The notes below the pieces were generated by a model. That model was not told the origin of the DNA, made no database searches, and saw only the letters and a program-made list of their open reading frames with translations. A stretch of DNA of 64,000 nt, from the NCBI GenBank assembly GCA_018666775.1, contig JABIXC010000010.1, positions 124,001-188,000 on the forward strand. Reading direction: 5' to 3'. This DNA comes from Rhodospirillales bacterium (GTDB taxonomy: Bacteria; Pseudomonadota; Alphaproteobacteria; SMXQ01). Position numbers and translations under genes: made by a program. Positions 1-64,000 of the stretch are shown in pieces (position 1 is the first letter of the stretch; each line of letters opens with the position of its first letter).

Positions 1-72
1 TGTGTGCAGGCGACCGCGCCGTGCTAATCCGGATTTCCCAAGGGCCTGATATTCAAATTTTGGCGTGCTCAA
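1..72 (-). CDS. tgt: Queuine tRNA-ribosyltransferase, N-terminal 24 codons (partial)
   Basis: Tgt exchanges the wobble guanine of GUN-anticodon tRNAs for a queuine precursor. Only the N-terminus is inside the window. Reading leftward from a TTG at 72-70, the frame gives STPKFEYQALGKSGLARRGR followed by LHT, which matches the usual Tgt opening (F-rich strand, then ARxGxLxTxHG). The TTG overlaps the queA stop as TTGA, and a GGAG motif lies about eight bases upstream, so translation is probably coupled to queA. The rest of the gene runs off the left edge. The queG-queA-tgt order supports the call. Confidence 0.8.
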   Translation of the reverse strand, partial: MSTPKFEYQALGKSGLARRGRLHT

Positions 73-1133
73 ACTGTATCTCCAAGTCGTGCCCCGGGTG
101 CGGGACTAATCAGGCAGCAATCGCCATAGGAATAGAACCGGTATTTTTGCGCCTTGGCATGGTCATACGCCCCCTTCATTTTATCCAGCCCCGCAAGGGC
201 GGCCACCAGCATGAACAGGGTCGATTTTGGCAGGTGAAAATTGCTGAGTAACAGGTCCACGGCCCGGAATTTATACCCCGGCGACATAAAAATATCAGTA
301 TCGCCTTCAAAGGCCTGCACTTTTCCCTGATCATCCGCTGCGGTTTCCAACAGCCGTGCCGCCGTGGTGCCAATGGCCACCACCCGGCCCCCGCGTTCGC
401 GGGCCTGGTTGATCTTGTCTGCCGTGGCTTGATCAATAATGGCGCGTTCGGCGTGCATCTTGTGATCTTTGATGTCGTCCACCTTGACCGGCAAAAAGGT
501 GCCGCCCCCAACATGGAGCGTCACGGTGGCCTTTGCCACGCCGTGGGCTTTAATGGCCTCCAAAAGCGTATCGGTGAAATGGAAGCCTGCCGTGGGGGCA
601 GCGACGGCCCCGGGGTTGGCTGCAAAAATGGTCTGATAATCAACCGTGTCGCGGGCATCAGCACCTGTTTCACGGGGAATATACGGGGGCAGGGGTGCAG
701 CGCCGAAAAGTTCGAGGGCTGAAAACATTTGGCCATCATCCATGGCAAAATCAAGGATCACTTCGCCGCCGGCCCGGCCTTCACCCCGGCTTTCGACCGT
801 GGCTGTGAAGGCATCACCAAAGGTAATGGTGTCGCCGGGTTTCAATTTTTTGGCACCCCTTGCAAAGGCCTGCCAGCGGCCCATACCCAGCGGTTTGTGC
901 AGGGTAATGTCGACCATGGCATCCCCCCGTTTGCCCTTTAGCTGCGCTGGGATCACCTTTGTGTCATTGACAACGATGATGTCGCCCGGGTTCAGCAAAT
1001 CTGGTAAATCGGCGACATGGCGGTCTTCCAGCGTTTCGCCGATCACCAAAAGCTTTGCCGCTTCGCGGGGCTCCATCGGGCGATCTGCAATCAATGCCTT
1101 TGGCAGGTCGAAATCAAAATCACTTAGTTTCAT
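69..1133 (-). CDS. queA: S-adenosylmethionine:tRNA ribosyltransferase-isomerase
   Basis: QueA transfers and isomerises the ribosyl moiety of AdoMet onto preQ1 in tRNA, giving epoxyqueuosine-tRNA in the cytoplasm. The 354-residue protein has the usual family length and the typical MKLSDFDFDLP start, with the conserved segments IVVNDTKVIPAQL near residue 55 and GFHFTDTLL and THVGGGTFLPV-like strands in the middle (here TLHVGGGTFLPV). Its start lies 14 bases inside the upstream queG gene and its stop overlaps the tgt start, so three queuosine genes form one tightly packed minus-strand operon. Confidence 0.97.
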   Translation of the reverse strand: MKLSDFDFDLPKALIADRPMEPREAAKLLVIGETLEDRHVADLPDLLNPGDIIVVNDTKVIPAQLKGKRGDAMVDITLHKPLGMGRWQAFARGAKKLKPGDTITFGDAFTATVESRGEGRAGGEVILDFAMDDGQMFSALELFGAAPLPPYIPRETGADARDTVDYQTIFAANPGAVAAPTAGFHFTDTLLEAIKAHGVAKATVTLHVGGGTFLPVKVDDIKDHKMHAERAIIDQATADKINQARERGGRVVAIGTTAARLLETAADDQGKVQAFEGDTDIFMSPGYKFRAVDLLLSNFHLPKSTLFMLVAALAGLDKMKGAYDHAKAQKYRFYSYGDCCLISPAPGARLGDTV

Positions 1134-2331
1134 GACTGTGTTTCATGTCGGATTGAAGGGCCATATTCCATTCTTCGATAACGTCGGGATCTTTTTCATC
1201 CCCCATGGTTTGGGCAGACAGCGCTGAAAATTCATCCGCTGGAATTAATCTTGAAAGCGCCCAGACGGCCATGGCCCGGACCACAGGCGCATCATCTTTT
1301 AGCCGATCACGCACCACAGGGGCAAGGGTGGAATCGCCAGAATTTCCTATGGCAATCAATACGTTGCGGATAAATCGGGCGCGCCCGATCCGTTTGATGG
1401 GAGAGGTGGAGAAAACATCCCTGAAGCCTTGATCATCAAGCAGCACAAGATCGGCAAGTTTCGGTGCGGTCAGCTCAATGCGGGGCAAAAAGGTTGGCTC
1501 GCTGGTTTGGGATGCGTATTTATTCCAGGGACAAATCGCAAGGCAATCATCACAGCCATAGATGCGGTTGCCCATGGGGATACGAAATTCCGGTGCAATG
1601 GTGCCTTTGTGTTCAATGGTCAGATACGAAATGCACCGCTTTGAATCCAGCTTTCCCGGTTCCGGAAAGGCATCGGTGGGGCAAATATCAAGGCACGCCT
1701 GACAGTTGCCGCAATGATCAGATTCCGGTGCATCGGGGGTGAGATCAAGGGTGGTAAAAATTTCACCCAGAAACAGCCACGAGCCAAATTCACGGGAAAC
1801 CATGTTGGTGTGTTTGCCCTGCCATCCAATGCCGGCGCGTTGCGCCAATGGTTTTTCCATGACCGGGGCGGTATCGACGAAGACCTTGATATCGGAATCG
1901 TAGGTTTCAGCAATCCATCGTCCCAATTGTTTGAGCCGGGATTTGACCACCAGATGATAATCCCGCCCCCGGGCATAGGATGCGATGGTGCCGCGCCCGG
2001 GCCGGGTCAGGTTAATCATTGGGTCTTCGCCCTGGCCGTAATTGAGGCCCAAAGAAATAACGGACCGGGCATCTGGCCAAAGGTTCCCCGGTCGGGCGCG
2101 GGCAGTGACGCGCTTTTCCATCCAGTCCATGTCCCAGTCCATGTTCCCGTCTGTGTCACCTTGGCGGCCCTGTTCGATAAAGGCAGCCAGATCGGCACTA
2201 CCATCGGGGGCATCCTCAACGACCGAAAAGCCGACCGCGTCAAAGCCAAGGGCCGTTGCTCGGTGATAAATCGCCTTTGTAATGGCCCCGGTCACAGGGG
2301 GGGCGCTAGATTTTTTGCCAGATTTGGCCAT
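1120..2331 (-). CDS. queG: Epoxyqueuosine reductase
   Basis: QueG reduces epoxyqueuosine to queuosine in tRNA, the last step of the pathway, using cobalamin and two [4Fe-4S] clusters. The 403-residue protein carries ferredoxin-type cysteine motifs at about C207/C210/C213/C217 (CGNCQACLDICP) and C260/C263/C267 (CDDCLAICPW), plus C233. The segment VDTAPVMEK near residue 153 holds the family's conserved Asp. A HEAT-like C-terminal tail follows. It is the first gene of the queG-queA-tgt operon, with an AAGGAAA ribosome site before the ATG. The first 15 or so residues are a poorly conserved basic extension. Confidence 0.96.
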   Translation of the reverse strand: MAKSGKKSSAPPVTGAITKAIYHRATALGFDAVGFSVVEDAPDGSADLAAFIEQGRQGDTDGNMDWDMDWMEKRVTARARPGNLWPDARSVISLGLNYGQGEDPMINLTRPGRGTIASYARGRDYHLVVKSRLKQLGRWIAETYDSDIKVFVDTAPVMEKPLAQRAGIGWQGKHTNMVSREFGSWLFLGEIFTTLDLTPDAPESDHCGNCQACLDICPTDAFPEPGKLDSKRCISYLTIEHKGTIAPEFRIPMGNRIYGCDDCLAICPWNKYASQTSEPTFLPRIELTAPKLADLVLLDDQGFRDVFSTSPIKRIGRARFIRNVLIAIGNSGDSTLAPVVRDRLKDDAPVVRAMAVWALSRLIPADEFSALSAQTMGDEKDPDVIEEWNMALQSDMKHSHETK

Positions 2332-2343
2332 GGGTTTCCTTCC

Positions 2344-2361
2344 GGGGCTTAGTTTAGCCCC
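2344..2361 (-). promoter_or_regulatory. Hairpin in the queG leader
   Basis: An inverted repeat GGGGCT-N6-AGCCCC sits 12 bases upstream of the queG start, just before its ribosome site. It could modulate translation. It lacks the pseudoknot layout of a preQ1 riboswitch, so I do not name it as one. No run of T follows, so it is not an obvious terminator. Confidence 0.4.
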
Positions 2362-2436
2362 CCTGAAATGCTGATAAAAGGAATGAAAATTGTTGAAATG
2401 ACCGGAAAGCCGGGAATTCCAGTGGGAGTCTAATGG

Positions 2437-2480
2437 TTGGAATTCTAACGGTTATGCCGTAGAATGATTAGCATGCTAAT
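2437..2480. promoter_or_regulatory. Paired palindromes, probable MarR operator
   Basis: TTAGCATGCTAA at 2468-2479 is a perfect palindrome (14 bp with the flanking A/T). TTGGAATTCTAA at 2437-2448 is an imperfect copy whose centre is 31 bp away, about three helical turns. Both lie just before the MarR-family gene at 2496. MarR dimers typically bind such short AT-rich palindromes and repress their own gene. A third similar element stands before the convergent operon at 9958-9969. The operator assignment is inference. Confidence 0.6.
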
Positions 2481-2495
2481 GAACTGTCCAAGAAT

Positions 2496-3032
2496 ATGGT
2501 CAGGCTAACAAAGCGAAAGATGACAAGGGCCATGAGTGACACAAGCGAACTTGTTCCCGAAGCCCAGGCAGCGATTAAATGTGCTGCAAATGGGGGGGAT
2601 GTCGAATTTGATTCCGAAACCAGTGTCGGGTATTTATTGCGCGACACGTACCGGGCATTTACGAAAATTCTCCAAGCTCGAATTTCCGCCCATGGCGTCA
2701 CCATTGGTCAGTGGTATTTTCTTCGTGTCTTGTGGGAAGAAGACGGATTAACCCAGCGCGAATTATCCCAACGTGTGGGCATGATGGAGCCGACCACGGT
2801 GACCGCGCTGAATGGTATGGAAAAACGGGATTATGTGAAGCGTGTGCGCAACACCGACGACAAGCGCAAGGTCAATATTTACCTGACCAAAAAGGGCCGT
2901 GCCCTGCGCAATGTTTTATTGCCCCATGCCATTGATGTTAATATTAGTTCGGTCCAAGGCGTATCCGTTGAGGATGTTGAAACCATTCGTCGCGTGCTTC
3001 ATACCATGCAACAAAATCTGGGTACGCTGTAG
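2496..3032 (+). CDS. MarR-family transcriptional regulator
   Basis: Predicted winged-helix DNA-binding repressor of the MarR family, up to 178 residues. The recognition region LTQRELSQRVGMMEPTTVTA is followed by the beta-wing NTDDKRKVNIYLTKKGRAL, the classical MarR signature. The N-terminal 40 residues are a variable extension; ATG codons at 2520 and 2532 are alternative starts, and none of the three has a good ribosome site. It is followed at 44 bases by the class II aldolase gene and preceded by two palindromes, so it is probably an autoregulated, ligand-responsive regulator of the neighbouring catabolic genes. The ligand cannot be read from the sequence. Confidence 0.9.
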   Translation: MVRLTKRKMTRAMSDTSELVPEAQAAIKCAANGGDVEFDSETSVGYLLRDTYRAFTKILQARISAHGVTIGQWYFLRVLWEEDGLTQRELSQRVGMMEPTTVTALNGMEKRDYVKRVRNTDDKRKVNIYLTKKGRALRNVLLPHAIDVNISSVQGVSVEDVETIRRVLHTMQQNLGTL

Positions 3033-3076
3033 CGCCAACGCATTTAATTCCAAACGTTATTTCCAAGGAGACAATA

Positions 3077-3880
3077 ATGACCACCGCAAATGCGGGTTCT
3101 AATTCTGATGCTGTTATCACCGGGTACCGGGTGCAATTGGCTGCCCTGACACGATTGTTGCACAAAGAAGGAATTCTTACCTATTCAGGCCATGCCAGTA
3201 TTCGTATTCCGGGCCGCGATGCCTTTATGATTCAATCCATCAACGACAGCCGTGCGGGCATTAATCCTGAGGGGTTGTTGATTTGTGATTTTGATTGCAA
3301 TCTTTTAGAAGGCCCCGCCGGTGACCGTCCGCCCGTTGAGGCACATATTCATGCCCAAATTCTGCGCGCGCGCCCCGATATTGAAACCGTGGTTCATACC
3401 CATTCTGAATTGGCGGCAATGTTCACAATGATCGAAGGCGTTGAATTGGCCTTGATGAAAAGCCACGCCCAGCGTTGGAAGTCAGGGGTGCCCATCCATG
3501 GTGATCCCAGCCATATCTTGTCGGCACGCCAAGGCCAGGAACTGGCAAAGACCCTTGGCGATAATAACGGTGCGTTGTTGCGTGCCCATGGCGGGGTTTT
3601 GGTGGCCGAAAGTCTGCCCGCACTTTTGGTGGATGCCGTTCATTTTGAAGAAAATGCCAAGGCCCATTATCAGGCGGCGACCATCGGCAAGGTGAACCCT
3701 CTCACCCGCGAAGAGCTGGATCTGATTGCTGTCACCAACAACAACCGTGAACAGCATTGTTACAAGCTGTGGAGCCATTATGTCGGCATGGCGCTGGACG
3801 ATGGCACCCTGCCCCAAGACTGGAATGAACATTTATGGTCAAGCGTGAATGCCAATGCCAAGCATAAAAATCAGGGATAA
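3077..3880 (+). CDS. Class II aldolase/adducin-family protein, possible decarboxylase
   Basis: Zinc-dependent class II aldolase fold, 267 residues. The catalytic glutamate is probably E88 (PVEAHIH) and the metal ligands H107 and H109 (VVHTHSELAAMF) with H171 (LLRAHGGVL). Members act as fuculose-phosphate-type aldolases or, in aromatic pathways, as hydroxyphthalate-type decarboxylases; sequence alone does not decide which. No phosphate-binding signature is obvious to me. A strong AAGGAG ribosome site precedes the ATG. It is the second gene of the MarR-led operon, followed at 28 bases by a TauD-like dioxygenase, which suggests retro-aldol cleavage or decarboxylation in a catabolic pathway. Confidence 0.88.
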   Translation: MTTANAGSNSDAVITGYRVQLAALTRLLHKEGILTYSGHASIRIPGRDAFMIQSINDSRAGINPEGLLICDFDCNLLEGPAGDRPPVEAHIHAQILRARPDIETVVHTHSELAAMFTMIEGVELALMKSHAQRWKSGVPIHGDPSHILSARQGQELAKTLGDNNGALLRAHGGVLVAESLPALLVDAVHFEENAKAHYQAATIGKVNPLTREELDLIAVTNNNREQHCYKLWSHYVGMALDDGTLPQDWNEHLWSSVNANAKHKNQG

Positions 3881-3908
3881 TATAGAGCTGCAGTAGGAGT
3901 ATGCGTTG

Positions 3909-4751
3909 ATGAAAATAACCCCGTTTTCTGCAGGGTTTGGTGTCGAAGTAACCGGTGTTGACCTAGCTGGTTCTTTGGATGATGACACGAAAGCCCGGCT
4001 GCGTGCGGCATGGGCTAAACACCTTGTGTTAGTGGTTCGTGATCAGGAGAACCTTTCGCCCGAAGATCATGTCCGATTTTGTGAATTGTTTGGCAATCTG
4101 GGCAAGCGATCCCGGCCAGCGGATGATCGTCATGAAGGCACCGATGCCCCATCAGAAGTAATGTTTGTTTCCAATCGCAAGGAAGACGGTAAATTTATCG
4201 GCTCTCTGCCCGATGGTGAGATGCAGTTCCATATCGATCAATGTTATGTGGAACGCCCTGCTCGGGCGACGTGTCTCTATGCCATTGTGGTGCCCGATGC
4301 GGGCGGGGATACAATCTTTGGCGACCTGTGTCGTGCCTATGATGCCCTGCCCGATGACCTGCGTGGGGTGGTGGATGACTATGATGCGTTGAATGTCTTT
4401 AGCTATGATTCAACGTCACGGGAGCAAGTGGGGAAAATTTCGAATGCCCGCCAATTTGTCCAGCCCATGGTCGTGTCCCATCCGGTGACAGGCAGAAAAG
4501 CCCTTTATGTAAACCGGCTGATGACGTCGGAAATTGTGGGCATGCCGGGGGATGCGGGTCGGGCCATTATCGACCGGTTGGTTGCCCATGAAGAACAGCC
4601 AGAATTTCTCTATACCCATAAATGGCGCAAGGGGGACCTGTTGATATGGGATAACCTGTGCACCGTTCATGCCCGGACCGATTTTGATCCGACAAAAGAA
4701 CGCCATCTCAGGCGCTTTACCGTTGAAGGCGGGCCTTTGGTCGGCGAATAA
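3909..4751 (+). CDS. TauD/TfdA-family Fe(II)/2-oxoglutarate dioxygenase (copy 1)
   Basis: Cytoplasmic non-haem iron oxygenase, 280 residues, expected to hydroxylate a substrate C-H next to a heteroatom and so cleave ethers, sulfonates or amines. The iron triad is H108-x-D110 (FHIDQC) and H254 (CTVHARTDF). The 2-oxoglutarate site is probably the GGDT segment near residue 135 and R268/R269 (HLRRFTV). I chose the ATG at 3909, eight bases after a TAGGAG site, over the TTG at 3906. It resembles the copies at 5675 and 11426; all three share a SLPDGEM- or ALPVGEM-type segment before the iron motif. Substrate unknown. Confidence 0.92.
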   Translation: MKITPFSAGFGVEVTGVDLAGSLDDDTKARLRAAWAKHLVLVVRDQENLSPEDHVRFCELFGNLGKRSRPADDRHEGTDAPSEVMFVSNRKEDGKFIGSLPDGEMQFHIDQCYVERPARATCLYAIVVPDAGGDTIFGDLCRAYDALPDDLRGVVDDYDALNVFSYDSTSREQVGKISNARQFVQPMVVSHPVTGRKALYVNRLMTSEIVGMPGDAGRAIIDRLVAHEEQPEFLYTHKWRKGDLLIWDNLCTVHARTDFDPTKERHLRRFTVEGGPLVGE

Positions 4752-4795
4752 GTAAATATGCCCATAAACGTTGATACCCATGGAGACTGAAACCA

Positions 4796-5584
4796 ATGAA
4801 TGAAATTTCACCAACTCGCCCCAGCCTGGACATGACCGATCGGGTGATTATCATCACCGGGGGTGCGACCGGCATTGGCAAGGTCTATTCCCAAAGGCTC
4901 GCAGAAGCGGGCGCAAAGGTCGTGATCGCCGATATCGTTGATGAAGCCAATCATGCTCTTGCCGATGAGATTAATGCCGCTGGCGGACAGGCTTTGGCAC
5001 AAACCACGGATGTTGCCGATGAGGCCAAGACAAAAGCCATGGCCCAGGCGACCATGGATAAATGGGGACGCATTGACGGGTTGATCAACAACGCATCCCT
5101 GATGTCTGTTTTGGGCCGCAAGCCCTGGCATGAAATTGCCGCCGATGAATGGGATCGTGTGATGCAGGTCAACACCAAGGGTGTGTTTTTGTGCTGTCTT
5201 GCGGTTTACCCGCATATGAAGAAACAGGGCGGGGGAAAGATCGTCAATATTTCCTCATCCCGCGTCTTTGATGGCGGCATGTGGCGGTTGCATTACAGCG
5301 CATCAAAGGGCGCGGTGGTGGTTCTGACCCGTGCCCTTGCCCGTGAAGTGGGTGAAGATAATATCTGTGTTAATTCGGTCAGCCCGGGTTTCACCCTTTC
5401 TGAAACCCAGGTTGCCAACAGTTCAAATGAACACATGTCAAAACGCGCCGACAGCACCAAATGTTTTAACCGCGACCAATTGCCAGACGATCTGGTGGGT
5501 GCGGTGATGTTCTTGTTATCGGATGCGTCAAATTACATTACCGGCCAAACCATCAATGTCGATGGCGGGCGCTCGATGCATTAA
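4796..5584 (+). CDS. Short-chain dehydrogenase/reductase
   Basis: NAD(P)-dependent oxidoreductase of the classical SDR family, 262 residues. The cofactor motif TGGATGIG is at residues 21-28, with D46 after the second strand suggesting NAD rather than NADP. NNAS lies at about 98-101, the catalytic serine is in NISSS near 153, and the YSASK motif gives Y167 and K171. It follows the dioxygenase by 44 bases with its own GGAG site. In this operon it would oxidise an alcohol formed by the dioxygenase or the aldolase. A hairpin follows the stop. Confidence 0.93.
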   Translation: MNEISPTRPSLDMTDRVIIITGGATGIGKVYSQRLAEAGAKVVIADIVDEANHALADEINAAGGQALAQTTDVADEAKTKAMAQATMDKWGRIDGLINNASLMSVLGRKPWHEIAADEWDRVMQVNTKGVFLCCLAVYPHMKKQGGGKIVNISSSRVFDGGMWRLHYSASKGAVVVLTRALAREVGEDNICVNSVSPGFTLSETQVANSSNEHMSKRADSTKCFNRDQLPDDLVGAVMFLLSDASNYITGQTINVDGGRSMH

Positions 5585-5590
5585 ACGCTG

Positions 5591-5628
5591 GGGATAAGGG
5601 CCATGGTTCGCCCTTATCCCTTGTTTTA
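5591..5628 (+). terminator. Hairpin terminator after the SDR gene
   Basis: An 11-bp perfect inverted repeat (GGGATAAGGGC at 5591-5601, GCCCTTATCCC at 5610-5620) with an 8-base loop is followed by TTGTTTT. It fits a rho-independent terminator or a partial terminator that lowers expression of the second dioxygenase gene 47 bases further on. Confidence 0.7.
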
Positions 5629-5674
5629 CTTCTTTGCCCCGGTTTGATCGGGCTACGAACAAGGTTTTTTAAGA

Positions 5675-6562
5675 ATGTCAGTACAGATTTCCAATTTTCC
5701 AGAAACCAATCCCGGCCCGGGCATCAAGGAAACCTATAAGGGCCTTGAAATCATTCGCTACAGCCCTTGTGGTGCCGAAATTTGTAATGTTGATCTTTCC
5801 AAGGATATGGATGAGGAAACGTTTCAGGCAATTTTGGATGTTTGGCACCAGAACCTGGTGATTTATTTCCGGGGCCAAAAGCTGGAGGCTGCCGATCAAC
5901 TGCGGTTTGGCCGCCGCATTGGGGTGCTTTCCGAAATTCATACAGAAAACTTTGTCGGCGAAGACCCCGCCATCATGTACATCTCCAACGTCAAGGAAGA
6001 TGGGGAATATGTCCACGCCCTGCCGGTTGGCGAGATGATGTTCCATATTGACCAGTGCTATACAGAACGCCCGGCCCAGGCGACGATCCTGTTTTCGATT
6101 GCAGTGCCCGAAACTCGGGGCAATACCATGTTTGTGGATCTGTATCGGGCCTATGAGACCCTGGATGATGGGGTAAAGGCAAAGATTGATGGGTTAAAGG
6201 CGCTGAATGTTTATGACTACGATGCCGCCGCCACCCATGCAGCGAAGGAATTGTCCGTTGATGCGCCGCAACATACCCAGCCTGTGGTTCGCACCCATCC
6301 GGTCACGGGGCGCAAATGCTTGTTCATCAACCGCCTGATGACCTGGTCCATTGAGGGCATGGGGGATGATGACAGCAAGGCATTGTTAGACCAGTTGTTT
6401 GACCATATCGAAAACCCCGACTTTGTTTTTGAGCATCGTTGGCAGGTGGGGGATATGTTGATGTGGGATAACCGCTGTACCGCCCATGCCCGGCGTGATT
6501 TTGACCCGGAAGAAAGCCGCATCATGCGCCGTCTGACAGTGTTAGGCGACAAGCCCACCTAA
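5675..6562 (+). CDS. TauD/TfdA-family Fe(II)/2-oxoglutarate dioxygenase (copy 2)
   Basis: Second paralogous dioxygenase, 295 residues. Iron ligands H124-x-D126 (FHIDQCYTERPA) and H271 (CTAHARRDF), with R285/R286 (MRRLTV) for 2-oxoglutarate. Compared with copy 1 it has an N-terminal extension of about 16 residues, and it shares the FHIDQCYxERPAxAT stretch, so the two active sites should accept related substrates. It sits behind the hairpin at 5591, so it may be expressed at a different level from the first four genes. It converges with the flavin reductase gene, only 15 bases away. Confidence 0.92.
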   Translation: MSVQISNFPETNPGPGIKETYKGLEIIRYSPCGAEICNVDLSKDMDEETFQAILDVWHQNLVIYFRGQKLEAADQLRFGRRIGVLSEIHTENFVGEDPAIMYISNVKEDGEYVHALPVGEMMFHIDQCYTERPAQATILFSIAVPETRGNTMFVDLYRAYETLDDGVKAKIDGLKALNVYDYDAAATHAAKELSVDAPQHTQPVVRTHPVTGRKCLFINRLMTWSIEGMGDDDSKALLDQLFDHIENPDFVFEHRWQVGDMLMWDNRCTAHARRDFDPEESRIMRRLTVLGDKPT

Positions 6563-6577
6563 TAAACAGAGATTGCG

Positions 6578-7069
6578 TTAGATTTTTGCGTATTTGCCGC
6601 GGAAATAGACCAGTGGAGCACTATCTTCGACGCTGCTGCTGACGGCTTCACCAATGACAATGACGTGATCCCCTGATTCGTGGGTATCCACTAAACGAAA
6701 TTCTGCATGGCCCAGTGCGCCGTCAATCAGCGGCACACCCAGAACACCGTCATGGGTGTCAATGTTGGCAAATTTGTCATCACCCTTGGAGGCAAAGGTG
6801 TTGGAAATGCTTTCTTGGTTCTCTGCAAGAATGTTGAGCGCAAAGACCTTGCTTTCCAGAACTGGGCCAAGGGTTGCGGCCGTTTTAGCGATACAGGCCA
6901 GAAACTGCGGCGGTTCCACACACAGGCTGGAAACGGCATTCATGGTCAGCCCAAAGGCCGTTCCTGCTGTGTCACGGGTGGTCAGGACGACGATGCCAGA
7001 GGCGAAACTACCAGCGAAGGCGCGCAACGCACTGCCTTCAATTGGCTGGTGGGATTTTTCTTCGCTCAC
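6578..7069 (-). CDS. Flavin reductase-family protein (small component of a two-component monooxygenase)
   Basis: Flavin reductase domain-like (HpaC/RutF/DIM6 type), 163 residues, which would supply reduced FMN or FAD to the luciferase-like monooxygenase of the same operon. Typical strands are FASGIVVLTT, TMNAVSSLCVEPPQFLACI and FALNILAENQ, and the GDHVIVIGEA strand ends the fold. The start is GTG with an AAGGAGGA ribosome site and overlaps the upstream hydrolase stop as GTGA. It is the last gene of the minus-strand operon 9921-6578. Confidence 0.9.
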   Translation of the reverse strand: MSEEKSHQPIEGSALRAFAGSFASGIVVLTTRDTAGTAFGLTMNAVSSLCVEPPQFLACIAKTAATLGPVLESKVFALNILAENQESISNTFASKGDDKFANIDTHDGVLGVPLIDGALGHAEFRLVDTHESGDHVIVIGEAVSSSVEDSAPLVYFRGKYAKI

Positions 7070-7899
7070 GTGTCCTCCTTCAGGAAGGCAATCACTTCCC
7101 GGTTAAATTCATCGGCGCATTCGATATTGCCCATATGGCCAGCATTTTCAAATGTATAAAGTTTCCCACCTGGAATTTCCGCAACCAGTTCATCGGCATA
7201 ACCGGGTAGGCGCAACGGATCTTTCGACCCGGCAATGATCAGGGCCGGGATTTTGATATTCCCGTGATCCAGCTGTTCGCGTTCCGATTTTCCGGCCGCT
7301 TCGCGGAAGGGAGCACGGAACCGGGCAGCAGCGGTGGCTTCCCATGCGCCGGGCAGTTGGGCCAATTCCTGGCGCCTGGCGATGTAGGCATCATCGCCTG
7401 CCCATTTTGGGTCTACAAACATGACCTCGACGATACGGCGCATGTGTTCGAAATCCCCTTCATAGGAATTAAGAACCGCGCGCGCATCATTGGCTGGTGA
7501 CAGGCCACCCCCTGAACAGGAAATCACCTTGCGCATGGGCCAGTCGGGCTTGTCCCGGCATGCGACCGTCAGCGACAATCCACCGGACATGGATGAACCG
7601 ATGACATAGACATCGTGGACGTCCATGACTTCTAAAAAGCGGCGGATGTGTTCAATGCGTCTGTCAAACTGGCCACAAAAATCGAACACTTTGTCGGTTC
7701 GGCCAAAGCCCAGATGATCGGGGGCCAGAACGTGGAAGTGTTCCCCCAATGGACCGATGTTGAATTCCCAGCTTAACTCAGCTGCACCGCCAAATTCAGC
7801 CGAGTGCAAAAGCAAAACCGTCGGCCGGCCATCTGATTGGCCGGCCTCTAGGTAATGGGTCTTGACCCCGTCAACTGTGACGAATTTAGAGTTGCTCAT
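7066..7899 (-). CDS. Alpha/beta-fold hydrolase (meta-cleavage-product hydrolase-like)
   Basis: Alpha/beta hydrolase of 277 residues from the ATG at 7899 (a TTG at 7911 is the longer alternative). The nucleophile is probably S103 in GSSMSGG, where the usual last glycine of GxSxG is serine; the acid is in IAGSKDPLR and the histidine in NAGHMGNIE. The layout resembles C-C hydrolases of ring-cleavage pathways and RutD, but substrate cannot be assigned. It lies between the luciferase-like monooxygenase and the flavin reductase genes, with 4-base overlap to the latter. Confidence 0.88.
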   Translation of the reverse strand: MSNSKFVTVDGVKTHYLEAGQSDGRPTVLLLHSAEFGGAAELSWEFNIGPLGEHFHVLAPDHLGFGRTDKVFDFCGQFDRRIEHIRRFLEVMDVHDVYVIGSSMSGGLSLTVACRDKPDWPMRKVISCSGGGLSPANDARAVLNSYEGDFEHMRRIVEVMFVDPKWAGDDAYIARRQELAQLPGAWEATAAARFRAPFREAAGKSEREQLDHGNIKIPALIIAGSKDPLRLPGYADELVAEIPGGKLYTFENAGHMGNIECADEFNREVIAFLKEDT

Positions 7900-7926
7900 C
7901 GATGCACACAAAAAGCCATCCCGCCA

Positions 7927-9093
7927 CTATTCGGCGGCGGCCCCTTTGATTTTGAAAGCAAATTCCTCGCGCAGGCGGGGATACACTTCCTTGGCAAACA
8001 GGCTCATGCTTTTGACTGTTTCATTGTGATCCAGATGCCCGGCTTGTTGCATCATCAGGAATTGGCCAAAACCACCAACGTTGTGATAGAAGGTTTTGAT
8101 CTGTTCAAAGACCGAATCGGGGGTGCCATAGATCATGACGCCCTGTTCCTTGAGATAATCCATGCCACCGGCACGCACGGCGTCGGTACGCCCTGAATAC
8201 TTGCCTTTCAGCGCTTGTACGTTGAAGGCAACGGGCACATAACCCGGTGGGTTACGGAACTGCGGTGCGGTCTTTGCCTGAAGATACCAGGCAATTTTCT
8301 TCGCAAATCCTTCTGCTTCTTCTTCGGTCTCACCCGTGGCGACCAAAGGCATATAGGCAATGTGGCGCCGTGTTTCCTCTGGGTCGTCATAAATGGAACT
8401 TTCGCGATACGCATCGAACATTTCCTTCACCTTTTCATGGGGCTGAAGGAACATGGCGAAAGTAAAGCCACGACGTGCAACTTCACGGATGTTTTCTTTG
8501 TCCGATGAACCGGTGATCCAGACGGGTGGGTGCGGGTCCTGATACGGGCGGGGCCATACGTTGACCTGGCGTTTGTGCCAGTATTTGCCTTCGAAATTGA
8601 AGGGCCCATCATGGGTGGTCCAGGCTTTGACGCAAAGATCAATGCCTTCCCACAAACGCTCTAGGGTTTGGGTCGGGTTTGTGTTGGCGGCGAAGACTTC
8701 GTATGGAACGCCACGCACAAAACCGGCATCAAGACGGCCTTTGGAGATCACATCGATCATGGCCATTTCTTCGGCAACCCGGATCGGATCGGCCCGGTTG
8801 GCCATGGGGTTCCCCAGGATACAGATGCGCGCCTTTGTGGTCTGGCGCGCAAGAATCGCACCGGATAGCGGGGCGGCGACATCCAGACAGGTCGCTGTCT
8901 GGTGATGCTCGTTCAACATGATGTTGAGCCCCAGGTCATCGGCGAGCAAGTGTTCATCCAGATAGCGGTTATAAAGTTCCGCTCCAAGCTTTGGGTCAAA
9001 ATGCTTGCTGGGCAAGCTGACGCGCACGGAGGGAACCGTATCCGGGTCCGGGTGATTGGGGTAAGGCATTTCGGTGAAGTGCCATGCATACAT
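7927..9093 (-). CDS. LLM-class flavin-dependent monooxygenase
   Basis: Bacterial-luciferase-like TIM-barrel monooxygenase, 388 residues, starting MYAWHFTEMPYP. Recognisable segments are NEHHQT near residue 63, the GNPMANRADPIRVAEEMAM block near 95-112, RGVPYEVF and PPVWITGSSD. Such enzymes use reduced flavin from a partner reductase to insert oxygen into a carbonyl, a ring or an amide-like carbon. The partner is probably the reductase at 6578. Two alpha/beta hydrolases flank it in the operon, an arrangement like the Rut pyrimidine ring-opening set, though this enzyme is not RutA itself as far as I can judge. Confidence 0.9.
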   Translation of the reverse strand: MYAWHFTEMPYPNHPDPDTVPSVRVSLPSKHFDPKLGAELYNRYLDEHLLADDLGLNIMLNEHHQTATCLDVAAPLSGAILARQTTKARICILGNPMANRADPIRVAEEMAMIDVISKGRLDAGFVRGVPYEVFAANTNPTQTLERLWEGIDLCVKAWTTHDGPFNFEGKYWHKRQVNVWPRPYQDPHPPVWITGSSDKENIREVARRGFTFAMFLQPHEKVKEMFDAYRESSIYDDPEETRRHIAYMPLVATGETEEEAEGFAKKIAWYLQAKTAPQFRNPPGYVPVAFNVQALKGKYSGRTDAVRAGGMDYLKEQGVMIYGTPDSVFEQIKTFYHNVGGFGQFLMMQQAGHLDHNETVKSMSLFAKEVYPRLREEFAFKIKGAAAE

Positions 9094-9126
9094 AATAAAT
9101 TCTCCCTAATCTGGTCAGGCGGTCGC

Positions 9127-9921
9127 TTATGCTTTTGCGATAAAGCTGCTGACCAGTTTCACAAAGGCTGCGGGTTGTTCAATCTGGGGGTAATGCCCAG
9201 CTTGTTTAATGGCTTCGAATTTTGCACCAGGAATTTCGGCGGCATACGCCTTGCCGTAATCTGTGGTGACAATCCCGTCATCAACGCCCCAAACAATCAG
9301 GGTTGGCACATTAATGCGATGTAGCCGGCCTTTAAGCTTCGGGTTGTGCATGTAAGGCTGCCAGCCAAACAAGGCCAAGGATTCCCGATTGCGTGCAATA
9401 ATTTCCAGCTTTTCATCGGCCATGACGGTGTAATCGATATCACCTTTTTTGGTGTCAGAATATTTGCGGTCCTGGACGTCTTCGGCGGTCATGAACCAGA
9501 TGTCCTGAATGTCGCGGGTCCAACGGTCACTGACCTTGATCCCGTAGGGGTCAACCAAGATCAATTGCTTGATGCGGGCGCTATTTTTGGTGGCCATTTC
9601 CGCAGCAATCCAACCGCCAAAGGAACAACCCATCAGGGTCACGTCTTCAAGGCCAAGGGCATCAAGCGCGTCCAGCATCACATATGAGATATCATCGGGA
9701 TTGCCGACACTATCGGGACGGTTTGATTTGCCAAAGCCCGGAGGCGACAGAATGATAATTTCATTGGTTGTGGCAAGCTCATCCAGAAAGGGTGCTTCCA
9801 GTTCAAGCGCTTCTTCTCCGTAGAGCAGTACAAGCGGTGTCCCGGAACCCCGGCGTTCCACTTCTATTTCGAAATCCTGAATTTTCAGGATTTCGACGCT
9901 TCCATCTTGTTGTTTTGCCAT
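9127..9921 (-). CDS. Alpha/beta-fold hydrolase, first gene of the monooxygenase operon
   Basis: Alpha/beta hydrolase of 264 residues. Nucleophile S100 lies in GCSFGG, the acid is likely in WGVDDGIV near residue 215, and the histidine is in QAGHYPQIEQ near 245. A usual oxyanion HG motif is replaced by LLYGEEA near residue 33, which is unusual and may alter the substrate range. It is the promoter-proximal gene; the palindrome at 9958-9969 lies 37 bases before its ATG. Role inferred from context: hydrolysis of an ester, lactone or ring-cleavage product. Confidence 0.87.
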   Translation of the reverse strand: MAKQQDGSVEILKIQDFEIEVERRGSGTPLVLLYGEEALELEAPFLDELATTNEIIILSPPGFGKSNRPDSVGNPDDISYVMLDALDALGLEDVTLMGCSFGGWIAAEMATKNSARIKQLILVDPYGIKVSDRWTRDIQDIWFMTAEDVQDRKYSDTKKGDIDYTVMADEKLEIIARNRESLALFGWQPYMHNPKLKGRLHRINVPTLIVWGVDDGIVTTDYGKAYAAEIPGAKFEAIKQAGHYPQIEQPAAFVKLVSSFIAKA

Positions 9922-9957
9922 AATGGCTTGTTCTCCCGATCGTGACGCGTGTTCTCG

Positions 9958-9969
9958 TTAGTATTCTAA
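9958..9969. promoter_or_regulatory. Palindrome like the MarR operator
   Basis: TTAGTATTCTAA matches TTAGCATGCTAA upstream of the MarR gene at 10 of 12 positions and keeps both TTAG/CTAA arms. It stands at the promoter position of the minus-strand hydrolase/monooxygenase operon. I infer that the MarR protein encoded at 2496 binds here as well. Confidence 0.5.
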
Positions 9970-10039
9970 GTAATTCTACAGTCTGGGCCAACAGAGTACA
10001 AGACCCAGAAGGGGCCATTTTTCTATATTTACCGCTGAT

Positions 10040-11176
10040 TTAGGTTGGAAGGGGTTCCTGGGCAACCAGATTAAGGCCGTATCCATCAAGACCCACAATG
10101 GTGCGGCGGGTATTGGTTAGAAGCACCATATTGTGGACCCCCAGTTCCAGAAGAATTTGGGCCCCAATCCCATATTGGCGTAGTTCGGATATGGGCTTGG
10201 ACATTGGTTTTCCCTCGCGCTCCTGAACAAAGCGCGACAGCGCAGTGGGGCTGGGTTCGCGGATAATGACCACGACGCCGCGGCCTTTATCGGCAATCAT
10301 CTGCATGGCGGCGTGGAGTTCGGTTGCCCGGTCGCGTTTTTCACCGGCGGCAAACTGGGTTTCCGTGGTGTCGCCCAGAACATCGGCAATCATGTTCAGC
10401 GCATGCATCCGCACCAGAACCGGCTCTTCGCCACTTACATCGCCATAGCTGATGGCAATGTGTTCGCCATATTCGATCTGGTTGGCGAAGACGTGCAATT
10501 GAAACTCGCCCCCGAAACGGCTGTTGATGGTTGTTTCAGCGACTTTTTCGATAATTTTTTCGGTGCGCCGACGATATGAAATCAGATCGGCAATCGATGC
10601 GACCTTGAGATCATGCGTTTCAGCAAATTTAAGCAAATCAGGCAATCTGGCCATGGTGCCATCGTCATTCATGATCTCACAGATCACGCCTGAGGGATTC
10701 AAATCGGCCATTTTGGCAACATCTACGGCAGCTTCGGTGTGCCCGGCGCGGATCAAAACGCCACCGGTTTGGGCGATTAAGGGAAACACGTGGCCCGGGG
10801 TAACGATGTCTTCTTGGCCGCGATTGGAATTAATGGCGACGGAAACCGTGTGCGCCCGATCCGCGGCAGAAATGCCGGTGGTAACCCCTTCGCGGGCCTC
10901 AATGGAAACGGTAAACGCCGTTTGATGGCGCGCATTGTTGCGCGAAGCCATCATTTCAAGGCCCAATTCATTGGCGCGTTCCGGTGTGACCGAAAGACAG
11001 ATCAGGCCGCGGCCGTATTTGGCCATAAAATTAATGATATCGGCATCGGCCTTTTCCGCAGGGATCACTAAATCCCCTTCATTTTCGCGGTTTTCATCGT
11101 CGACAAGGATGAACATTCGTCCATTGCGGGCGTCTTCGATGATATCTTCAATGGGGGAAAGGCTTTTTTGGGACAC
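10040..11176 (-). CDS. ribB: 3,4-dihydroxy-2-butanone-4-phosphate synthase with degenerate GTP cyclohydrolase II domain
   Basis: The N-terminal 210 residues are a complete Rib[13 protein letters not shown] near residue 26, [19 protein letters not shown] and GVICEI are intact, so it should convert ribulose 5-phosphate to the four-carbon riboflavin precursor. The C-terminal part has the GTP cyclohydrolase II fold, but the zinc site is gone: where RibA has a CxxD…RCDC motif, this protein reads [15 protein letters not shown]. It therefore fits the RibBX hybrids described in Proteobacteria, not a functional RibBA. GTG start with an AGGA site. No FMN riboswitch is visible upstream. Confidence 0.9.
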
Positions 11177-11232
11177 GTTTTAATTCCTGTTTTTTGCCCA
11201 TGAATGCAGTCAGAATAAAATCTGTAATCTCT

Positions 11233-11259
11233 GCAATTTTCGCGATTTTTGCGATTTTC
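11233..11259. repeat. Three 9-bp tandem units upstream of ribB
   Basis: GCAATTTTC, GCGATTTTT and GCGATTTTC follow each other without spacing and a fourth partial GCG follows. They lie 57-83 bases before the ribB start, in the 249-base gap between ribB and the divergent dioxygenase gene. Function unknown; the rest of the gap is GC-rich without a motif I recognise. Confidence 0.6.
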
Positions 11260-11425
11260 GCGGGCGGGTGGGCAAGGTATCCCGCCCGGGCCTCAGGATC
11301 AAGGGCTATAGGCCACTCTTATTCACAGCCCCGATCACCCCTTGGCGGGGTGGGCTGGGGGGGATAAACTAAGCCCACCATTGGCGCACATTGCGTGCTT
11401 TCCACAACACGATAGGATCAACGGC

Positions 11426-12274
11426 GTGACTCTTGCCATTATCCCCCTTAAAGACACCCTTGGGGCCCGTGTTGAGGGCATTGATCTGCATAAACCTGTG
11501 GCAGATGCGGCATTCGACCTGATCCAACAGGCATTTCTCGATCATCAGCTTTTGCATTTTCCTGGCCAAACGATCACATCGACAGACCAAATCAGTTTTT
11601 GTGACCGGTTTGGCAGTGCCGATTCCGGGTTCAAGGCACCGGGCCGTGATAGGCCCGATGATTATCGCCGGGGTGTCATGCTGGTTTCCAATTTGCGCAA
11701 AGATGGCAAACCCATTGGCAGTCTGCCCGATGGTGAAATGCAGTTCCATTCCGATGGGTCCCATCGGCAAAGCCCCTATCTTGCGACCACCCTGTACGCG
11801 ATCAAAATCCCGGGCACCGGCGGGGATACGGTTTTCGCCGATCTTTATGCCGCCTATGATGCGCTTTCCGATGAAACCAAAGCGATGATCGATGATAAGC
11901 AGGTTTTGAATGTTTATTATCAGGATGCGACGCACCGCGAAGAATTTGAAGAAGGCGATGCCCTGATCCGCCGGGCCACCCATCCATTGGCCAAGGTGCA
12001 TCCTGAAACCGGGCGCAAAGCGCTGTTTGTCAATCGCCTGATGTCGCGCCATATCGTCGATATGCCTGAAACTGAAGGTGATGCCTTGCTGGCTGAATTG
12101 GTGGACCATACGGAACGCCCCGAATTCATCTATGCCCACCAATGGGCCGTGGATGATTTTCTGATGTGGGACAACCGGTGTGTGAACCACGCGCGGACAG
12201 ATTTCCCGGAAACCGAAGAGCGCCTGTTGCGCCGCTATACAGTTTCGGATGTTGAAGCGCCCGCTACAGCTTGA
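11426..12274 (+). CDS. TauD/TfdA-family Fe(II)/2-oxoglutarate dioxygenase (copy 3)
   Basis: Third paralogue, 282 residues from the GTG at 11426, which has an AGGAT site and gives the family's usual N-terminus; an upstream in-frame ATG at 11342 would add 28 atypical residues. Iron ligands H108-x-D110 (FHSDGSH) and H255 (CVNHARTDF), 2-oxoglutarate residues GGDT near 134 and RRYTV near the end. It differs from copies 1 and 2 right after the iron motif (DGSHRQSPY instead of DQCYxERPA), so it probably takes another substrate. Divergent from ribB and closed by a strong terminator. Confidence 0.9.
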   Translation: MTLAIIPLKDTLGARVEGIDLHKPVADAAFDLIQQAFLDHQLLHFPGQTITSTDQISFCDRFGSADSGFKAPGRDRPDDYRRGVMLVSNLRKDGKPIGSLPDGEMQFHSDGSHRQSPYLATTLYAIKIPGTGGDTVFADLYAAYDALSDETKAMIDDKQVLNVYYQDATHREEFEEGDALIRRATHPLAKVHPETGRKALFVNRLMSRHIVDMPETEGDALLAELVDHTERPEFIYAHQWAVDDFLMWDNRCVNHARTDFPETEERLLRRYTVSDVEAPATA

Positions 12275-12310
12275 TCCGGGGCTTAATTCAGTTTTAAAAT
12301 TCAGACAAAA

Positions 12311-12336
12311 AAAGGGCGCCCATATGGGCGCCCTTT
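12311..12336. terminator. Bidirectional rho-independent terminator
   Basis: A perfect 26-base palindrome (AAAGGGCGCCCAT and its complement) sits between the convergent dioxygenase and TctC genes. Its minus-strand side is followed by a run of seven or more T and its plus-strand side ends in TTTAAT, so it can end transcripts in both directions. Confidence 0.9.
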
Positions 12337-12355
12337 AATGGTCTTCGATGCGGGC

Positions 12356-13312
12356 TTACTTACTGGAAAGCACGCCTTTGTATTGTTCAAAGAACTTTGC
12401 TGATGCTTTCAGCAATTTACCGGTGGCCTTTGCAGGCAAGGGATCAATAGGACGCCTTGTCTTTTTGTGCCAACCCTGGATCTTTGGATCGTTCAAAGCA
12501 GAGAACAGTGCCTTTGAAAGAATCTTCGCAATCTTCTTCGGCGTACCTGGTGTGGTGCCGACAACGCGTTCAATGGTCAGCAACTCAAGGGCTGGAAAGC
12601 CAACTTCAGCGGCTGTGGGAACGCCCTTGAAGGGGCTTTTCTTTTCAAAGGAAAGAACCGCTTTAAGATCGCCACCCTTGGCCCATTTTGCGTAGGACCG
12701 GGTGTTGAACAGCGAAAGATGGGTATCGCCGCGAATGATTGAAAGCGAGATCTTGGAAGACCCTTTGTAACCAGTGAGGAATTTGACATCCATCTTCATG
12801 GCATCGGCCATGATTTTACCGGCAACATAAGAACCTGAACTGGGGCTTGTGACCGCATATTTCAGCTTCTTGGCTTTCATCAGGCTTTTGATCGACTGGT
12901 ACTTGCCCTTGGCGCCGACGGTCAGCACATATTTGGACTGAGCAATCCGGCCAAGCCAGACGAACTTGTCGATGTCAAAGGTGGTCTTCTTGCCAAGAAT
13001 TTTGTCAAGCAACATGCCGGGCATGTTGAAGATGGCAATGTTGCGGCCATTGGGTTTGGCACGATAAAGAACGTTCAGTGCCTTTTTACCACCAGCGCCA
13101 GCAACGTTTTTAGGAATGACGTTGACCTTGTTTGGCAGGTATTTCTGCATCACCGGTGCAATTTTGCGCACATACGTGTCAAAACCGCCGCCGGGGCCGT
13201 AAGGAATGATGAAGGTAATGTCTTTTTCTGGGAAAGCGGCACTCGCCCCCCCGGAGAAAGCCATGGCAACAGCACCAAAGGCTGCTGCTGCAAGTCCGGA
13301 TTTTTTGATCAT
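12356..13312 (-). CDS. Tripartite tricarboxylate transporter substrate-binding protein
   Basis: Periplasmic solute-binding protein of the TctC/Bug family, 318 residues. A signal peptide with a lysine-rich start, an alanine-rich core and an ASA cleavage site ends near residue 26. FIIPYGPGGGFDTYVR (about 34-49) is the family ligand-loop signature. It feeds the TctA/TctB permease encoded next to it (gap 135 bases to tctB). Such proteins bind carboxylates such as citrate, terephthalate or other aromatic and dicarboxylic acids; which one cannot be read here. It is encoded downstream of tctB. Confidence 0.92.
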   Translation of the reverse strand: MIKKSGLAAAAFGAVAMAFSGGASAAFPEKDITFIIPYGPGGGFDTYVRKIAPVMQKYLPNKVNVIPKNVAGAGGKKALNVLYRAKPNGRNIAIFNMPGMLLDKILGKKTTFDIDKFVWLGRIAQSKYVLTVGAKGKYQSIKSLMKAKKLKYAVTSPSSGSYVAGKIMADAMKMDVKFLTGYKGSSKISLSIIRGDTHLSLFNTRSYAKWAKGGDLKAVLSFEKKSPFKGVPTAAEVGFPALELLTIERVVGTTPGTPKKIAKILSKALFSALNDPKIQGWHKKTRRPIDPLPAKATGKLLKASAKFFEQYKGVLSSK

Positions 13313-13447
13313 AATTAGTCTCCCAAATTTTTTAAAAACAAGGCGTTAGCCGCCAGTACACGATCCGCTTGTGCGCATCTTGGCGAAACCATATCCCAAG
13401 GCGTCCAAGAATCGAAGGATTTAATCTGAAATTTTATTCTGAAGGGT

Positions 13448-14110
13448 TTAGGGCAGAAACTTATCAATGGCCCATAACGGGATTTTGCCGAGGTAAAGTT
13501 CGTATCGCAAAATGACCTCAAACAACAGATAGACAAAGACCAGACTGAAAAAGCCCCCATAAAAGCACGCCTTGATGCTTTTTTTGCCACCCAGCCGCAT
13601 CCACAGAAACACGAAAATCGGCGTCGTGACCAAAAAGCCGATCAGGTAAATGCACAGCACGACGGCGGCCATGGCTGAAAAAACGATCAGTTCACGGGTG
13701 ACTTTGCGGACATGAATTTCATCAGGATCAAGGGCGGCCCCCAAAATGCGGGTAATGGCATGGCCCAAACGGGTGTCGGTCAGGCTCAGGATGTCAAAGG
13801 CCGACAGCACCACACCGGCATAGCCAATCATCAAGGGGAACAGGCGTAACTTGCCCGAGTATTCATAGGTTTCATGCAGGAAAACAATCATCAATGCCAT
13901 GATTGAAAAGGCAAAATAAAGCGCCGTGTGATTTTCGTCCTTAACCAGGGGCCGTGTTGCATAAATCGCTGCGGCCCATCCAATGAACGCTGGAATGGCC
14001 AGCAGGCTCTGGTGAACCTCTTGGGCATGGAGGCCCAGAAAAATCGCCCCTGCAAGGATGAGGGTGATACCACCAACAAGGGTGTTGCGGGGAAGGGCTT
14101 GAATGCTCAT
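13448..14110 (-). CDS. Tripartite tricarboxylate transporter, small membrane subunit (TctB-like)
   Basis: Membrane protein of 220 residues with about five hydrophobic segments (near residues 10-28, 30-48, 60-78, 88-108 and two in the C-terminal half around 140-200), as in TctB-family subunits. It pairs with TctA in the inner membrane. The ATG overlaps the tctA stop by 4 bases (ATGA) and has a GGGAG site. The 135-base gap to the binding-protein gene holds no terminator that I can see. Confidence 0.85.
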   Translation of the reverse strand: MSIQALPRNTLVGGITLILAGAIFLGLHAQEVHQSLLAIPAFIGWAAAIYATRPLVKDENHTALYFAFSIMALMIVFLHETYEYSGKLRLFPLMIGYAGVVLSAFDILSLTDTRLGHAITRILGAALDPDEIHVRKVTRELIVFSAMAAVVLCIYLIGFLVTTPIFVFLWMRLGGKKSIKACFYGGFFSLVFVYLLFEVILRYELYLGKIPLWAIDKFLP

Positions 14111-15642
14111 GTGGCACTCCCTTCTTCTTTTCGTGCACTGCGATCGGCCATCCAGTTTCTAAACGACGGGATCATAAGGCTGATGATGATCAGCGCGATC
14201 AGGATCAGGGACACGTTGCGGGTAAAGAAGATCGCATAGGAGTCATCGGAAATCCCCATGGTCTGGAAAAAGCTGCGCTCGGTAATGTTGCCCAGCACCA
14301 GAGCGATGGTGAAGGTGATCCTTGGGTATTGGAACCGGATCATCAGGTAGCCGATGATCGCAAAGACCATGGCGACGACCACATCCCCGATCTCACCTTG
14401 CAGCGCATAAGCCCCGACCAAGGCAACCATGGTCACCACCGGGGCCAGAATATGGGCATCAACCTTGGTCAGGTATGACATTGGCCGGGCCAGCGCCAGA
14501 ACGATCAGGGTGGCAATGACGCAGGCAATGGTCAGCGTCAATACAAGGGTGAACACAACGTCTTCATGTTCAAACAATAATCTTGGCCCGGGTTCCAGCC
14601 CATGAAGGACCATTGCTCCCAGGAACACGGCCGTCTCCGCACTGCCGGGGATGCCAAAAGCAAGGGTCGGGATCAGAGACCCGCCGTCTTTTGCATTGTT
14701 TGCCGATTCCGGTGCGATCACCCCTTTGATGTTGCCCTTGCCATAGGGCACATCGGGGTTGGTATCGCGCTGGACCTGTGTGGAATAGCTTAAGAACCCT
14801 GCCACGGTGCCGCCAACACCGGGAACGGCACCAATGAAGGTGCCAATGGCCGATCCCGTCAGCATGGTGCTCCAGTTCTTAAACACCGCTTTGATGCCGA
14901 CCGACATGCGTTGCAGTTTGATATCAATCTTTTCATCAGCGATGGCCCCGCCTTTAACGGCAAGATCAATCATCTGGGAAATGGCGAACAGCCCGATAAG
15001 GGCGGGCACCAGCTTGATGCCATCCCACAGGGCTTCAACTCCATAGGCATAGCGCACAGCGCCAGACACCAGATCAAACCCGACAAAGGCACAAATAAAC
15101 CCGAAAATGGCTGCGATCAGCGCCTGCAACAACCGCGTCCCGGTGGAAACAGCAATGGCGCAAAGGCCGAACACGGCCAGCAGGAAAAATTCCGGCGGTG
15201 AAAACAGCAACACGATTTCCTTGGCGATGGGGATCACCAAAATCAATGTAAAGACACCAATCAGTCCACCGAGTGCCGATGATGTCGCGGCAGCTCCGAT
15301 GGCTTCACCGGCGCGGCCCTGCTGGGCCAGCGGAAAGCCATCAAAGGTGGTGGCAGCATTGGGGGCGATGCCCGGCGTGTTCAGCAAGATGGCCGAAACC
15401 GACCCGCCCGTGGAGGTTGCGGCCATGGAGCCCCCCATCAACATGATGGCGTCTGCTTTATCCATACCAAAGGTCAGGGGAATCAAAAGCGCCAGCGCCG
15501 TGGTGCCGCCAAGCCCGGGGATGGCCCCGAACAGAAGCCCAATGGACGTTCCGGCGATTAGGAAAATAAGTGAATTAAAATTAAGAAAATGCAGGGATGC
15601 GGTGCCAAGAGACCCCACCAGCCCACTTAATACATCAATCAT
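14107..15642 (-). CDS. Tripartite tricarboxylate transporter, large permease subunit TctA
   Basis: Large polytopic permease of 511 residues, first gene of the transporter operon. The sequence has the typical TctA blocks: GAIPGLGGTTALALLIPLTF near residue 42, GGSVSAILLNTPG near 79-91 and the second-half repeat GAVPGVGGTVAGFLSYSTQ near 270. It drives uptake of a carboxylate captured by the periplasmic binding protein, probably powered by a cation gradient. AAGGACGG ribosome site; upstream lies the 347-base divergent region shared with the ThDP-enzyme gene. Confidence 0.95.
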   Translation of the reverse strand: MIDVLSGLVGSLGTASLHFLNFNSLIFLIAGTSIGLLFGAIPGLGGTTALALLIPLTFGMDKADAIMLMGGSMAATSTGGSVSAILLNTPGIAPNAATTFDGFPLAQQGRAGEAIGAAATSSALGGLIGVFTLILVIPIAKEIVLLFSPPEFFLLAVFGLCAIAVSTGTRLLQALIAAIFGFICAFVGFDLVSGAVRYAYGVEALWDGIKLVPALIGLFAISQMIDLAVKGGAIADEKIDIKLQRMSVGIKAVFKNWSTMLTGSAIGTFIGAVPGVGGTVAGFLSYSTQVQRDTNPDVPYGKGNIKGVIAPESANNAKDGGSLIPTLAFGIPGSAETAVFLGAMVLHGLEPGPRLLFEHEDVVFTLVLTLTIACVIATLIVLALARPMSYLTKVDAHILAPVVTMVALVGAYALQGEIGDVVVAMVFAIIGYLMIRFQYPRITFTIALVLGNITERSFFQTMGISDDSYAIFFTRNVSLILIALIIISLMIPSFRNWMADRSARKEEGSAT

Positions 15643-15897
15643 TTTTGTCCCGTCCTTTTAATCAGACGCCCCATTCCATACGCTTGTTACTGGTTACAGG
15701 CATCCAATTCGCATGGACCCATGCATGTAGGGGGAACTCTATCTAAATTGTCGGCAGGCTCAAGTTCTTTCATGCCTAATGATCAGGTTTTTGCATCTAA
15801 CTGCGGGTCATACGCAAATTGACGCCCCATAGGCGTTCGGTGTACCAAGAATGCCAATAATAATAATGTTTGATCAGGGAGACGAAAGGCCACACCC

Positions 15898-15957
15898 GCC
15901 CGTCTTCAAAAATAACAGTGTTTCGACAGACCCCGGATCGTTTCGGCGAAGACGGGC
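15898..15957 (+). promoter_or_regulatory. Long inverted repeat in the leader of the ThDP-enzyme gene
   Basis: GCCCGTCTTC (15898-15907) and GAAGACGGGC (15948-15957) are exact inverted repeats 40 bases apart, ending 32 bases before the start codon. In RNA they would form a 10-bp stem around an internal domain. It could be an operator pair or a regulatory leader. The rest of the 347-base region 15643-15989, between this gene and divergent tctA, shows no other feature that I recognise. Confidence 0.5.
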
Positions 15958-15989
15958 TTGTTCTGCCATAAGAAAAAAGAGGAAATATC

Positions 15990-17831
15990 ATGAGAAAACC
16001 TGCAAAGCGCAAACCCGTCAAAAAAGCAGCTAAAAAATCGGCTGTAAAATCGGCAGATGCAATTGATCGGCCAATCAAGCTCAAAAAGCTTAATCGGCCA
16101 CAATATGCATCCGATGCCATGGCTGAAACCATGCGCTCCATCGGTTTTAAATACGCATTCGTCAATCCCGGCTCCAGTTATCGGGGCTTGCACGATTCCA
16201 TGGTTAATTATCTTGGCAACCGTGATCCCCAGGCGATTTTGTGTGCCCATGAAGATGTCTGTGTTCATGCGGCCCAGGCCTATGCAAAGGCATCGGGTGA
16301 ACCCGCCCTTGCCATGCTTCATGACCTGGTTGGCCTGATGCATGGTTCCATGGCCATCTATAATGCCTTTGCTGATCAGCAGCCGGTGGTGGTGATGGGG
16401 GGCTCTGGCCCTGCGGACCCAAAACTGCGTCGCGGCATCGATTATGAACATTCCGCCAACGTTCAGGGCCAAATCGTCCGCGACTGGGTGAAATGGGATG
16501 ATGAAGCATCCACGGCCCAAGGCGTGTGCGATTCGATTGCCCGGGCTTATAAAATTTCCAACACCGGCCCCATGGGCCCGACTTATGTTTCTGTGGATGC
16601 GGGCATTCAGGAAACCAAATTGACCGAAGCCATCGATATTCCTGATATGCGCGCAGCCTGCAATCAGCCCGCCCCCCCACCTGCGGCCAATCTTGATGCG
16701 GTGAATGAAACCGCCGATATGTTGATCAAGGCGAAGACCCCGGTGATCACCGGTGGACGGTTGATGTATAAAAAGGAAAGCACAAAGCCTTTGATCCAGT
16801 TGGTTGAACTGTTGGGGGCGGCTTATGTTGAAGATCGCAACTGTGTCTGTTTCCCAACCGCACATCCCCAGAATCTGACCGGGGTTTCAGGGGTTATCGC
16901 TAAGGCCGATGTGTTGCTGGCCATTGATTCCCCTGACGTTAACGTCATCATCGATTCATACTCATCCAGAGTGCGCGGCGTTGTCGGGGCCAGTGGCAAG
17001 GGCACCAAGGTCATTGACCTTTCCCAAAATGATTACGCTATCCGGTCATGGACGCGTCTGGGCGGCAAGGTTGCCCCCACCGCGATCCAGCTTTTGGCCG
17101 ATCCCGTGGTTGGGCTGAACCAGATTCTGGCTGCCGTGAAAAAACGCCTGCCAAAATCGCGTCGTGCTGCCATGGCGGCAAGGGCCAACAAACATGCAAG
17201 GGTCCATAACGCCTTCATTCGCAGCCAACAAGCGATGCTGAAAAAGCGCTGGAACGACACACCGCTGTCGCCTCACCGGTTTGTCTATGAAGTCTTTGAA
17301 GCGGTTCGCCGCAAGCCCTGGATGTTGACCGTACGTGGGCATCGGGGATGGCCCCAGGGCATCTGGCAGTTCAAGGGTGCCGGTGAAAACATCGGCGTTT
17401 CTGGCGGCGGCGGGGTTGGTTATGGCCCCGGTGCCATGTTGGGCGCATCGTTGGCGGCACGCGATCAGGGCCGGTTCCCCGTGGCCATTCTTGGCGATGG
17501 TGACTTCCTGATGCAGTCTCAGGCCCTGTGGTCTGCGGTGCACATGAAAATTCCATTGCTGTGCGTCATCAACAACAACACGTCCTGGTACAATGATGAA
17601 CAGCATCAGATTGAGGTTGCCAAAATGCGTGGCCGTGCGCCTGAAAATGCATGGATCGGCACCACCACCCGTGATCCAGAAGCCGATCTTGCGACCATTG
17701 CGCGGGGTTACGGTGCCTGGACCGAGGGCCCGGTTGAGGGCGATGCCATCACCGGTGCGCTGAAACGGGCCGTGAAAGAAGTTGAAGGCGGTGCCGTTGC
17801 TGTTCTTGACGTTCGCACGACACCTAGATAA
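15990..17831 (+). CDS. Thiamine diphosphate-dependent enzyme (acetolactate synthase/benzoylformate decarboxylase-like)
   Basis: Three-domain ThDP enzyme of 613 residues. The catalytic glutamate is probably E88 (CAHEDVCVHAAQAYA). The cofactor motif begins GDGD at 502-505 and ends in INNNTSW near 530. A central Rossmann-like domain spans about 230-400. The N-terminus is an odd lysine/alanine-rich tail of about 25 residues before the first domain. Likely reaction: decarboxylation or carboligation of a 2-oxo acid; the substrate is unknown. It diverges from the TTT transporter genes, so it may process the imported carboxylate. AGAGGAAA ribosome site. Confidence 0.88.
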   Translation: MRKPAKRKPVKKAAKKSAVKSADAIDRPIKLKKLNRPQYASDAMAETMRSIGFKYAFVNPGSSYRGLHDSMVNYLGNRDPQAILCAHEDVCVHAAQAYAKASGEPALAMLHDLVGLMHGSMAIYNAFADQQPVVVMGGSGPADPKLRRGIDYEHSANVQGQIVRDWVKWDDEASTAQGVCDSIARAYKISNTGPMGPTYVSVDAGIQETKLTEAIDIPDMRAACNQPAPPPAANLDAVNETADMLIKAKTPVITGGRLMYKKESTKPLIQLVELLGAAYVEDRNCVCFPTAHPQNLTGVSGVIAKADVLLAIDSPDVNVIIDSYSSRVRGVVGASGKGTKVIDLSQNDYAIRSWTRLGGKVAPTAIQLLADPVVGLNQILAAVKKRLPKSRRAAMAARANKHARVHNAFIRSQQAMLKKRWNDTPLSPHRFVYEVFEAVRRKPWMLTVRGHRGWPQGIWQFKGAGENIGVSGGGGVGYGPGAMLGASLAARDQGRFPVAILGDGDFLMQSQALWSAVHMKIPLLCVINNNTSWYNDEQHQIEVAKMRGRAPENAWIGTTTRDPEADLATIARGYGAWTEGPVEGDAITGALKRAVKEVEGGAVAVLDVRTTPR

Positions 17832-17874
17832 TCGGGGCCTAGATAATTGGCCCAATAAGTCGATTATGAGAATT

Positions 17875-17907
17875 AAACGCCCGGGGGAGACCTCGGGCGT
17901 TTTTTTC
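17875..17907 (+). terminator. Rho-independent terminator after the ThDP-enzyme gene
   Basis: A 9-bp stem AAACGCCCG (17875-17883) and CGGGCGTTT (17894-17902) with a 10-base loop, followed by a run of seven T. It ends the ThDP-enzyme transcript. Confidence 0.9.
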
Positions 17908-17944
17908 ATTTATACTGGATGACAACAGAGACCTAGGAGTCTGC

Positions 17945-18931
17945 ATGTTGCGCATTGCCACGTTTAATCTTGAAAATCTGGATATGGGGTCATCTGCCTG
18001 CGTGCCTTTGGACGCGCGGCTCAAACTGCTCGGCCCCCAGATCAGGCGCATCAATGCAGACATTTTGTGTCTTCAGGAAATCAATGCCCAAAGGCCCGAA
18101 GGTAAATCAGACAAGGCCGAACACCGAAGACTTGATGCCCTTGATGCCTTGTTAAAGGCTGCGGGGCTTTCGGATTTTCATGTCTGTGCCACCCGCAACC
18201 GGGCCGCTTCCGGGTTTGCCGATATCCATAATCTGGCCATTGTGTCGCGCGACCCCATGATCGAGAACCATCAGCTCTGGCATGATTTGGTGGCAGAACC
18301 AACCCATCGCTTTATCGAAGGCCAGGACAGGGGAAAAGACATCACCCTCAACTGGGATCGGCCCGCGCAATATGGACGCATCGCCCTTGATGGCGGCCGG
18401 GTTTTGCATTGTTTTAACCTGCATCTGCGTGCCCCATTGGCGTGTCCAGTGCCCGGGGAAAAACAAGATGCCTTTGTCTGGAACAGCGTTTCTGCCTGGG
18501 CAGAGGGGTATTATCTGTCCGAGATCAAACGCGCAGGACAGGCATTGGAAGTGCGTCGCAAGGTGGACCAGATTTTTGAGGGTGAACCGGACGCGTTGAT
18601 TTGCATTGCGGGCGATTTCAATGCCGAAGAACATCACACCCCGGTGGAAATCCTGCGCGGTGATGTGGATAACACCGGCAATGGCGCCCTTGCATCCCGG
18701 GTCATGGTGCCCGTGGAACATTCCCTTCCCGAAACCAGGCGTTTCACGGTGATCCATCAGGGCCACCGCCAAATGCTGGATCACATTATGGTGTCGCGGG
18801 CAATGTTGGGTTTTTACAAGGGGTCTGAAATTCACAACGAAGATCTGGCCGATGAACTGGTGGGTTATGGCGCGGTTGAGGCATCGCCGGTTTCCTATCA
18901 CGCGCCCGTGGTTGCCGAATTTGATCTTTAG
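17945..18931 (+). CDS. Endonuclease/exonuclease/phosphatase-family protein
   Basis: EEP-fold metal-dependent phosphodiesterase or phosphatase, 328 residues. Fold motifs in order: RIATFNLENLD at the start, ILCLQEINAQ near residue 40-50 with the metal-binding Glu, the GDFNAEE segment near 223, and DHIMVSR near 280. No signal peptide is present, so it is probably cytoplasmic. The substrate could be nucleic acid, a phospholipid head group or a small phosphate ester. It has an AGGAG site, its own terminator-bounded unit, and converges with the VWA-like gene cluster. Confidence 0.85.
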   Translation: MLRIATFNLENLDMGSSACVPLDARLKLLGPQIRRINADILCLQEINAQRPEGKSDKAEHRRLDALDALLKAAGLSDFHVCATRNRAASGFADIHNLAIVSRDPMIENHQLWHDLVAEPTHRFIEGQDRGKDITLNWDRPAQYGRIALDGGRVLHCFNLHLRAPLACPVPGEKQDAFVWNSVSAWAEGYYLSEIKRAGQALEVRRKVDQIFEGEPDALICIAGDFNAEEHHTPVEILRGDVDNTGNGALASRVMVPVEHSLPETRRFTVIHQGHRQMLDHIMVSRAMLGFYKGSEIHNEDLADELVGYGAVEASPVSYHAPVVAEFDL

Positions 18932-18964
18932 GCTTACGGCCTTCGCGCGGCCGGGCGGCGATCA

Positions 18965-21076
18965 TCAATTCCCTTCGCGCCGCCATGCAGCAATCATCAA
19001 ACCAAGGGCCAGCAGCAATGCCAGCAACGCCGGTGCCAGCGGGATTTCATTGACCCCGCGCACGATGTAATCGCCATTGGCTCTCAGTCCCAGCCAGCCG
19101 CGCCCATGGAGCGCGCGCCCGGGCTTTGGTCGGCGGATATCGGGCATGCCGTCTGCGGCCCAAAGAATGCCGCTTTTGGTGGCTTTTGCCAGAGGGGCCA
19201 GATGTTTGGGCGATGTTGTGACATCGGAAAATTCAAGGGGATTGAGCGTGCCCGCTGCGGCAAAGACCACGCGTTTCCCCCCCTTGTCGGTGATCCGGTA
19301 AAGGCCCGGTTCGTTGATGGTCATCATGGTTGTTGCACGGCCATCACCCCGTTCTTTAAGGGCTTTGGTTTCGCGTTTGCCCGAAGGCTTGATGATGGTG
19401 ACGGGGCTTGGGTTCTTTTTCAGGCTGCGCCGGGTAATGCTTAACTGGGTGCCAAGGATCGATGCGCGCAGATCGTTTTCTTCAAGGTCCGGTTCCTTCA
19501 TCAGCCAATGCGCGGTGCGGCGAAGCAATTCAGCCTGGGGCCCCCCACCTTCAAAGCCCCGCGCCCACAGCCAGATGTGATCGGTTAACAATTGTGCGAT
19601 GCGCCCTTTGCCCACCCGGTCCAGTGACAATACCGGCTGGTTGTTCAACCCTTGCATGACCACGGACCCGCGCAGGGGTTTTGCTTCGACCAACCTGAAC
19701 CAGCGGCCCCATTGGGGTTTTGCCTTGTTGTTTTTATGCCCCCCCAGATTGGCTGTTACCGGGTGGCGGCGACCCAGTGGTGTAATCTCGGCCCGAAAGC
19801 CACGTTTGAAGACGCGCCCTGTGGGCGCCAGGGGCAGGATGGTCCGCAACGGGGTGCGGAACAGGCCCAGAGGCGTTGCCAGTGCCGGGCCACCTGCTTC
19901 TAGAATGGCTCCGCCATTGCGCACATATTTGACAATGTTGTGCAGGTAATTGACCGGCAAAACCCCGCGCCGGTGATAGCGATCAAAGATGATCAGGTTG
20001 AAATCGTCCAGCTTTTCTTCAAACAATTCGCGGGTGGGAAACGCGATCAGCGACAGCTCATTGACCGGGGTGCCATCTTGTTTTTCTGGCGGGCGCAAAA
20101 TGGTGAAATGCACCAAATCCACTGATGGGTCTGCTTTCAAAAGATTGCGCCACACCCTTTCCCCGGCATGGGGCAGGCCTGAAATCAACAGCACCCGAAG
20201 CCGGTCGCGAATGCCATTGACCACTTCTGCGGCGCGGTTATTGGCAAGGGTCAGCTCACCGGCTGCCGGTGCCACCGCAATTTCAAACACATTGGGCCCG
20301 CCATGATCGACAGTAAGTTCTATGGAATGGCTGAACCCGGTGGCGAGATCAAGGTCACGGGGTTTTTTGCCGTCTCGGGTGATGGTCACCCGTGCGCGCC
20401 CCGAAGCTTTGCCTGATTCTTCGATGCGCAATGTCAGGGTGACCGCTTCATTCACAATGCCAAAACCCGCCGCACGTTCCACCACCAAACGCCGGTCATT
20501 GACGTTCCGGGTGCCCGTCAAAACAGTATGCAGGGGGGCTGGAAAGGGCAGAGTAGTAGCTGATTTTGGCACATCATGGACCTGGCCATCAGTGATCATC
20601 ACGGCGCCTGCAAAACGGTCTGGCGGGATGTCTCCCATGACGCGCGACAAGGCTTCAAACAATCGGGTGCCCCGGTCTTTTGGAATTTGTGTGGCCGCCC
20701 CCGCGTCATTTTTGGAAATGGCCCGGGGCTTGCCCGCGCGCACCACCCGAATTTCCAAAAGGCTGTCGCGTTCTGTCATTTTTTTGATGTGATTAAGGGC
20801 GGCTTCGGCGTGTTCGCGTCTTGGGCCGATGTTCTGGCTGGGGCTTTCGTCAACCACCACCACGGCGATATCAGAAAGCGGTTCGCGTTTTTCTTCACGG
20901 ATGGATGGATTGGCCAACAGCGCAATTAACGCAGCCATGGCCAGTGTTCTTAACCCCCATCCCCGCGCACCTTGCCATGCCGCGTATGCCGCAACCACCG
21001 CCCCGGCACCGCCAAGGGTGATGATGATGGCCCAATCAACCAGCGGGGCAAAAACGATCTGGGTCACGCCGTCCAT
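18965..21076 (-). CDS. Membrane protein with VWA-like and glutamine-amidotransferase-like domains
   Basis: Predicted inner-membrane protein of 703 residues from the ATG at 21076, which overlaps the upstream stop (TAATG); the longer frame to 21247 lies inside the neighbour. Two hydrophobic segments near residues 5-55, a von Willebrand A-like region with DESPSQN (about 74) and a later MITDGQVHD, then a class I amidotransferase-like domain from about 340 (RVLLISGLPHAGERVWRNLL) and a final hydrophobic segment before WRREGN. Homologues end MoxR/DUF58/BatA-type clusters. Exact role unknown; envelope or stress function is inferred from that association. Confidence 0.75.
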   Translation of the reverse strand: MDGVTQIVFAPLVDWAIIITLGGAGAVVAAYAAWQGARGWGLRTLAMAALIALLANPSIREEKREPLSDIAVVVVDESPSQNIGPRREHAEAALNHIKKMTERDSLLEIRVVRAGKPRAISKNDAGAATQIPKDRGTRLFEALSRVMGDIPPDRFAGAVMITDGQVHDVPKSATTLPFPAPLHTVLTGTRNVNDRRLVVERAAGFGIVNEAVTLTLRIEESGKASGRARVTITRDGKKPRDLDLATGFSHSIELTVDHGGPNVFEIAVAPAAGELTLANNRAAEVVNGIRDRLRVLLISGLPHAGERVWRNLLKADPSVDLVHFTILRPPEKQDGTPVNELSLIAFPTRELFEEKLDDFNLIIFDRYHRRGVLPVNYLHNIVKYVRNGGAILEAGGPALATPLGLFRTPLRTILPLAPTGRVFKRGFRAEITPLGRRHPVTANLGGHKNNKAKPQWGRWFRLVEAKPLRGSVVMQGLNNQPVLSLDRVGKGRIAQLLTDHIWLWARGFEGGGPQAELLRRTAHWLMKEPDLEENDLRASILGTQLSITRRSLKKNPSPVTIIKPSGKRETKALKERGDGRATTMMTINEPGLYRITDKGGKRVVFAAAGTLNPLEFSDVTTSPKHLAPLAKATKSGILWAADGMPDIRRPKPGRALHGRGWLGLRANGDYIVRGVNEIPLAPALLALLLALGLMIAAWRREGN

Positions 21077-23883
21077 TATTGGCCCAGCCTTTCCAGAATT
21101 GCTGGCACATGGACCTGATCGGCTTTGTAATTTCCGGTCAATGCATACATCACCAGATTGACCCCGAACCTGAATGACAGTTCTCGTTGTCGGGCACCGC
21201 CGGGGACAACGGGATACAGGGGCTGGCCCGTGATGTCTGTGGCCCAAGCGGCGGCGTAATCATTGGCCCCGATGATCAAAGACGAAACACCGTCATTGGC
21301 ATTGCCTGCGGATTTTTCCACCCACAAGGTGCCGCCGGTCCAGCGGCCGGGGAACTCTTTCAACAGGTAAAAGGATTTTGTCAGAACATGGCGTGGGGTG
21401 ACGGGGACCAGAGACGGCACTTGAAGCCCGCTTAAAATCTGGCGCAGTCGTGCGGCACCATCGCCCGTTGGTGCTATTCCCCCCTCAGTGCCAATGCTGC
21501 CCTGACCCCGATCCCGGGTATCCAACAAAATCATGCCGCCGCCGCGCAAATACCGCGCCAGCCGTGTGCGGGCCGCCACACTGGGCAGGGGCTGGGTCGT
21601 CGTGATGGGCCAATATAGGAAAGGGAAAAGGCTTAATTCATTGCGTTCAATATCAACGCCAAGGGGCGATTTTGGTTCTACAGACGTTCGGGTGCGCAGC
21701 ATTTCAGACAGGCCCATCAGTCCGGCGCGCGATGTCGCATCAATCTTGGGGTTGCCGGTTTGAACATAGGCAAGGCGGGTATCAAAAGTGGCTTCCATCA
21801 CCCGGGCGTCGGAATCGTTGGCAACGGTTTTTTGAGCTTGCGCATAAGCAGGCGCGGTCCACAAAAGGCACATGATCAGTGCGGCACTGGTGCTTTTGGC
21901 AGCGCGACCGATCCTTGATGCGGACAGCAGCCCGCGCAGGAACAGCCCAATCCAGAAATCCCCAATCAATAGTGCCAGCGCGCCTGCCAGCAGCCAGGGT
22001 TTCAGGTCAAATTCTTCGCGCGCCGTCAGCGACAATTCACGCACGCTCGGGGGCAGTTCGGCCATGGCGGTAATTGTTTTAATGCCCGACCCCAGATTAA
22101 GCGCGGTGCGCGTTGAATCGTTGCCGTAAAATCCCGGCGGGTGTTTGGGACTGGGCAGATGGCTGTGGCCTTTGCCCGAGCCTAAACTAGGCACAGGTAG
22201 GGATGTTGCCGATGGCGGCGGGGTGGTTAAGCGGCCAAACCCATCAAGGGTGGTGATGGGGGCCAATGCCTGAAGGCGCGCCCCGCTGACCCCTTGGCTC
22301 AGGCTGATGATGCGGCGCAGGATATCAATATAAAGCCCCGAAATAGCAAGGTTCGACCATTCGGTATTGGCGGTGGTGTGGATCAGCACAATGCGCCCGC
22401 GTCCCTTTGGGGCAGCCGTAATCAACGGCGTGCCATCGGCCAGCCGTGCCCACGTTCGTTCAGGCAGTGCCAGCGTGGGTTGGGCCAAAACCTGTCGTGT
22501 TACCCGGACATCGCCCGGAAGGGCAATGCCAGCAAGGGGGGATGTTGCCTCAAAGGGGGCCAGTTTGGCGGGCTGTCCCCACGACATGGCACCGCCCAAT
22601 GTGCGTCCCCCAATGCGCAACTGTACCGGGGACAGGGTATCGGGTTTCTGGCCCATGCGCGGCCCTGCAAACCTGAGAACCGTGCCGCCCTGATCCATCC
22701 AGGTCTTGATTTTGGTGCGATCGTTTTCACCCAGAATGCCACTGTCGGGGATGATCAAAACCGCAAGGCTGCGGGTAAGAAGGGCTGTGGCCGACCCTTT
22801 GCGGATTTCTGCATAAGGGGAAAGGGCCCGTTCCAGATAATACAGTTCTGACAGCAAGGGCCGTGCTTCGGCACGGGAATCGGCGGCCGTGACGATACCG
22901 ATGGGCCGACGGCGCCAACGTTCATCGAACAAGACGGTGGTTCCCGCACTGGCAACGCCTTCGACATCAAGGCGCGTCAGACGATTGCGCAGCTCGATCG
23001 GCAGGGCCAAATCGGTGGTAGCGGTTGGGCTGTCTTCTGGAAAGCGAATCGCTTCGCGCAGTAAAACCCTGCCCTGTTCATCGGTGCCCCGGAGCCAGAA
23101 TTGCGTCTCTGCACCCTTATGGGCCCGATGCAGTTTCATTTTAAACGGGGTTTCCCCGGTGACGGGGGGTGGCAACACCAACGCACCCTTGCCCGGTGCA
23201 TCGGCCATGACGGTAACTGGTCCGATCTGTTGCAGGTTGGCGATGAAGGCATCTGTTGATGTGTCGCCAGTGGTGTTGTTTTCGATCCCGTTGCTGATCC
23301 ACACCACGTTGGCAGGATCATCAACCTGCGCTGCTTTAAGGGCGGCTTTCAGCGTTTTGAGGGCACGGGTTCTGGAAACGGGCCAGGGTTTTGGTGCCAG
23401 TGCCTGAACCAGCGCGCGCGCAGCATTTGGGCTTAAAAGTTTTCCAGCGGTGATAGGCCCGCCATCGATGGGTTGGGCCGTTGAGGCAACCATGACCAGT
23501 TTTTCCGCACGCTGGGCACGGTCGATCAAGCCATCAATGGCCCTTTGGCGCATCGACCAGCCCCGGGCGGATGCCCAGCCATCATCAATGACAACAACGA
23601 CAGGCCCGGTTGCTTGAAACTGGGTGGTGGGATTAAGCAGGGGTTGGGCCAGACCCAGGATCACCAGGGCAGCGATGAAAACGCGCAGCAGGACCAGCCA
23701 CAAGGGTGTCTTGGCCGGGGTTTGTTCGTCTTGGGGCAGATTAAATAACAAACGAATGGCCGGGAAGCGCAGCAGTTTTGGTGCAGGCGGGGTTACCCGC
23801 AACAACCACCACAAAATGGGCAACCCAGCCAGTGCCAGCCCTATCCAGGGGGAGGCAAAGGCGATGGGGCCAAGGTTCAGCAT
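21076..23883 (-). CDS. BatA N-terminal and DUF4159 domain membrane protein
   Basis: Large membrane protein of 935 residues. The first 85 residues with two hydrophobic helices match the aerotolerance-regulator (BatA) N-terminal domain. A VWA-like region follows (VVVIDDGWASARG near 94), then a ThuA/amidotransferase-like segment around residues 370-400 and further transmembrane helices near 630-690. The C-terminal 210 residues, from LAYVQTGNPKID on, fit DUF4159. It lies between the DUF58 gene (gap 43) and the 703-residue partner (1-base overlap). Function is not established; the cluster type is linked to envelope or oxidative stress in other bacteria. Confidence 0.82.
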   Translation of the reverse strand: MLNLGPIAFASPWIGLALAGLPILWWLLRVTPPAPKLLRFPAIRLLFNLPQDEQTPAKTPLWLVLLRVFIAALVILGLAQPLLNPTTQFQATGPVVVVIDDGWASARGWSMRQRAIDGLIDRAQRAEKLVMVASTAQPIDGGPITAGKLLSPNAARALVQALAPKPWPVSRTRALKTLKAALKAAQVDDPANVVWISNGIENNTTGDTSTDAFIANLQQIGPVTVMADAPGKGALVLPPPVTGETPFKMKLHRAHKGAETQFWLRGTDEQGRVLLREAIRFPEDSPTATTDLALPIELRNRLTRLDVEGVASAGTTVLFDERWRRRPIGIVTAADSRAEARPLLSELYYLERALSPYAEIRKGSATALLTRSLAVLIIPDSGILGENDRTKIKTWMDQGGTVLRFAGPRMGQKPDTLSPVQLRIGGRTLGGAMSWGQPAKLAPFEATSPLAGIALPGDVRVTRQVLAQPTLALPERTWARLADGTPLITAAPKGRGRIVLIHTTANTEWSNLAISGLYIDILRRIISLSQGVSGARLQALAPITTLDGFGRLTTPPPSATSLPVPSLGSGKGHSHLPSPKHPPGFYGNDSTRTALNLGSGIKTITAMAELPPSVRELSLTAREEFDLKPWLLAGALALLIGDFWIGLFLRGLLSASRIGRAAKSTSAALIMCLLWTAPAYAQAQKTVANDSDARVMEATFDTRLAYVQTGNPKIDATSRAGLMGLSEMLRTRTSVEPKSPLGVDIERNELSLFPFLYWPITTTQPLPSVAARTRLARYLRGGGMILLDTRDRGQGSIGTEGGIAPTGDGAARLRQILSGLQVPSLVPVTPRHVLTKSFYLLKEFPGRWTGGTLWVEKSAGNANDGVSSLIIGANDYAAAWATDITGQPLYPVVPGGARQRELSFRFGVNLVMYALTGNYKADQVHVPAILERLGQ

Positions 23884-23926
23884 GATGAAAAATTTCCGGC
23901 GTTCAGCAAGGTGGTCATCATGTTGC

Positions 23927-24853
23927 TCACCACTGATCCCGGCTCAAGGTCATGGCGTTGTAAAGGGCCAGCAGGGCTTCGGTGGCGGGATGATCGGTGT
24001 GATGCAGGGTAAAGGACCAACCATGGCGCTGGCCAAGGGCGATCAGTTGTTCCCGCCGTGCGATCAATCGGTTTTGATAGTCATTGCGCACGGTTTCTGT
24101 CCGGTTGATCAGGGTCGACCCTTCGTCTTCCATGCCTTCAAACCGGACCCTGCCGGTGAAGGGTAGGGTTTCTTCTGATGGGTCCAGAATTTGCACAAGA
24201 TGGCCGATGATCCCGCGCGCGCCATAGGCACCAATGATCCCGGCAATTTCTTCCATGGGTCCTAAAAAATCGCTGAACAGGACAATGTGCCCGTAGCGCG
24301 GCAACGGCTCAATCGGGGGCACGCTCGGGGCATCTTCACCACTTGCAGCCCTTGCTGCATTGCGGGCCAATGTTTCGGCCATTTGCGTCAAGGCGGCCCG
24401 GCCTGATCTTGGGGGCCTGCCATCGCCGCTTAAGCCAACATGTTCGCCCGCGCGCATTAAAAGCGATGCCAGCGCTAAGGTTAGCAATTCTGCGCGATCG
24501 CCTTTTTCTGTCAGGTTTTTAGAGGCGCTATAGGACATGGACGGCGAACAATCGCGCCATAACCAGACCGATTGGGCGGCAATCCATTCATGTTCACGGA
24601 TGAAAATGCTGCTCGTTTTGGCACTTTGGCGCCAATCAATGCGGGTGGTGGGGTCGCCCGGTTGATAATGGCGATATTGCCAGAACGTATCGCCGGGTCC
24701 GCGTCTGCGTCGACCATGCAGCCCCTGCATCACCGTGGCGGCAATCCTTTTTGCGGCAATCAATAAGGGCGGCAGTTGTGCCCCCGCCACTTCGGCACGT
24801 TGCAAGATGGCATAAGAAGCCGAAGAAGATGCGGGAAGGGTGGGGGCGGCCAT
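23927..24853 (-). CDS. DUF58 domain-containing protein
   Basis: Protein of 308 residues with the DUF58 hallmark block YRHYQPGDPTTRIDWRQSAK near residues 62-81, followed by a VWA-like fold (VWLWRDCSPSMSY near 105). DUF58 proteins are regularly encoded with MoxR ATPases, and the two are thought to work together as chaperone and client. The gene follows moxR by 12 bases in the same minus-strand operon. Confidence 0.92.
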   Translation of the reverse strand: MAAPTLPASSSASYAILQRAEVAGAQLPPLLIAAKRIAATVMQGLHGRRRRGPGDTFWQYRHYQPGDPTTRIDWRQSAKTSSIFIREHEWIAAQSVWLWRDCSPSMSYSASKNLTEKGDRAELLTLALASLLMRAGEHVGLSGDGRPPRSGRAALTQMAETLARNAARAASGEDAPSVPPIEPLPRYGHIVLFSDFLGPMEEIAGIIGAYGARGIIGHLVQILDPSEETLPFTGRVRFEGMEDEGSTLINRTETVRNDYQNRLIARREQLIALGQRHGWSFTLHHTDHPATEALLALYNAMTLSRDQW

Positions 24854-24865
24854 CGGGCGCGTCCT

Positions 24866-25870
24866 CTAGGCTATGGGCTCAGCAAGCCGGTCGATCACCT
24901 GATCCATGGTGATGCCGTCGGCGCGTGCAGCGAAGGTCAGGGCCATGCGATGGCGCAATACCGGATGGGCAAGTTCGATGACATCATCCACCGATGGTGC
25001 CAGCCGGCCCTCCAAAACGGCACGGGCGCGACACGCCAGCATCAACGCCTGGCTGGCGCGCGGCCCGGGTCCCCAGGCAATGGTCGCATCAATATCTGCG
25101 TCCCCTTGTCCGGGGCGGCCTTTGCGCACCAGTTCCAAAATTGCATTGATCACGGAATCCCCGATGGGAATGCGCCGTACCAGCCGTTGTGCGGCTAATA
25201 ATTCTTTGGTAGTGAACACCACCCGCACATCGGCTTCGTCAATGCCAGTGGTGGCGATCAGCATGGCGCGTTCGGCCTGTTCATCGGGATAGCCCACATC
25301 AATTTGCAGCAGAAAACGGTCCAGCTGGGCTTCGGGCAGGGGATAGGTGCCTTCTTGTTCCAGCGGGTTTTGGGTCGCCAGCACGTGGAAGGGGCTCGGT
25401 AGATCATGGGAAACCCCGGCAACGGCAACGGAACGTTCCTGCATCGCCTGTAACAGCGCGGACTGGGTTCTGGGGCTGGCGCGGTTGATTTCATCGGCCA
25501 TCAACAACTGGCAAAACACAGGCCCCCGAATGAAGCGGAAATTGCGTTTGCCGGTTTCGGATTCTTCCAGAACTTCGGAACCCAGAATATCGGCGGGCAT
25601 CAGGTCCGGGGTGAATTGCACCCGTTTGTCTTCCAGCCCCAAGACGGTGCCCAGGGTTTGGACCAACCGTGTCTTGGCAAGGCCAGGCACACCGATCAGC
25701 AGGGCATGGCCCCCGGCCAGCAGGGTGATCAGAGACTCATCAATGACTTCTTTCTGGCCGAAGATCACTTCGCCAATGGCGGTGCGGACCTCTTGGAGGC
25801 GCACCCCCAGCGTTTCAATATCATTTGCCAAATCAGAGGCATTGTCTGATGGATTTTCGGTAATGGTCAC
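24866..25870 (-). CDS. MoxR-family AAA+ ATPase
   Basis: AAA+ ATPase of 334 residues. Walker A is GVPGLAKT at about residues 60-67, Walker B LLMADEINRASP near 130, and sensor segment LATQNPLEQEGTYPLPEAQ near 170-188. MoxR proteins act as metal-insertion or assembly chaperones for VWA-domain partners. GTG start with an AAGGGGA site. First gene of the moxR-DUF58-BatA/DUF4159-VWA operon; the 125-base gap before it holds the divergent promoters shared with the DUF1285 gene. Confidence 0.95.
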   Translation of the reverse strand: MTITENPSDNASDLANDIETLGVRLQEVRTAIGEVIFGQKEVIDESLITLLAGGHALLIGVPGLAKTRLVQTLGTVLGLEDKRVQFTPDLMPADILGSEVLEESETGKRNFRFIRGPVFCQLLMADEINRASPRTQSALLQAMQERSVAVAGVSHDLPSPFHVLATQNPLEQEGTYPLPEAQLDRFLLQIDVGYPDEQAERAMLIATTGIDEADVRVVFTTKELLAAQRLVRRIPIGDSVINAILELVRKGRPGQGDADIDATIAWGPGPRASQALMLACRARAVLEGRLAPSVDDVIELAHPVLRHRMALTFAARADGITMDQVIDRLAEPIA

Positions 25871-25995
25871 TACGATCCCCTTTAGAAAAAGCAGGCGGAT
25901 TTAACGTTGGCGGGCCAATTAGTTTGGCCGTCTTTTATAAAACCCGCGTCTAGGACATGACGAAGCAAAGCACGGGTGCCATTATAGGGTAAATT

Positions 25996-26544
25996 ATGGC
26001 AAACAGCGCGATGAATTACCAGATGGCTGATAATGTAATGGATGCTTTGAAAGCGTGCGGCGAAGGGGAATTTCGCATCACGAAGGATGGCATCTGGCAT
26101 CATCAGGGGACGGTGATACACCGGATCAATCTGGTCAAATTGTTTGCGACCATTTTACAACGCGATGAACAGGGGCAGTACTGGCTGGTGACACCGGTAG
26201 AAAAAGTGCGGGTTTTGGTCGATGACGCGCCTTTTGTTGCCGTGGATTTGCGCGTTGAAGGGGTGGATCAAAAGGCCGTTGTGTCTTTGAAGACCAATTT
26301 GGATGAATGGGTGAGGATGGATTTAGCCCATCCCCTGATTGTGCGGGATACCGCTCGTGGGCCGCGCCCATATATAGGTCTTGGAAATGGAGATGGCGGA
26401 GAAATGTCAGCCCTGATCACACGTCCGGTTTATTACGCCCTTGTGGATATGGCTGAAAAGGGGAACGATGACCCGAACGGGGTGAACCAGAACTCGCACG
26501 GGATATGGAGCATGGGGCATTTTTTCTCCCTGATGCCTGAATGA
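25996..26544 (+). CDS. DUF1285 domain-containing protein
   Basis: Protein of 182 residues with the DUF1285 pattern: FRITKDGIWHHQGTVIHRINLVKLFATIL near the start, YWLVTPVEKVRVLVDDAPF in the middle and RPYIGLGNGDGGEMSALITR near the end. Function unknown. It starts a plus-strand set with a NUDIX hydrolase, a small membrane protein and cca, spaced by 3-21 bases, an order I associate with alphaproteobacteria. Confidence 0.85.
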   Translation: MANSAMNYQMADNVMDALKACGEGEFRITKDGIWHHQGTVIHRINLVKLFATILQRDEQGQYWLVTPVEKVRVLVDDAPFVAVDLRVEGVDQKAVVSLKTNLDEWVRMDLAHPLIVRDTARGPRPYIGLGNGDGGEMSALITRPVYYALVDMAEKGNDDPNGVNQNSHGIWSMGHFFSLMPE

Positions 26545-26560
26545 TGGGATTGGAAATATT

Positions 26561-27211
26561 GTGAACGCGTTTAGTCCAAAGGCCGTGGCGGCCAGGCTCG
26601 GCCCTCAATTGATGGGGGCATCAGATTCTGCGTGTTCAACCGATATCGCGGTTGGGGTGGGTCTGAAAGATAAACGCGTTCAACTGGAAGGCTTTGAGCG
26701 CAATTTGCGCCCCGCAGGCGTTTTGGTGCCCTTGGTGGCCCATGAAGATGGCGTCACGGTGCTGTTGACCCAACGTGCGGACCATTTGCCCGATCATCCG
26801 GGCGAGGTCAGCTTTCCCGGCGGGGCGGTAGAACCATGTGATCAAGATGCGGTGGCGGCGGCATTGCGCGAAGCAGAAGAAGAAGTGGGGATGCCCCAAT
26901 CCCATGTCACCATTTTGGGTGCCTTGGAACAGCGCGCCACCATATCGGACTATCGGGTGACGCCCGTGGTGGGTTTGGTGACACAGTTTACCCCGCGCCT
27001 GCAGGCCGACGAGGTGGCAGATGTTTTTGAAGTGCCGCTTTCTTTCATTTTTGATAAATCCAACCATGAACTCCGTGACCGGTCTCCGACAAACCAAAAG
27101 CGGCGGGAATTTTATGCCATTCCTTATGGGGAAAGATTTATATGGGGCTTTACTGCCCGTATACTGGTACGGCTTTCAGAACTCTGGATTATAGGCAAAA
27201 AGGACGGCTAG
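26561..27211 (+). CDS. NUDIX hydrolase, CoA pyrophosphatase-like
   Basis: Nucleoside-diphosphate-X hydrolase of 216 residues. The Nudix box GGAVEPCDQDAVAAALREAE is followed directly by EEVGM; the preceding SFPGG and the DxDxxAAALREAxEEVG style are those of CoA pyrophosphatases (NudL type). It would hydrolyse CoA or related dinucleotides. GTG start at 26561. Followed after 3 bases by a small membrane-protein gene. Confidence 0.9.
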   Translation: MNAFSPKAVAARLGPQLMGASDSACSTDIAVGVGLKDKRVQLEGFERNLRPAGVLVPLVAHEDGVTVLLTQRADHLPDHPGEVSFPGGAVEPCDQDAVAAALREAEEEVGMPQSHVTILGALEQRATISDYRVTPVVGLVTQFTPRLQADEVADVFEVPLSFIFDKSNHELRDRSPTNQKRREFYAIPYGERFIWGFTARILVRLSELWIIGKKDG

Positions 27212-27214
27212 ATT

Positions 27215-27499
27215 ATGTTCAGGTTATTTTTTACCTACATCCTGCCTTTAATTGCGCCCGCATTATTGTATGTGGCGTGGAACTGGATGCAAGTGCGGCG
27301 CACCTTGTCGGGCAAGCGCGCAGAACCGCCCCCAAGCTTTGCCGAAGCCCCATGGCTTTTGTTGGCGGGTGCGGGCATTTCAATTTTGGTGATCACCCTG
27401 TTTGGCTTTGTTTTGTTTGGGGATGTGGCAAACACCAGTGCCACCTATGTTCCGCCCCACATGGAAAATGGCAAGCTGGTGCCTGCCGAAACGCGTTAA
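27215..27499 (+). CDS. Small membrane protein, DUF6111-like
   Basis: Protein of 94 residues with two hydrophobic segments (about residues 4-24 and 46-69), connected by a basic loop (RRTLSGKRAEPPPS), and a short polar tail. It resembles DUF6111 proteins found next to NUDIX and cca genes in alphaproteobacteria. An AAAGGA site lies upstream inside the NUDIX gene's end. No function can be assigned. Confidence 0.75.
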   Translation: MFRLFFTYILPLIAPALLYVAWNWMQVRRTLSGKRAEPPPSFAEAPWLLLAGAGISILVITLFGFVLFGDVANTSATYVPPHMENGKLVPAETR

Positions 27500-27520
27500 C
27501 GCAACACGGGTGCCAACACT

Positions 27521-28747
27521 GTGACCGCAACAAAACCCATTGATGTTCAGCCGTGGATGAACGCACCTGCGACCCGTGCCGTCATGGACGCGCTCTCTGC
27601 CGATGGCGGGGAGGCCCGGTTTGTTGGGGGCTGCGTGCGCGACACCATCACGGGCCAAGTGGTCCATGACATTGATATTGCCACCCATGAACCCCCAGAT
27701 CGTGTCATGGCGCTATTGCAGCGCGCCAATCTGAAGGCGGTCCCCACAGGGATTGCCCACGGCACGGTAACGGCCGTGGTCGACAAAGAGCATTTTGAAA
27801 TCACCACCTTGCGCCTTGATGTCGCCACCGATGGCCGCCGCGCCGATGTCGCCTTTACCGAAGACTGGGTCGAGGATGCGGCCCGGCGTGATTTCACCAT
27901 CAACGCCCTGTCTATGACCATGGATGGGATTGTTCATGATCCCTTTGGCGGGTTGGATGATCTGGACAATGGCCGGGTGCGGTTTGTCGGCGATCCCGAA
28001 ACACGCATCAAAGAAGACGTGTTGCGGATTTTACGGTTTTTCAGGTTCCATGGCATCTATGACAAGGCTGGCCCCGACGGGGCAGCGCTGGCAGCGATAA
28101 AAAATTGCGCGCATTTATTGCCCACCCTTTCAGGGGAGCGGGTATGGGCAGAATTGACGCGGATTTTTTTAAACCCCGCGCCCGTTTCGGTATTGCGGTT
28201 GATGCATGATGTGGGGGCGCTGGTTCATATTTTGCCCGAAGCACAGCATTTTGATCGTTTGGAAGCGTTGGCAGCGATAGAAGAAAATGGGCCTGATCCT
28301 GTGCTGCGTCTGGCGGCATTGATTGAAACCGATAAGGCCGGCGCCTTGAAAATTTCACAACGCCTGCGCCATTCAAACCATGATCGGGATCGGTTGGCGG
28401 GCTTGTGTGTGGACGGGGGGATGATCACAGAGGATATCACAGAGGTTGATCAGCGCCGGAGCATTTACCGTTTCGGAAACCCGCTCTACTGCGATCTGGT
28501 GCTGCTTTCCTGGGCGGAACAACCGAATGCCGATTATCGCGCAGTCCTGGCATATGGCCGCGATTGGCCGCGTCCGGAATTCCCGGTTCGGGGATCAGAC
28601 GTTTTGGCGCTGGGGGTTGATCGAGGCCCAGCGGTGGGCCAATTGGTGGAGCAGGTAGAAGAATGGTGGATTGAAGAAGATTTTCGCCCGGACCGGGCTG
28701 CATGCCTTGAAAAACTACGCAAAATTGCTAGCAACCCTAGCGCTTAG
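27521..28747 (+). CDS. cca: CCA tRNA nucleotidyltransferase
   Basis: Adds or repairs the 3' CCA of tRNAs. The 408-residue protein shows the class II nucleotidyltransferase head: GGCVRDTITGQVVHDIDIAT near residue 31 with the catalytic Asp pair, then RRDFTINAL near 125, and the DPFGGLDDLDNGRVRFVGDP block. A GTG codon starts it. Its 3' end overlaps the convergent histidine-kinase gene by 4 bases. No HD domain motif is evident at the C-terminus, so it is the short type common in this class. Confidence 0.93.
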   Translation: MTATKPIDVQPWMNAPATRAVMDALSADGGEARFVGGCVRDTITGQVVHDIDIATHEPPDRVMALLQRANLKAVPTGIAHGTVTAVVDKEHFEITTLRLDVATDGRRADVAFTEDWVEDAARRDFTINALSMTMDGIVHDPFGGLDDLDNGRVRFVGDPETRIKEDVLRILRFFRFHGIYDKAGPDGAALAAIKNCAHLLPTLSGERVWAELTRIFLNPAPVSVLRLMHDVGALVHILPEAQHFDRLEALAAIEENGPDPVLRLAALIETDKAGALKISQRLRHSNHDRDRLAGLCVDGGMITEDITEVDQRRSIYRFGNPLYCDLVLLSWAEQPNADYRAVLAYGRDWPRPEFPVRGSDVLALGVDRGPAVGQLVEQVEEWWIEEDFRPDRAACLEKLRKIASNPSA

Positions 28748-29793
28748 GCGACACTAATGATGTCATCGCTATCATTGCTTTCTGACCCATCATCTTCTTT
28801 TTGACCTTCTTCGCCCAGATGGTTGGGCAAGGTCACGGTGACGGTAGTGCCTTGGTCAGGGACGGATTCAATTTCCAATTTCCCCCCCAACAGGGTGACA
28901 AATTTCTGGCACAGGCTGAGTCCAAGGCCGGTGCCTTCTTTTACCTTGGTGAATACATTTTCAATCTGGCCAAATGGAGACATGGCAAGGGGGATGTCTT
29001 CGATGCGCATGCCGATCCCTGTATCTGAAACCAGAATTCGGGTTTCCAGAATGCTGGGGTCCTGGACCACAGTGATGCGCACGCGCCCCCCGGCCGGGGT
29101 GAATTTGATGGCATTGGACAGCAAATTAATCAAAACATGGTTCAGCTTGCTGCCATCGGTGCTGATTTTCTGAAGGTTTGCTTCTGCTTCGATGGAAATG
29201 GCGACGCCGGATTTTTCCGCTTCTTGTCGCATCATGCGGATGACGGTGTTAATCAGGGATACCAGATCAACCGGCTTGGTCTCTATGACCATGGCCCCGC
29301 TTTCCGCCTTGACCATGGACAGCACTTCATTGATGACATTGAGAAGGTGTTGGCCGGAACGATGAATATCAACGATGTATTCTTTGTAGGCCGTATTGCC
29401 CAGTGGCCCCCGGATTTCATTTTTGATGATTTCCGAAAACCCGATAATAGCATTAAGCGGCGTGCGAAGTTCGTGGCTGATATTTGCCAAAAATTGTGTT
29501 TTTTCCTGATTGGCCGCATCGGCGCGCAGGATGCCCTGTGTGGTTTTGATAATTTCCAGATGCTGGGTCTGGATCTGTTTTTCTGCACGCCAAACCATGA
29601 TCAGCAAAATGATAAAAACAGAAATCAGCGCCACGCCAATGATGGTGGCATCCAGAATCCAGTTTCTGGCCAAGCTGTGCTGCGCGTAGAACACCACAAG
29701 GGCAATTACGAAGATAACGCTGCCCGCAAAGATTGCAAAATTCCGGGTCAGCCGGAAGGTGCTTCCGGCTTTTAAGGAGGATTGATTTTTCAC
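28744..29793 (-). CDS. Sensor histidine kinase
   Basis: Membrane-bound hybrid-free histidine kinase of 349 residues from the GTG at 29793, which has an AGG site; a TTG at 29841 is a weaker longer start. Two transmembrane helices at about 19-40 and 47-68 bracket almost no periplasmic loop, so it may sense within the membrane or cytosol. H-box NISHELRTPLNAIIGFSEI with H107, then N box (HVLINLLSNAIKFTP), DTGIGM and GTGLGLSL. No response regulator lies beside it. A CtrA-type site stands 112 bases upstream. The acidic tail is Asp/Ser/Glu-rich. Confidence 0.92.
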   Translation of the reverse strand: MKNQSSLKAGSTFRLTRNFAIFAGSVIFVIALVVFYAQHSLARNWILDATIIGVALISVFIILLIMVWRAEKQIQTQHLEIIKTTQGILRADAANQEKTQFLANISHELRTPLNAIIGFSEIIKNEIRGPLGNTAYKEYIVDIHRSGQHLLNVINEVLSMVKAESGAMVIETKPVDLVSLINTVIRMMRQEAEKSGVAISIEAEANLQKISTDGSKLNHVLINLLSNAIKFTPAGGRVRITVVQDPSILETRILVSDTGIGMRIEDIPLAMSPFGQIENVFTKVKEGTGLGLSLCQKFVTLLGGKLEIESVPDQGTTVTVTLPNHLGEEGQKEDDGSESNDSDDIISVA

Positions 29794-29904
29794 GCTATTG
29801 ACGCCTGTCCTAATTTTATGTCTGTACAAATAACCATGCAACTGCTGGCGACAAGCCGCCCCCCAAGGACCAACAGCGATAGGGGGAGTTTTAGCCGTGA
29901 ATTA

Positions 29905-29919
29905 TTAACGATACGTTAA
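29905..29919. promoter_or_regulatory. CtrA-type site upstream of the histidine kinase gene
   Basis: TTAACGATACGTTAA matches the CtrA consensus TTAA-N7-TTAA and is itself an inverted repeat. A second looser TTAA-N8-TTAA lies at about 29948-29963. The region 29794-30036 is otherwise AT-rich and carries no gene. Confidence 0.55.
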
Positions 29920-30036
29920 ATTTTGAAGAAAACTGGCTGAAACCGGCGAAAAATTAAGAGAAATTTTAACTATATTTTGGATGTCCAGCGCAGGCGTGCT
30001 GCCCCGTGGCGCAGGGGTGGGTTCAGATGGCGGGGA

Positions 30037-30924
30037 TCAGGGCCAAATGGCTTCAGGGGGCATGGACATCAGAATGGCTTCGGTATTACCGCCGGTTTTC
30101 AGCCCGAACTGGGTTCCCCGGTCATAAAGAAGGTTGAATTCCACATAACGCCCGCGTCTGATCAACTGATGGTGGCGTTGCTCATCGGTCCAGGGGGCAT
30201 TCATGCGCCGGGCCACCAAGGGGGGATAGCCGTTTAAAAAGGCTTCGCCCACAGCCTTGGTAAAGGCGAAATCTTTGTCCCAATCGGCATCCAGATAATC
30301 GTAAAAAATGCCGCCGAGCCCCCGAGTCTCTCCACGGTGTGGCAGATAGAAATATTCATCGCACCATTTTTTAAAGCGGGGATAGTATTCTGGGTCAAAT
30401 GTGTCACAGGCGCCTTTCAGGGCGGCGTGAAAATCGGCGGCATCCTCCAGAGCTTCGGGGGATTCCATAAACATCGGTGTCAGGTCGGCGCCTCCGCCAA
30501 ACCATCCCTTGGCGGTGACAATGTGGCGCGTGTTCATGTGAACAGCCGGTGCCAATGGGGAGTGCAGGTGGGCAACAAGGGATATGCCTGCTGCCCAGAA
30601 TTCCGGGTTGGTATCGGCACCGGGAATGTTTTTTGCAAATTCTTCGGAAAATTTTCCGTGGACGGTAGAAACATTAACGCCGACTTTTTCAAACACCCGC
30701 CCGCGCATAACGGACATGACGCCGCCGCCCGCCGCAGTGCCATCAATCCCGTCCCGTTCCCAGGCCTTGCGTTCAAAGCGACCGGGTTCAATGCCTTTAA
30801 CGTGCTCAAGGGCTGGGCCTGAAAGCGTGTCTTCCAGATTTTCAAAGGCGCTACAGATGCGGTCGCGCAAACTTTCGAACCAGGCAACGGCAGTTTCTTT
30901 TTGTGTGTCGGGCGCGGTGCTCAA
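30037..30924 (-). CDS. hemF: Oxygen-dependent coproporphyrinogen III oxidase
   Basis: HemF converts coproporphyrinogen III to protoporphyrinogen IX with O2 in haem synthesis. Family blocks: [38 protein letters not shown], and the C-terminal [21 protein letters not shown] place the start at the TTG at 30924 because an AAGGAG site lies nine bases upstream; it gives 295 residues, close to the E. coli length. The ATG at 30960 would add 12 residues that include the ribosome site and overlap trmL by 23 bases. Follows trmL in the same operon. Confidence 0.95.
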
Positions 30925-30937
30925 GTTCTGTTGCTCC

Positions 30938-31399
30938 TTAAGAATTTTTTGGAAACCCATCGGTTTGTCGAAGGGCCTCGCTTGTGACCATGGCGGCTGT
31001 CATGGCCACATTAAGACTACGGTTGCCTTCGGCCAAGGGGATAGTGATCCGTAAATCAGCCCGGTCATGAACGAAATCGGGAACCCCGGCCGATTCTCGG
31101 CCCATCAGCAAAATATCGTTTGGTTTGTAATCGACATCCCGAAAATCGGTGCTCCCCTTGGTGGTCAACAGCAGCAACCGTGCATCGGGGCCGAGGGTTT
31201 GTAAAAATGCGTCCCAGCTGTCGTGTTCGCGTAATGCGGCACGGGCGGCATAATCAAGGCCAGCGCGTTTTAATCGGGCATCGGCAATGACAAAACCTGC
31301 TGGTCCGATAATGTCGATGTTCAGGTTCAAACAGGCCCCAAGGCGCAGGATTGCGCCCGTATTTTGGGGGATGTCTGGCTGGAACAGGGCGATTCGCAT
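30938..31399 (-). CDS. trmL: tRNA (cytidine(34)-2'-O)-methyltransferase
   Basis: SPOUT-family RNA methyltransferase of 153 residues, the TrmL (YibK) length. Knot motifs are visible: [15 protein letters not shown] at the start, [11 protein letters not shown] near residue 98 and [16 protein letters not shown] near 122. It methylates the wobble ribose of leucine tRNAs. Divergent from petA; the 172-base gap holds the promoters and a repeated GGGGATTCT. Confidence 0.93.
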
Positions 31400-31571
31400 G
31401 GGTTGTTGAGTCCTTTGGGGTAAAATTCAAACCTGTTTTTAAAGAGATTTTACGGGGATTCTGCGGGGATTCTACAGAAAACGGCCAGATTAGGGCTTTA
31501 ATTGCAGGGGAATTTATATTACACCGACAGCAACTGAAGCCACGTTCTGGGGCAGCAAAGGAAAGTTTGAA

Positions 31572-32123
31572 ATGTCGGAATCTGTAAAAGACAGTGATCA
31601 GGGCGATGACGGGGAAACCCGGCGCGATTTTCTGACACTGGCAACCGTGGCCCTTGGTGCCGCCGGTGCCGCCGCCGCCGTTTGGCCGTTGGTTGATAGT
31701 ATGAACCCAGCGGCTGATACCTTGGCGCTTTCTTCCATTGAGGTGGATTTGAAGCCCATAGAAACGGGCCAGCGCATTACCGTTAAATGGCGGGGAAAAC
31801 CCGTTTTTATTGATCACCGCACACAGGCCCAAATCAAACGCGCCCGCGCCGATGATGGTGCCAAACTGCGCGATCCCGAAGTCGACAAGGCCCGGGTCAA
31901 AAAGGCCGAATGGCTGGTTCTGGTTGGTGTTTGCACCCATTTGGGTTGCGTGCCACTGGGCCAGAAAACAGGCCAGCCGCGCGGCGAATTTGATGGTTGG
32001 TTCTGTCCCTGTCACGGGTCCCATTACGACGCATCGGGTCGTATTCGCAAAGGGCCTGCGCCAAAGAATTTGACAGTGCCTACTTACACGTTCCTCACCG
32101 ACACCATGCTGCGTATAGGATAG
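31572..32123 (+). CDS. petA: Ubiquinol-cytochrome c reductase, Rieske iron-sulfur subunit
   Basis: Rieske [2Fe-2S] subunit of the cytochrome bc1 complex, 183 residues. The twin-arginine TRRDF motif near residues 16-20 precedes one N-terminal membrane anchor. The cluster ligands are C121/H123 (CTHLGC) and C145/H148 (CPCHGSHYD), and the disulfide cysteines C126 and C147 are present. First gene of petABC; petB follows after 9 bases. Confidence 0.98.
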
Positions 32124-32132
32124 AGAAGAGCC

Positions 32133-33410
32133 ATGACATCATCTTCCCCACGTCCCCCATCCTCTCAAGGGCCCATTGTCCGCTGGATCGATGAACGGCT
32201 GCCAATTTTTACGTTCATGGAACATGAACTCAATGATTACCCGACACCAAAAAATCTGAATTACTGGTGGAATTTTGGCTCGCTGGCCGGGATTGTTCTG
32301 GTGATCATGATTGCCACGGGCATTTTCCTTGCCATGAATTACACGGCCCATGTGGACATGGCGTTTGGTTCCGTTGAACGGATTATGCGCGACGTTAATT
32401 ATGGCTGGTTGATCCGCTACGTTCATATGAACGGCGCATCAATGTTCTTTCTGGTGGTCTATATCCATATGTTCCGTGGTCTTTATTATGGTTCCTATAA
32501 AGGCCCCCGTGAATTGTTGTGGTGGTTGGGCCTGATTGTCCTGATCTTGATGATGGCAACGGCCTTCATGGGCTATGTGTTGCCTTGGGGCCAGATGAGC
32601 TTCTGGGGCGCAACCGTCATCACCAATCTGTTTTCAGCCATCCCCCTTGTCGGCGATCCAATCGTGACCTGGTTGTGGGGCGGCTTTGCGGTGGATAATC
32701 CAACCCTGCAACGGTTCTTCTCGCTGCATTATCTATTGCCGTTTGTGATCGTTGGTGTGGTGGTGTTGCATCTGGTGGCACTGCACACCCACGGGTCCAA
32801 TAACCCGCTGGGGATTGATCGCAAATCAGAAAAAGATTCCATCCCATTCCATCCCTATTACACGATCAAGGATATGTTTGGTCTTGGGGTGTTTCTGATC
32901 TTCTTCATGGGGTTTGTGTTTTTCGCGCCAAACTTCTTTGGCGAACCCGATAACTATATCCCTGCCAACCCCCTTCAGACGCCCGCAGAAATTGTGCCCG
33001 AATGGTATTTGTTGCCGTTCTACGCCATTTTGCGTTCCGTGCCTGATATTGCCATCCCCGGCACGTCCATCGTGTTTATGGAGGCAAAATTGGCCGGTGT
33101 GATTGCCATGTTTGGTGCCCTTTTGGTGCCGGCTGCACTGCCTTGGCTTGATTTCTCAAAGGTGCGCTCGGCCCAGTTCCGGCCTATTTACAAGCAATTG
33201 TTCTGGATTTTCCTGGCTGACTGCATCCTGCTTGGTTGGGTTGGGGCACAAAAACCTGAAGGCATGACCCTGTTCTTAGGACGTGCGGCAACGGCGTATT
33301 ATTTTGCGCATCTTCTGATTTTAATGCCATTGGTGGCCAAGTTCGAAAAGACCCGACCTTTGCCAGAAAGTATTTCAGACCCGGTGTTAAAAAATGAAGG
33401 GGGGGAATAA
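32133..33410 (+). CDS. petB: Cytochrome b subunit of the bc1 complex
   Basis: Inner-membrane dihaem cytochrome b, 425 residues, about eight transmembrane helices. It holds the quinol oxidation and quinone reduction sites. Conserved segments: [47 protein letters not shown], and the Qo-site [14 protein letters not shown]. It overlaps nothing but leaves petC only 4 bases downstream of its stop. Confidence 0.98.
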
Positions 33411-33414
33411 GGCC

Positions 33415-34179
33415 ATGATAAAACTTAAACACATCACCCTTTCTCTTATTTTGAGTGCTGCCTTAATCGGTGGGGCCTTTGCTTCTGGTGCGCCAAAGCC
33501 TACCGCCCAGAAATGGTCGTTTGATGGCATCTTTGGAAAATTTGATCGCGCTGCCTTGCAACGCGGGTTTCAGGTTTACAAGGAAGTCTGTTCATCGTGC
33601 CATTCCATGGATTACCTGTCGTATCGCAATCTATCAGCGCTGGGGTATTCCGAAAAAGAAATCAAGGCCATTGCCGCCACCACTGAGGTCATTGATGGCC
33701 CCAATGATGAAGGCGAAATGTATACCCGCAAGGGCCGCCCTTATGATCGCTTCAAGGCGCCGTTCCCCAATGCCAATGCCGCGCGTGCGGCCAATAACGG
33801 GGCATTTCCCCCGGATCTTTCGGTGATCACAAAGGCACGTCTTCATGGCCCCGATTATCTGTATGCGTTGATGACGTCGTACAAGGAAACCCCGCCAAAG
33901 GGCGTAAAGCTGGCCGAAGGCATGTTCTATAATTCGGCCTTCGGTGGCGGCCAGATTGCCATGGTGCCACCTTTGGGCGAAGAAGCGGTGGAATACACCG
34001 ATGGCACGAAAGCAACGACCAAGCAGATGGCCAAAGACGTCACGGTCTTTATGTCGTGGGCGGCAGAACCTGAAATGGAAGAACGCAAACGCCTTGGCAT
34101 CAAGGTGTTGTTGTTCTTGTTGGTCCTGACCGGCTTGCTCTATGCGCTCAAACGCAAAATCTGGGCCGACCTTCACTAG
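33415..34179 (+). CDS. petC: Cytochrome c1 subunit of the bc1 complex
   Basis: Membrane-anchored c-type cytochrome, 254 residues from the ATG at 33415, which gives a normal signal peptide (cleavage near ASG, residue 25); an in-frame upstream ATG lies inside petB. The haem site is CSSCH at 59-63 and the axial Met is likely in QIAMVPPL. A C-terminal transmembrane helix (about 225-243) anchors it. A weak hairpin AGTCG…CGACT with T-rich tail follows the stop at 34178. Confidence 0.97.
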   Translation: MIKLKHITLSLILSAALIGGAFASGAPKPTAQKWSFDGIFGKFDRAALQRGFQVYKEVCSSCHSMDYLSYRNLSALGYSEKEIKAIAATTEVIDGPNDEGEMYTRKGRPYDRFKAPFPNANAARAANNGAFPPDLSVITKARLHGPDYLYALMTSYKETPPKGVKLAEGMFYNSAFGGGQIAMVPPLGEEAVEYTDGTKATTKQMAKDVTVFMSWAAEPEMEERKRLGIKVLLFLLVLTGLLYALKRKIWADLH

Positions 34180-34218
34180 TCGATCTTTACCGACTGATTT
34201 TTACGGGGGAGCCGCAGA

Positions 34219-35097
34219 ATGGCAGATGCAAAAGAAACCGTTCTTGGCATCATTGGCGGGTCTGGTCTTTATGAGATTGATGGCCTGAACAATACCCGTT
34301 GGGAACGGGTGGAAAGCCCGTTCGGGGACCCATCAGACGAATTTTTGTTTGGCGATATTGCCGGCAAAAAAGTTGTGTTCTGTCCTCGCCATGGCCGTGG
34401 CCATCGCATCCCGCCCAGTGACATTAATTTTCGCGCCAACATTGATGCGCTTAAACGTTCGGGCGTGACCGAAATTCTTTCGGTCAGTGCCGTTGGATCG
34501 TTAAAGGAAGCATTGGCGCCGGGGGCATTTGTCGTCGTTGATCAATTTATTGATCGGACGTTCGCCCGGGAAAAAAGCTTTTTCGGGACCGGCCTGGTGG
34601 CCCATGTGTCTATGGCCAAACCGGTTTGCGCGCGCATGGGCGATGCCATCGAGGCGGCCGCGCGGGCTGAAGGCATTCAGGTCCATCGCGGCGGGGCTTA
34701 CCTTGCCATGGAAGGCCCACAATTTTCGACCCTGGCTGAATCTGAGCTGTATCGTTCATGGGGGGCATCGGTGATCGGCATGACCAATATGCCCGAAGCC
34801 AAATTGGCCCGCGAAGCAGAGATGTGTTACGCGACCGTGGCTATGGTCACTGATTATGATTGTTGGCACCCAGACCATGATGACGTCACCGTGGACGCCA
34901 TTATCAAGACCCTGTTGGCCAATGCGGACAAGGCCCGGTCCATGGTCGGCCATTTGGCACCGGATTTGTCGGATAGCCCCGATGTTTGTCCAGAGGGCTG
35001 TCACAGGGCGCTGGATATGGCCTTGGTCACCGCACCGGAAGTTCGTGACCCGGCGCTTATGGCGCATCTGGATGCCGTTGCCGGGCGTGTTTTATAG
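34219..35097 (+). CDS. mtnP: S-methyl-5'-thioadenosine phosphorylase
   Basis: Cleaves methylthioadenosine to adenine and methylthioribose-1-phosphate in methionine salvage. 292 residues. Phosphorylase motifs: IIGGSGLYEIDGL near the start, CPRHGRGHRIPPSDINFRAN near 55-74, AMEGPQFSTLAESELYRSWG near 160-180 and IGMTNMPEAKLAREAEMCY. GGGGGA ribosome site 39 bases after petC; co-transcription with petABC is possible. Confidence 0.96.
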   Translation: MADAKETVLGIIGGSGLYEIDGLNNTRWERVESPFGDPSDEFLFGDIAGKKVVFCPRHGRGHRIPPSDINFRANIDALKRSGVTEILSVSAVGSLKEALAPGAFVVVDQFIDRTFAREKSFFGTGLVAHVSMAKPVCARMGDAIEAAARAEGIQVHRGGAYLAMEGPQFSTLAESELYRSWGASVIGMTNMPEAKLAREAEMCYATVAMVTDYDCWHPDHDDVTVDAIIKTLLANADKARSMVGHLAPDLSDSPDVCPEGCHRALDMALVTAPEVRDPALMAHLDAVAGRVL

Positions 35098-35126
35098 CCC
35101 AAACCTTAGAAATCAATTTCAAACAA

Positions 35127-35162
35127 TTGCGGCCAGCAACCGGTTAAGGCTGCTGGCCGCAA
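35127..35162. terminator. Hairpin between convergent mtnP and dienelactone-hydrolase genes
   Basis: A 12-bp perfect stem (TTGCGGCCAGCA and its complement) encloses a 12-base loop. There is no strong T run on either side, so it may act as a weak bidirectional terminator or as a 3'-end stabiliser. Confidence 0.6.
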
Positions 35163-35181
35163 AAGAAGCGATAAACGCTGG

Positions 35182-35853
35182 TTAGCCGATGTTTTCGGCC
35201 AAAAGTGCTAGGCTGCGTTCGCGGGCTGTTTTAGAGGCAGCCTCGTCGAATGAACCACGATGGTCACAGTTAAAGCCGTGGCCCGCACCTTCATACATGT
35301 GCACAGGCACTTCGGGGCGTGCGGCTTTGATGGTCGCAACCTTTTCGGCATTCACACCCTTGTCTTCGGTGCCAATGTGGCAAATGACAGGGCACTTTGG
35401 AACTTCTTCGGCAAACTCTGCTGCATTGCCGCCGTAATAAGAAACGGCGCAATCAAAATTGCCGCGTGTTGCTGCAATCCATGCAACAGAACCGCCGAAG
35501 CAATAACCAATGATGCCAACCTTGCCAGCATCGCCACGGATGGCTTCTGCGGCGGCTTGGGAATCGGCTAATGAATCATCCCAGTTCAGCTGGCCACGGG
35601 TGGCTTTGCCCTTTTCTTGATCTTCAGGAACGTAGCCCAGTTCAAGGTCCTTTTCGACGCGGTCAAACAAGGCGGGTGCAATGGCAATGTAGCCATCTGC
35701 GGCGTAGCCATCGCAGACTTCCTTGATGTGTTTGTTGACGCCAAAAATTTCCTGGATGATGACCACGCCACCCTTGGGCGCGCCTGCTGGATCGGCCCGA
35801 TAGGCACCGAGTTCAAAGCCATCGCTAGACGTTAATTTTACCATTTGTCCCAT
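35182..35853 (-). CDS. Dienelactone hydrolase-family protein
   Basis: Alpha/beta hydrolase of the carboxymethylenebutenolidase (DLH) family, 223 residues. The nucleophile is a cysteine in GYCFGGSVA near residue 117, as in true dienelactone hydrolases. The acid is likely in HIGTEDKGV and the histidine in GAGHGFNCDHR near 200. It is a stand-alone gene with a GGGAG site. Whether it acts on an aromatic ring-cleavage lactone or on another ester cannot be settled; no chlorocatechol genes are nearby. Confidence 0.9.
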   Translation of the reverse strand: MGQMVKLTSSDGFELGAYRADPAGAPKGGVVIIQEIFGVNKHIKEVCDGYAADGYIAIAPALFDRVEKDLELGYVPEDQEKGKATRGQLNWDDSLADSQAAAEAIRGDAGKVGIIGYCFGGSVAWIAATRGNFDCAVSYYGGNAAEFAEEVPKCPVICHIGTEDKGVNAEKVATIKAARPEVPVHMYEGAGHGFNCDHRGSFDEAASKTARERSLALLAENIG

Positions 35854-35971
35854 TTTGATTTCTCCCTGTTTTGAATTAATGATTTGGATTTGTTGCCCGT
35901 AAAATCAGGCGCGATTGTAGTGGTTGGGCGGGTTGGACGCAAATATCCCTTATTTCAAATTCTATATATTT

Positions 35972-37072
35972 TTAAACGTTAAAGCGAAACTCGATGATGT
36001 CGCCATCGAGAACCACATAGGTTTTGCCTTCGGTGCGCATTTTGCCCGCCGCTTTGGCCCCTTGTTCACCGCCTTCTGCGACATAATCGGCGTAAGACAT
36101 GGTTTCAGCGGCGATAAACCCGCGTTCGAAATCGGTGTGGATGCACCCTGCTGCCTGGGGCGCGTTGGTGCCCACAGGAATGGTCCATGCCCGGGCTTCT
36201 TTGGGGCCTGCTGTAAAATACGTGATCAGCCCCAAAAGGCGATAGCCCTCGCGGATCAATCGGTTCAATCCGGGCTCGGTCAGTCCCATTTCTTCCAGAA
36301 AGGCATCGCGCTCATCATCGTCGGTCAGTTGCGATACATCGGCTTCGATGGCGGCTGAAATGATCACCGTGCCAGCGCCTTCTTTTGCAGCCTTGGCAGC
36401 AACGGCTTCGGTATAGGCATTGCCCTTGGCAGCCGATGCTTCATCGGTGTTGCAGGCATATAACACGGGTTTTCCGGTCAATAATTGCAGACCAGCAAAA
36501 ATTGGTTTTTCATCTGCGCTTAATTCAAGTGCGCGCGCCGGCACGCCATCGCGAAGCGCTGCGGCAACTTTTTCAGCAACCGGCAGGGTGGCCATGGCTT
36601 CCTTATCATTACCCTTTGCTTTTTTAACCAGCCCATCAATGCGTTTTTCCAAACTTTCAAGATCGGCCAGCATCAGCTCGGTTTCCACCACATCGGCATC
36701 GGCCACGGGATCAACCCGACCAGAAACATGGGTAATGTCGTCGTCTTCGAAACAGCGCAGCACATGGACAATGGCATCGACTTCGCGGATATGCCCCAGA
36801 AACTGGTTGCCCAGGCCTTCACCCTTGCTGGCCCCGGCGACCAAGCCCGCAATATCAACAAATTCAAGCTGGGCCGGGATGGTTTTGACCGATTTGGCAA
36901 GCTTTGCCAATGTATCCAGACGTTCATCAGGCACAGAAACGCGCCCGGTATTGGGCTCTATGGTGCAAAACGGGTAATTCGCCGCCTCGGCCGATGCGGT
37001 TGCCGTCAGGGCATTAAACAGGGTGGACTTGCCAACATTGGGCAGTCCGACGATGCCACAGTTAAATCCCAT
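35972..37072 (-). CDS. ychF: Redox-regulated ATPase YchF
   Basis: Obg-related P-loop NTPase of 366 residues that hydrolyses ATP rather than GTP and associates with ribosomes. [15 protein letters not shown] (P loop) is at about residues 8-22; the nucleotide-specificity motif reads NTDE (YACNTDEA near 208) instead of NKxD, as expected for YchF. A C-terminal TGS-like domain ends [11 protein letters not shown]. Its ATG overlaps the pth stop by one base (TAATG). Confidence 0.97.
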
Positions 37073-37680
37073 TATGTTTCCCTGTCGTCTTTGGTTTTTT
37101 GGGGGGGGGCTTGCGGACCAATAATTTGGCCAAGGGTGTTGGTGAAGCCCTTTTCATCATTTGCAGCCAACTTTGGAAAGGATTCTGCGACCGCATCCAG
37201 AAGGGGGCTCAGCCAGACCATATCTGCTTTTGAAAAATCATCCAGAACATGGCCGGTGACCCGTTCTTTTAATCCGGGATGGCCAACACCCATGCGTACC
37301 CGGTGATAGTTCTTGCCAATATGGGCATCAATATCGCGCAGCCCATTGTGCCCGGCATGGCCGCCACCTTGTTTGATCCGCACTTTGCCCGGCGCCAGAT
37401 CAATTTCGTCATGAATGACGATGACATCTTCCGCTTCAAGCTTGAAAAAGCGCAATGCAGCGCCCACGGCCAGACCGGATTCGTTCATGTAGGTTTCGGG
37501 TTTGATGGCCAGAATTTTATTGCCGTCCATGATGCCTTCGGCGCATTGGCTCTGGAAACGACCGCGCCAAGCACCAAAGCCATGGCGGCGGACAATTTCA
37601 TCCACCGCCATAAAGCCAATATTGTGCCTGTTATGGGCATATTTAGTGCCGGGATTACCCAGCCCCACAAGCAATCGCAT
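37072..37680 (-). CDS. pth: Peptidyl-tRNA hydrolase
   Basis: Releases peptides from stalled peptidyl-tRNA. 202 residues. Conserved [20 protein letters not shown] near the start includes the catalytic His in NRHNIGF, with the further motifs [10 protein letters not shown] near 60, [14 protein letters not shown] and [13 protein letters not shown]. Downstream of rplY by 30 bases and overlapping ychF, the conserved alphaproteobacterial order. Confidence 0.97.
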
Positions 37681-37710
37681 GGGTTTGCCTTGGTCAAAGG
37701 GTGGGTGGCT

Positions 37711-38415
37711 CTAAGCTTTGCCGCCCTCTCCCTTGTCGTCGCCGCCTTCTGCGGCTTCTGCACCTTCGGTACCTTCTGCACCTTCGACACCTTCTTCGCC
37801 TTCTTCGCCTTCTTCGCCTTCTTCAGCGGTGATCTCTTCTTCAACCACAACAGTCGGCGCGGCGATGGTGGCAATGGTGAAATCACGGTCGGTAATGGCC
37901 GGTGTTGCACCGTCCGGCAGATCGACATGACTGATATGAATACTGTCGCCAACTTCGCGACCGGTCAAATCAATGATCAGCGATTGGGGAATGGCATCCG
38001 CCCGACAGTTCAGTTCAATATCATGGCGCACAATATTCAACACGCCGCCCTGTTTGAGCCCCGGGGATTCTTCTTCATTTTCAAAGAGCATCGGGATGGC
38101 CACCGTCAAAGTGGTGGCTGCCGTAACTCTGAGAAAATCAACATGCATGGGGGCATCGGTGACAGGGTGGGATTGGACATCACGGGCAAGAACCCGGTGT
38201 TTTGTGTCATCCACATCAAGATCGATCAAGGTATTGAAAAACCCGGCACGGGTTAATTCCTTGTTCAAAATCTTGGGTTCCAAAGCGATCGAGACCGGGG
38301 CCTCTTTGCCGCCATAAATGACAGCGGGAATAAATCCAGTGCGACGAACGGCCCGAGCTGCTCCCTTACCTGCTCGGTCCTTGGCACGCGCCGAAAGCGA
38401 AATGACGTCAGCCAT
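37711..38415 (-). CDS. rplY: 50S ribosomal protein L25 (Ctc/TL5 type)
   Basis: 5S rRNA-binding protein of 234 residues. The N-terminal L25 domain (about 1-95; RTGFIPAVIYGGKE near 25) is followed by the Ctc-type beta domain (about 100-190) and a highly acidic tail rich in Glu/Gly (EEG repeats) encoded by 9-bp tandem repeats near 37790-37830. AAAGGAG site before the ATG. It leads the rplY-pth-ychF operon. Confidence 0.96.
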   Translation of the reverse strand: MADVISLSARAKDRAGKGAARAVRRTGFIPAVIYGGKEAPVSIALEPKILNKELTRAGFFNTLIDLDVDDTKHRVLARDVQSHPVTDAPMHVDFLRVTAATTLTVAIPMLFENEEESPGLKQGGVLNIVRHDIELNCRADAIPQSLIIDLTGREVGDSIHISHVDLPDGATPAITDRDFTIATIAAPTVVVEEEITAEEGEEGEEGEEGVEGAEGTEGAEAAEGGDDKGEGGKA

Positions 38416-38540
38416 AGTGTAATTCTCCTTTGATTGTACGCCAGCCTCCAGGGTGCCAGCGTGTTTGAGCGGCTCGTATACGGCAAAAAAATAGGTTTTG
38501 GTAGTGCTGATTGCAGGTTTTAACCCTAAATTGCGGGTTT

Positions 38541-38580
38541 TTTACAGAAATTTACAGAAATTCCCAAAAATTTACAGAAA
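38541..38580. repeat. Three copies of TTTACAGAAA between prs and rplY
   Basis: The exact decamer TTTACAGAAA occurs at 38541, 38551 and 38571, directly after the prs stop and about 125-165 bases before rplY. It could be a set of protein sites for rplY or a feature of the prs 3' end. I cannot assign a role. Confidence 0.6.
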
Positions 38581-39513
38581 TCAGTCAAACAGGTTGGAAA
38601 TAGAGCTGTCATCCTCAATGCGCCGGATGGCTTCGGCCATGAGGGGGGCAATGGAAAGCTGTTGTACGGTATCAGATTGGTTGACCGCATCGGTCGCTTG
38701 AATCGAATCTGTCACCACCAAACGGCTCATGGGGGATGCGGTTGCCCGCGCCACGGCATCACCAGACAACACCCCGTGGGTGACATAGGCCGAGACGCTT
38801 TTGGCGCCCGCGTTGGTCAGGGCCACGGATGCATTGCAGAGCGTGCCAGCAGAATCGACAATATCGTCGATCAAAATGCAATCACGGCCTTTTACTTCGC
38901 CAATGATATTCATCACTTCTGATACGCCCGCGCGTTCACGGCGCTTGTCGATAATGGCAAGATCGGCATCAAGGCGGCTGGCCATGCCCCGGGCCCGTAA
39001 CACACCGCCCACATCGGGGGAAACAACGCATAGGTCATCGCCGTTGAACACGTCTTTGATGTTTTTCGAAAACACCGGCTGGGCATAAAGATTGTCCACG
39101 GGAATATCGAAGAAACCCTGTATCTGCCCGGCATGAAGGTCCATGGTCAGGACCCGGTCGGCACCGGCTGCGGTAATCAGGTTGGCGACCAGCTTTGCAG
39201 AAATAGGGGCGCGAGGCGCGGTCTTGCGATCCTGGCGGGCATAGCCGAAATAGGGAATGACAGCCGTGACGCGTTTAGCGGAACCCCTGCGCAGGGCATC
39301 CAGGGTGATCAGCAATTCCATCAGATTATCGTTGGCCGGGAAAGACGTGGACTGGACGACAAAAACATCCTGGCCGCGCACATTTTCCAGAATTTCGACG
39401 TAAATTTCCATATCGGAAAAGCGTCGGACATCGGCCTTGGTCAGTTGGGTTCCAAGGTTTTTCGCAATGGCTTCGGCAAGAGGACGGTTGGAATTGCAGC
39501 ACATAATTTTCAT
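38581..39513 (-). CDS. prs: Ribose-phosphate pyrophosphokinase
   Basis: Makes PRPP from ribose 5-phosphate and ATP. 310 residues from the ATG at 39513, the normal family start ([12 protein letters not shown]); the frame open to 39591 has no family support. Motifs: [10 protein letters not shown] near 96, [20 protein letters not shown] near 127-146, and the PRPP loop [13 protein letters not shown] near 218. Upstream lies the uncharacterised lipoprotein gene on the same strand. Confidence 0.97.
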
Positions 39514-39596
39514 GATTGGGTCAGACAGACAGTTTTTTGACAGGACCTGAACAAGCGGGCTGAACTTACCAGCAGGGGGGCATTCTGGCAACGCCT

Positions 39597-40493
39597 CTAT
39601 GGTGTGATTTTTTTCTGGTTCTGGTTGATTTGTGTGGGCGTTATTTTAAGACTGCGCTTGATTAATTGTGTCACGCCTTCGGCCCCGGCCTTTGTGGCAA
39701 GTGCTGCAACCGGTCCCCAGTTCTGATCCAGCGATCCTGCGCGAACCTGAGACGCCTGTCGAATGGTGCCGAGAACCCGGCCATCGGGGGCCAGAACCGA
39801 CCATGCAATTCTGGCGCGCTCAAATTCGGGAGATATTTTTTCCATTTGGACATCCCCAACCAAAACCATGGCCGCCCCGTCGGTGGCAAGATCAGACGTA
39901 ATTTTGAATCCCAGTTTTGAAAGGGCAAACCCCATGCTTCGGCGAAGGCTGATGGCCCCGTCTCCCGGTGCGCCTTCAATGCCCAGGATGGTAATGACGG
40001 GGGGGGACAAGGGTTTGGAATGGCCGGGAAAGAAGGGGGCCATGGCCTTGGCGACGCCGGTTGCGATCTTGGCTATAAATTTCTTGGGGGGGTTGTTTTG
40101 GTCGATTTTGCGTATTTTTTGCTGGTATTCGCCGACCATTAATCCTCTGGCATCCATCAGCCGCCAATGGATTTGCCCGGATCGTGTTGTTTGTGCAATT
40201 CCGATCAGGGTATAGCCGGTTTTGTGGGCAGAATTGCTTATCAGGCTGGTATGGGCTGGAATTTCCGCTTCGATCAGGGCCAAGGCAATGGCTTCGGTCA
40301 GTGCTTTGCTGGCGGGGACGCCAATGATTGGGGCGACCAGAACAGAGCCCTGATCTTGTGGCCTGAGCAGCAGATTGTGTTGGGAATGCCCCCCGGAATA
40401 AAGCTTGCCAGCAGGCGTGCAGGCAACAAGCGCGAAAAGTATTCCGATTGCCAGAAGGCCCTTCTTGATGGCGGTATTTTTATAACAAAACAC
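39597..40493 (-). CDS. Predicted lipoprotein of unknown function
   Basis: 298-residue protein that begins with a basic stretch, a hydrophobic core and the lipobox LVAC, so lipidation is expected at Cys25. Two similar-sized alpha/beta-like halves are visible (about 45-140, with [10 protein letters not shown], and 165-270, with [16 protein letters not shown]), suggesting a repeated fold. I recognise no family. The start codon is GTG and lies within the small ORF 40480-40548, so translation may be coupled. The gene is between prs and pgeF on the minus strand. Confidence 0.75.
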
Positions 40494-40548
40494 AGCTCAC
40501 CATCAGGGTTAGCACCAGAAACATCGTGAAGATAATAAGATGTGGCAT
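40480..40548 (-). CDS. Putative 22-residue hydrophobic peptide
   Basis: A short ORF with an AAGGA ribosome site seven bases before its ATG starts 11 bases after the pgeF stop. It reads [19 protein letters not shown] then three more residues, a single transmembrane-like stretch. Its last codons overlap the GTG start of the lipoprotein gene. It could be a true micropeptide or a leader that couples pgeF to the lipoprotein gene. Evidence is the ribosome site and the composition only. Confidence 0.4.
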   Translation of the reverse strand: MPHLIIFTMFLVLTLMVSCVLL

Positions 40549-40558
40549 GGTCGGTTCC

Positions 40559-41347
40559 TTAGGCCCTGCGTGCGATGACGGAAAGGTTGCGGCCATAGCC
40601 CGCCTCGCCATTCAGGGTGGATCGCCGATAGCTGAAAAACTGATCTTCCAGCGCACAGGTATCAAACCGGCTATGGCATACGGTGATGCCGCGACGCAAA
40701 AGACGCGCGCTTGTATACCCCCCAAGGTCAAATAGGTAATGCCCGGTTCTGGGCGCATCTTTGAAGAAGGTGATGGCGGCTGGGTCTTCGGCAAGAAACG
40801 GTGCGGGGAATTCGGGGCCGACCTCATAGGATTGCTGGCCGATTGCGGGGCCAATGGCTGCGGTAATGGTTTTGCCATTGGCACCGATGCTTTCCATGGC
40901 ATCGAGCGTTGCCTCAATGATCCCCGACAGTGCGCCGCGCCACCCGGCATGGGCGGCGCCAATGACCGTTCCATCCTGAGATGCCATCAAAATGGGCACG
41001 CAATCGGCGGTCAGGATACCAAGGGCAGCGCCGGACTGGTTTGTCACCATTGCGTCTGCTTTGTGATCCGCAGAATTATGGGGATCATGTGGGCCATCGA
41101 TGATCACGGCTTTGGCAGAATGCACCTGATGCACCGTGACCAACGCGTCCGCGTCAAGATCAAGCGACTTCAGGCACAGGGTGCGGTTTTGGGATACCGC
41201 ATCGGGGTCATCATCGGATCCAAACCCGGTGTTGAGGGATTGATAAATCCCCTGACTGCGCCCGCCGTTGCGGGTAAAAAATCCGTGGGTGATGGCATCA
41301 ATTGCCAAAAGGCCATCGTCTTTGATCACATCCAAGGGCGCGGTCAT
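40559..41347 (-). CDS. pgeF: Peptidoglycan editing factor / polyphenol oxidase-family protein
   Basis: YfiH/LACC1-family protein of 262 residues. Conserved HGFFTRNGGRSQGIYQSLN at the start, then VHQVHSA near 94, LTADCVPI near 138 and the zinc-site HAGWRGALSG near 157. In bacteria it removes misincorporated residues from UDP-MurNAc precursors; related proteins have purine nucleoside phosphorylase-type activity. The ATG overlaps the midA stop (ATGA), so the gene belongs to the lgt-midA-pgeF operon. Confidence 0.93.
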   Translation of the reverse strand: MTAPLDVIKDDGLLAIDAITHGFFTRNGGRSQGIYQSLNTGFGSDDDPDAVSQNRTLCLKSLDLDADALVTVHQVHSAKAVIIDGPHDPHNSADHKADAMVTNQSGAALGILTADCVPILMASQDGTVIGAAHAGWRGALSGIIEATLDAMESIGANGKTITAAIGPAIGQQSYEVGPEFPAPFLAEDPAAITFFKDAPRTGHYLFDLGGYTSARLLRRGITVCHSRFDTCALEDQFFSYRRSTLNGEAGYGRNLSVIARRA

Positions 41348-42468
41348 GACGGGGCCACTGTGTTTTGTGCCTCTATGTTCTGTGCCTCGCTGTTCTGTGA
41401 AAGACCGGGTAGGGTTTCCAAATCGGGGCTGGCCAGCGCCATCACCTTAAACAGGTTGCCCATTTCCGATGGCGCAATCAAACGCCGCAAAGACGCGTCA
41501 ATCACTTCAATCTGTTCGGGCGTGGCATTTTTGTTCAGGCGTTGGGCGCGTTGGCCAATGCCAAGGTCCATTAAAAAGGCACCCTGGGTTACGGGACCAA
41601 AACACGACGCCCCGCCTGCGCGACCGGCCTGGCAGAGGGCTTTGAAATTTACATGGGCCGTCAAATCCGAATCACCTGGGTCGATCAATGGATCGACAAA
41701 TTCGTGATGTTGGATGGCCTGCCAGGTTTCTCCAACCGCATCATCGGCGTACCCATAATCAATGATCAAACAGGCCCCGGAATGTTCAACCAGACGCCGC
41801 GCGATGGATTCGGCAATCGCCAATGCCGCAGGGCAGGTTTCCTTGATGGTGTTGGGGGGGGATGTTTCGGGCAGATTTTCTGCCAGTCGGATGGCATCCG
41901 GGATGGGTTTTGAGGCAACAAAATGAAACGGGTCACCCCCTGCAATCAAGCGTTCCGTCCAGCCGTGTTCCCCCAATAAAAATTGCTGAATAGGAAGGGC
42001 GTCAAAAAATTCATTGGCGATGATGATGCTGGGGCCTTGGGGCAGGTCTTCGATGGTGTCGTGCCAAATCGGGTGATGGCCAGCCAAGGTTTCCTTCTGG
42101 TGGGCGCGCAAGGTTGGGCTGGTTTCCACCAGATGAATGTGTGCAGCCTCAACAAAGCCCGGTTGCAATTTTGCAGCCCTGAGTGCATCGGCCATCATGG
42201 TGCCCCGGCCGGGGCCAAATTCGGCAAGGATAAAGGGATCAGGACAGCCCAGCGATTGCCAGACGACGGCCGCCCACAGGCCAATGATTTCCCCAAACAT
42301 CTGGCTGATTTCCGGCGCGGTGATGAAATCACCTGTTTGGCCCAAGGGGTCACGGGTCCGGTAATACCCGTGTTCCGGATGGGCCAGGGCCAAATCCATA
42401 AAACGGCTGACAGGGATCGGGCCGTGGTCTTTAATTTCGCTGGCGATCAAACGCGAAAGGGTGCTCAC
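41344..42468 (-). CDS. SAM-dependent methyltransferase, MidA/NDUFAF7 family
   Basis: 374-residue protein homologous to mitochondrial NDUFAF7/MidA, which methylates an arginine in a complex I subunit. Signature blocks: GPIPVSRFMDLALAHPEHGY near 15-34, the SAM site EFGPGRGTMMADALR near 83-97, NEFFDALPIQQF near 150 and the C-terminal AHVNFKALCQAG. GTG start overlapping the lgt stop. Target in bacteria inferred from the mitochondrial homologue. Confidence 0.93.
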   Translation of the reverse strand: MSTLSRLIASEIKDHGPIPVSRFMDLALAHPEHGYYRTRDPLGQTGDFITAPEISQMFGEIIGLWAAVVWQSLGCPDPFILAEFGPGRGTMMADALRAAKLQPGFVEAAHIHLVETSPTLRAHQKETLAGHHPIWHDTIEDLPQGPSIIIANEFFDALPIQQFLLGEHGWTERLIAGGDPFHFVASKPIPDAIRLAENLPETSPPNTIKETCPAALAIAESIARRLVEHSGACLIIDYGYADDAVGETWQAIQHHEFVDPLIDPGDSDLTAHVNFKALCQAGRAGGASCFGPVTQGAFLMDLGIGQRAQRLNKNATPEQIEVIDASLRRLIAPSEMGNLFKVMALASPDLETLPGLSQNSEAQNIEAQNTVAPS

Positions 42469-43313
42469 CGTGCTTTCTGGCCTCCGGGATTAAACGCTTT
42501 GAAGATCAGCCATGCGCCAATCATGGCAACGGGCAGGGACAGCCATTGCCCCATGGTCGTGCCCCCCGCAATAAAGCCCAGATGGGCGTCGGGCTCACGA
42601 AAGAATTCAGAACCAATGCGGAAAATGCCATAGCCCAGCAAAAACGCACCAGTCAGAAAGCCGCGTCTGGCCCGGGCGGCGCAAAAGAAATGCAGCCCCC
42701 ATAGTATGGCGAATAAAAGAATGCCTTCCAGACCGGCTTCGTAAAGCTGGCTGGGATGGCGCGACAACGCGCCACCACGGGGGAACACCACGGCCCAGGG
42801 AACGTCTGTGACGCGGCCAAACAGTTCACCATTGATGAAATTGGCAATGCGCCCGAAGAAAATGCCGATCGGGGCGACAAGCGCCAAAAGATCACCAAGG
42901 GCAAGCGCTGGAATGGTGCGTCGGCGACAAAACCACATCCCGGAAAGGACAACCCCGATCAGGCCGCCGTGAAAAGACATGCCGCCCTGCCAGACGGCGA
43001 GAATGCGCAAAGGGTCATCCAGATAATAACTGCCCTGATAGAACAAGACGTAGCCCATCCGGCCGCCCAGAATGATCCCAAGGGTTGCCCAAAGCAGGAA
43101 ATCATCGACGCCCAGCCGGTTTATGACGGCGGGTTGGTCGGGGGCTGGTGGCTTTTCTGCGATGCGGATCAACATCCACCAGCCGATCAACAATCCGGCC
43201 ACGTAGGCCAGCGCGTACCAACGGATGGCGAAGGGGCCGAAAGAAACGATAACCGGATCAATGGTGGGAAACGGTAGGGCCAAGGCCGGAAAAGCGGGAA
43301 ACACGGGAAACAT
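42465..43313 (-). CDS. lgt: Phosphatidylglycerol-prolipoprotein diacylglyceryl transferase
   Basis: Inner-membrane enzyme of 282 residues that attaches diacylglycerol to the lipobox cysteine of prolipoproteins. The Lgt signature FFGRIANFINGELFGR lies near residues 153-168, with GGMSFHGGLIG near 109 and RHPSQLYEAGLEG near 190. Seven or so transmembrane segments. First gene of the lgt-midA-pgeF operon, divergent from ubiK. Confidence 0.97.
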   Translation of the reverse strand: MFPVFPAFPALALPFPTIDPVIVSFGPFAIRWYALAYVAGLLIGWWMLIRIAEKPPAPDQPAVINRLGVDDFLLWATLGIILGGRMGYVLFYQGSYYLDDPLRILAVWQGGMSFHGGLIGVVLSGMWFCRRRTIPALALGDLLALVAPIGIFFGRIANFINGELFGRVTDVPWAVVFPRGGALSRHPSQLYEAGLEGILLFAILWGLHFFCAARARRGFLTGAFLLGYGIFRIGSEFFREPDAHLGFIAGGTTMGQWLSLPVAMIGAWLIFKAFNPGGQKAR

Positions 43314-43442
43314 GATGCGCCTTCATGAATTTATGGAACGTGTGTGACACGATAGGTTTCTGCGGCGCTTGTCGCAACACCGTTGCGGCAAACCCGGCGC
43401 CTGTCCATAATAGGGTGCAACTTTCAGCCTTAGGAAAAAGCC

Positions 43443-43751
43443 ATGCAAACACGTAATCCGATCCTTGATGATCTTGCCCGGGTCGCCTCTGGCGCGTTGG
43501 GGGTGGCTGGTGGCTTGCGTAAAGAGGCCGAAGAATTGTTGCGCATGCGCTTTGCCGCCATTCTTGCATCGGCAGACTTTGTTTCCCGCGAAGAATTCGA
43601 CGTTGCCAAGGCGATGGTTGTTCGCGCGCGGACAGAAAATGAAGCTCTGGAAAAGCGCATTGCGGCCTTAGAGAAGGCCCCCGCGCAGAAAAAGAAAAAG
43701 GCAGCCAAAAAAGAAGTGCCGGTAAAAAAGAAAAAAGCGGCCAAAAAATAA
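43443..43751 (+). CDS. ubiK: Ubiquinone biosynthesis accessory factor, UbiK/BMFP family
   Basis: 102-residue coiled-coil protein with the BMFP pattern: LDDLARVASGALGVAGGL at the start, then FVSREEFDVAKAMVVRARTE and a Leu-rich helix. The last 25 residues are a Lys/Ala-rich tail. UbiK helps aerobic ubiquinone synthesis in the Ubi complex. The 179-base gap after it holds a single DnaA-box-like TTTTCCACA at 43799-43807 and no gene I can see. Confidence 0.85.
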   Translation: MQTRNPILDDLARVASGALGVAGGLRKEAEELLRMRFAAILASADFVSREEFDVAKAMVVRARTENEALEKRIAALEKAPAQKKKKAAKKEVPVKKKKAAKK

Positions 43752-43930
43752 GCCCCAAATTATCTTTGGCAGGCTTTCCCCCTTCGTGATCTGAAAACTT
43801 TTCCACAACTTATTTCGGTGTCGCATCAATCGCCACTTGCGTCGATGGGGTGTTTTTGGCAACCTACACTCCATAGTGGGTTGGAGATGGGGGTCATACA
43901 ACATGTCGTTAAAAAAGGGGGTTTCAGGCC

Positions 43931-44434
43931 ATGAGTGATCTTGCCTTTGAAACAGATTTTGATGACGGACATCCAATAGATTTGGTCGAAAATCTGGTGA
44001 TTGCGAACCAGTGGAGCTGTGATCGTGTTGCCATGGATGAACTGGCAATCGAAATTGCCGGTCGCTGGTGTGATTATCGTTTGTTTTTTGCCTGGCATGG
44101 CGAAGCGCAGGCATTGCATTTTTCTCTGGCCCTTGATCTTCGGGTGGAGCCCAAGAAACGCGATGCGGTCAGTGGCCTGCTGGCCTTGATTAATGAAAAG
44201 CTTTGGCTTGGCCATTTTGACCTGTGGTCCGAAGACGGCTTGCCAATGTTCCGTTATGCCATTTTGTTGCGCGGCACTTCCGGGCCAACACCAGAACAAA
44301 TTGAAGAACTGGTCAGTGTGGCGCTGTGTGAATCAGATCGGTTTTATCCTGCGTTCCAGTTTGTGTTGTGGGGCGGAAAAGAACCAGCAGAGGCGATTAC
44401 TTGTGCCATGGTCGATCCGGTCGGCGAGGCTTAA
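43931..44434 (+). CDS. YbjN domain-containing protein
   Basis: 167-residue YbjN-type protein with blocks VIANQWSCDRVAMDELAIEIAG and WLGHFDLWSEDGLPMFRYAILLRG, the latter typical of the family. YbjN proteins resemble type III secretion chaperone folds; the role here is unknown. It stands between ubiK and proC. A 7-bp hairpin CCACGCC-N6-GGCGTGG follows the stop at 44435-44454 without a T run. Confidence 0.88.
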   Translation: MSDLAFETDFDDGHPIDLVENLVIANQWSCDRVAMDELAIEIAGRWCDYRLFFAWHGEAQALHFSLALDLRVEPKKRDAVSGLLALINEKLWLGHFDLWSEDGLPMFRYAILLRGTSGPTPEQIEELVSVALCESDRFYPAFQFVLWGGKEPAEAITCAMVDPVGEA

Positions 44435-44481
44435 CCACGCCATTCCAGGCGTGGCCTGATTGAAAAATTAAACTGAAGGAA

Positions 44482-45312
44482 ATGTCTGTGGGTGAAAAAC
44501 TGCTTCTGGTTGGTTGTGGCCGCATGGGGGGTGCGCTTTTGCATCGCTGGATATCTGGTGGCGTCGCCCAATCTGGGGACATCACGGTCATTGAGCCCAA
44601 TGAAGCCGCAGCCCAGGAAATCGCAGCAATGGGGGTAGATGTTTTTGACAGCCCCGATGAAATTCTTTCCAAATCACCTCCCGCCCCGCCGGCACTTGTC
44701 CTATTCGCAGTGAAACCCCAAATCATGGATGTGGTTGTGCCCGTTTATGCGCCGTTTGCGGCTGGGGGAAGCATCATGTTCTCTATCGCTGCGGGCAAGC
44801 CTGCGGGTTATTTCGAAGGCTTACTTGGCGCGGATGCGGCCATTGTCCGGGCCATGCCCAATACGCCGGCCCAGATTGGGCGCGGCATTACGGCCCTTTA
44901 CGGGACCCCGTCGGTGAAGGATGCCGGTAAGGCGTTATGCCAGCGATTGATGGCGGCCGTTGGGGATGTGGTCTGGTTGGCCGATGAATCCCTGATGGAT
45001 GCGGTCACGGCCCTATCGGGTTCTGGCCCGGCTTATGTGTTTTATATGATTGAATGTCTGGCAGCGGCAGGCGAAAAAGCAGGTCTGGCACCAGATTTGG
45101 CCGATCAATTGGCACGGGCCACGGTGGCCGGTGCGGGGGAATTGGCGCTGCAATCAGAAGAGCCCGCAGGCGATCTCAGGGTTCAGGTTACCAGCCCTGG
45201 CGGCACCACTGCCGCTGCCCTGGCGGTCTTGATGGCCGATGATGGGCTTCAATCTCTGATGATCCGCGCCGTTGCGGCGGCCAAAAAACGTTCCATTGAA
45301 TTGGCCAAATAA
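44482..45312 (+). CDS. proC: Pyrroline-5-carboxylate reductase
   Basis: Final enzyme of proline synthesis, 276 residues. Rossmann start LLLVGCGRMGGALLHRWI near residue 6-23, VRAMPNTPAQIGRGITAL near 118-135, and the C-terminal dimer domain with ALSGSGPAYVFYMIE near 173 and QVTSPGGTTAAAL near 236. AAGGA site. Last plus-strand gene before the convergent two-component operon. Confidence 0.96.
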   Translation: MSVGEKLLLVGCGRMGGALLHRWISGGVAQSGDITVIEPNEAAAQEIAAMGVDVFDSPDEILSKSPPAPPALVLFAVKPQIMDVVVPVYAPFAAGGSIMFSIAAGKPAGYFEGLLGADAAIVRAMPNTPAQIGRGITALYGTPSVKDAGKALCQRLMAAVGDVVWLADESLMDAVTALSGSGPAYVFYMIECLAAAGEKAGLAPDLADQLARATVAGAGELALQSEEPAGDLRVQVTSPGGTTAAALAVLMADDGLQSLMIRAVAAAKKRSIELAK

Positions 45313-45344
45313 TTCAGAAATTTTGGTTTAATCTGTTCGGTGCG

Positions 45345-46676
45345 CTAGACGGGCAAATATAAACTTGCCCGCAATCCACCCATCGGGGATTCCCCAAGCT
45401 GGATTTCCCCACCATGGGTGTGTGCGATATCCTTGGCAATGGTCAGGCCCAGCCCGACACCACCGGTTTCTGTATTGCGCGATTGATCTAGACGCGAAAA
45501 GGCGCGAAATACGGTTTCGTGCAAATCTGTGGGTATGCCCGGGCCATTATCATCAACGTTGATTTCTATTTTGTCCTTTTTGCGTGCGGCGCTCAGGCTC
45601 ACTTGGTCGCCATATTTGGCGGCATTGGAAACCAGATTGGAAATGCAGCGTCGGATGGCATCGCGTCGGACGGACAGGGTTAGTGCTTCGTCACATGTGA
45701 AATCGATGTTCGCGCCACTGCGGGTGGCATCGCGGACAATTGTTTTCAAAAGCCCGGTAAGATCGGTTGCGGCCATGGGTTCATTGCCTTCGCCCCTGGC
45801 AAAGGCCAGATACCCTTCAACCATTTGTTCCATTTCCGTTACGTCGCCCTTAAGCGCTTCGGTTTCTGGATTGTTCATCATGGCGATCTGAAGCTTCATG
45901 CGCGTCAATGGTGTTCGCAGGTCGTGGGAAACGCCTGCGAGCATTTCGGTGCGCTGGCCGATCTGGCGTTGCAGGCGGTCGCGCATCCGATTAAATGCCG
46001 CCGCGGCTTGTCGCACTTCTACGGCGCCCTGAATTCTGAAAATGGGAATATCCCCCCCCTTGCCAAGGGTATCGGCAGCCGCCGCCAGCCGCCGTATGGG
46101 TCTGATCTGATTGCGCATAAACAGCATGGCCACAGCGAATAAAATAAGCGAAGACCCTGCCATCAGGGCCAGAAACAAATACGTCGTAGACGTAAACAGC
46201 CGTTTGCGCGGCGCAATGATGTGAAAGACGCCATCGGGTGCCTGAATATTAATAAAGACGTCGCGGTCCTTTGATCGTGAATCGATCACCATTGGCAGGT
46301 GGATACGATCGGTCAGCGCATGACGGAGAATGCGCTCCAGATTATTGGGTGCCGCCACGGGGGCAACATTGCGAAGGATTTCACCTTCTTTAAACGTCAC
46401 ATGGATGTTCCAGTGGACCCGGGCAAATTCGAAGGTCGCCTTGTGGTTTTTTGTCCCCGGAGACTGACGGGCCAGATCAATGGTAGCGGCAATATCGCCC
46501 GAAAGCCCACGGGCAAGGCGCAGTGCAACGGTATCCCAGTGGCGTTCAAAAAATACCCAGGCAGAAAATATTTGCAGCAAGATCAAGGGGGAGACGATGA
46601 TTAAAAGCGACCGTCCCAGCAGGGTCTTGGGCAAAAGCCGTTTGATGAAGCGGGTGGGGTGGAAAAGGGCGCGCAT
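45345..46676 (-). CDS. Sensor histidine kinase, EnvZ-like
   Basis: 443-residue inner-membrane kinase: helices at about 22-44 and 165-187 bracket a periplasmic region of about 120 residues, then a HAMP-like linker (IRPIRRLAAAADTLGKGGD), H-box MLAGVSHDLRTPLTRMK with H251, N box (CISNLVSNAAKYG), DNGPGIP and GGVGLGL. The layout and the neighbour match EnvZ/OmpR pairs. It starts one base after the regulator stop. Confidence 0.94.
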   Translation of the reverse strand: MRALFHPTRFIKRLLPKTLLGRSLLIIVSPLILLQIFSAWVFFERHWDTVALRLARGLSGDIAATIDLARQSPGTKNHKATFEFARVHWNIHVTFKEGEILRNVAPVAAPNNLERILRHALTDRIHLPMVIDSRSKDRDVFINIQAPDGVFHIIAPRKRLFTSTTYLFLALMAGSSLILFAVAMLFMRNQIRPIRRLAAAADTLGKGGDIPIFRIQGAVEVRQAAAAFNRMRDRLQRQIGQRTEMLAGVSHDLRTPLTRMKLQIAMMNNPETEALKGDVTEMEQMVEGYLAFARGEGNEPMAATDLTGLLKTIVRDATRSGANIDFTCDEALTLSVRRDAIRRCISNLVSNAAKYGDQVSLSAARKKDKIEINVDDNGPGIPTDLHETVFRAFSRLDQSRNTETGGVGLGLTIAKDIAHTHGGEIQLGESPMGGLRASLYLPV

Positions 46677-46677
46677 G

Positions 46678-47391
46678 TTAATCAGGCCTCAAGATATAGC
46701 CCTTGCCCCGCACAGTGCATAGGTAGCGGGGCATTTTGGGGTCAACTTCAATCTTGCGCCGAAGTCTGGTTACCTGAACATCAATGGCGCGATCGCTGCC
46801 CGTCTCGCCACTCATGCGCGACAGGGTTTCGCGGGACAGGGCAACATCTGCACTGCGTGCCAGGGCATTCAGCAGGCTGGCTTCAGTGGTGGTCAGGCGG
46901 ATCAGCGTTCCATCCCGCGTTAATTCCTGACGATTGAGGTCGAATTGACAGTCCCCAAAAGAAAGCGTGCGGCTGGGGGGTGGCTTTGCCACTGCGCGGG
47001 ACAGAATGCGGCGGATGCGCAAGACCAGTTCCCGGGGTTCAAACGGTTTGGAAAGGTAATCATCCACGCCCCGCTCCAACCCATTGATGCGGTCTTCGGT
47101 TTCCCCCATGGCGGTCAACATGAGAATGGGCACGGCGTTGGTTCGTCGTAGATCGGATGCAAAATCAAGTCCGCTTTCTCCCGGCATCATGACGTCGAGC
47201 ACAAGAAGATCAAAATCCAGCCCCTGCATGCGGGCGCGGGCCTGTGTCGTGTCCTGGGCCTCGGTGACGCGAAAGCCATTCTCGGAAAGATAGCGGTGCA
47301 GCAATTCGCGCAGGCGCCGGTCATCGTCAACGATCAGGATATGGGCCTGCCCGGTTTCATCGCCAATTATGTCATTCGGTGTCATTGGCAT
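46678..47391 (-). CDS. OmpR-family response regulator
   Basis: 237-residue regulator from the ATG at 47391. Receiver domain with acidic pocket DDD near 22-24, phosphorylation site D66 (LLVLDVMMPG) and the switch lysine in YLSKPFEPREL near 116. The C-terminal winged helix includes LTTTEASLLNALA and VTRLRRKIEVDPKMPRYL. The frame open to 47577 lies inside the MarR gene and is not used. Partner of the following EnvZ-like kinase. Confidence 0.95.
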   Translation of the reverse strand: MPMTPNDIIGDETGQAHILIVDDDRRLRELLHRYLSENGFRVTEAQDTTQARARMQGLDFDLLVLDVMMPGESGLDFASDLRRTNAVPILMLTAMGETEDRINGLERGVDDYLSKPFEPRELVLRIRRILSRAVAKPPPSRTLSFGDCQFDLNRQELTRDGTLIRLTTTEASLLNALARSADVALSRETLSRMSGETGSDRAIDVQVTRLRRKIEVDPKMPRYLCTVRGKGYILRPD

Positions 47392-47398
47392 AGGCGGT

Positions 47399-47953
47399 TC
47401 AGTCTCTTTCGGGGCGCAAGCGGGCCGCGCCCGGATTGGCATGAGGATCGGGTGTGTCTGATTGATCGGTGGCATTGGCATTGAAAATGCGGCGATCATC
47501 TTCGCCAATGACCCCAAGCAGCACTTTGCGAAATCCATCCACGGCTTCTGCGCCGACCTGGCGATAGGCTCGGGCAAGGCAGGCGCGCTGGCTTTCGGTC
47601 AACGCGCGTTCAATCTCCATGCCTTTTGGTGTCAGCGACAGGTGACGCCGCCGGCGATCCCGCAACCCCGGTGCCTGATCGATCAGTTCCATGGCGGCCA
47701 AATCGCCTAACACCCGCGATAGGCTTTGTTTGGTGATGCGCAGAAGTTTGAGAAGTTCTGATACCGATATTCCGGCATGGCGACCGATGAAATAAAGGGA
47801 CCGGTGGTGGGCACGGCCTAGTTTGTGGCGTGCAAGAACCTCGTCCGCTTCCGCCAGAAAATCACGGTAGGCGAAAAACAAAAGTTCCATGCCTTCGCGA
47901 AGATCTTCTTCGCGCAGGAACAGCGGATTGAAACCTGATTTTAAGTCAGCCAT
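47399..47953 (-). CDS. MarR-family transcriptional regulator (two-component operon)
   Basis: 184-residue MarR protein. Helix-turn-helix ISVSELLKLLRITKQSLSRV, wing GLRDRRRRHLSLTPKGMEIE, and C-terminal dimer helices. It is the first gene of a MarR/OmpR-like/EnvZ-like operon, 7 bases before the regulator. The ligand is unknown. The short gap to divergent ilvE contains the AT-rich ATTGACATATATGATAT just upstream of the start, a plausible promoter or operator. Confidence 0.93.
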   Translation of the reverse strand: MADLKSGFNPLFLREEDLREGMELLFFAYRDFLAEADEVLARHKLGRAHHRSLYFIGRHAGISVSELLKLLRITKQSLSRVLGDLAAMELIDQAPGLRDRRRRHLSLTPKGMEIERALTESQRACLARAYRQVGAEAVDGFRKVLLGVIGEDDRRIFNANATDQSDTPDPHANPGAARLRPERD

Positions 47954-48030
47954 ATTGACATATATGATATCAAATGCTAGTCAACGCAACATTCTTCTAA
48001 CTTTGCGTAACTCTTTGAAAGCATTGGTTC

Positions 48031-48930
48031 ATGACGTTAATTCCCTTCGATGATCGTGACGGGGTCGTCTGGTCCGATGGCGATTTGGTGCCGTGGCGCG
48101 AATCCCGGCTTCATGTTTTGAGCCATGGACTGCATTACGCTTCCTGTGTTTTTGAGGGTGAGCGGGTGTATGGCGGTAAAATTTTCAAATTGGGTGAGCA
48201 TACGGAACGCCTGTTTCATTCCGCTGAAATCTTGGGCTTTGAAATCCCCTATACCATTGATGCCATCAACGCGGCCTGCGAACAAACCGTAGAAACCCAG
48301 GGTATCAAAGACGGCTATGTTCGACCTGTCGCGTGGCGCGGCAGTGAGATGATGGCGGTTTCAGCCCAGAAGACGACCATCCATGTGGCGGTTGCCGCCT
48401 GGGAATGGCCAAGCTATTTCAATCCCGAAGATCGCCTTAAGGGCATTCGTTTGACACTGGCATCGTGGCGTCGCCCAGCCCCAGATACGGCACCAACAGA
48501 TGCCAAGGCTGCGGGCCTGTACATGATCTGCACCCTTTCCAAACACGATGCCGAGGCCAAGGGCTATCATGATGCCTTGATGCTGGATTATCGGGGGTTG
48601 ATTGCCGAATCAACAGGGGCCAATATTTTCCTGGTTCAAGACGGCAAACTGCACACCCCTGTGCCCGATTGCTTTCTGGATGGCATTACCCGGCGCACGG
48701 TGATCACCCTTGCCCGTGATCGTGGGATTGATGTGGTGGAACGCCAGATTAAACCTGAAGAATTGGCCCATACCGATGAGGTGTTCCTGACCGGCACCGC
48801 AGCAGAGGTCACCCCCGTGAGCGAGATTGACGAACACAGTTTCGTGGTTGGTGAGATCACCCGGGGTTTGATAGAAGATTACGACAAGCTGGTGCGGACA
48901 AACACGACCACGGCTGTTTCTGCCGCCTGA
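48031..48930 (+). CDS. ilvE: Branched-chain amino acid aminotransferase
   Basis: Class IV PLP aminotransferase, 299 residues. HVLSHGLHYASCVFEGERVY near residue 28-47, the PLP-lysine region SKHDAEAKGYHDALMLD near 170 and ESTGANIFLV near 190 support the call, and FLTGTAAEVTPVSEID near the end is the typical cofactor phosphate segment. Catalyses the last step of Leu, Ile and Val synthesis. Single gene, convergent with moaE. Confidence 0.93.
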   Translation: MTLIPFDDRDGVVWSDGDLVPWRESRLHVLSHGLHYASCVFEGERVYGGKIFKLGEHTERLFHSAEILGFEIPYTIDAINAACEQTVETQGIKDGYVRPVAWRGSEMMAVSAQKTTIHVAVAAWEWPSYFNPEDRLKGIRLTLASWRRPAPDTAPTDAKAAGLYMICTLSKHDAEAKGYHDALMLDYRGLIAESTGANIFLVQDGKLHTPVPDCFLDGITRRTVITLARDRGIDVVERQIKPEELAHTDEVFLTGTAAEVTPVSEIDEHSFVVGEITRGLIEDYDKLVRTNTTTAVSAA

Positions 48931-48942
48931 TCCAGAATCTGA

Positions 48943-49410
48943 CTAGTCTTCTTCCCAACGCTTCGCGGCCTCTGTGTCGCTGTCGCGCGCAGATACCCAT
49001 TTTTCACCGTCTTCTGTGTCTTCGCATTTCCAGAAGGGTGCTTTGGTTTTAAGCCAATCAATCAGGAAGGTGCAGGATTCAAGCGCATCGCCTCGGTGCG
49101 CCGCCGCACAAGCAACCATGACGATTTCTTCGCCCGGGTCCAAAGTGCCATAGCGGTGGATGATCAGCGTTGCGTCTAAATTCCACCGTCGATGGGCGTC
49201 TTGTTCAATTTCCGTCAGCATTTTTTCCGTCATGCCGGGGTAATGTTCCAGGGTCATGGCGCGAATGGCGCTGGTGCCCGCATCATCGTTGGGAACAAAA
49301 TCCCGCACCAAGCCGACAAAAATGCCCAAGCCGCCAATGTCTGTGCGCCCCTGGGTCATGGCGGCCAGTTCGGTGCTGACGTCGAAATGTTCTTTTTGAA
49401 CCCGGATCAT
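48943..49410 (-). CDS. moaE: Molybdopterin synthase catalytic subunit
   Basis: 155-residue MoaE, which transfers sulfur from MoaD to cyclic pyranopterin. Blocks: GGLGIFVGLVRDF near 27, MTLEHYPGMTEKML near 50-63, HRYGTLDPGEEIVMVACAAA near 85-104 and the lysine-rich end WLKTKAPFWKCE. Last gene of uvrC-pgsA-moaD-moaE. MsrP at 60354 is a molybdenum enzyme in the same window that needs this cofactor. Confidence 0.96.
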   Translation of the reverse strand: MIRVQKEHFDVSTELAAMTQGRTDIGGLGIFVGLVRDFVPNDDAGTSAIRAMTLEHYPGMTEKMLTEIEQDAHRRWNLDATLIIHRYGTLDPGEEIVMVACAAAHRGDALESCTFLIDWLKTKAPFWKCEDTEDGEKWVSARDSDTEAAKRWEED

Positions 49411-49425
49411 GGTTGCCTCTTTCGG

Positions 49426-49677
49426 CTATCCGCCGGTGACCGGCGGGAATAGCCCAATTTCATCATTCATGGAGACCGGGGTGTCCGGGGTGGCGAATTC
49501 CTGATTAACAGCGATCCGGACCAGTTCCGGTCTTGATAAAGCATCGCCATGTTTGGCATCGATGTCCTTAAGCCACGCAACAAGGGCGCCTGCAGTATTT
49601 ATTTCCAAAGGCGGCGTGACGGTTTCTTCGGCACAGCCAATGGTGGTTCTCAACCATGCAAAATAGAGAATTTTCAT
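49426..49677 (-). CDS. moaD: Molybdopterin synthase sulfur carrier subunit
   Basis: 83-residue ubiquitin-like carrier ending in the required Gly-Gly (FPPVTGG), which is activated to a thiocarboxylate. Starts MKILYFAWLRTTIG, typical MoaD. The ATG overlaps the pgsA stop by 4 bases and moaE follows after 15 bases. Confidence 0.95.
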   Translation of the reverse strand: MKILYFAWLRTTIGCAEETVTPPLEINTAGALVAWLKDIDAKHGDALSRPELVRIAVNQEFATPDTPVSMNDEIGLFPPVTGG

Positions 49678-50255
49678 GATTTATTTCCCGGCTCGTCACT
49701 GTCTTCAGTCATGTGGGAAAGCCCGGCCCGCAGGTAGTCATACCCTGTCACCAGCGTCAGGATGGCGGCAATCCACAATCCCCACGCACCGACTATTTGC
49801 GTGCCAAGGGCCGGTGGTGCGGCTTCGCCAAGCAGCAATAAAGAGATGGCCGTCATTTGCAGGGCTGTTTTCCATTTGGCCAATTGTCCCACAGGCAGGC
49901 CGACATTAATTTCGGCCAGAAATTCCCGGAGCCCGGAGACCAAAATTTCGCGCACTAAAATAACCAGTGCGGGCATGATCAGCCAACCCGACATCCATTC
50001 TGTTGCAACCATCATGAACAGGGCCACTGCGACCATGATTTTATCTGCGACAGGGTCAAGAAACTGCCCAAGGCGGGTGACCTGATCCCATGAGCGTGCC
50101 AGATAGCCATCCATAAAATCTGTGAGCGACGCGGCCGCAAACAACCCTGCTGCCACCCAATGGGCGGTGGGCTTGTCGAGAAAGAAAGCGCCGATCAAAA
50201 GCGGGATGACGGCAATCCGCGACAAGGTTAAAAAATTGGGCAAGGTGGTCAGCAT
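49674..50255 (-). CDS. pgsA: CDP-diacylglycerol-glycerol-3-phosphate 3-phosphatidyltransferase
   Basis: Inner-membrane enzyme of 193 residues that makes phosphatidylglycerol phosphate. The CDP-alcohol phosphotransferase motif is DFMDGYLARSWDQVTRLGQF then LDPVADK near residues 46-72, with the usual D-x2-DG-x2-AR-x8-G-x3-D-x3-D layout. Four or so transmembrane helices. Follows uvrC by 69 bases, the classic uvrC-pgsA pair. Confidence 0.96.
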   Translation of the reverse strand: MLTTLPNFLTLSRIAVIPLLIGAFFLDKPTAHWVAAGLFAAASLTDFMDGYLARSWDQVTRLGQFLDPVADKIMVAVALFMMVATEWMSGWLIMPALVILVREILVSGLREFLAEINVGLPVGQLAKWKTALQMTAISLLLLGEAAPPALGTQIVGAWGLWIAAILTLVTGYDYLRAGLSHMTEDSDEPGNKS

Positions 50256-50324
50256 GGCTCAGAAAGTTTTCTTGATGGTTATTGGTTGGATTCTCAGTGT
50301 TCCGGTGATGGGGAGTTTAACGCT

Positions 50325-52235
50325 CTATGGCTCGCCGTGGAAGTGGTCATAGATACGGCGTGCAACGGTGGTGGAAATCCCTTCTACTTTGCCTAAATCT
50401 TCAACGCCTGCCTCACCGACGGCATTGACGGCCCCAAAATGCTGGAGCAGTGCCCGTTTGCGGGATGCCCCAATGCCGGAAATCTTGTCCAGTTCAGAAC
50501 GGATGGTGGCTTTGGTCCGTTTTGCGCGTTGGGTGCCGATGGCAAATCGGTGTGCCTCATCGCGCAGGCGTTGCAGAAAGTAAAGCACAGGAGACCGATC
50601 AGGCAAAGAAAACGGCTCTTTATTTGGAACAAAAAACCGTTCACGGCCGGCATTCCGGTCCGGTCCTTTGGCAATGGTGACAAGTGCCACATCATTGATG
50701 CCAAGATCGGCAAACACGTCACGCGCGATGCTCATCTGGCCCGGGCCGCCATCAATCAAGACCATGTCGGGCCATTGGCCATCGGTTTGGCGGGCATCTT
50801 CGCGAAGGGCGCGGGAGAACCGCCGGTTCAACACTTCGCGCAGCATGGCGTAATCATCGCCCGGCGCCATATCACCGTCAGGATTTTTGATGTTGAATTT
50901 CCGGTATGCAGATTTGATGAAGCCTTCCGCGCCTGCAACAACCATGGCACCAACAGCGTTGGTCCCGGAAATATGGCTGTTGTCATAAATTTCAATGCGC
51001 TTCGGCGCATCAGCCAGCCCAAAGGTTTGGGCAACATCTTCCATCAGTTTGCGTTGGGAGGCATTTTCAGCCAGCCGCCGTGCCAGTGCCGCTTCGGCAT
51101 TGTTGGTGGCATGTTCCATAGCACTTCGGCGTGCGCCCCGTTTGGGCACCGTGAGGGTCACCTTGCGTTCGGCCCTGATTTTCAGGGCATCGGTGACCAA
51201 TTGGGTGTTGGGGATGGGGTGGCTCAGCATCACCAGCGGCGGGGGCATGTGGCGGGCATAGAACTGGCCAATGAAACTTTCAAGAATATCGGCATCACTG
51301 GTCTTGGACGGAAAGCTCGGGAAATAGGCCCGGTTGCCAAAATTCTGGCCGGAACGAAAGAAGAAAACCTGTATGGCGCAGGCCTCGCCATTGCTGTGGA
51401 GCGCGATCACATCGCCATCACCAAGGCCCTTAAGGTTGATGTCCTGGTGGCTCTGGATGCGGGTCAGCGCCTGAATGCGGTCGCGATATACGGCGGCGGT
51501 TTCATAATCCTGTGCATCGCTGGCCGCCTGCATCTGTTTGCCCAATTGATCTTGAATGCCCCGGCTTTGGCCTTTCAGGAAGGCGCGAACCTGTTCCACC
51601 AGAGCAAGGTAATCATCGCTTTCTATGCGCCCGACACAAGGGGCTGTACATCGTTTGATCTGGAATTGCAGGCAAGGCCGGGTGCGGCTTTCAAAGGTGT
51701 TATCGGAGCATGAGCGCAACGGAAAGGCCCGGCCCAGCTGGGCCAGCGTTGCGTTCACGGCCCCGGCAGAAGCAAAGGGGCCAAAATATTCCCCGGTTTT
51801 TTTCTGGGCGCCGCGGTGTTTGGTGATGCGGGGCCACGGGTGGTCGGTGGTGATGGTGATATGGGGAAACGTTTTATCGTCGCGCAGCAACACGTTATAG
51901 CGCGGCTTCAGACGCTTGATCAGATTGCTTTCCAAAAGCAAGGCTTCGGCTTCTGTATGGGTGGTGACAATTTCAAGGCGTACCGTTGCCCCAACCACAC
52001 GGCCCATGCGGGCACCAAGACGTTCAGGATGGGCATAGGCCATGACGCGTTTTTTCAGGTTCTTCGCCTTGCCCACATATAAAACATCGCCCTTGGCATT
52101 TTCCATTCGATAAACACCGGGCCGGGTTGGCATGGTGGCCAGTTCGGCACTGATCAGGGCCGCCCCGGTAAGGGGTGATTTGGATGCTTTGGCTGTTGCT
52201 TTGGCCGCTGCTTTGATCTGTGTTTTTTTTGCCAT
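50325..52235 (-). CDS. uvrC: Excinuclease ABC subunit C
   Basis: Dual-incision endonuclease of nucleotide excision repair, 636 residues. GIY-YIG domain near residues 37-80 (PGVYRMENAKGDVLYVGKAK), a UVR motif near 225-260, the RNase H-like domain with EIYDNSHISGTNAVGAMVV near 418 and DMVLIDGGPGQM near 487, and C-terminal helix-hairpin-helix KISGIGASRKRALLQHFG. The first 20 residues are an Ala/Lys-rich extension. No LexA box of the GTTC-N7-GTTC type is visible upstream. Confidence 0.98.
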   Translation of the reverse strand: MAKKTQIKAAAKATAKASKSPLTGAALISAELATMPTRPGVYRMENAKGDVLYVGKAKNLKKRVMAYAHPERLGARMGRVVGATVRLEIVTTHTEAEALLLESNLIKRLKPRYNVLLRDDKTFPHITITTDHPWPRITKHRGAQKKTGEYFGPFASAGAVNATLAQLGRAFPLRSCSDNTFESRTRPCLQFQIKRCTAPCVGRIESDDYLALVEQVRAFLKGQSRGIQDQLGKQMQAASDAQDYETAAVYRDRIQALTRIQSHQDINLKGLGDGDVIALHSNGEACAIQVFFFRSGQNFGNRAYFPSFPSKTSDADILESFIGQFYARHMPPPLVMLSHPIPNTQLVTDALKIRAERKVTLTVPKRGARRSAMEHATNNAEAALARRLAENASQRKLMEDVAQTFGLADAPKRIEIYDNSHISGTNAVGAMVVAGAEGFIKSAYRKFNIKNPDGDMAPGDDYAMLREVLNRRFSRALREDARQTDGQWPDMVLIDGGPGQMSIARDVFADLGINDVALVTIAKGPDRNAGRERFFVPNKEPFSLPDRSPVLYFLQRLRDEAHRFAIGTQRAKRTKATIRSELDKISGIGASRKRALLQHFGAVNAVGEAGVEDLGKVEGISTTVARRIYDHFHGEP

Positions 52236-52690
52236 GATGGCGATTGTCGTTCCTGACAGTGATGCGTCAACAATAAGGACCTTGGGTAAGCTCTGGAATT
52301 GTTAGCGAAAATTCCATTTGAGGCTATGGTTTTCGAGGGGGGGGTCTTAAATTTCTATCCACCGATTCTGTGTATAAGTCTGTGGGCAAAGGCTTGTGTA
52401 AAATACCCACCCCTAGAAGACACTGGCAGGACACCGGATTGCCTAAAATTTAGGCATAATTAATAACCTATTGAAATTAAATGCGAAATCAAAAGTCAAC
52501 GATTAACACTCTGTTAAGAATAATTTTTGTGCATGATTGCAAGGATTCTAAACCGGAGGTTTTTTCCCTGTGTACAACTTAAGTGACATTTAGAGGTCTC
52601 AGGGGTGTGGCAAAGCGCATGCATTGGGCCCAATGGGGTCTTTTTTGTCCCTTTTTGCGTCTATTTGCGGCTTTTTGCCTCTGTTCTTGT
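52236..52690. promoter_or_regulatory. 455-bp intergenic region with DnaA-box-like and CtrA-like sites
   Basis: No gene is visible here. TGTGTATAA (52369-52377) and TGTGTAAAA (52395-52403) match the relaxed DnaA box (reverse TTWTNCACA); TGTGTACAA (52569-52577) has one mismatch. TTAACACTCTGTTAA (52503-52517) matches CtrA TTAA-N7-TTAA. GCCTAAAATTTAGGC (52441-52455) is a 7-bp inverted repeat, and 52441-52530 is AT-rich. It could be a replication-linked or regulatory region upstream of uvrC. Functional assignment is speculative. Confidence 0.4.
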
Positions 52691-52750
52691 GATTAATCGG
52701 TTTTGCGAAATCGTTCGATTGATTAATCGGTTTTGCGAAATCGTTCGATT
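52691..52750. repeat. Perfect 2 x 30-bp tandem duplication at the folB 3' end
   Basis: Positions 52691-52720 and 52721-52750 are identical. The second copy encodes the last folB codons (IERFRKTD) and its stop; the first copy lies just past the stop and repeats the same end, including a second stop. It looks like a recent slippage or recombination duplication. Confidence 0.9.
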
Positions 52751-53175
52751 TCGACACCAGCACTGGTGGCATCTTCAAAAACATCGAGCTTTTCCACCCG
52801 GACCAGCGCTGAAACGGCGCGTTCATCTTCGAGACAAAAACCCGCAATTTTTTCGGCGAGGGTTTCCACCAAGTTGATATGTGGCCCCCCCAGAATGGCC
52901 CGTATGCCATGGGCAATGTCTTCATAACAGACAACATGGACAATTTCATCCGCAGGCGGTGGGCCATCATCGAGCACGGCAACATCGATGTTAATGCAGA
53001 CGCGCTGCGGGCTTTGCTTTTCATGGGCGTGAATCCCGAGAGAGCACGATGCCATAAGGTCACGGATAAAGACCCGGCGCAGGCGCTGCTGGTCCCCTGT
53101 GCTTTCAGCTGCGTGGGTCGGTGCGTGGAAGGGACGCAGGGGCTGGATCGTGGAAATTTTGGAATCTTGGGACAT
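52723..53175 (-). CDS. folB: Dihydroneopterin aldolase
   Basis: Folate-pathway aldolase, 150 residues from the ATG at 53175, which lies 8 bases after the SDR stop. The core has RVFIRDLMASCSLGIHAHEK near 32-51, QRVCINIDVAV near 54, and SLxExLA-like NLVETLAEKIAGFCLED near 112, matching FolB. The first 30 residues are a non-conserved extension. The 3' end carries the 30-bp duplication described separately. Operon with the FolM-like SDR fits pterin metabolism. Confidence 0.93.
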   Translation of the reverse strand: MSQDSKISTIQPLRPFHAPTHAAESTGDQQRLRRVFIRDLMASCSLGIHAHEKQSPQRVCINIDVAVLDDGPPPADEIVHVVCYEDIAHGIRAILGGPHINLVETLAEKIAGFCLEDERAVSALVRVEKLDVFEDATSAGVEIERFRKTD

Positions 53176-53183
53176 GGGTTTTG

Positions 53184-53963
53184 TTATTCCGTTTCCGGTG
53201 CGGGGCCTGGTGCTGACCAATGCAGGTGTTGGCCCGAATCGAGGGATATCATTTGCCCGGTAATAGAGCGCGCGGCAAGCAGAAAAAGAACACCATGGGC
53301 AATTTCTTCAGGTGCCACGGCGCGTCCCAGCGGGGTTGCCTGGGCTTGGGCCTCAAACTGGGCAGTATTCTGGCGGGTGCTGGGCAGTACCGGGCCGGGT
53401 GCGATGGCGTTGACCCGGATGTTCGGGGCCAGCGCCAGGGCCAAGGTTCGGGTCAGGGTCCATAACCCCGATTTCGATAGGGTGTAGGACACAAAATGCG
53501 GTGTCAGGTTTTTCACCCTCTGGTCCAGAAGATTGATGATGTTGCCTTCCAGGCCCTCTCCTAGCCCGGCTGCGAACGCCTGAGAGAGCACAAAGGGGGC
53601 GCGCAAATTGGTTTCCATATGCCCGTCCCAGCTTGTCCGGTTGACCGTATCAACCTCATCACGTTCAAACAGGGATGCGTTGTTGATCAATGTGGTGACC
53701 GGCCCAAGGGCATCTTGCGTGCGTGATACCAGCGTTTGGGTTTGATCCTCTTGGCTGAGATCGGCCTGCATGGCCATGGCCTTGCCGCCATTGGCCTGAA
53801 TTTCCGACGCGACAGTTTCGGCATCTTTGCCAGATTGGTTGTAATGCACGCAAACCGAATATCCAGCACCGCCCAAAGCAATCGCAATGGCACGCCCAAT
53901 GCGCCGCCCGCCCCCGGTCACAATTGCGCAGCCTTTATTTGAAACGGGTTCAGGTGCGGTCAT
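53184..53963 (-). CDS. SDR-family pteridine reductase-like protein (FolM-like)
   Basis: 259-residue SDR with the TGGGRRIG motif near residue 17-24; the Arg in TGxxxRxG is characteristic of pteridine reductases such as PTR1 and FolM. NNAS lies near 94, a DQ replaces the usual catalytic Ser region (NLLDQRVK near 140), and YTLSK near 155-159 gives Tyr and Lys. Adjacent folB supports a role in reducing dihydromonapterin or dihydrofolate. The family call rests on motif and context; a generic SDR remains possible. Confidence 0.8.
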   Translation of the reverse strand: MTAPEPVSNKGCAIVTGGGRRIGRAIAIALGGAGYSVCVHYNQSGKDAETVASEIQANGGKAMAMQADLSQEDQTQTLVSRTQDALGPVTTLINNASLFERDEVDTVNRTSWDGHMETNLRAPFVLSQAFAAGLGEGLEGNIINLLDQRVKNLTPHFVSYTLSKSGLWTLTRTLALALAPNIRVNAIAPGPVLPSTRQNTAQFEAQAQATPLGRAVAPEEIAHGVLFLLAARSITGQMISLDSGQHLHWSAPGPAPETE

Positions 53964-53998
53964 GGCTTCATCATCATCTTTGTAATTTTATGGCGGGA

Positions 53999-54979
53999 TC
54001 AAAAGGGCAGGGATTCAACCCCATAAAACTGTAACGCTGTATAGGCAGCATAGGTTCCCAGAAAGCCAATGGCTACGGGTCGCGATATACCGCGCTTAAG
54101 GGTAATTGATGCCAGCAAGACAATGGTCACCCCCAGCATGAACCAAAGATCGAATTTAAGAATTTGCGGCGGCACTTTTAAGGGCGTGACGATGGAAACC
54201 ACCCCCATGATGGCCAGCAAGTTGTAAATATTGGCCCCAATGATATTGCCAATGGCGACATCAGAATGTTTGCGATATGCAGCAACCACGGCGGTGGCCA
54301 GTTCCGGCAGGGATGTGCCGATGGCAACCATGGTCAGGCCAATGACTTCTTCGCCAACGCCAAATTCCCGCGCTGTGGTGACAGCACCGGCAACCAGAAG
54401 CCGTGCCCCGAACACCACGGCGGCAATGCCGCCAACCACGGATATGATTGCCAGCCAGGTTGATTTTGGTCCTTCGGAAAATTCTTCAGCTTCCTGGGCG
54501 ATGACATCGCCATTGGCGCTGGCCACCCGGTGCTGCTTGCGTTCGGTCCAAAAGGCATAGATTGAATAGGTCACCAACGCACCGATCATCAAGATGCCCT
54601 GAACCCGGTTGATGGTGCCTTCCAGAGCCAGACCGACAAACAGAAAGGCCGACCCCAACATGACTGAGCCATCGCGGTAGAGCGCGCGGGGATTACAATT
54701 TATGGGAAAAATCAGGGCCGATGTTCCCAAAATCAGCAAGATATTGGCAATGTTTGATCCGATCACATTGCCGACAGAAATGCCCGGTTGGCCGATCAGC
54801 GCGCCTTCAAGGCTGACCACCAGTTCCGGTGCCGTTGTGCCATAGGCGACAATGGTCATGCCGATGATCATGGGCGATACCTTTAGACGCGTCGCAAGGG
54901 ACACTGCGCCGCGCACCAGATATTCCGCCCCGAAAAGTAAAAGAATAAAGCCGCCAATAATTTCAAAAACTGTCGTCAT
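53999..54979 (-). CDS. Calcium/sodium antiporter (CaCA family)
   Basis: 326-residue inner-membrane exchanger with ten or so helices and the two inverted alpha repeats of the CaCA family: GTTAPELVVSLEGALIG near 47-63 and GTSLPELATAVVAAYRKHSD near 217-236, each followed by a GNVIGSNIANI / GNIIGANIYNL helix. It moves Ca2+ or K+ against Na+ or H+. Single gene with a GGGAA site, upstream of and close to the SDR-folB pair. Confidence 0.93.
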   Translation of the reverse strand: MTTVFEIIGGFILLLFGAEYLVRGAVSLATRLKVSPMIIGMTIVAYGTTAPELVVSLEGALIGQPGISVGNVIGSNIANILLILGTSALIFPINCNPRALYRDGSVMLGSAFLFVGLALEGTINRVQGILMIGALVTYSIYAFWTERKQHRVASANGDVIAQEAEEFSEGPKSTWLAIISVVGGIAAVVFGARLLVAGAVTTAREFGVGEEVIGLTMVAIGTSLPELATAVVAAYRKHSDVAIGNIIGANIYNLLAIMGVVSIVTPLKVPPQILKFDLWFMLGVTIVLLASITLKRGISRPVAIGFLGTYAAYTALQFYGVESLPF

Positions 54980-55101
54980 TATATTTCCCTGTATTTGGGC
55001 CTGTTGTTTGAGGGCTTTCGTCTAACACGGAGCAGGGGAAACCGCAACGTGGGGCCGGGGGCCAGCTCCGTGGGCTATCTGTCAGGCGCGGCCGTGATTG
55101 A

Positions 55102-57273
55102 TCAGGCGCCCCCGCCTTGGGGCTGGCCGGTCTTGGCGCGGCCATCGGGCTTTTTGCCACCTTTTTTGCTGGTTTTTCTCGCTTGGGGGCGTCTTAAGGC
55201 GGCCCCCAGGTCGGTACCCAGTTCATGGGCCGAAAGCCTGCGGATTTCATCGCGCAAACGGGCGGCTTCTTCAAATTCCAAATCTGCTGCGGATTTTTGC
55301 ATGCGGGCTTCCATGTCTTCAATGACCTTGCGCAGGTTATGGCCGGTCAAATGGACGGCATCGGCACCGGTATCGACATTCACGTAATCTTGTTCAAACA
55401 CCGTTTGCAGAACATCGCCAATTCCTTTGCGCACACTTTCCGGCGTAATGCCGTTGGCTTTGTTATAGGCGACCTGAATTTTCCGGCGTCGATCGGTTTC
55501 TTCGATGGCCCCGGTGATCGACCCGGTCATGGTGTCGGCATAGAGAATCACCCGTCCATCAACATTGCGCGCCGCCCGGCCAATGGTCTGGATCAGGGAT
55601 GTCTGGGAACGCAGGAAGCCTTCCTTGTCGGCATCCAAAATCGCCACCAATGCGCATTCCGGAATATCTAACCCTTCGCGCAACAGGTTGATGCCGATCA
55701 ATACATCAAAGGCCCCAAGGCGCAGGTCACGGATGATCTCGATCCGTTCCAGAGTGTCGATATCGGAATGCAGGTAGCGCACGCGCACGCCCGCATCGTG
55801 CATGTATTCAGTCAGGTCTTCGGCCATTTTCTTGGTCAGCGTGGTCACCAATGCGCGCTGGCCATTGGCGGCCAATGCCTTGCATTCCCCCAAAAGATCA
55901 TCCACCTGGGTTTCCACCGGGCGGATAATGCAGGGCGGGTCCACCAGACCCGTGGGCCGGATCACCTGTTCGGTGAAGACCCCGTGGGTCTGTTCCAGCT
56001 CCCATGGTCTGGGGGTTGCGGAAAGAAACACGGTGTCTGGCCGCATTTCATCCCATTCTTCGAATTTCAAGGGGCGGTTGTCGATGCATGATGGCAGGCG
56101 AAACCCAAAGTCGGCCAGCGTGGATTTGCGGTTAAAATCGCCCCGGTACATGCCGCCCAGTTGGGGCACGGTGACGTGGCTTTCATCGACAAACAATGTG
56201 GAATCTTCGGACAGATATTCGAACAAGGTCGGCGGCGGTTCGCCGGGTTTACGACCGGTCAGATAGCGGGAGTAATTCTCGATGCCTGAACAGTGCCCGG
56301 TGGCTTCCATCATTTCCAGATCAAAGGTGGTGCGTTCTTCCAGACGTTGGGCTTCCAACAATTTACCTTCCGCCCGCAACTGGATCAGGCGCGCCTTCAG
56401 CTCAACCTTGATGCCCTTTGCTGCTTGATCAATGGTGGGGCGCGGGGTGACGTAATGGGAATTGGGATAGACGGTGATGCGATCAAGGCTGGCCGCCTTT
56501 TCCCCGGTCAGGGGGTCAAATTCCGTGATGCTTTCTACATCATTGCCAAATAGGCTGAGCCGCCATGCGCGATCTTCCAGATGGGCCGGGAAGATTTCGA
56601 CACTGTCGCCCCGGGCCCGGAAATCACCCCGCAGGAAGGCCCCGTCATTGCGCCGATATTGCCGTTCTACCAAGGACCGCAGCAGGTCTGCGCGTTCAAT
56701 CTGTTGGCCCTTTTCTATTTTTATCGTCATGGATGAATAATCTTCGACGGCACCAATGCCATAGATGCAAGACACGGAGGCGACAATGATGACATCGCGG
56801 CGTTCCAGCATGGAGCGTGTTGCCGCATGGCGCATGCGGTCGATTTCTTCATTGATGGAGGCGTCTTTTTCGATATAGGTGTCGGACCGCGCCACATAGG
56901 CTTCGGGTTGGTAGTAATCGTAATAGGAGACAAAATATTCGACGGCGTTATCAGGGAAAAAGCCCTTCATTTCACCATAAAGCTGCGCCGCCAGCGTTTT
57001 GTTGGGGGCGAGGATCAGGGCAGGGCGTTTCAGGTTGGCAATGCAATGGGCCATGGTAAAGGTCTTGCCTGACCCGGTGACACCCAACAAAACCTGATTG
57101 CGGGTGCCCTGATGCAGCCCTTCGGTCAGTTCCTGAATGGCTTTGGGTTGGTCGCCGGTTGGGCTAAAATCGCTTACCAAATGGAAATTAGCATCCCCTG
57201 AGGGCCGTAAATGGGCCCGTTTGGGAATGGTGCCGGGGACATTCTCAGGTTTTGGGGATTCTGGGCCGCTCAT
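55102..57273 (-). CDS. uvrB: Excinuclease ABC subunit B
   Basis: Damage-verifying helicase-like subunit of nucleotide excision repair, 723 residues. Walker A GVTGSGKT near 64-71, the beta-hairpin [20 protein letters not shown] near 119-138, DESHVTVPQ near 365, helicase motif [11 protein letters not shown] near 567 and a C-terminal UVR motif near 660-690 ([20 protein letters not shown]). The tail is Lys/Gly-rich and unconserved. Divergent from the pirin gene across 99 bases. Confidence 0.98.
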
Positions 57274-57372
57274 TTCCCTTTATAGTCGGATAAAACCGGG
57301 TCTGACCAGAGCCTGAGCGGCCCGGGCTTAATTTGTTGCTTAAATTGAATACTAGATCCGCGGAGCCACACC

Positions 57373-58056
57373 ATGATTTTGATCAGGGCTGCAAAAGATA
57401 GAGGGGAAACCCGGCTGGACTGGCTGGAAAGTCACCACAGCTTTTCCTTTGCCGATTATCAAGACCCAGCGCATGTCGATTTTGGCCCACTTCGGGTGAT
57501 CAACGAAGATCATATTGCCCCTGGCGGAGGTTTCAGGCCCCACGATCACCGGGATATGGAAATCATCACCTATATGATTGATGGCGCCTTGGCCCATGAA
57601 GACAGCATGGGCAATCGCTTTACGATCAAGGCCGGTGAGGTTCAGGCCATGACAGCAGGGTTGGGCATCAGCCATTCAGAAGTTAATGCATCCCAAACAG
57701 ACCCGGCGCATCTGTTGCAAATCTGGCTTCATCCTGATCGCGAAGGCTACGCTCCGGCCTATCACCAGCGTGCATTCGGCGCGGATGAAAAATATGGGCG
57801 GTTTTGCCCCATTGCCGCTGGCCCAGATATGGAGGGCCGGGAAGATGCGGTTGTGATTCAGGGCAATGCAATCCTATACGGGGCCATCCTTGGGGCCGGA
57901 GAAACGCTGGATTATGCTCCCAAACCGGGACGCCGGATCTGGGTCCAGGGGGTGGCCGGCGATATGGCTGTAAATGGCACCAAACTGGGGGCTTCCGACG
58001 GTGCGGGGATCACAGATTTGGCGCAACTGGTGTTCGACAGCAAGAAAGGTTGCTAA
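57373..58056 (+). CDS. Pirin-family protein
   Basis: 227-residue bicupin of the pirin family. The iron-site segment FRPHDHRDMEIITYMIDGAL near 54-73 and QAMTAGLGISHSEVN near 94 include the expected His residues (H57, H59, H101) and the later Glu region. Bacterial pirins can bind Fe and oxidise quercetin or modulate other proteins; the role here is unknown. Single gene. Confidence 0.92.
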   Translation: MILIRAAKDRGETRLDWLESHHSFSFADYQDPAHVDFGPLRVINEDHIAPGGGFRPHDHRDMEIITYMIDGALAHEDSMGNRFTIKAGEVQAMTAGLGISHSEVNASQTDPAHLLQIWLHPDREGYAPAYHQRAFGADEKYGRFCPIAAGPDMEGREDAVVIQGNAILYGAILGAGETLDYAPKPGRRIWVQGVAGDMAVNGTKLGASDGAGITDLAQLVFDSKKGC

Positions 58057-58184
58057 TTCCTTCTTTTTGACCTTGATTAAGGCCCGTTCCCGGTTGTATG
58101 GCATAGACTATGTTTACGTTGATTTTTTTCGGGCCACGACCACGAACCATTACCATCCACCACCACGCCTGCGGGACACCTTAA

Positions 58185-59399
<1,215 letters not shown>

Positions 59400-59588
59400 A
59401 ATAAGCCTTAAGTGACAGCTTTGCGGCACGCATTGTCCTCGATCGCCAAGCGGAAGCCCCAGCGGCACAATGAAGGACAGGGTTGTCGTTTCGGTGATTA
59501 TGGTGCCGCCTCTTGCCTGATCATCGGGAATGGTTTAATTCTGCGCACATGAAAATCAATGAACGCTAGAATTTGAAGAGGAAACCCC

Positions 59589-60044
59589 ATGTCTGTCAGT
59601 GAAGTTGAAGACGTTGCAGCAGCAACGCGTTGCACCACGTTTAAGTACGAAAAGCCTGAAAACCTGCCTGGCGACAAGATGATCGTCCAGCTTGCTGGCA
59701 GCGATGTCATTCGCGGGCGTGTTCAGGTTGTGCGCAGGGGCGGGGAAAACAACCTGCATTCCCATGATGGCATGGACGGTTTCTGGATGACCTTGAAAGG
59801 CCGGGTGCGTTTTTATGGTGTTAACGACGAGATCATTGGCGAATTTGGCCCAATGGAAGGCATCCTGATCCCCAGTGGCGTTCAGTATTGGTTTGAAAGT
59901 GCCGATGAAAGCCAGGACCTGGAGCTTCTCCAGATGGCTGGTTTTGAAAAAGGCACCAATCTGCGCCGCGTTGATGCGGCCCCCCAAAAGCTTGATCCCA
60001 ATAATGTAGAAGTGATTGCCGCGGACAAGGCTCCCAACGCTTAA
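59589..60044 (+). CDS. Cupin domain-containing protein
   Basis: 151-residue single cupin. The first metal motif reads ENNLHSHDGMDGFWMTLKGR (about 54-73), with a HxH pair, and the second PSGVQYWFESAD lacks the usual His, so metal binding may be incomplete. Function unknown. It is followed after 28 bases by the rubredoxin gene with its own AAGGAT site, so the two are probably co-transcribed. The 189-base gap before it shows no clear motif. Confidence 0.85.
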   Translation: MSVSEVEDVAAATRCTTFKYEKPENLPGDKMIVQLAGSDVIRGRVQVVRRGGENNLHSHDGMDGFWMTLKGRVRFYGVNDEIIGEFGPMEGILIPSGVQYWFESADESQDLELLQMAGFEKGTNLRRVDAAPQKLDPNNVEVIAADKAPNA

Positions 60045-60072
60045 ATAGACGTTCTATAAAAAGGATAGAGCC

Positions 60073-60243
60073 ATGCAGAAATATATTTGTGGTGATTGCG
60101 ATTATATCTACGACCCTGCAAAAGGGGACCCGACCCAAAAGATTGCGCCGGGGACATCCTTTGATGACCTGCCCGATACCTGGGAATGCCCGGAATGTGG
60201 TGTCGGCAAAGAAGAATTCTATCCGATCATCGAAAGCAATTAA
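60073..60243 (+). CDS. Rubredoxin
   Basis: A 56-residue ORF beginning [20 protein letters not shown]. The two metal-binding pairs are CGDC at residues 6-9 and CPEC near 39-42 ([10 protein letters not shown]), the classical rubredoxin Fe(Cys)4 site, and the family's [16 protein letters not shown] block is intact. It is a small electron carrier, commonly a partner of alkane hydroxylases or of reductive enzymes. Here it lies between the cupin and MsrP genes; a link to MsrP is possible but unproven. Confidence 0.95.
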
Positions 60244-60353
60244 TCAAAACCCCGTGACAGTGTGTCTTTGGCGCATTGTCACGGGTGTTCACAAAACTGT
60301 GCATTGCAGTAAAGGGTGAAACCCGTATCCTCCCTATAACGGAGGATTTGACC

Positions 60354-61349
60354 ATGCACATCATCAAGAAGCCGGGCTGGGCGCTGCCTGAAAGCGCTGT
60401 TACACCAGAACATATTTACAATGACCGTCGTCAATTGCTGAAGGGTTTGGCCGCCGGGCCGATTTTGGCAGCGACGGCACCGCTGTTGGTGGCCTGTGAT
60501 GGTGGTGATGACGGTGCCAATGCCAAGGCAGCCGATATCAAAGACCCAACGGCGGGCCTGTATCCTGTGAGCCGGAATTTGCGCTACCGGGTGGACCGCA
60601 AGATGACGGCGGAATCTGATGCCATCGAATACAATAATTTTTATGAATTTGGGTCCCATAAATCTATTTTCAAAGCAGCCCAAAAACTTCCCATTCGCCC
60701 CTGGACCATCCGCATTGATGGCATGGTGGATAAGCCGTTCGACATCGATATCGACGGGTTGTTGAAAAAAATGCAACTGGAAGAACGGGTCTATCGCTTC
60801 CGCTGCGTCGAAGCCTGGGCCATGACCGTGCCGTGGTCTGGCTTTCCGTTAAAAGCATTGGTGGATTTGGCGAAGCCAATGTCGGGGGCAAAATACCTGC
60901 GCATGGAAACGTTCAAGAACCCTGATATTGCGCCGGGCCAAAAACAGCATTGGTATCCCTGGCCCTATATCGAAGGCCTGACCATGGCTGAGGCCCGCAA
61001 TGAAATGGCCTTTATTGCCACCGGGCTTTATGGAAAGCCGATCCCCAAACAAAACGGGGCACCGTTGCGTCTTGTGGTGCCATGGAAATACGGGTTCAAG
61101 AACATCAAATCCATTACCCGCATCAGCTTCACCGATAAACGTCCCAAAACGTTCTGGGAAGAAATTCAGGCATCGGAATATGGGTTCTGGGCCAACGTTA
61201 ATCCCGAAGTTCCTCATGCCAGATGGAGCCAGGCCACAGAAAAACTGCTGGGTGAAGGCATCCGTGTGCCAACCAAAATGTTCAATGGTTACGAAGAATT
61301 TGTCGCCAGCCTGTACAAGGACAAAGCGGGCGAAGACCTTTATAAATAG
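60354..61349 (+). CDS. msrP: Protein-methionine-sulfoxide reductase catalytic subunit MsrP
   Basis: Periplasmic molybdopterin enzyme (YedY) that repairs oxidised methionines, 331 residues. The start is the ATG at 60354, nine bases after GGAGG; the longer frame from 60276 lacks a ribosome site. A twin-arginine motif (NDRRQLLKG, R25/R26) precedes the hydrophobic signal. The molybdenum ligand is probably C151 in RFRCVEAWAM. Its usual membrane partner MsrQ is not in the window, so the electron donor is open; the rubredoxin gene lies 110 bases upstream. Confidence 0.95.
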   Translation: MHIIKKPGWALPESAVTPEHIYNDRRQLLKGLAAGPILAATAPLLVACDGGDDGANAKAADIKDPTAGLYPVSRNLRYRVDRKMTAESDAIEYNNFYEFGSHKSIFKAAQKLPIRPWTIRIDGMVDKPFDIDIDGLLKKMQLEERVYRFRCVEAWAMTVPWSGFPLKALVDLAKPMSGAKYLRMETFKNPDIAPGQKQHWYPWPYIEGLTMAEARNEMAFIATGLYGKPIPKQNGAPLRLVVPWKYGFKNIKSITRISFTDKRPKTFWEEIQASEYGFWANVNPEVPHARWSQATEKLLGEGIRVPTKMFNGYEEFVASLYKDKAGEDLYK

Positions 61350-61521
61350 TTCGGCACTTAAACCGCTCCCAAAAAATTCCGTATTTTCTGGGGCTGCAGC
61401 AGTCCAACAAAAGTTGTTTCGGATTGAATTTCTGGACCGGTATCCGGGATAAGGCATTGCGGGTCCCGTACATGTACAAGGCGGATAAAACACCTCAAAT
61501 ATTCGGGCAAATAATCCAAAC

Positions 61522-61551
61522 AAAAAAAAGCCGGTTCCCGAAGGAACCGGC
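61522..61551 (-). terminator. Strong rho-independent terminator
   Basis: On the minus strand a 9-bp stem GCCGGTTCC/GGAACCGGC (61530-61551) encloses the stable tetraloop TTCG and is followed by eight T (61522-61529). This is a textbook terminator for a transcript that enters from the right. The 172-base stretch 61350-61521 next to msrP shows nothing else. Confidence 0.93.
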
Positions 61552-61680
61552 AAGTCTAACAGGGAGGCTTCACGTCTGGGAGACGTCGGACCTCACCAAA
61601 TACGCGGGAGGCCCGTGATCCAGGCCTTAGCCTGGAAACGCTTTCGGCGGGATAGGGGTAAACCGCCGTAAGAACACCGT
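61522..61680 (-). ncRNA. Probable small structured RNA next to the LysR gene
   Basis: No ORF explains this minus-strand stretch, yet it ends in a strong terminator and folds into several small hairpins: CGGCGG…CCGCCG, CCAGGC-TAAG-GCCTGG and ACGTCT-CCC-AGACGT. Three CTCCC motifs (near 61565, 61580 and 61606 on the plus coordinate) could pair with ribosome-binding sites, as in AbcR-type sRNAs, which in rhizobia are encoded near the LsrB/VtlR regulator. The GGTGAGGTCCG and GAAGCC segments recall 6S RNA. Family is undecided; the 5' end is a guess. Confidence 0.55.
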
Positions 61681-61722
61681 AAAAATAGGGTCTGGTGGTA
61701 AAACTTCCAGTGCCAATACAAC

Positions 61723-61755
61723 AACATAGCCATGCACACAGTGCATGGCTATGTT
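61723..61755 (-). terminator. Hairpin after the LysR gene
   Basis: A 14-15-bp perfect stem around ACATAGCCATGCAC with a 3-base loop lies 38 bases past the LysR stop. On the minus strand it is followed by TTGTTGTATT, a moderate T-rich tail, so it probably ends the trxB-lysR transcript before the small RNA. Confidence 0.65.
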
Positions 61756-61792
61756 TCGAGACAACCCATTGAAATATATATAAAATTAAGAG

Positions 61793-62683
61793 TTAGAACC
61801 GGGTTTCGCTGATTTTACCCAAGAGGAAATCACGGAAAACAGCGACTCGTTTGGATTGGCGCAGTTCTTCTGGATAGACAAAATAGCTGTCATAGGTCGG
61901 CCCTTCCAGTTCTGGCAGAATGCGGACCATGTTGCTGATTTGGCGGACGGTGTAATCGGGCAGGGCAGCAATGCCCACCCCCGATTGCACGGCGCGATAG
62001 ATGCCGTAGATGTTGTTGACCTTCAAGGTGTTGTTGGGCGTGACGCCAGCTTTTTTGACGGCTTTTTCAAGCCAGTTAATGTGCGCCGTGGGTGGGTGAA
62101 GGGCTTCGCCGTAAACGACCAGGTTGTGATTGCTTAATTCTTCGATGCTTTGGGGCATGCCATGGGCCTGAAGGTATTCAGGTGCCGCATAGACATGGTT
62201 GTGCATGGCCATGAGGGGGCGGCGCACCAAATCCGGCTGGCGTGGGGTGTTGAGCCGGATGGCAACATCGGCTTCGCGCATGCCAATATTGATTTCTTCA
62301 TCAGACAACAAAAGTGTCAGGGAAATATCGGGGTACAGATCGATGAATTCCTTGACCCTGGGGGTGAGCCAGATGGACCCCAGCGCCACGGTCGCGGTGA
62401 CCTTCAAGGGCCCGCTTGGCCGGTCCGTTGATTCAGACAGCTTGTTTTGGGTATCGGCAATTTTATCCACCACTTCGCGGCTGGTGGCGAACAGCAATTC
62501 CCCCTGTTCTGTTAAGACCAAGCCCCGGGCATGGCGGTGGAACAGGACCACATCCAGATCATGTTCCAGCGCAGAGATTTGTCTGGATATGGCCGATTGG
62601 CTGAGGTTCAGCGTTTCCCCGGCATGGGTGAAACTGCCTGCCTGGGCGACGGCGTGGAAGATGCGAAGTTTGTCCCAGTCCAT
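61793..62683 (-). CDS. LysR-family transcriptional regulator, LsrB/VtlR-like
   Basis: 296-residue LysR regulator. N-terminal helix-turn-helix (about 15-40; AGETLNLSQSAISRQISALE), linker helix, and a substrate-binding domain from about 90. It sits directly downstream of trxB with lrp on the far side, the order found at rhizobial lsrB and Brucella/Agrobacterium vtlR, which control envelope, redox and sRNA genes. The synteny suggests an orthologue; sequence identity cannot be measured here. AGAGAG ribosome site. Confidence 0.85.
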   Translation of the reverse strand: MDWDKLRIFHAVAQAGSFTHAGETLNLSQSAISRQISALEHDLDVVLFHRHARGLVLTEQGELLFATSREVVDKIADTQNKLSESTDRPSGPLKVTATVALGSIWLTPRVKEFIDLYPDISLTLLLSDEEINIGMREADVAIRLNTPRQPDLVRRPLMAMHNHVYAAPEYLQAHGMPQSIEELSNHNLVVYGEALHPPTAHINWLEKAVKKAGVTPNNTLKVNNIYGIYRAVQSGVGIAALPDYTVRQISNMVRILPELEGPTYDSYFVYPEELRQSKRVAVFRDFLLGKISETRF

Positions 62684-62717
62684 ATCTCTCTTGCCTTCCC
62701 TCTTGGCCTTAAGCGTC

Positions 62718-63707
<990 letters not shown>

Positions 63708-63879
63708 TCACTAATTAAAAAATTAAGGATGCCCACACAATAGAAACGCCGCCATCCAAGGGCAAGGCGAATGGGGGCTTTGAAATAATATTACCCTGTA
63801 TTCCTAAAAGGGGTAAACTTCGCCTCGGTTCCAAAGCATCTTTGGATCATCAAGAACATATAAGAAAACGGAGCGGGGC

Positions 63880-64000
63880 ATGCAACGGGTAAGGCTGGAC
63901 AGGATTGATCGCCAGATATTGGCGGATCTTCAGGAAGATGGCCGCATCACCAATGTGGATCTGGCCCGAAATGCCGGTATTTCCGCACCACCCTGCCTGC
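63880..64000 (+). CDS. Lrp/AsnC-family transcriptional regulator (partial, N-terminal 40 codons)
   Basis: The gene runs off the right edge. The visible part reads MQRVRLDRIDRQILADLQED, then GRITNVDLARNAGIS-like helix-turn-helix, the canonical Lrp/AsnC DNA-binding domain. A GGAGCGGGG ribosome site precedes the ATG. It is divergent from trxB; the 181-base gap holds TTACCC (63791-63796) and GGGTAA (63811-63816), an inverted repeat that could be its operator. Confidence 0.92.
   Translation, partial: MQRVRLDRIDRQILADLQEDGRITNVDLARNAGISAPPCL

Follow-up and report, generated by a model that had tools for sequence, protein, structure and literature searches.

The described RNAs closest to the one presented here are AbcR1 and AbcR2 (ar15, RF02345) of Rhizobiaceae and Brucellaceae, SorY (RF02651) and SorX (RF02784) of Rhodobacter, and the suhB/MmgR/SisA group (alphaR8, RF00519). 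AbcR contains the motif M1, CUCCCA (PMC5461406), and is situated after trxB-lsrB/vtlR. In rhizobia and Brucella this ribosome-blocking type of sRNA is activated by LysR proteins of the VtlR/LsrB type. For the regulator VtlR a box of the form GCAT-N3-TG-N3-T is supported by EMSA (PMC7486931), and in S. meliloti the VtlR box was placed at -61 to -49 (PMC8844928). SorX is released by cleavage of a host mRNA, and SorY has its own promoter and a mapped start, in R. sphaeroides at position 1,632,642 (PMC6238624). Genes of alphaR8 normally adjoin the FGase gene (PMC12559287). In our search of the literature no paper linking AbcR with SorY was found, the two having been studied separately.

Here, we analyse a window of 64,000 nucleotides from a Rhodospirillales bacterium (contig JABIXC010000010.1, positions 124,001 to 188,000), whose minus strand contains a gene-free stretch at 61522-61680. 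We suggest, with a probability of roughly 0.84, that 61677-61522 encodes an LsrB-activated, Hfq-type trans-acting anti-Shine-Dalgarno sRNA, the counterpart of AbcR1/2 and SorY at a shared trxB-lsrB-sRNA locus. Gene anatomy as well as the conservation of structure, position and an upstream palindrome were demonstrated computationally (features are compiled in Table 1).

On the minus strand trxB is followed by lysR, the inverted repeat, the gene-free stretch and the terminator. Among the open reading frames checked no plausible gene covers 61522-61680 on this strand. As the first-pass annotation had stated, the stretch ends in a UUCG-loop terminator with eight T: GCCGGUUCC-UUCG-GGAACCGGC forms nine perfect pairs at 61551-61530 and is followed by the T-tract at 61529-61522. 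A stable fold is predicted for 61690-61522, a chain of hairpins with -70.9 kcal/mol, whereas shuffled sequences average -51.6 (z -4.72; none of 200 shuffles as stable). Its three CTCCC motifs are all present on the minus strand (61610-61606, 61582-61578 and 61566-61562), but the first one is predicted to be buried in a stem (unpaired probability ~0.02) and is not conserved. Only the second and the third are conserved in relatives and predicted to be accessible, with a predicted unpaired probability of 0.76-0.93 for the CTCCC inside the block 61552..61571. The RNA's 5' half is conserved only among close relatives. Convergent with the sRNA lies msrP (plus strand, 60352-61349), coding for the methionine sulfoxide reductase catalytic subunit. 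An msrP-like sequence also occurs just 3' of several related loci (e.g., L170, L191 and L196), which suggests that the conserved neighbourhood around trxB may extend to msrP. Upstream of msrP a small rubredoxin-like open reading frame (60074-60241) with two CxxC pairs was observed, for which NCBIfam gave no match.

Table 1. Features of the trxB-lysR-sRNA locus and the basis of their assignment (positions in the window)
Feature	Position	Strand	Basis
trxB, thioredoxin reductase, upstream of lysR	62718..63707	-	TIGR01292 above cut-off
LysR-type regulator, LsrB/VtlR homologue without cysteine	61793..62683	-	PDB 9HH1 match, identity
Palindrome ATGCACTGTGTGCAT, core of a 15-bp inverted repeat (61755-61723); predicted LsrB/VtlR operator, centre ~-62 from the inferred start	61732..61746	-	conservation
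Predicted -35 box CTGGAA, 16 nt ahead of -10	61705..61710	-	inference from related intergenic regions
Predicted -10 box CTATTT	61683..61688	-	CTATTTT/CTATCTT at the equivalent place in close relatives; inference
Predicted sRNA transcript, ~156 nt	61522..61677	-	terminator, fold and promoter inferred from related intergenic regions; start inferred
Conserved 3' module, ~72 nt: CUCCCA hairpin, single-stranded CCUCCCUGUU, terminator	61522..61593	-	covariance model R2
Hairpin ACGUC-UCCCA-GACGU, holds CUCCCA (61582-61577)	61572..61586	-	sequence; stem covariation
Mostly unpaired block, GAAGCCUCCCUGUUAGACUU; putative anti-Shine-Dalgarno seed	61552..61571	-	CCUCCCUGU invariance; predicted accessibility
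Intrinsic terminator, UUCG loop, eight T	61522..61551	-	sequence; compensatory changes in relatives

The comparison of the whole window with Rfam revealed nothing at gathering score. At E<=10 the best Rfam match of the stretch was suhB/MmgR with 35.3 bits (cut-off 41), besides SorY with 31.8 (cut-off 111), SorX with 28.7 (cut-off 46.6) and BjrC1505 with 16.7 bits (cut-off 50). With ar15 (criterion >=40 bits) the locus was unmatched at E<=10 in the search of its own genome, where this family gave weak chance-level matches elsewhere only (best 20.3 bits). Membership of ar15, suhB, SorX, SorY or BjrC1505 was rejected because all scores stay below the Rfam cut-offs. Thus, the covariance search that the first-pass annotation had proposed for suhB/AbcR and 6S RNA leaves suhB below threshold and both ar15 and 6S without a match at this locus. 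The same genome possesses a separate true suhB/MmgR copy (G000:C7:33299-33373, 61.5 bits) and a separate BjrC1505 RNA (G000:C18:41685-41817, 51.5 bits), both above cut-off, so the RNA of the stretch has to be regarded as a further CUCCC RNA and not as the MmgR orthologue.

In a DNA search the 3' part of the RNA was detected in 21 of 41 genomes, mostly just downstream of a LysR homologue. The module common to relatives comprises the hairpin ACGUC-UCCCA-GACGU, GAAGCCUCCCUGUUNNACUU and the terminator. An alignment of 40 sequences from LysR-linked loci shows CCUCCCUGU to be invariant. Two-sided changes are found in 8 of 12 pairs of hairpin and terminator, values reached by none of 500 shuffles, and the terminator stem is conserved less strongly than either the CUCCCA hairpin or the unpaired CCUCCCUGUU. 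The covariance model R2 was built from 40 LysR-linked loci including the present one; its structure was set by hand and checked by pair counts, as the automatic structure of RNAalifold missed the CUCCCA stem. At this locus, a training sequence, R2 yields 85.7 bits (E ~1e-22 in the window), which is the best score in window and genome. The model favours the LysR-linked class by construction, and with this bias it gives 17-89 bits in 65 of 100 LysR loci across the class, 29-41 bits at SorY loci, at most 32 bits (mostly below 25) at the tested alphaR8 loci and no more than about 15 bits at the tested AbcR loci. From these scores we conclude that the module RNA is, on sequence grounds, a class of its own with SorX and SorY as nearest neighbours. 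One locus (L134 in G255, 2590-3190) has three tandem module copies downstream of a single LysR gene, which parallels the tandem of AbcR1 and AbcR2. In L184 and L186 (G254, G128) the RNA is longer, and several additional CTCCC motifs precede the module.

The position of the RNA is that of AbcR. Rhizobiaceae LsrB genes were located with a query taken from the alignment to PDB 9HH1, the LsrB of A. tumefaciens, and in Agrobacterium and Ensifer AbcR (ar15, 75-121 bits; 120.7 bits in Agrobacterium) is found at the equivalent position. Both RNAs follow trxB-lsrB, both have CUCCCA in a hairpin and a second anti-Shine-Dalgarno segment before the terminator, although the linker motif M2 of AbcR (GUUCCC) is replaced by CCUCCCUGUU, and a palindromic LsrB-type site lies ~65 bp upstream of AbcR (predicted centre ~62 bp in the window). 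In contrast with AbcR, which is often tandem, the window RNA is present in single copy and shows no covariance match with ar15; owing to this failed test we do not assign it to the ar15 family despite its AbcR-like place and presumably AbcR-like mode of action. The earlier proposal of an AbcR-like anti-ribosome-site sRNA tied to LysR is supported by the position, the conserved VtlR-type palindrome and the M1 hexamer, with the qualification that the covariance search does not place the RNA in ar15.

SorY is likewise found directly downstream of a LysR homologue with the same palindrome and has a near-identical CCUCCCUGUUNGACUU and terminator. It differs in the lack of a CUCCCA hairpin, in its RpoH-type promoter, in the absence of trxB beside LysR (in the Rhodobacteraceae loci checked) and in the far too low SorY score of the window RNA. 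Among 80 genomes from this family a single SorY match exceeded the cut-off, G091:C4:1632645-1632727, and since its position fits the published SorY start, G091 was taken as R. sphaeroides. There, a LysR homologue (45% identity) is located upstream of SorY and ATGCGCATAGCGCAT lies in between, with its centre at -75 relative to the mapped start. LysR adjoins the RNA in 29 of 30 SorY-like loci, which were picked by SorY score and represent a biased sample; in one of these 29 LysR is present only as a contig-end fragment. SorX has the CCUCCCUGUU core and the terminator in common with the window RNA, and relatives of the latter score up to 42.6 bits with its model.

The next minus-strand gene had been assigned to LysR proteins of VtlR/LsrB type, and it is indeed an LsrB homologue in trxB-lsrB order; trxB is located upstream of lysR in most related loci, too. 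Its best PDB match is 9HH1 (A. tumefaciens LsrB/VtlR) with 330 bits, the next PDB match having 115, and its identity with A. tumefaciens LsrB is ~50% (78% over the first 60 residues). Residues C144 and C273 of LsrB were proposed as redox sensors (PMC11975290). The window protein has valine at both positions and contains no cysteine at all, which means that the rhizobial thiol-sensing model cannot apply to it. Of 100 homologues from the class 55 are cysteine-free, and valine occupies the C273 position in most of the class sample. LsrB was called unique to Rhizobiales (PMC11975290), whereas VtlR was described as conserved in the class (PMC7486931); our data agree with the latter. In two records titled Bacillus subtilis and Arenimonas (L286, L242) the lsrB genes share 69% and 93% identity with the query from A. 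tumefaciens, which probably reflects contamination or mislabelling.

A sample of 190 alphaproteobacterial genomes (thresholds E<=1e-65 for LysR and E<=1e-7 for the RNA) contains LysR in 106, the RNA in 78 and both in 71 genomes. LysR is thus present in 71 of 78 genomes with the sRNA versus 35 of 112 without it (Fisher p 2e-17, uncorrected for relatedness among genomes). The RNA lies at most 600 nt downstream of LysR on the same strand in 56 genomes; in a further 5 it is 2-6 kb away, again on the same strand. At E<=1e-7 no such RNA was detected in 35 of the 106 LysR genomes, some of which carry divergent versions. In one genome (G037, locus L018) the sRNA directly follows trxB, LysR is missing and no clear palindrome is left, and in another (G038) the RNA is sited away from lysR.

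Between the LysR stop and the RNA the palindrome ATGC-N7-GCAT, a site of the LTTR T-N11-A type, is found with no more than one of its 8 positions deviating in 56 of 59 linked loci (41 perfect), compared with 12.9% (0.9% perfect) of dinucleotide shuffles. It is perfectly kept upstream of two RNAs distant from LysR (L013 and L021) but not above chance in 15 alphaR8 loci. Within a single window about three such sites are expected by chance, and the counts of both the operator and the VtlR box are at chance level, so the weight of the palindrome rests on its conservation. The same palindrome precedes ar15/AbcR in Agrobacterium, Rhizobium, Ensifer, Hoeflea and Brucella. Relative to the start of ar15 its centre is at -65 in 6 of 7 first copies and at -67 in Brucella. 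The published VtlR box corresponds to its right half, and the half-site in the window, GCAT-GGC-TA-TGT-T, matches 6 of 7 fixed positions of this box. A lysR terminator at the inverted repeat 61755-61723 was considered and rejected; as both strands lack a T-tract and the ATGC-N7-GCAT core is a conserved site before the sRNA, the repeat is read as operator.

From these data we infer transcription, LysR binding, Hfq dependence and targets as follows. The neighbouring LsrB/VtlR-type regulator would bind ATGC-N7-GCAT ~62 bp upstream of the start and activate the promoter, as deduced from the position of the palindrome and the EMSA-supported VtlR box. The RNA would display two anti-Shine-Dalgarno segments, CUCCCA in the hairpin loop and CCUCCCUGUU in the single-stranded linker before the terminator. 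Together with Hfq, whose gene is encoded in the genome, it would pair with ribosome-binding sites of several mRNAs and lower their translation. Judging from AbcR, SorX and SorY, the targets are probably transporter mRNAs.

Other explanations could account for parts of these observations. Being on the same strand downstream of lysR, the RNA could be a 3'-UTR-derived sRNA cut by RNase E from the trxB-lysR mRNA, as its relative SorX is cut from a host mRNA (PMC6238624). We regard this as unlikely, since lysR and the RNA are separated by a conserved palindrome with promoter-like boxes, since SorY, which occupies the same locus, is equipped with a promoter of its own and a mapped start (PMC6238624), and since the RNA is retained in G037, where lysR is missing, and in G038, where it lies away from lysR. 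The persistence of the RNA where lysR is absent or distant also speaks against a mere terminator region of the trxB-lysR operon without any regulatory RNA. The strong terminator at the end of the stretch would suit such a function, the more so as the hairpin 61755-61723, lacking a T-tract, is a poor terminator itself; CCUCCCUGUU and the CUCCCA hairpin are, however, better conserved than the terminator stem, and this explanation is very improbable.

A further alphaR8 (suhB/MmgR/SisA) paralogue that came to lie near LysR by accident would explain why RF00519 is the best Rfam match, and the CUCCCU core, the terminator and an anti-Shine-Dalgarno mode of action (predicted for the window RNA) are common to both; moreover, suhB and ar15 form one Rfam clan. 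Nevertheless, 35.3 bits remain under the gathering score, the true alphaR8 copy (61.5 bits) is located elsewhere, and R2 gives tested alphaR8 loci 32 bits or less. The genomic place differs too: alphaR8 genes usually stand beside the FGase gene (PMC12559287) with the palindrome at chance level, whereas the neighbours here are lysR/trxB and msrP, not the N-formylglutamate amidohydrolase gene. With the consistent LysR linkage and the predicted operator in addition, an accidental paralogue is improbable. The resemblance to 6S RNA, an impression of the first-pass annotation only, has to be abandoned: there is no 6S match at E<=10 and the fold is a chain of hairpins instead of one long bulged duplex, which leaves 6S RNA a negligible chance.

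On a wider view, trxB-lsrB-operator-sRNA could be an ancestral alphaproteobacterial module, in which AbcR, SorY and the window RNA are the same gene by position under one LysR, with bodies so diverged that they are classed in different families; the ancestral regulator would not have been a thiol sensor, and redox sensing would have arisen in the Rhizobiaceae branch. We consider the odds of this scenario to be even. The three RNAs may descend from one ancestral gene, or different CUCCC RNAs may have been recruited to the locus. Should the shared locus prove real, LsrB control is to be expected for SorY, many alphaproteobacterial genomes would gain an sRNA whose activator is predicted, and the regulators without cysteine would raise the question of which signal was read by the ancestral LsrB.
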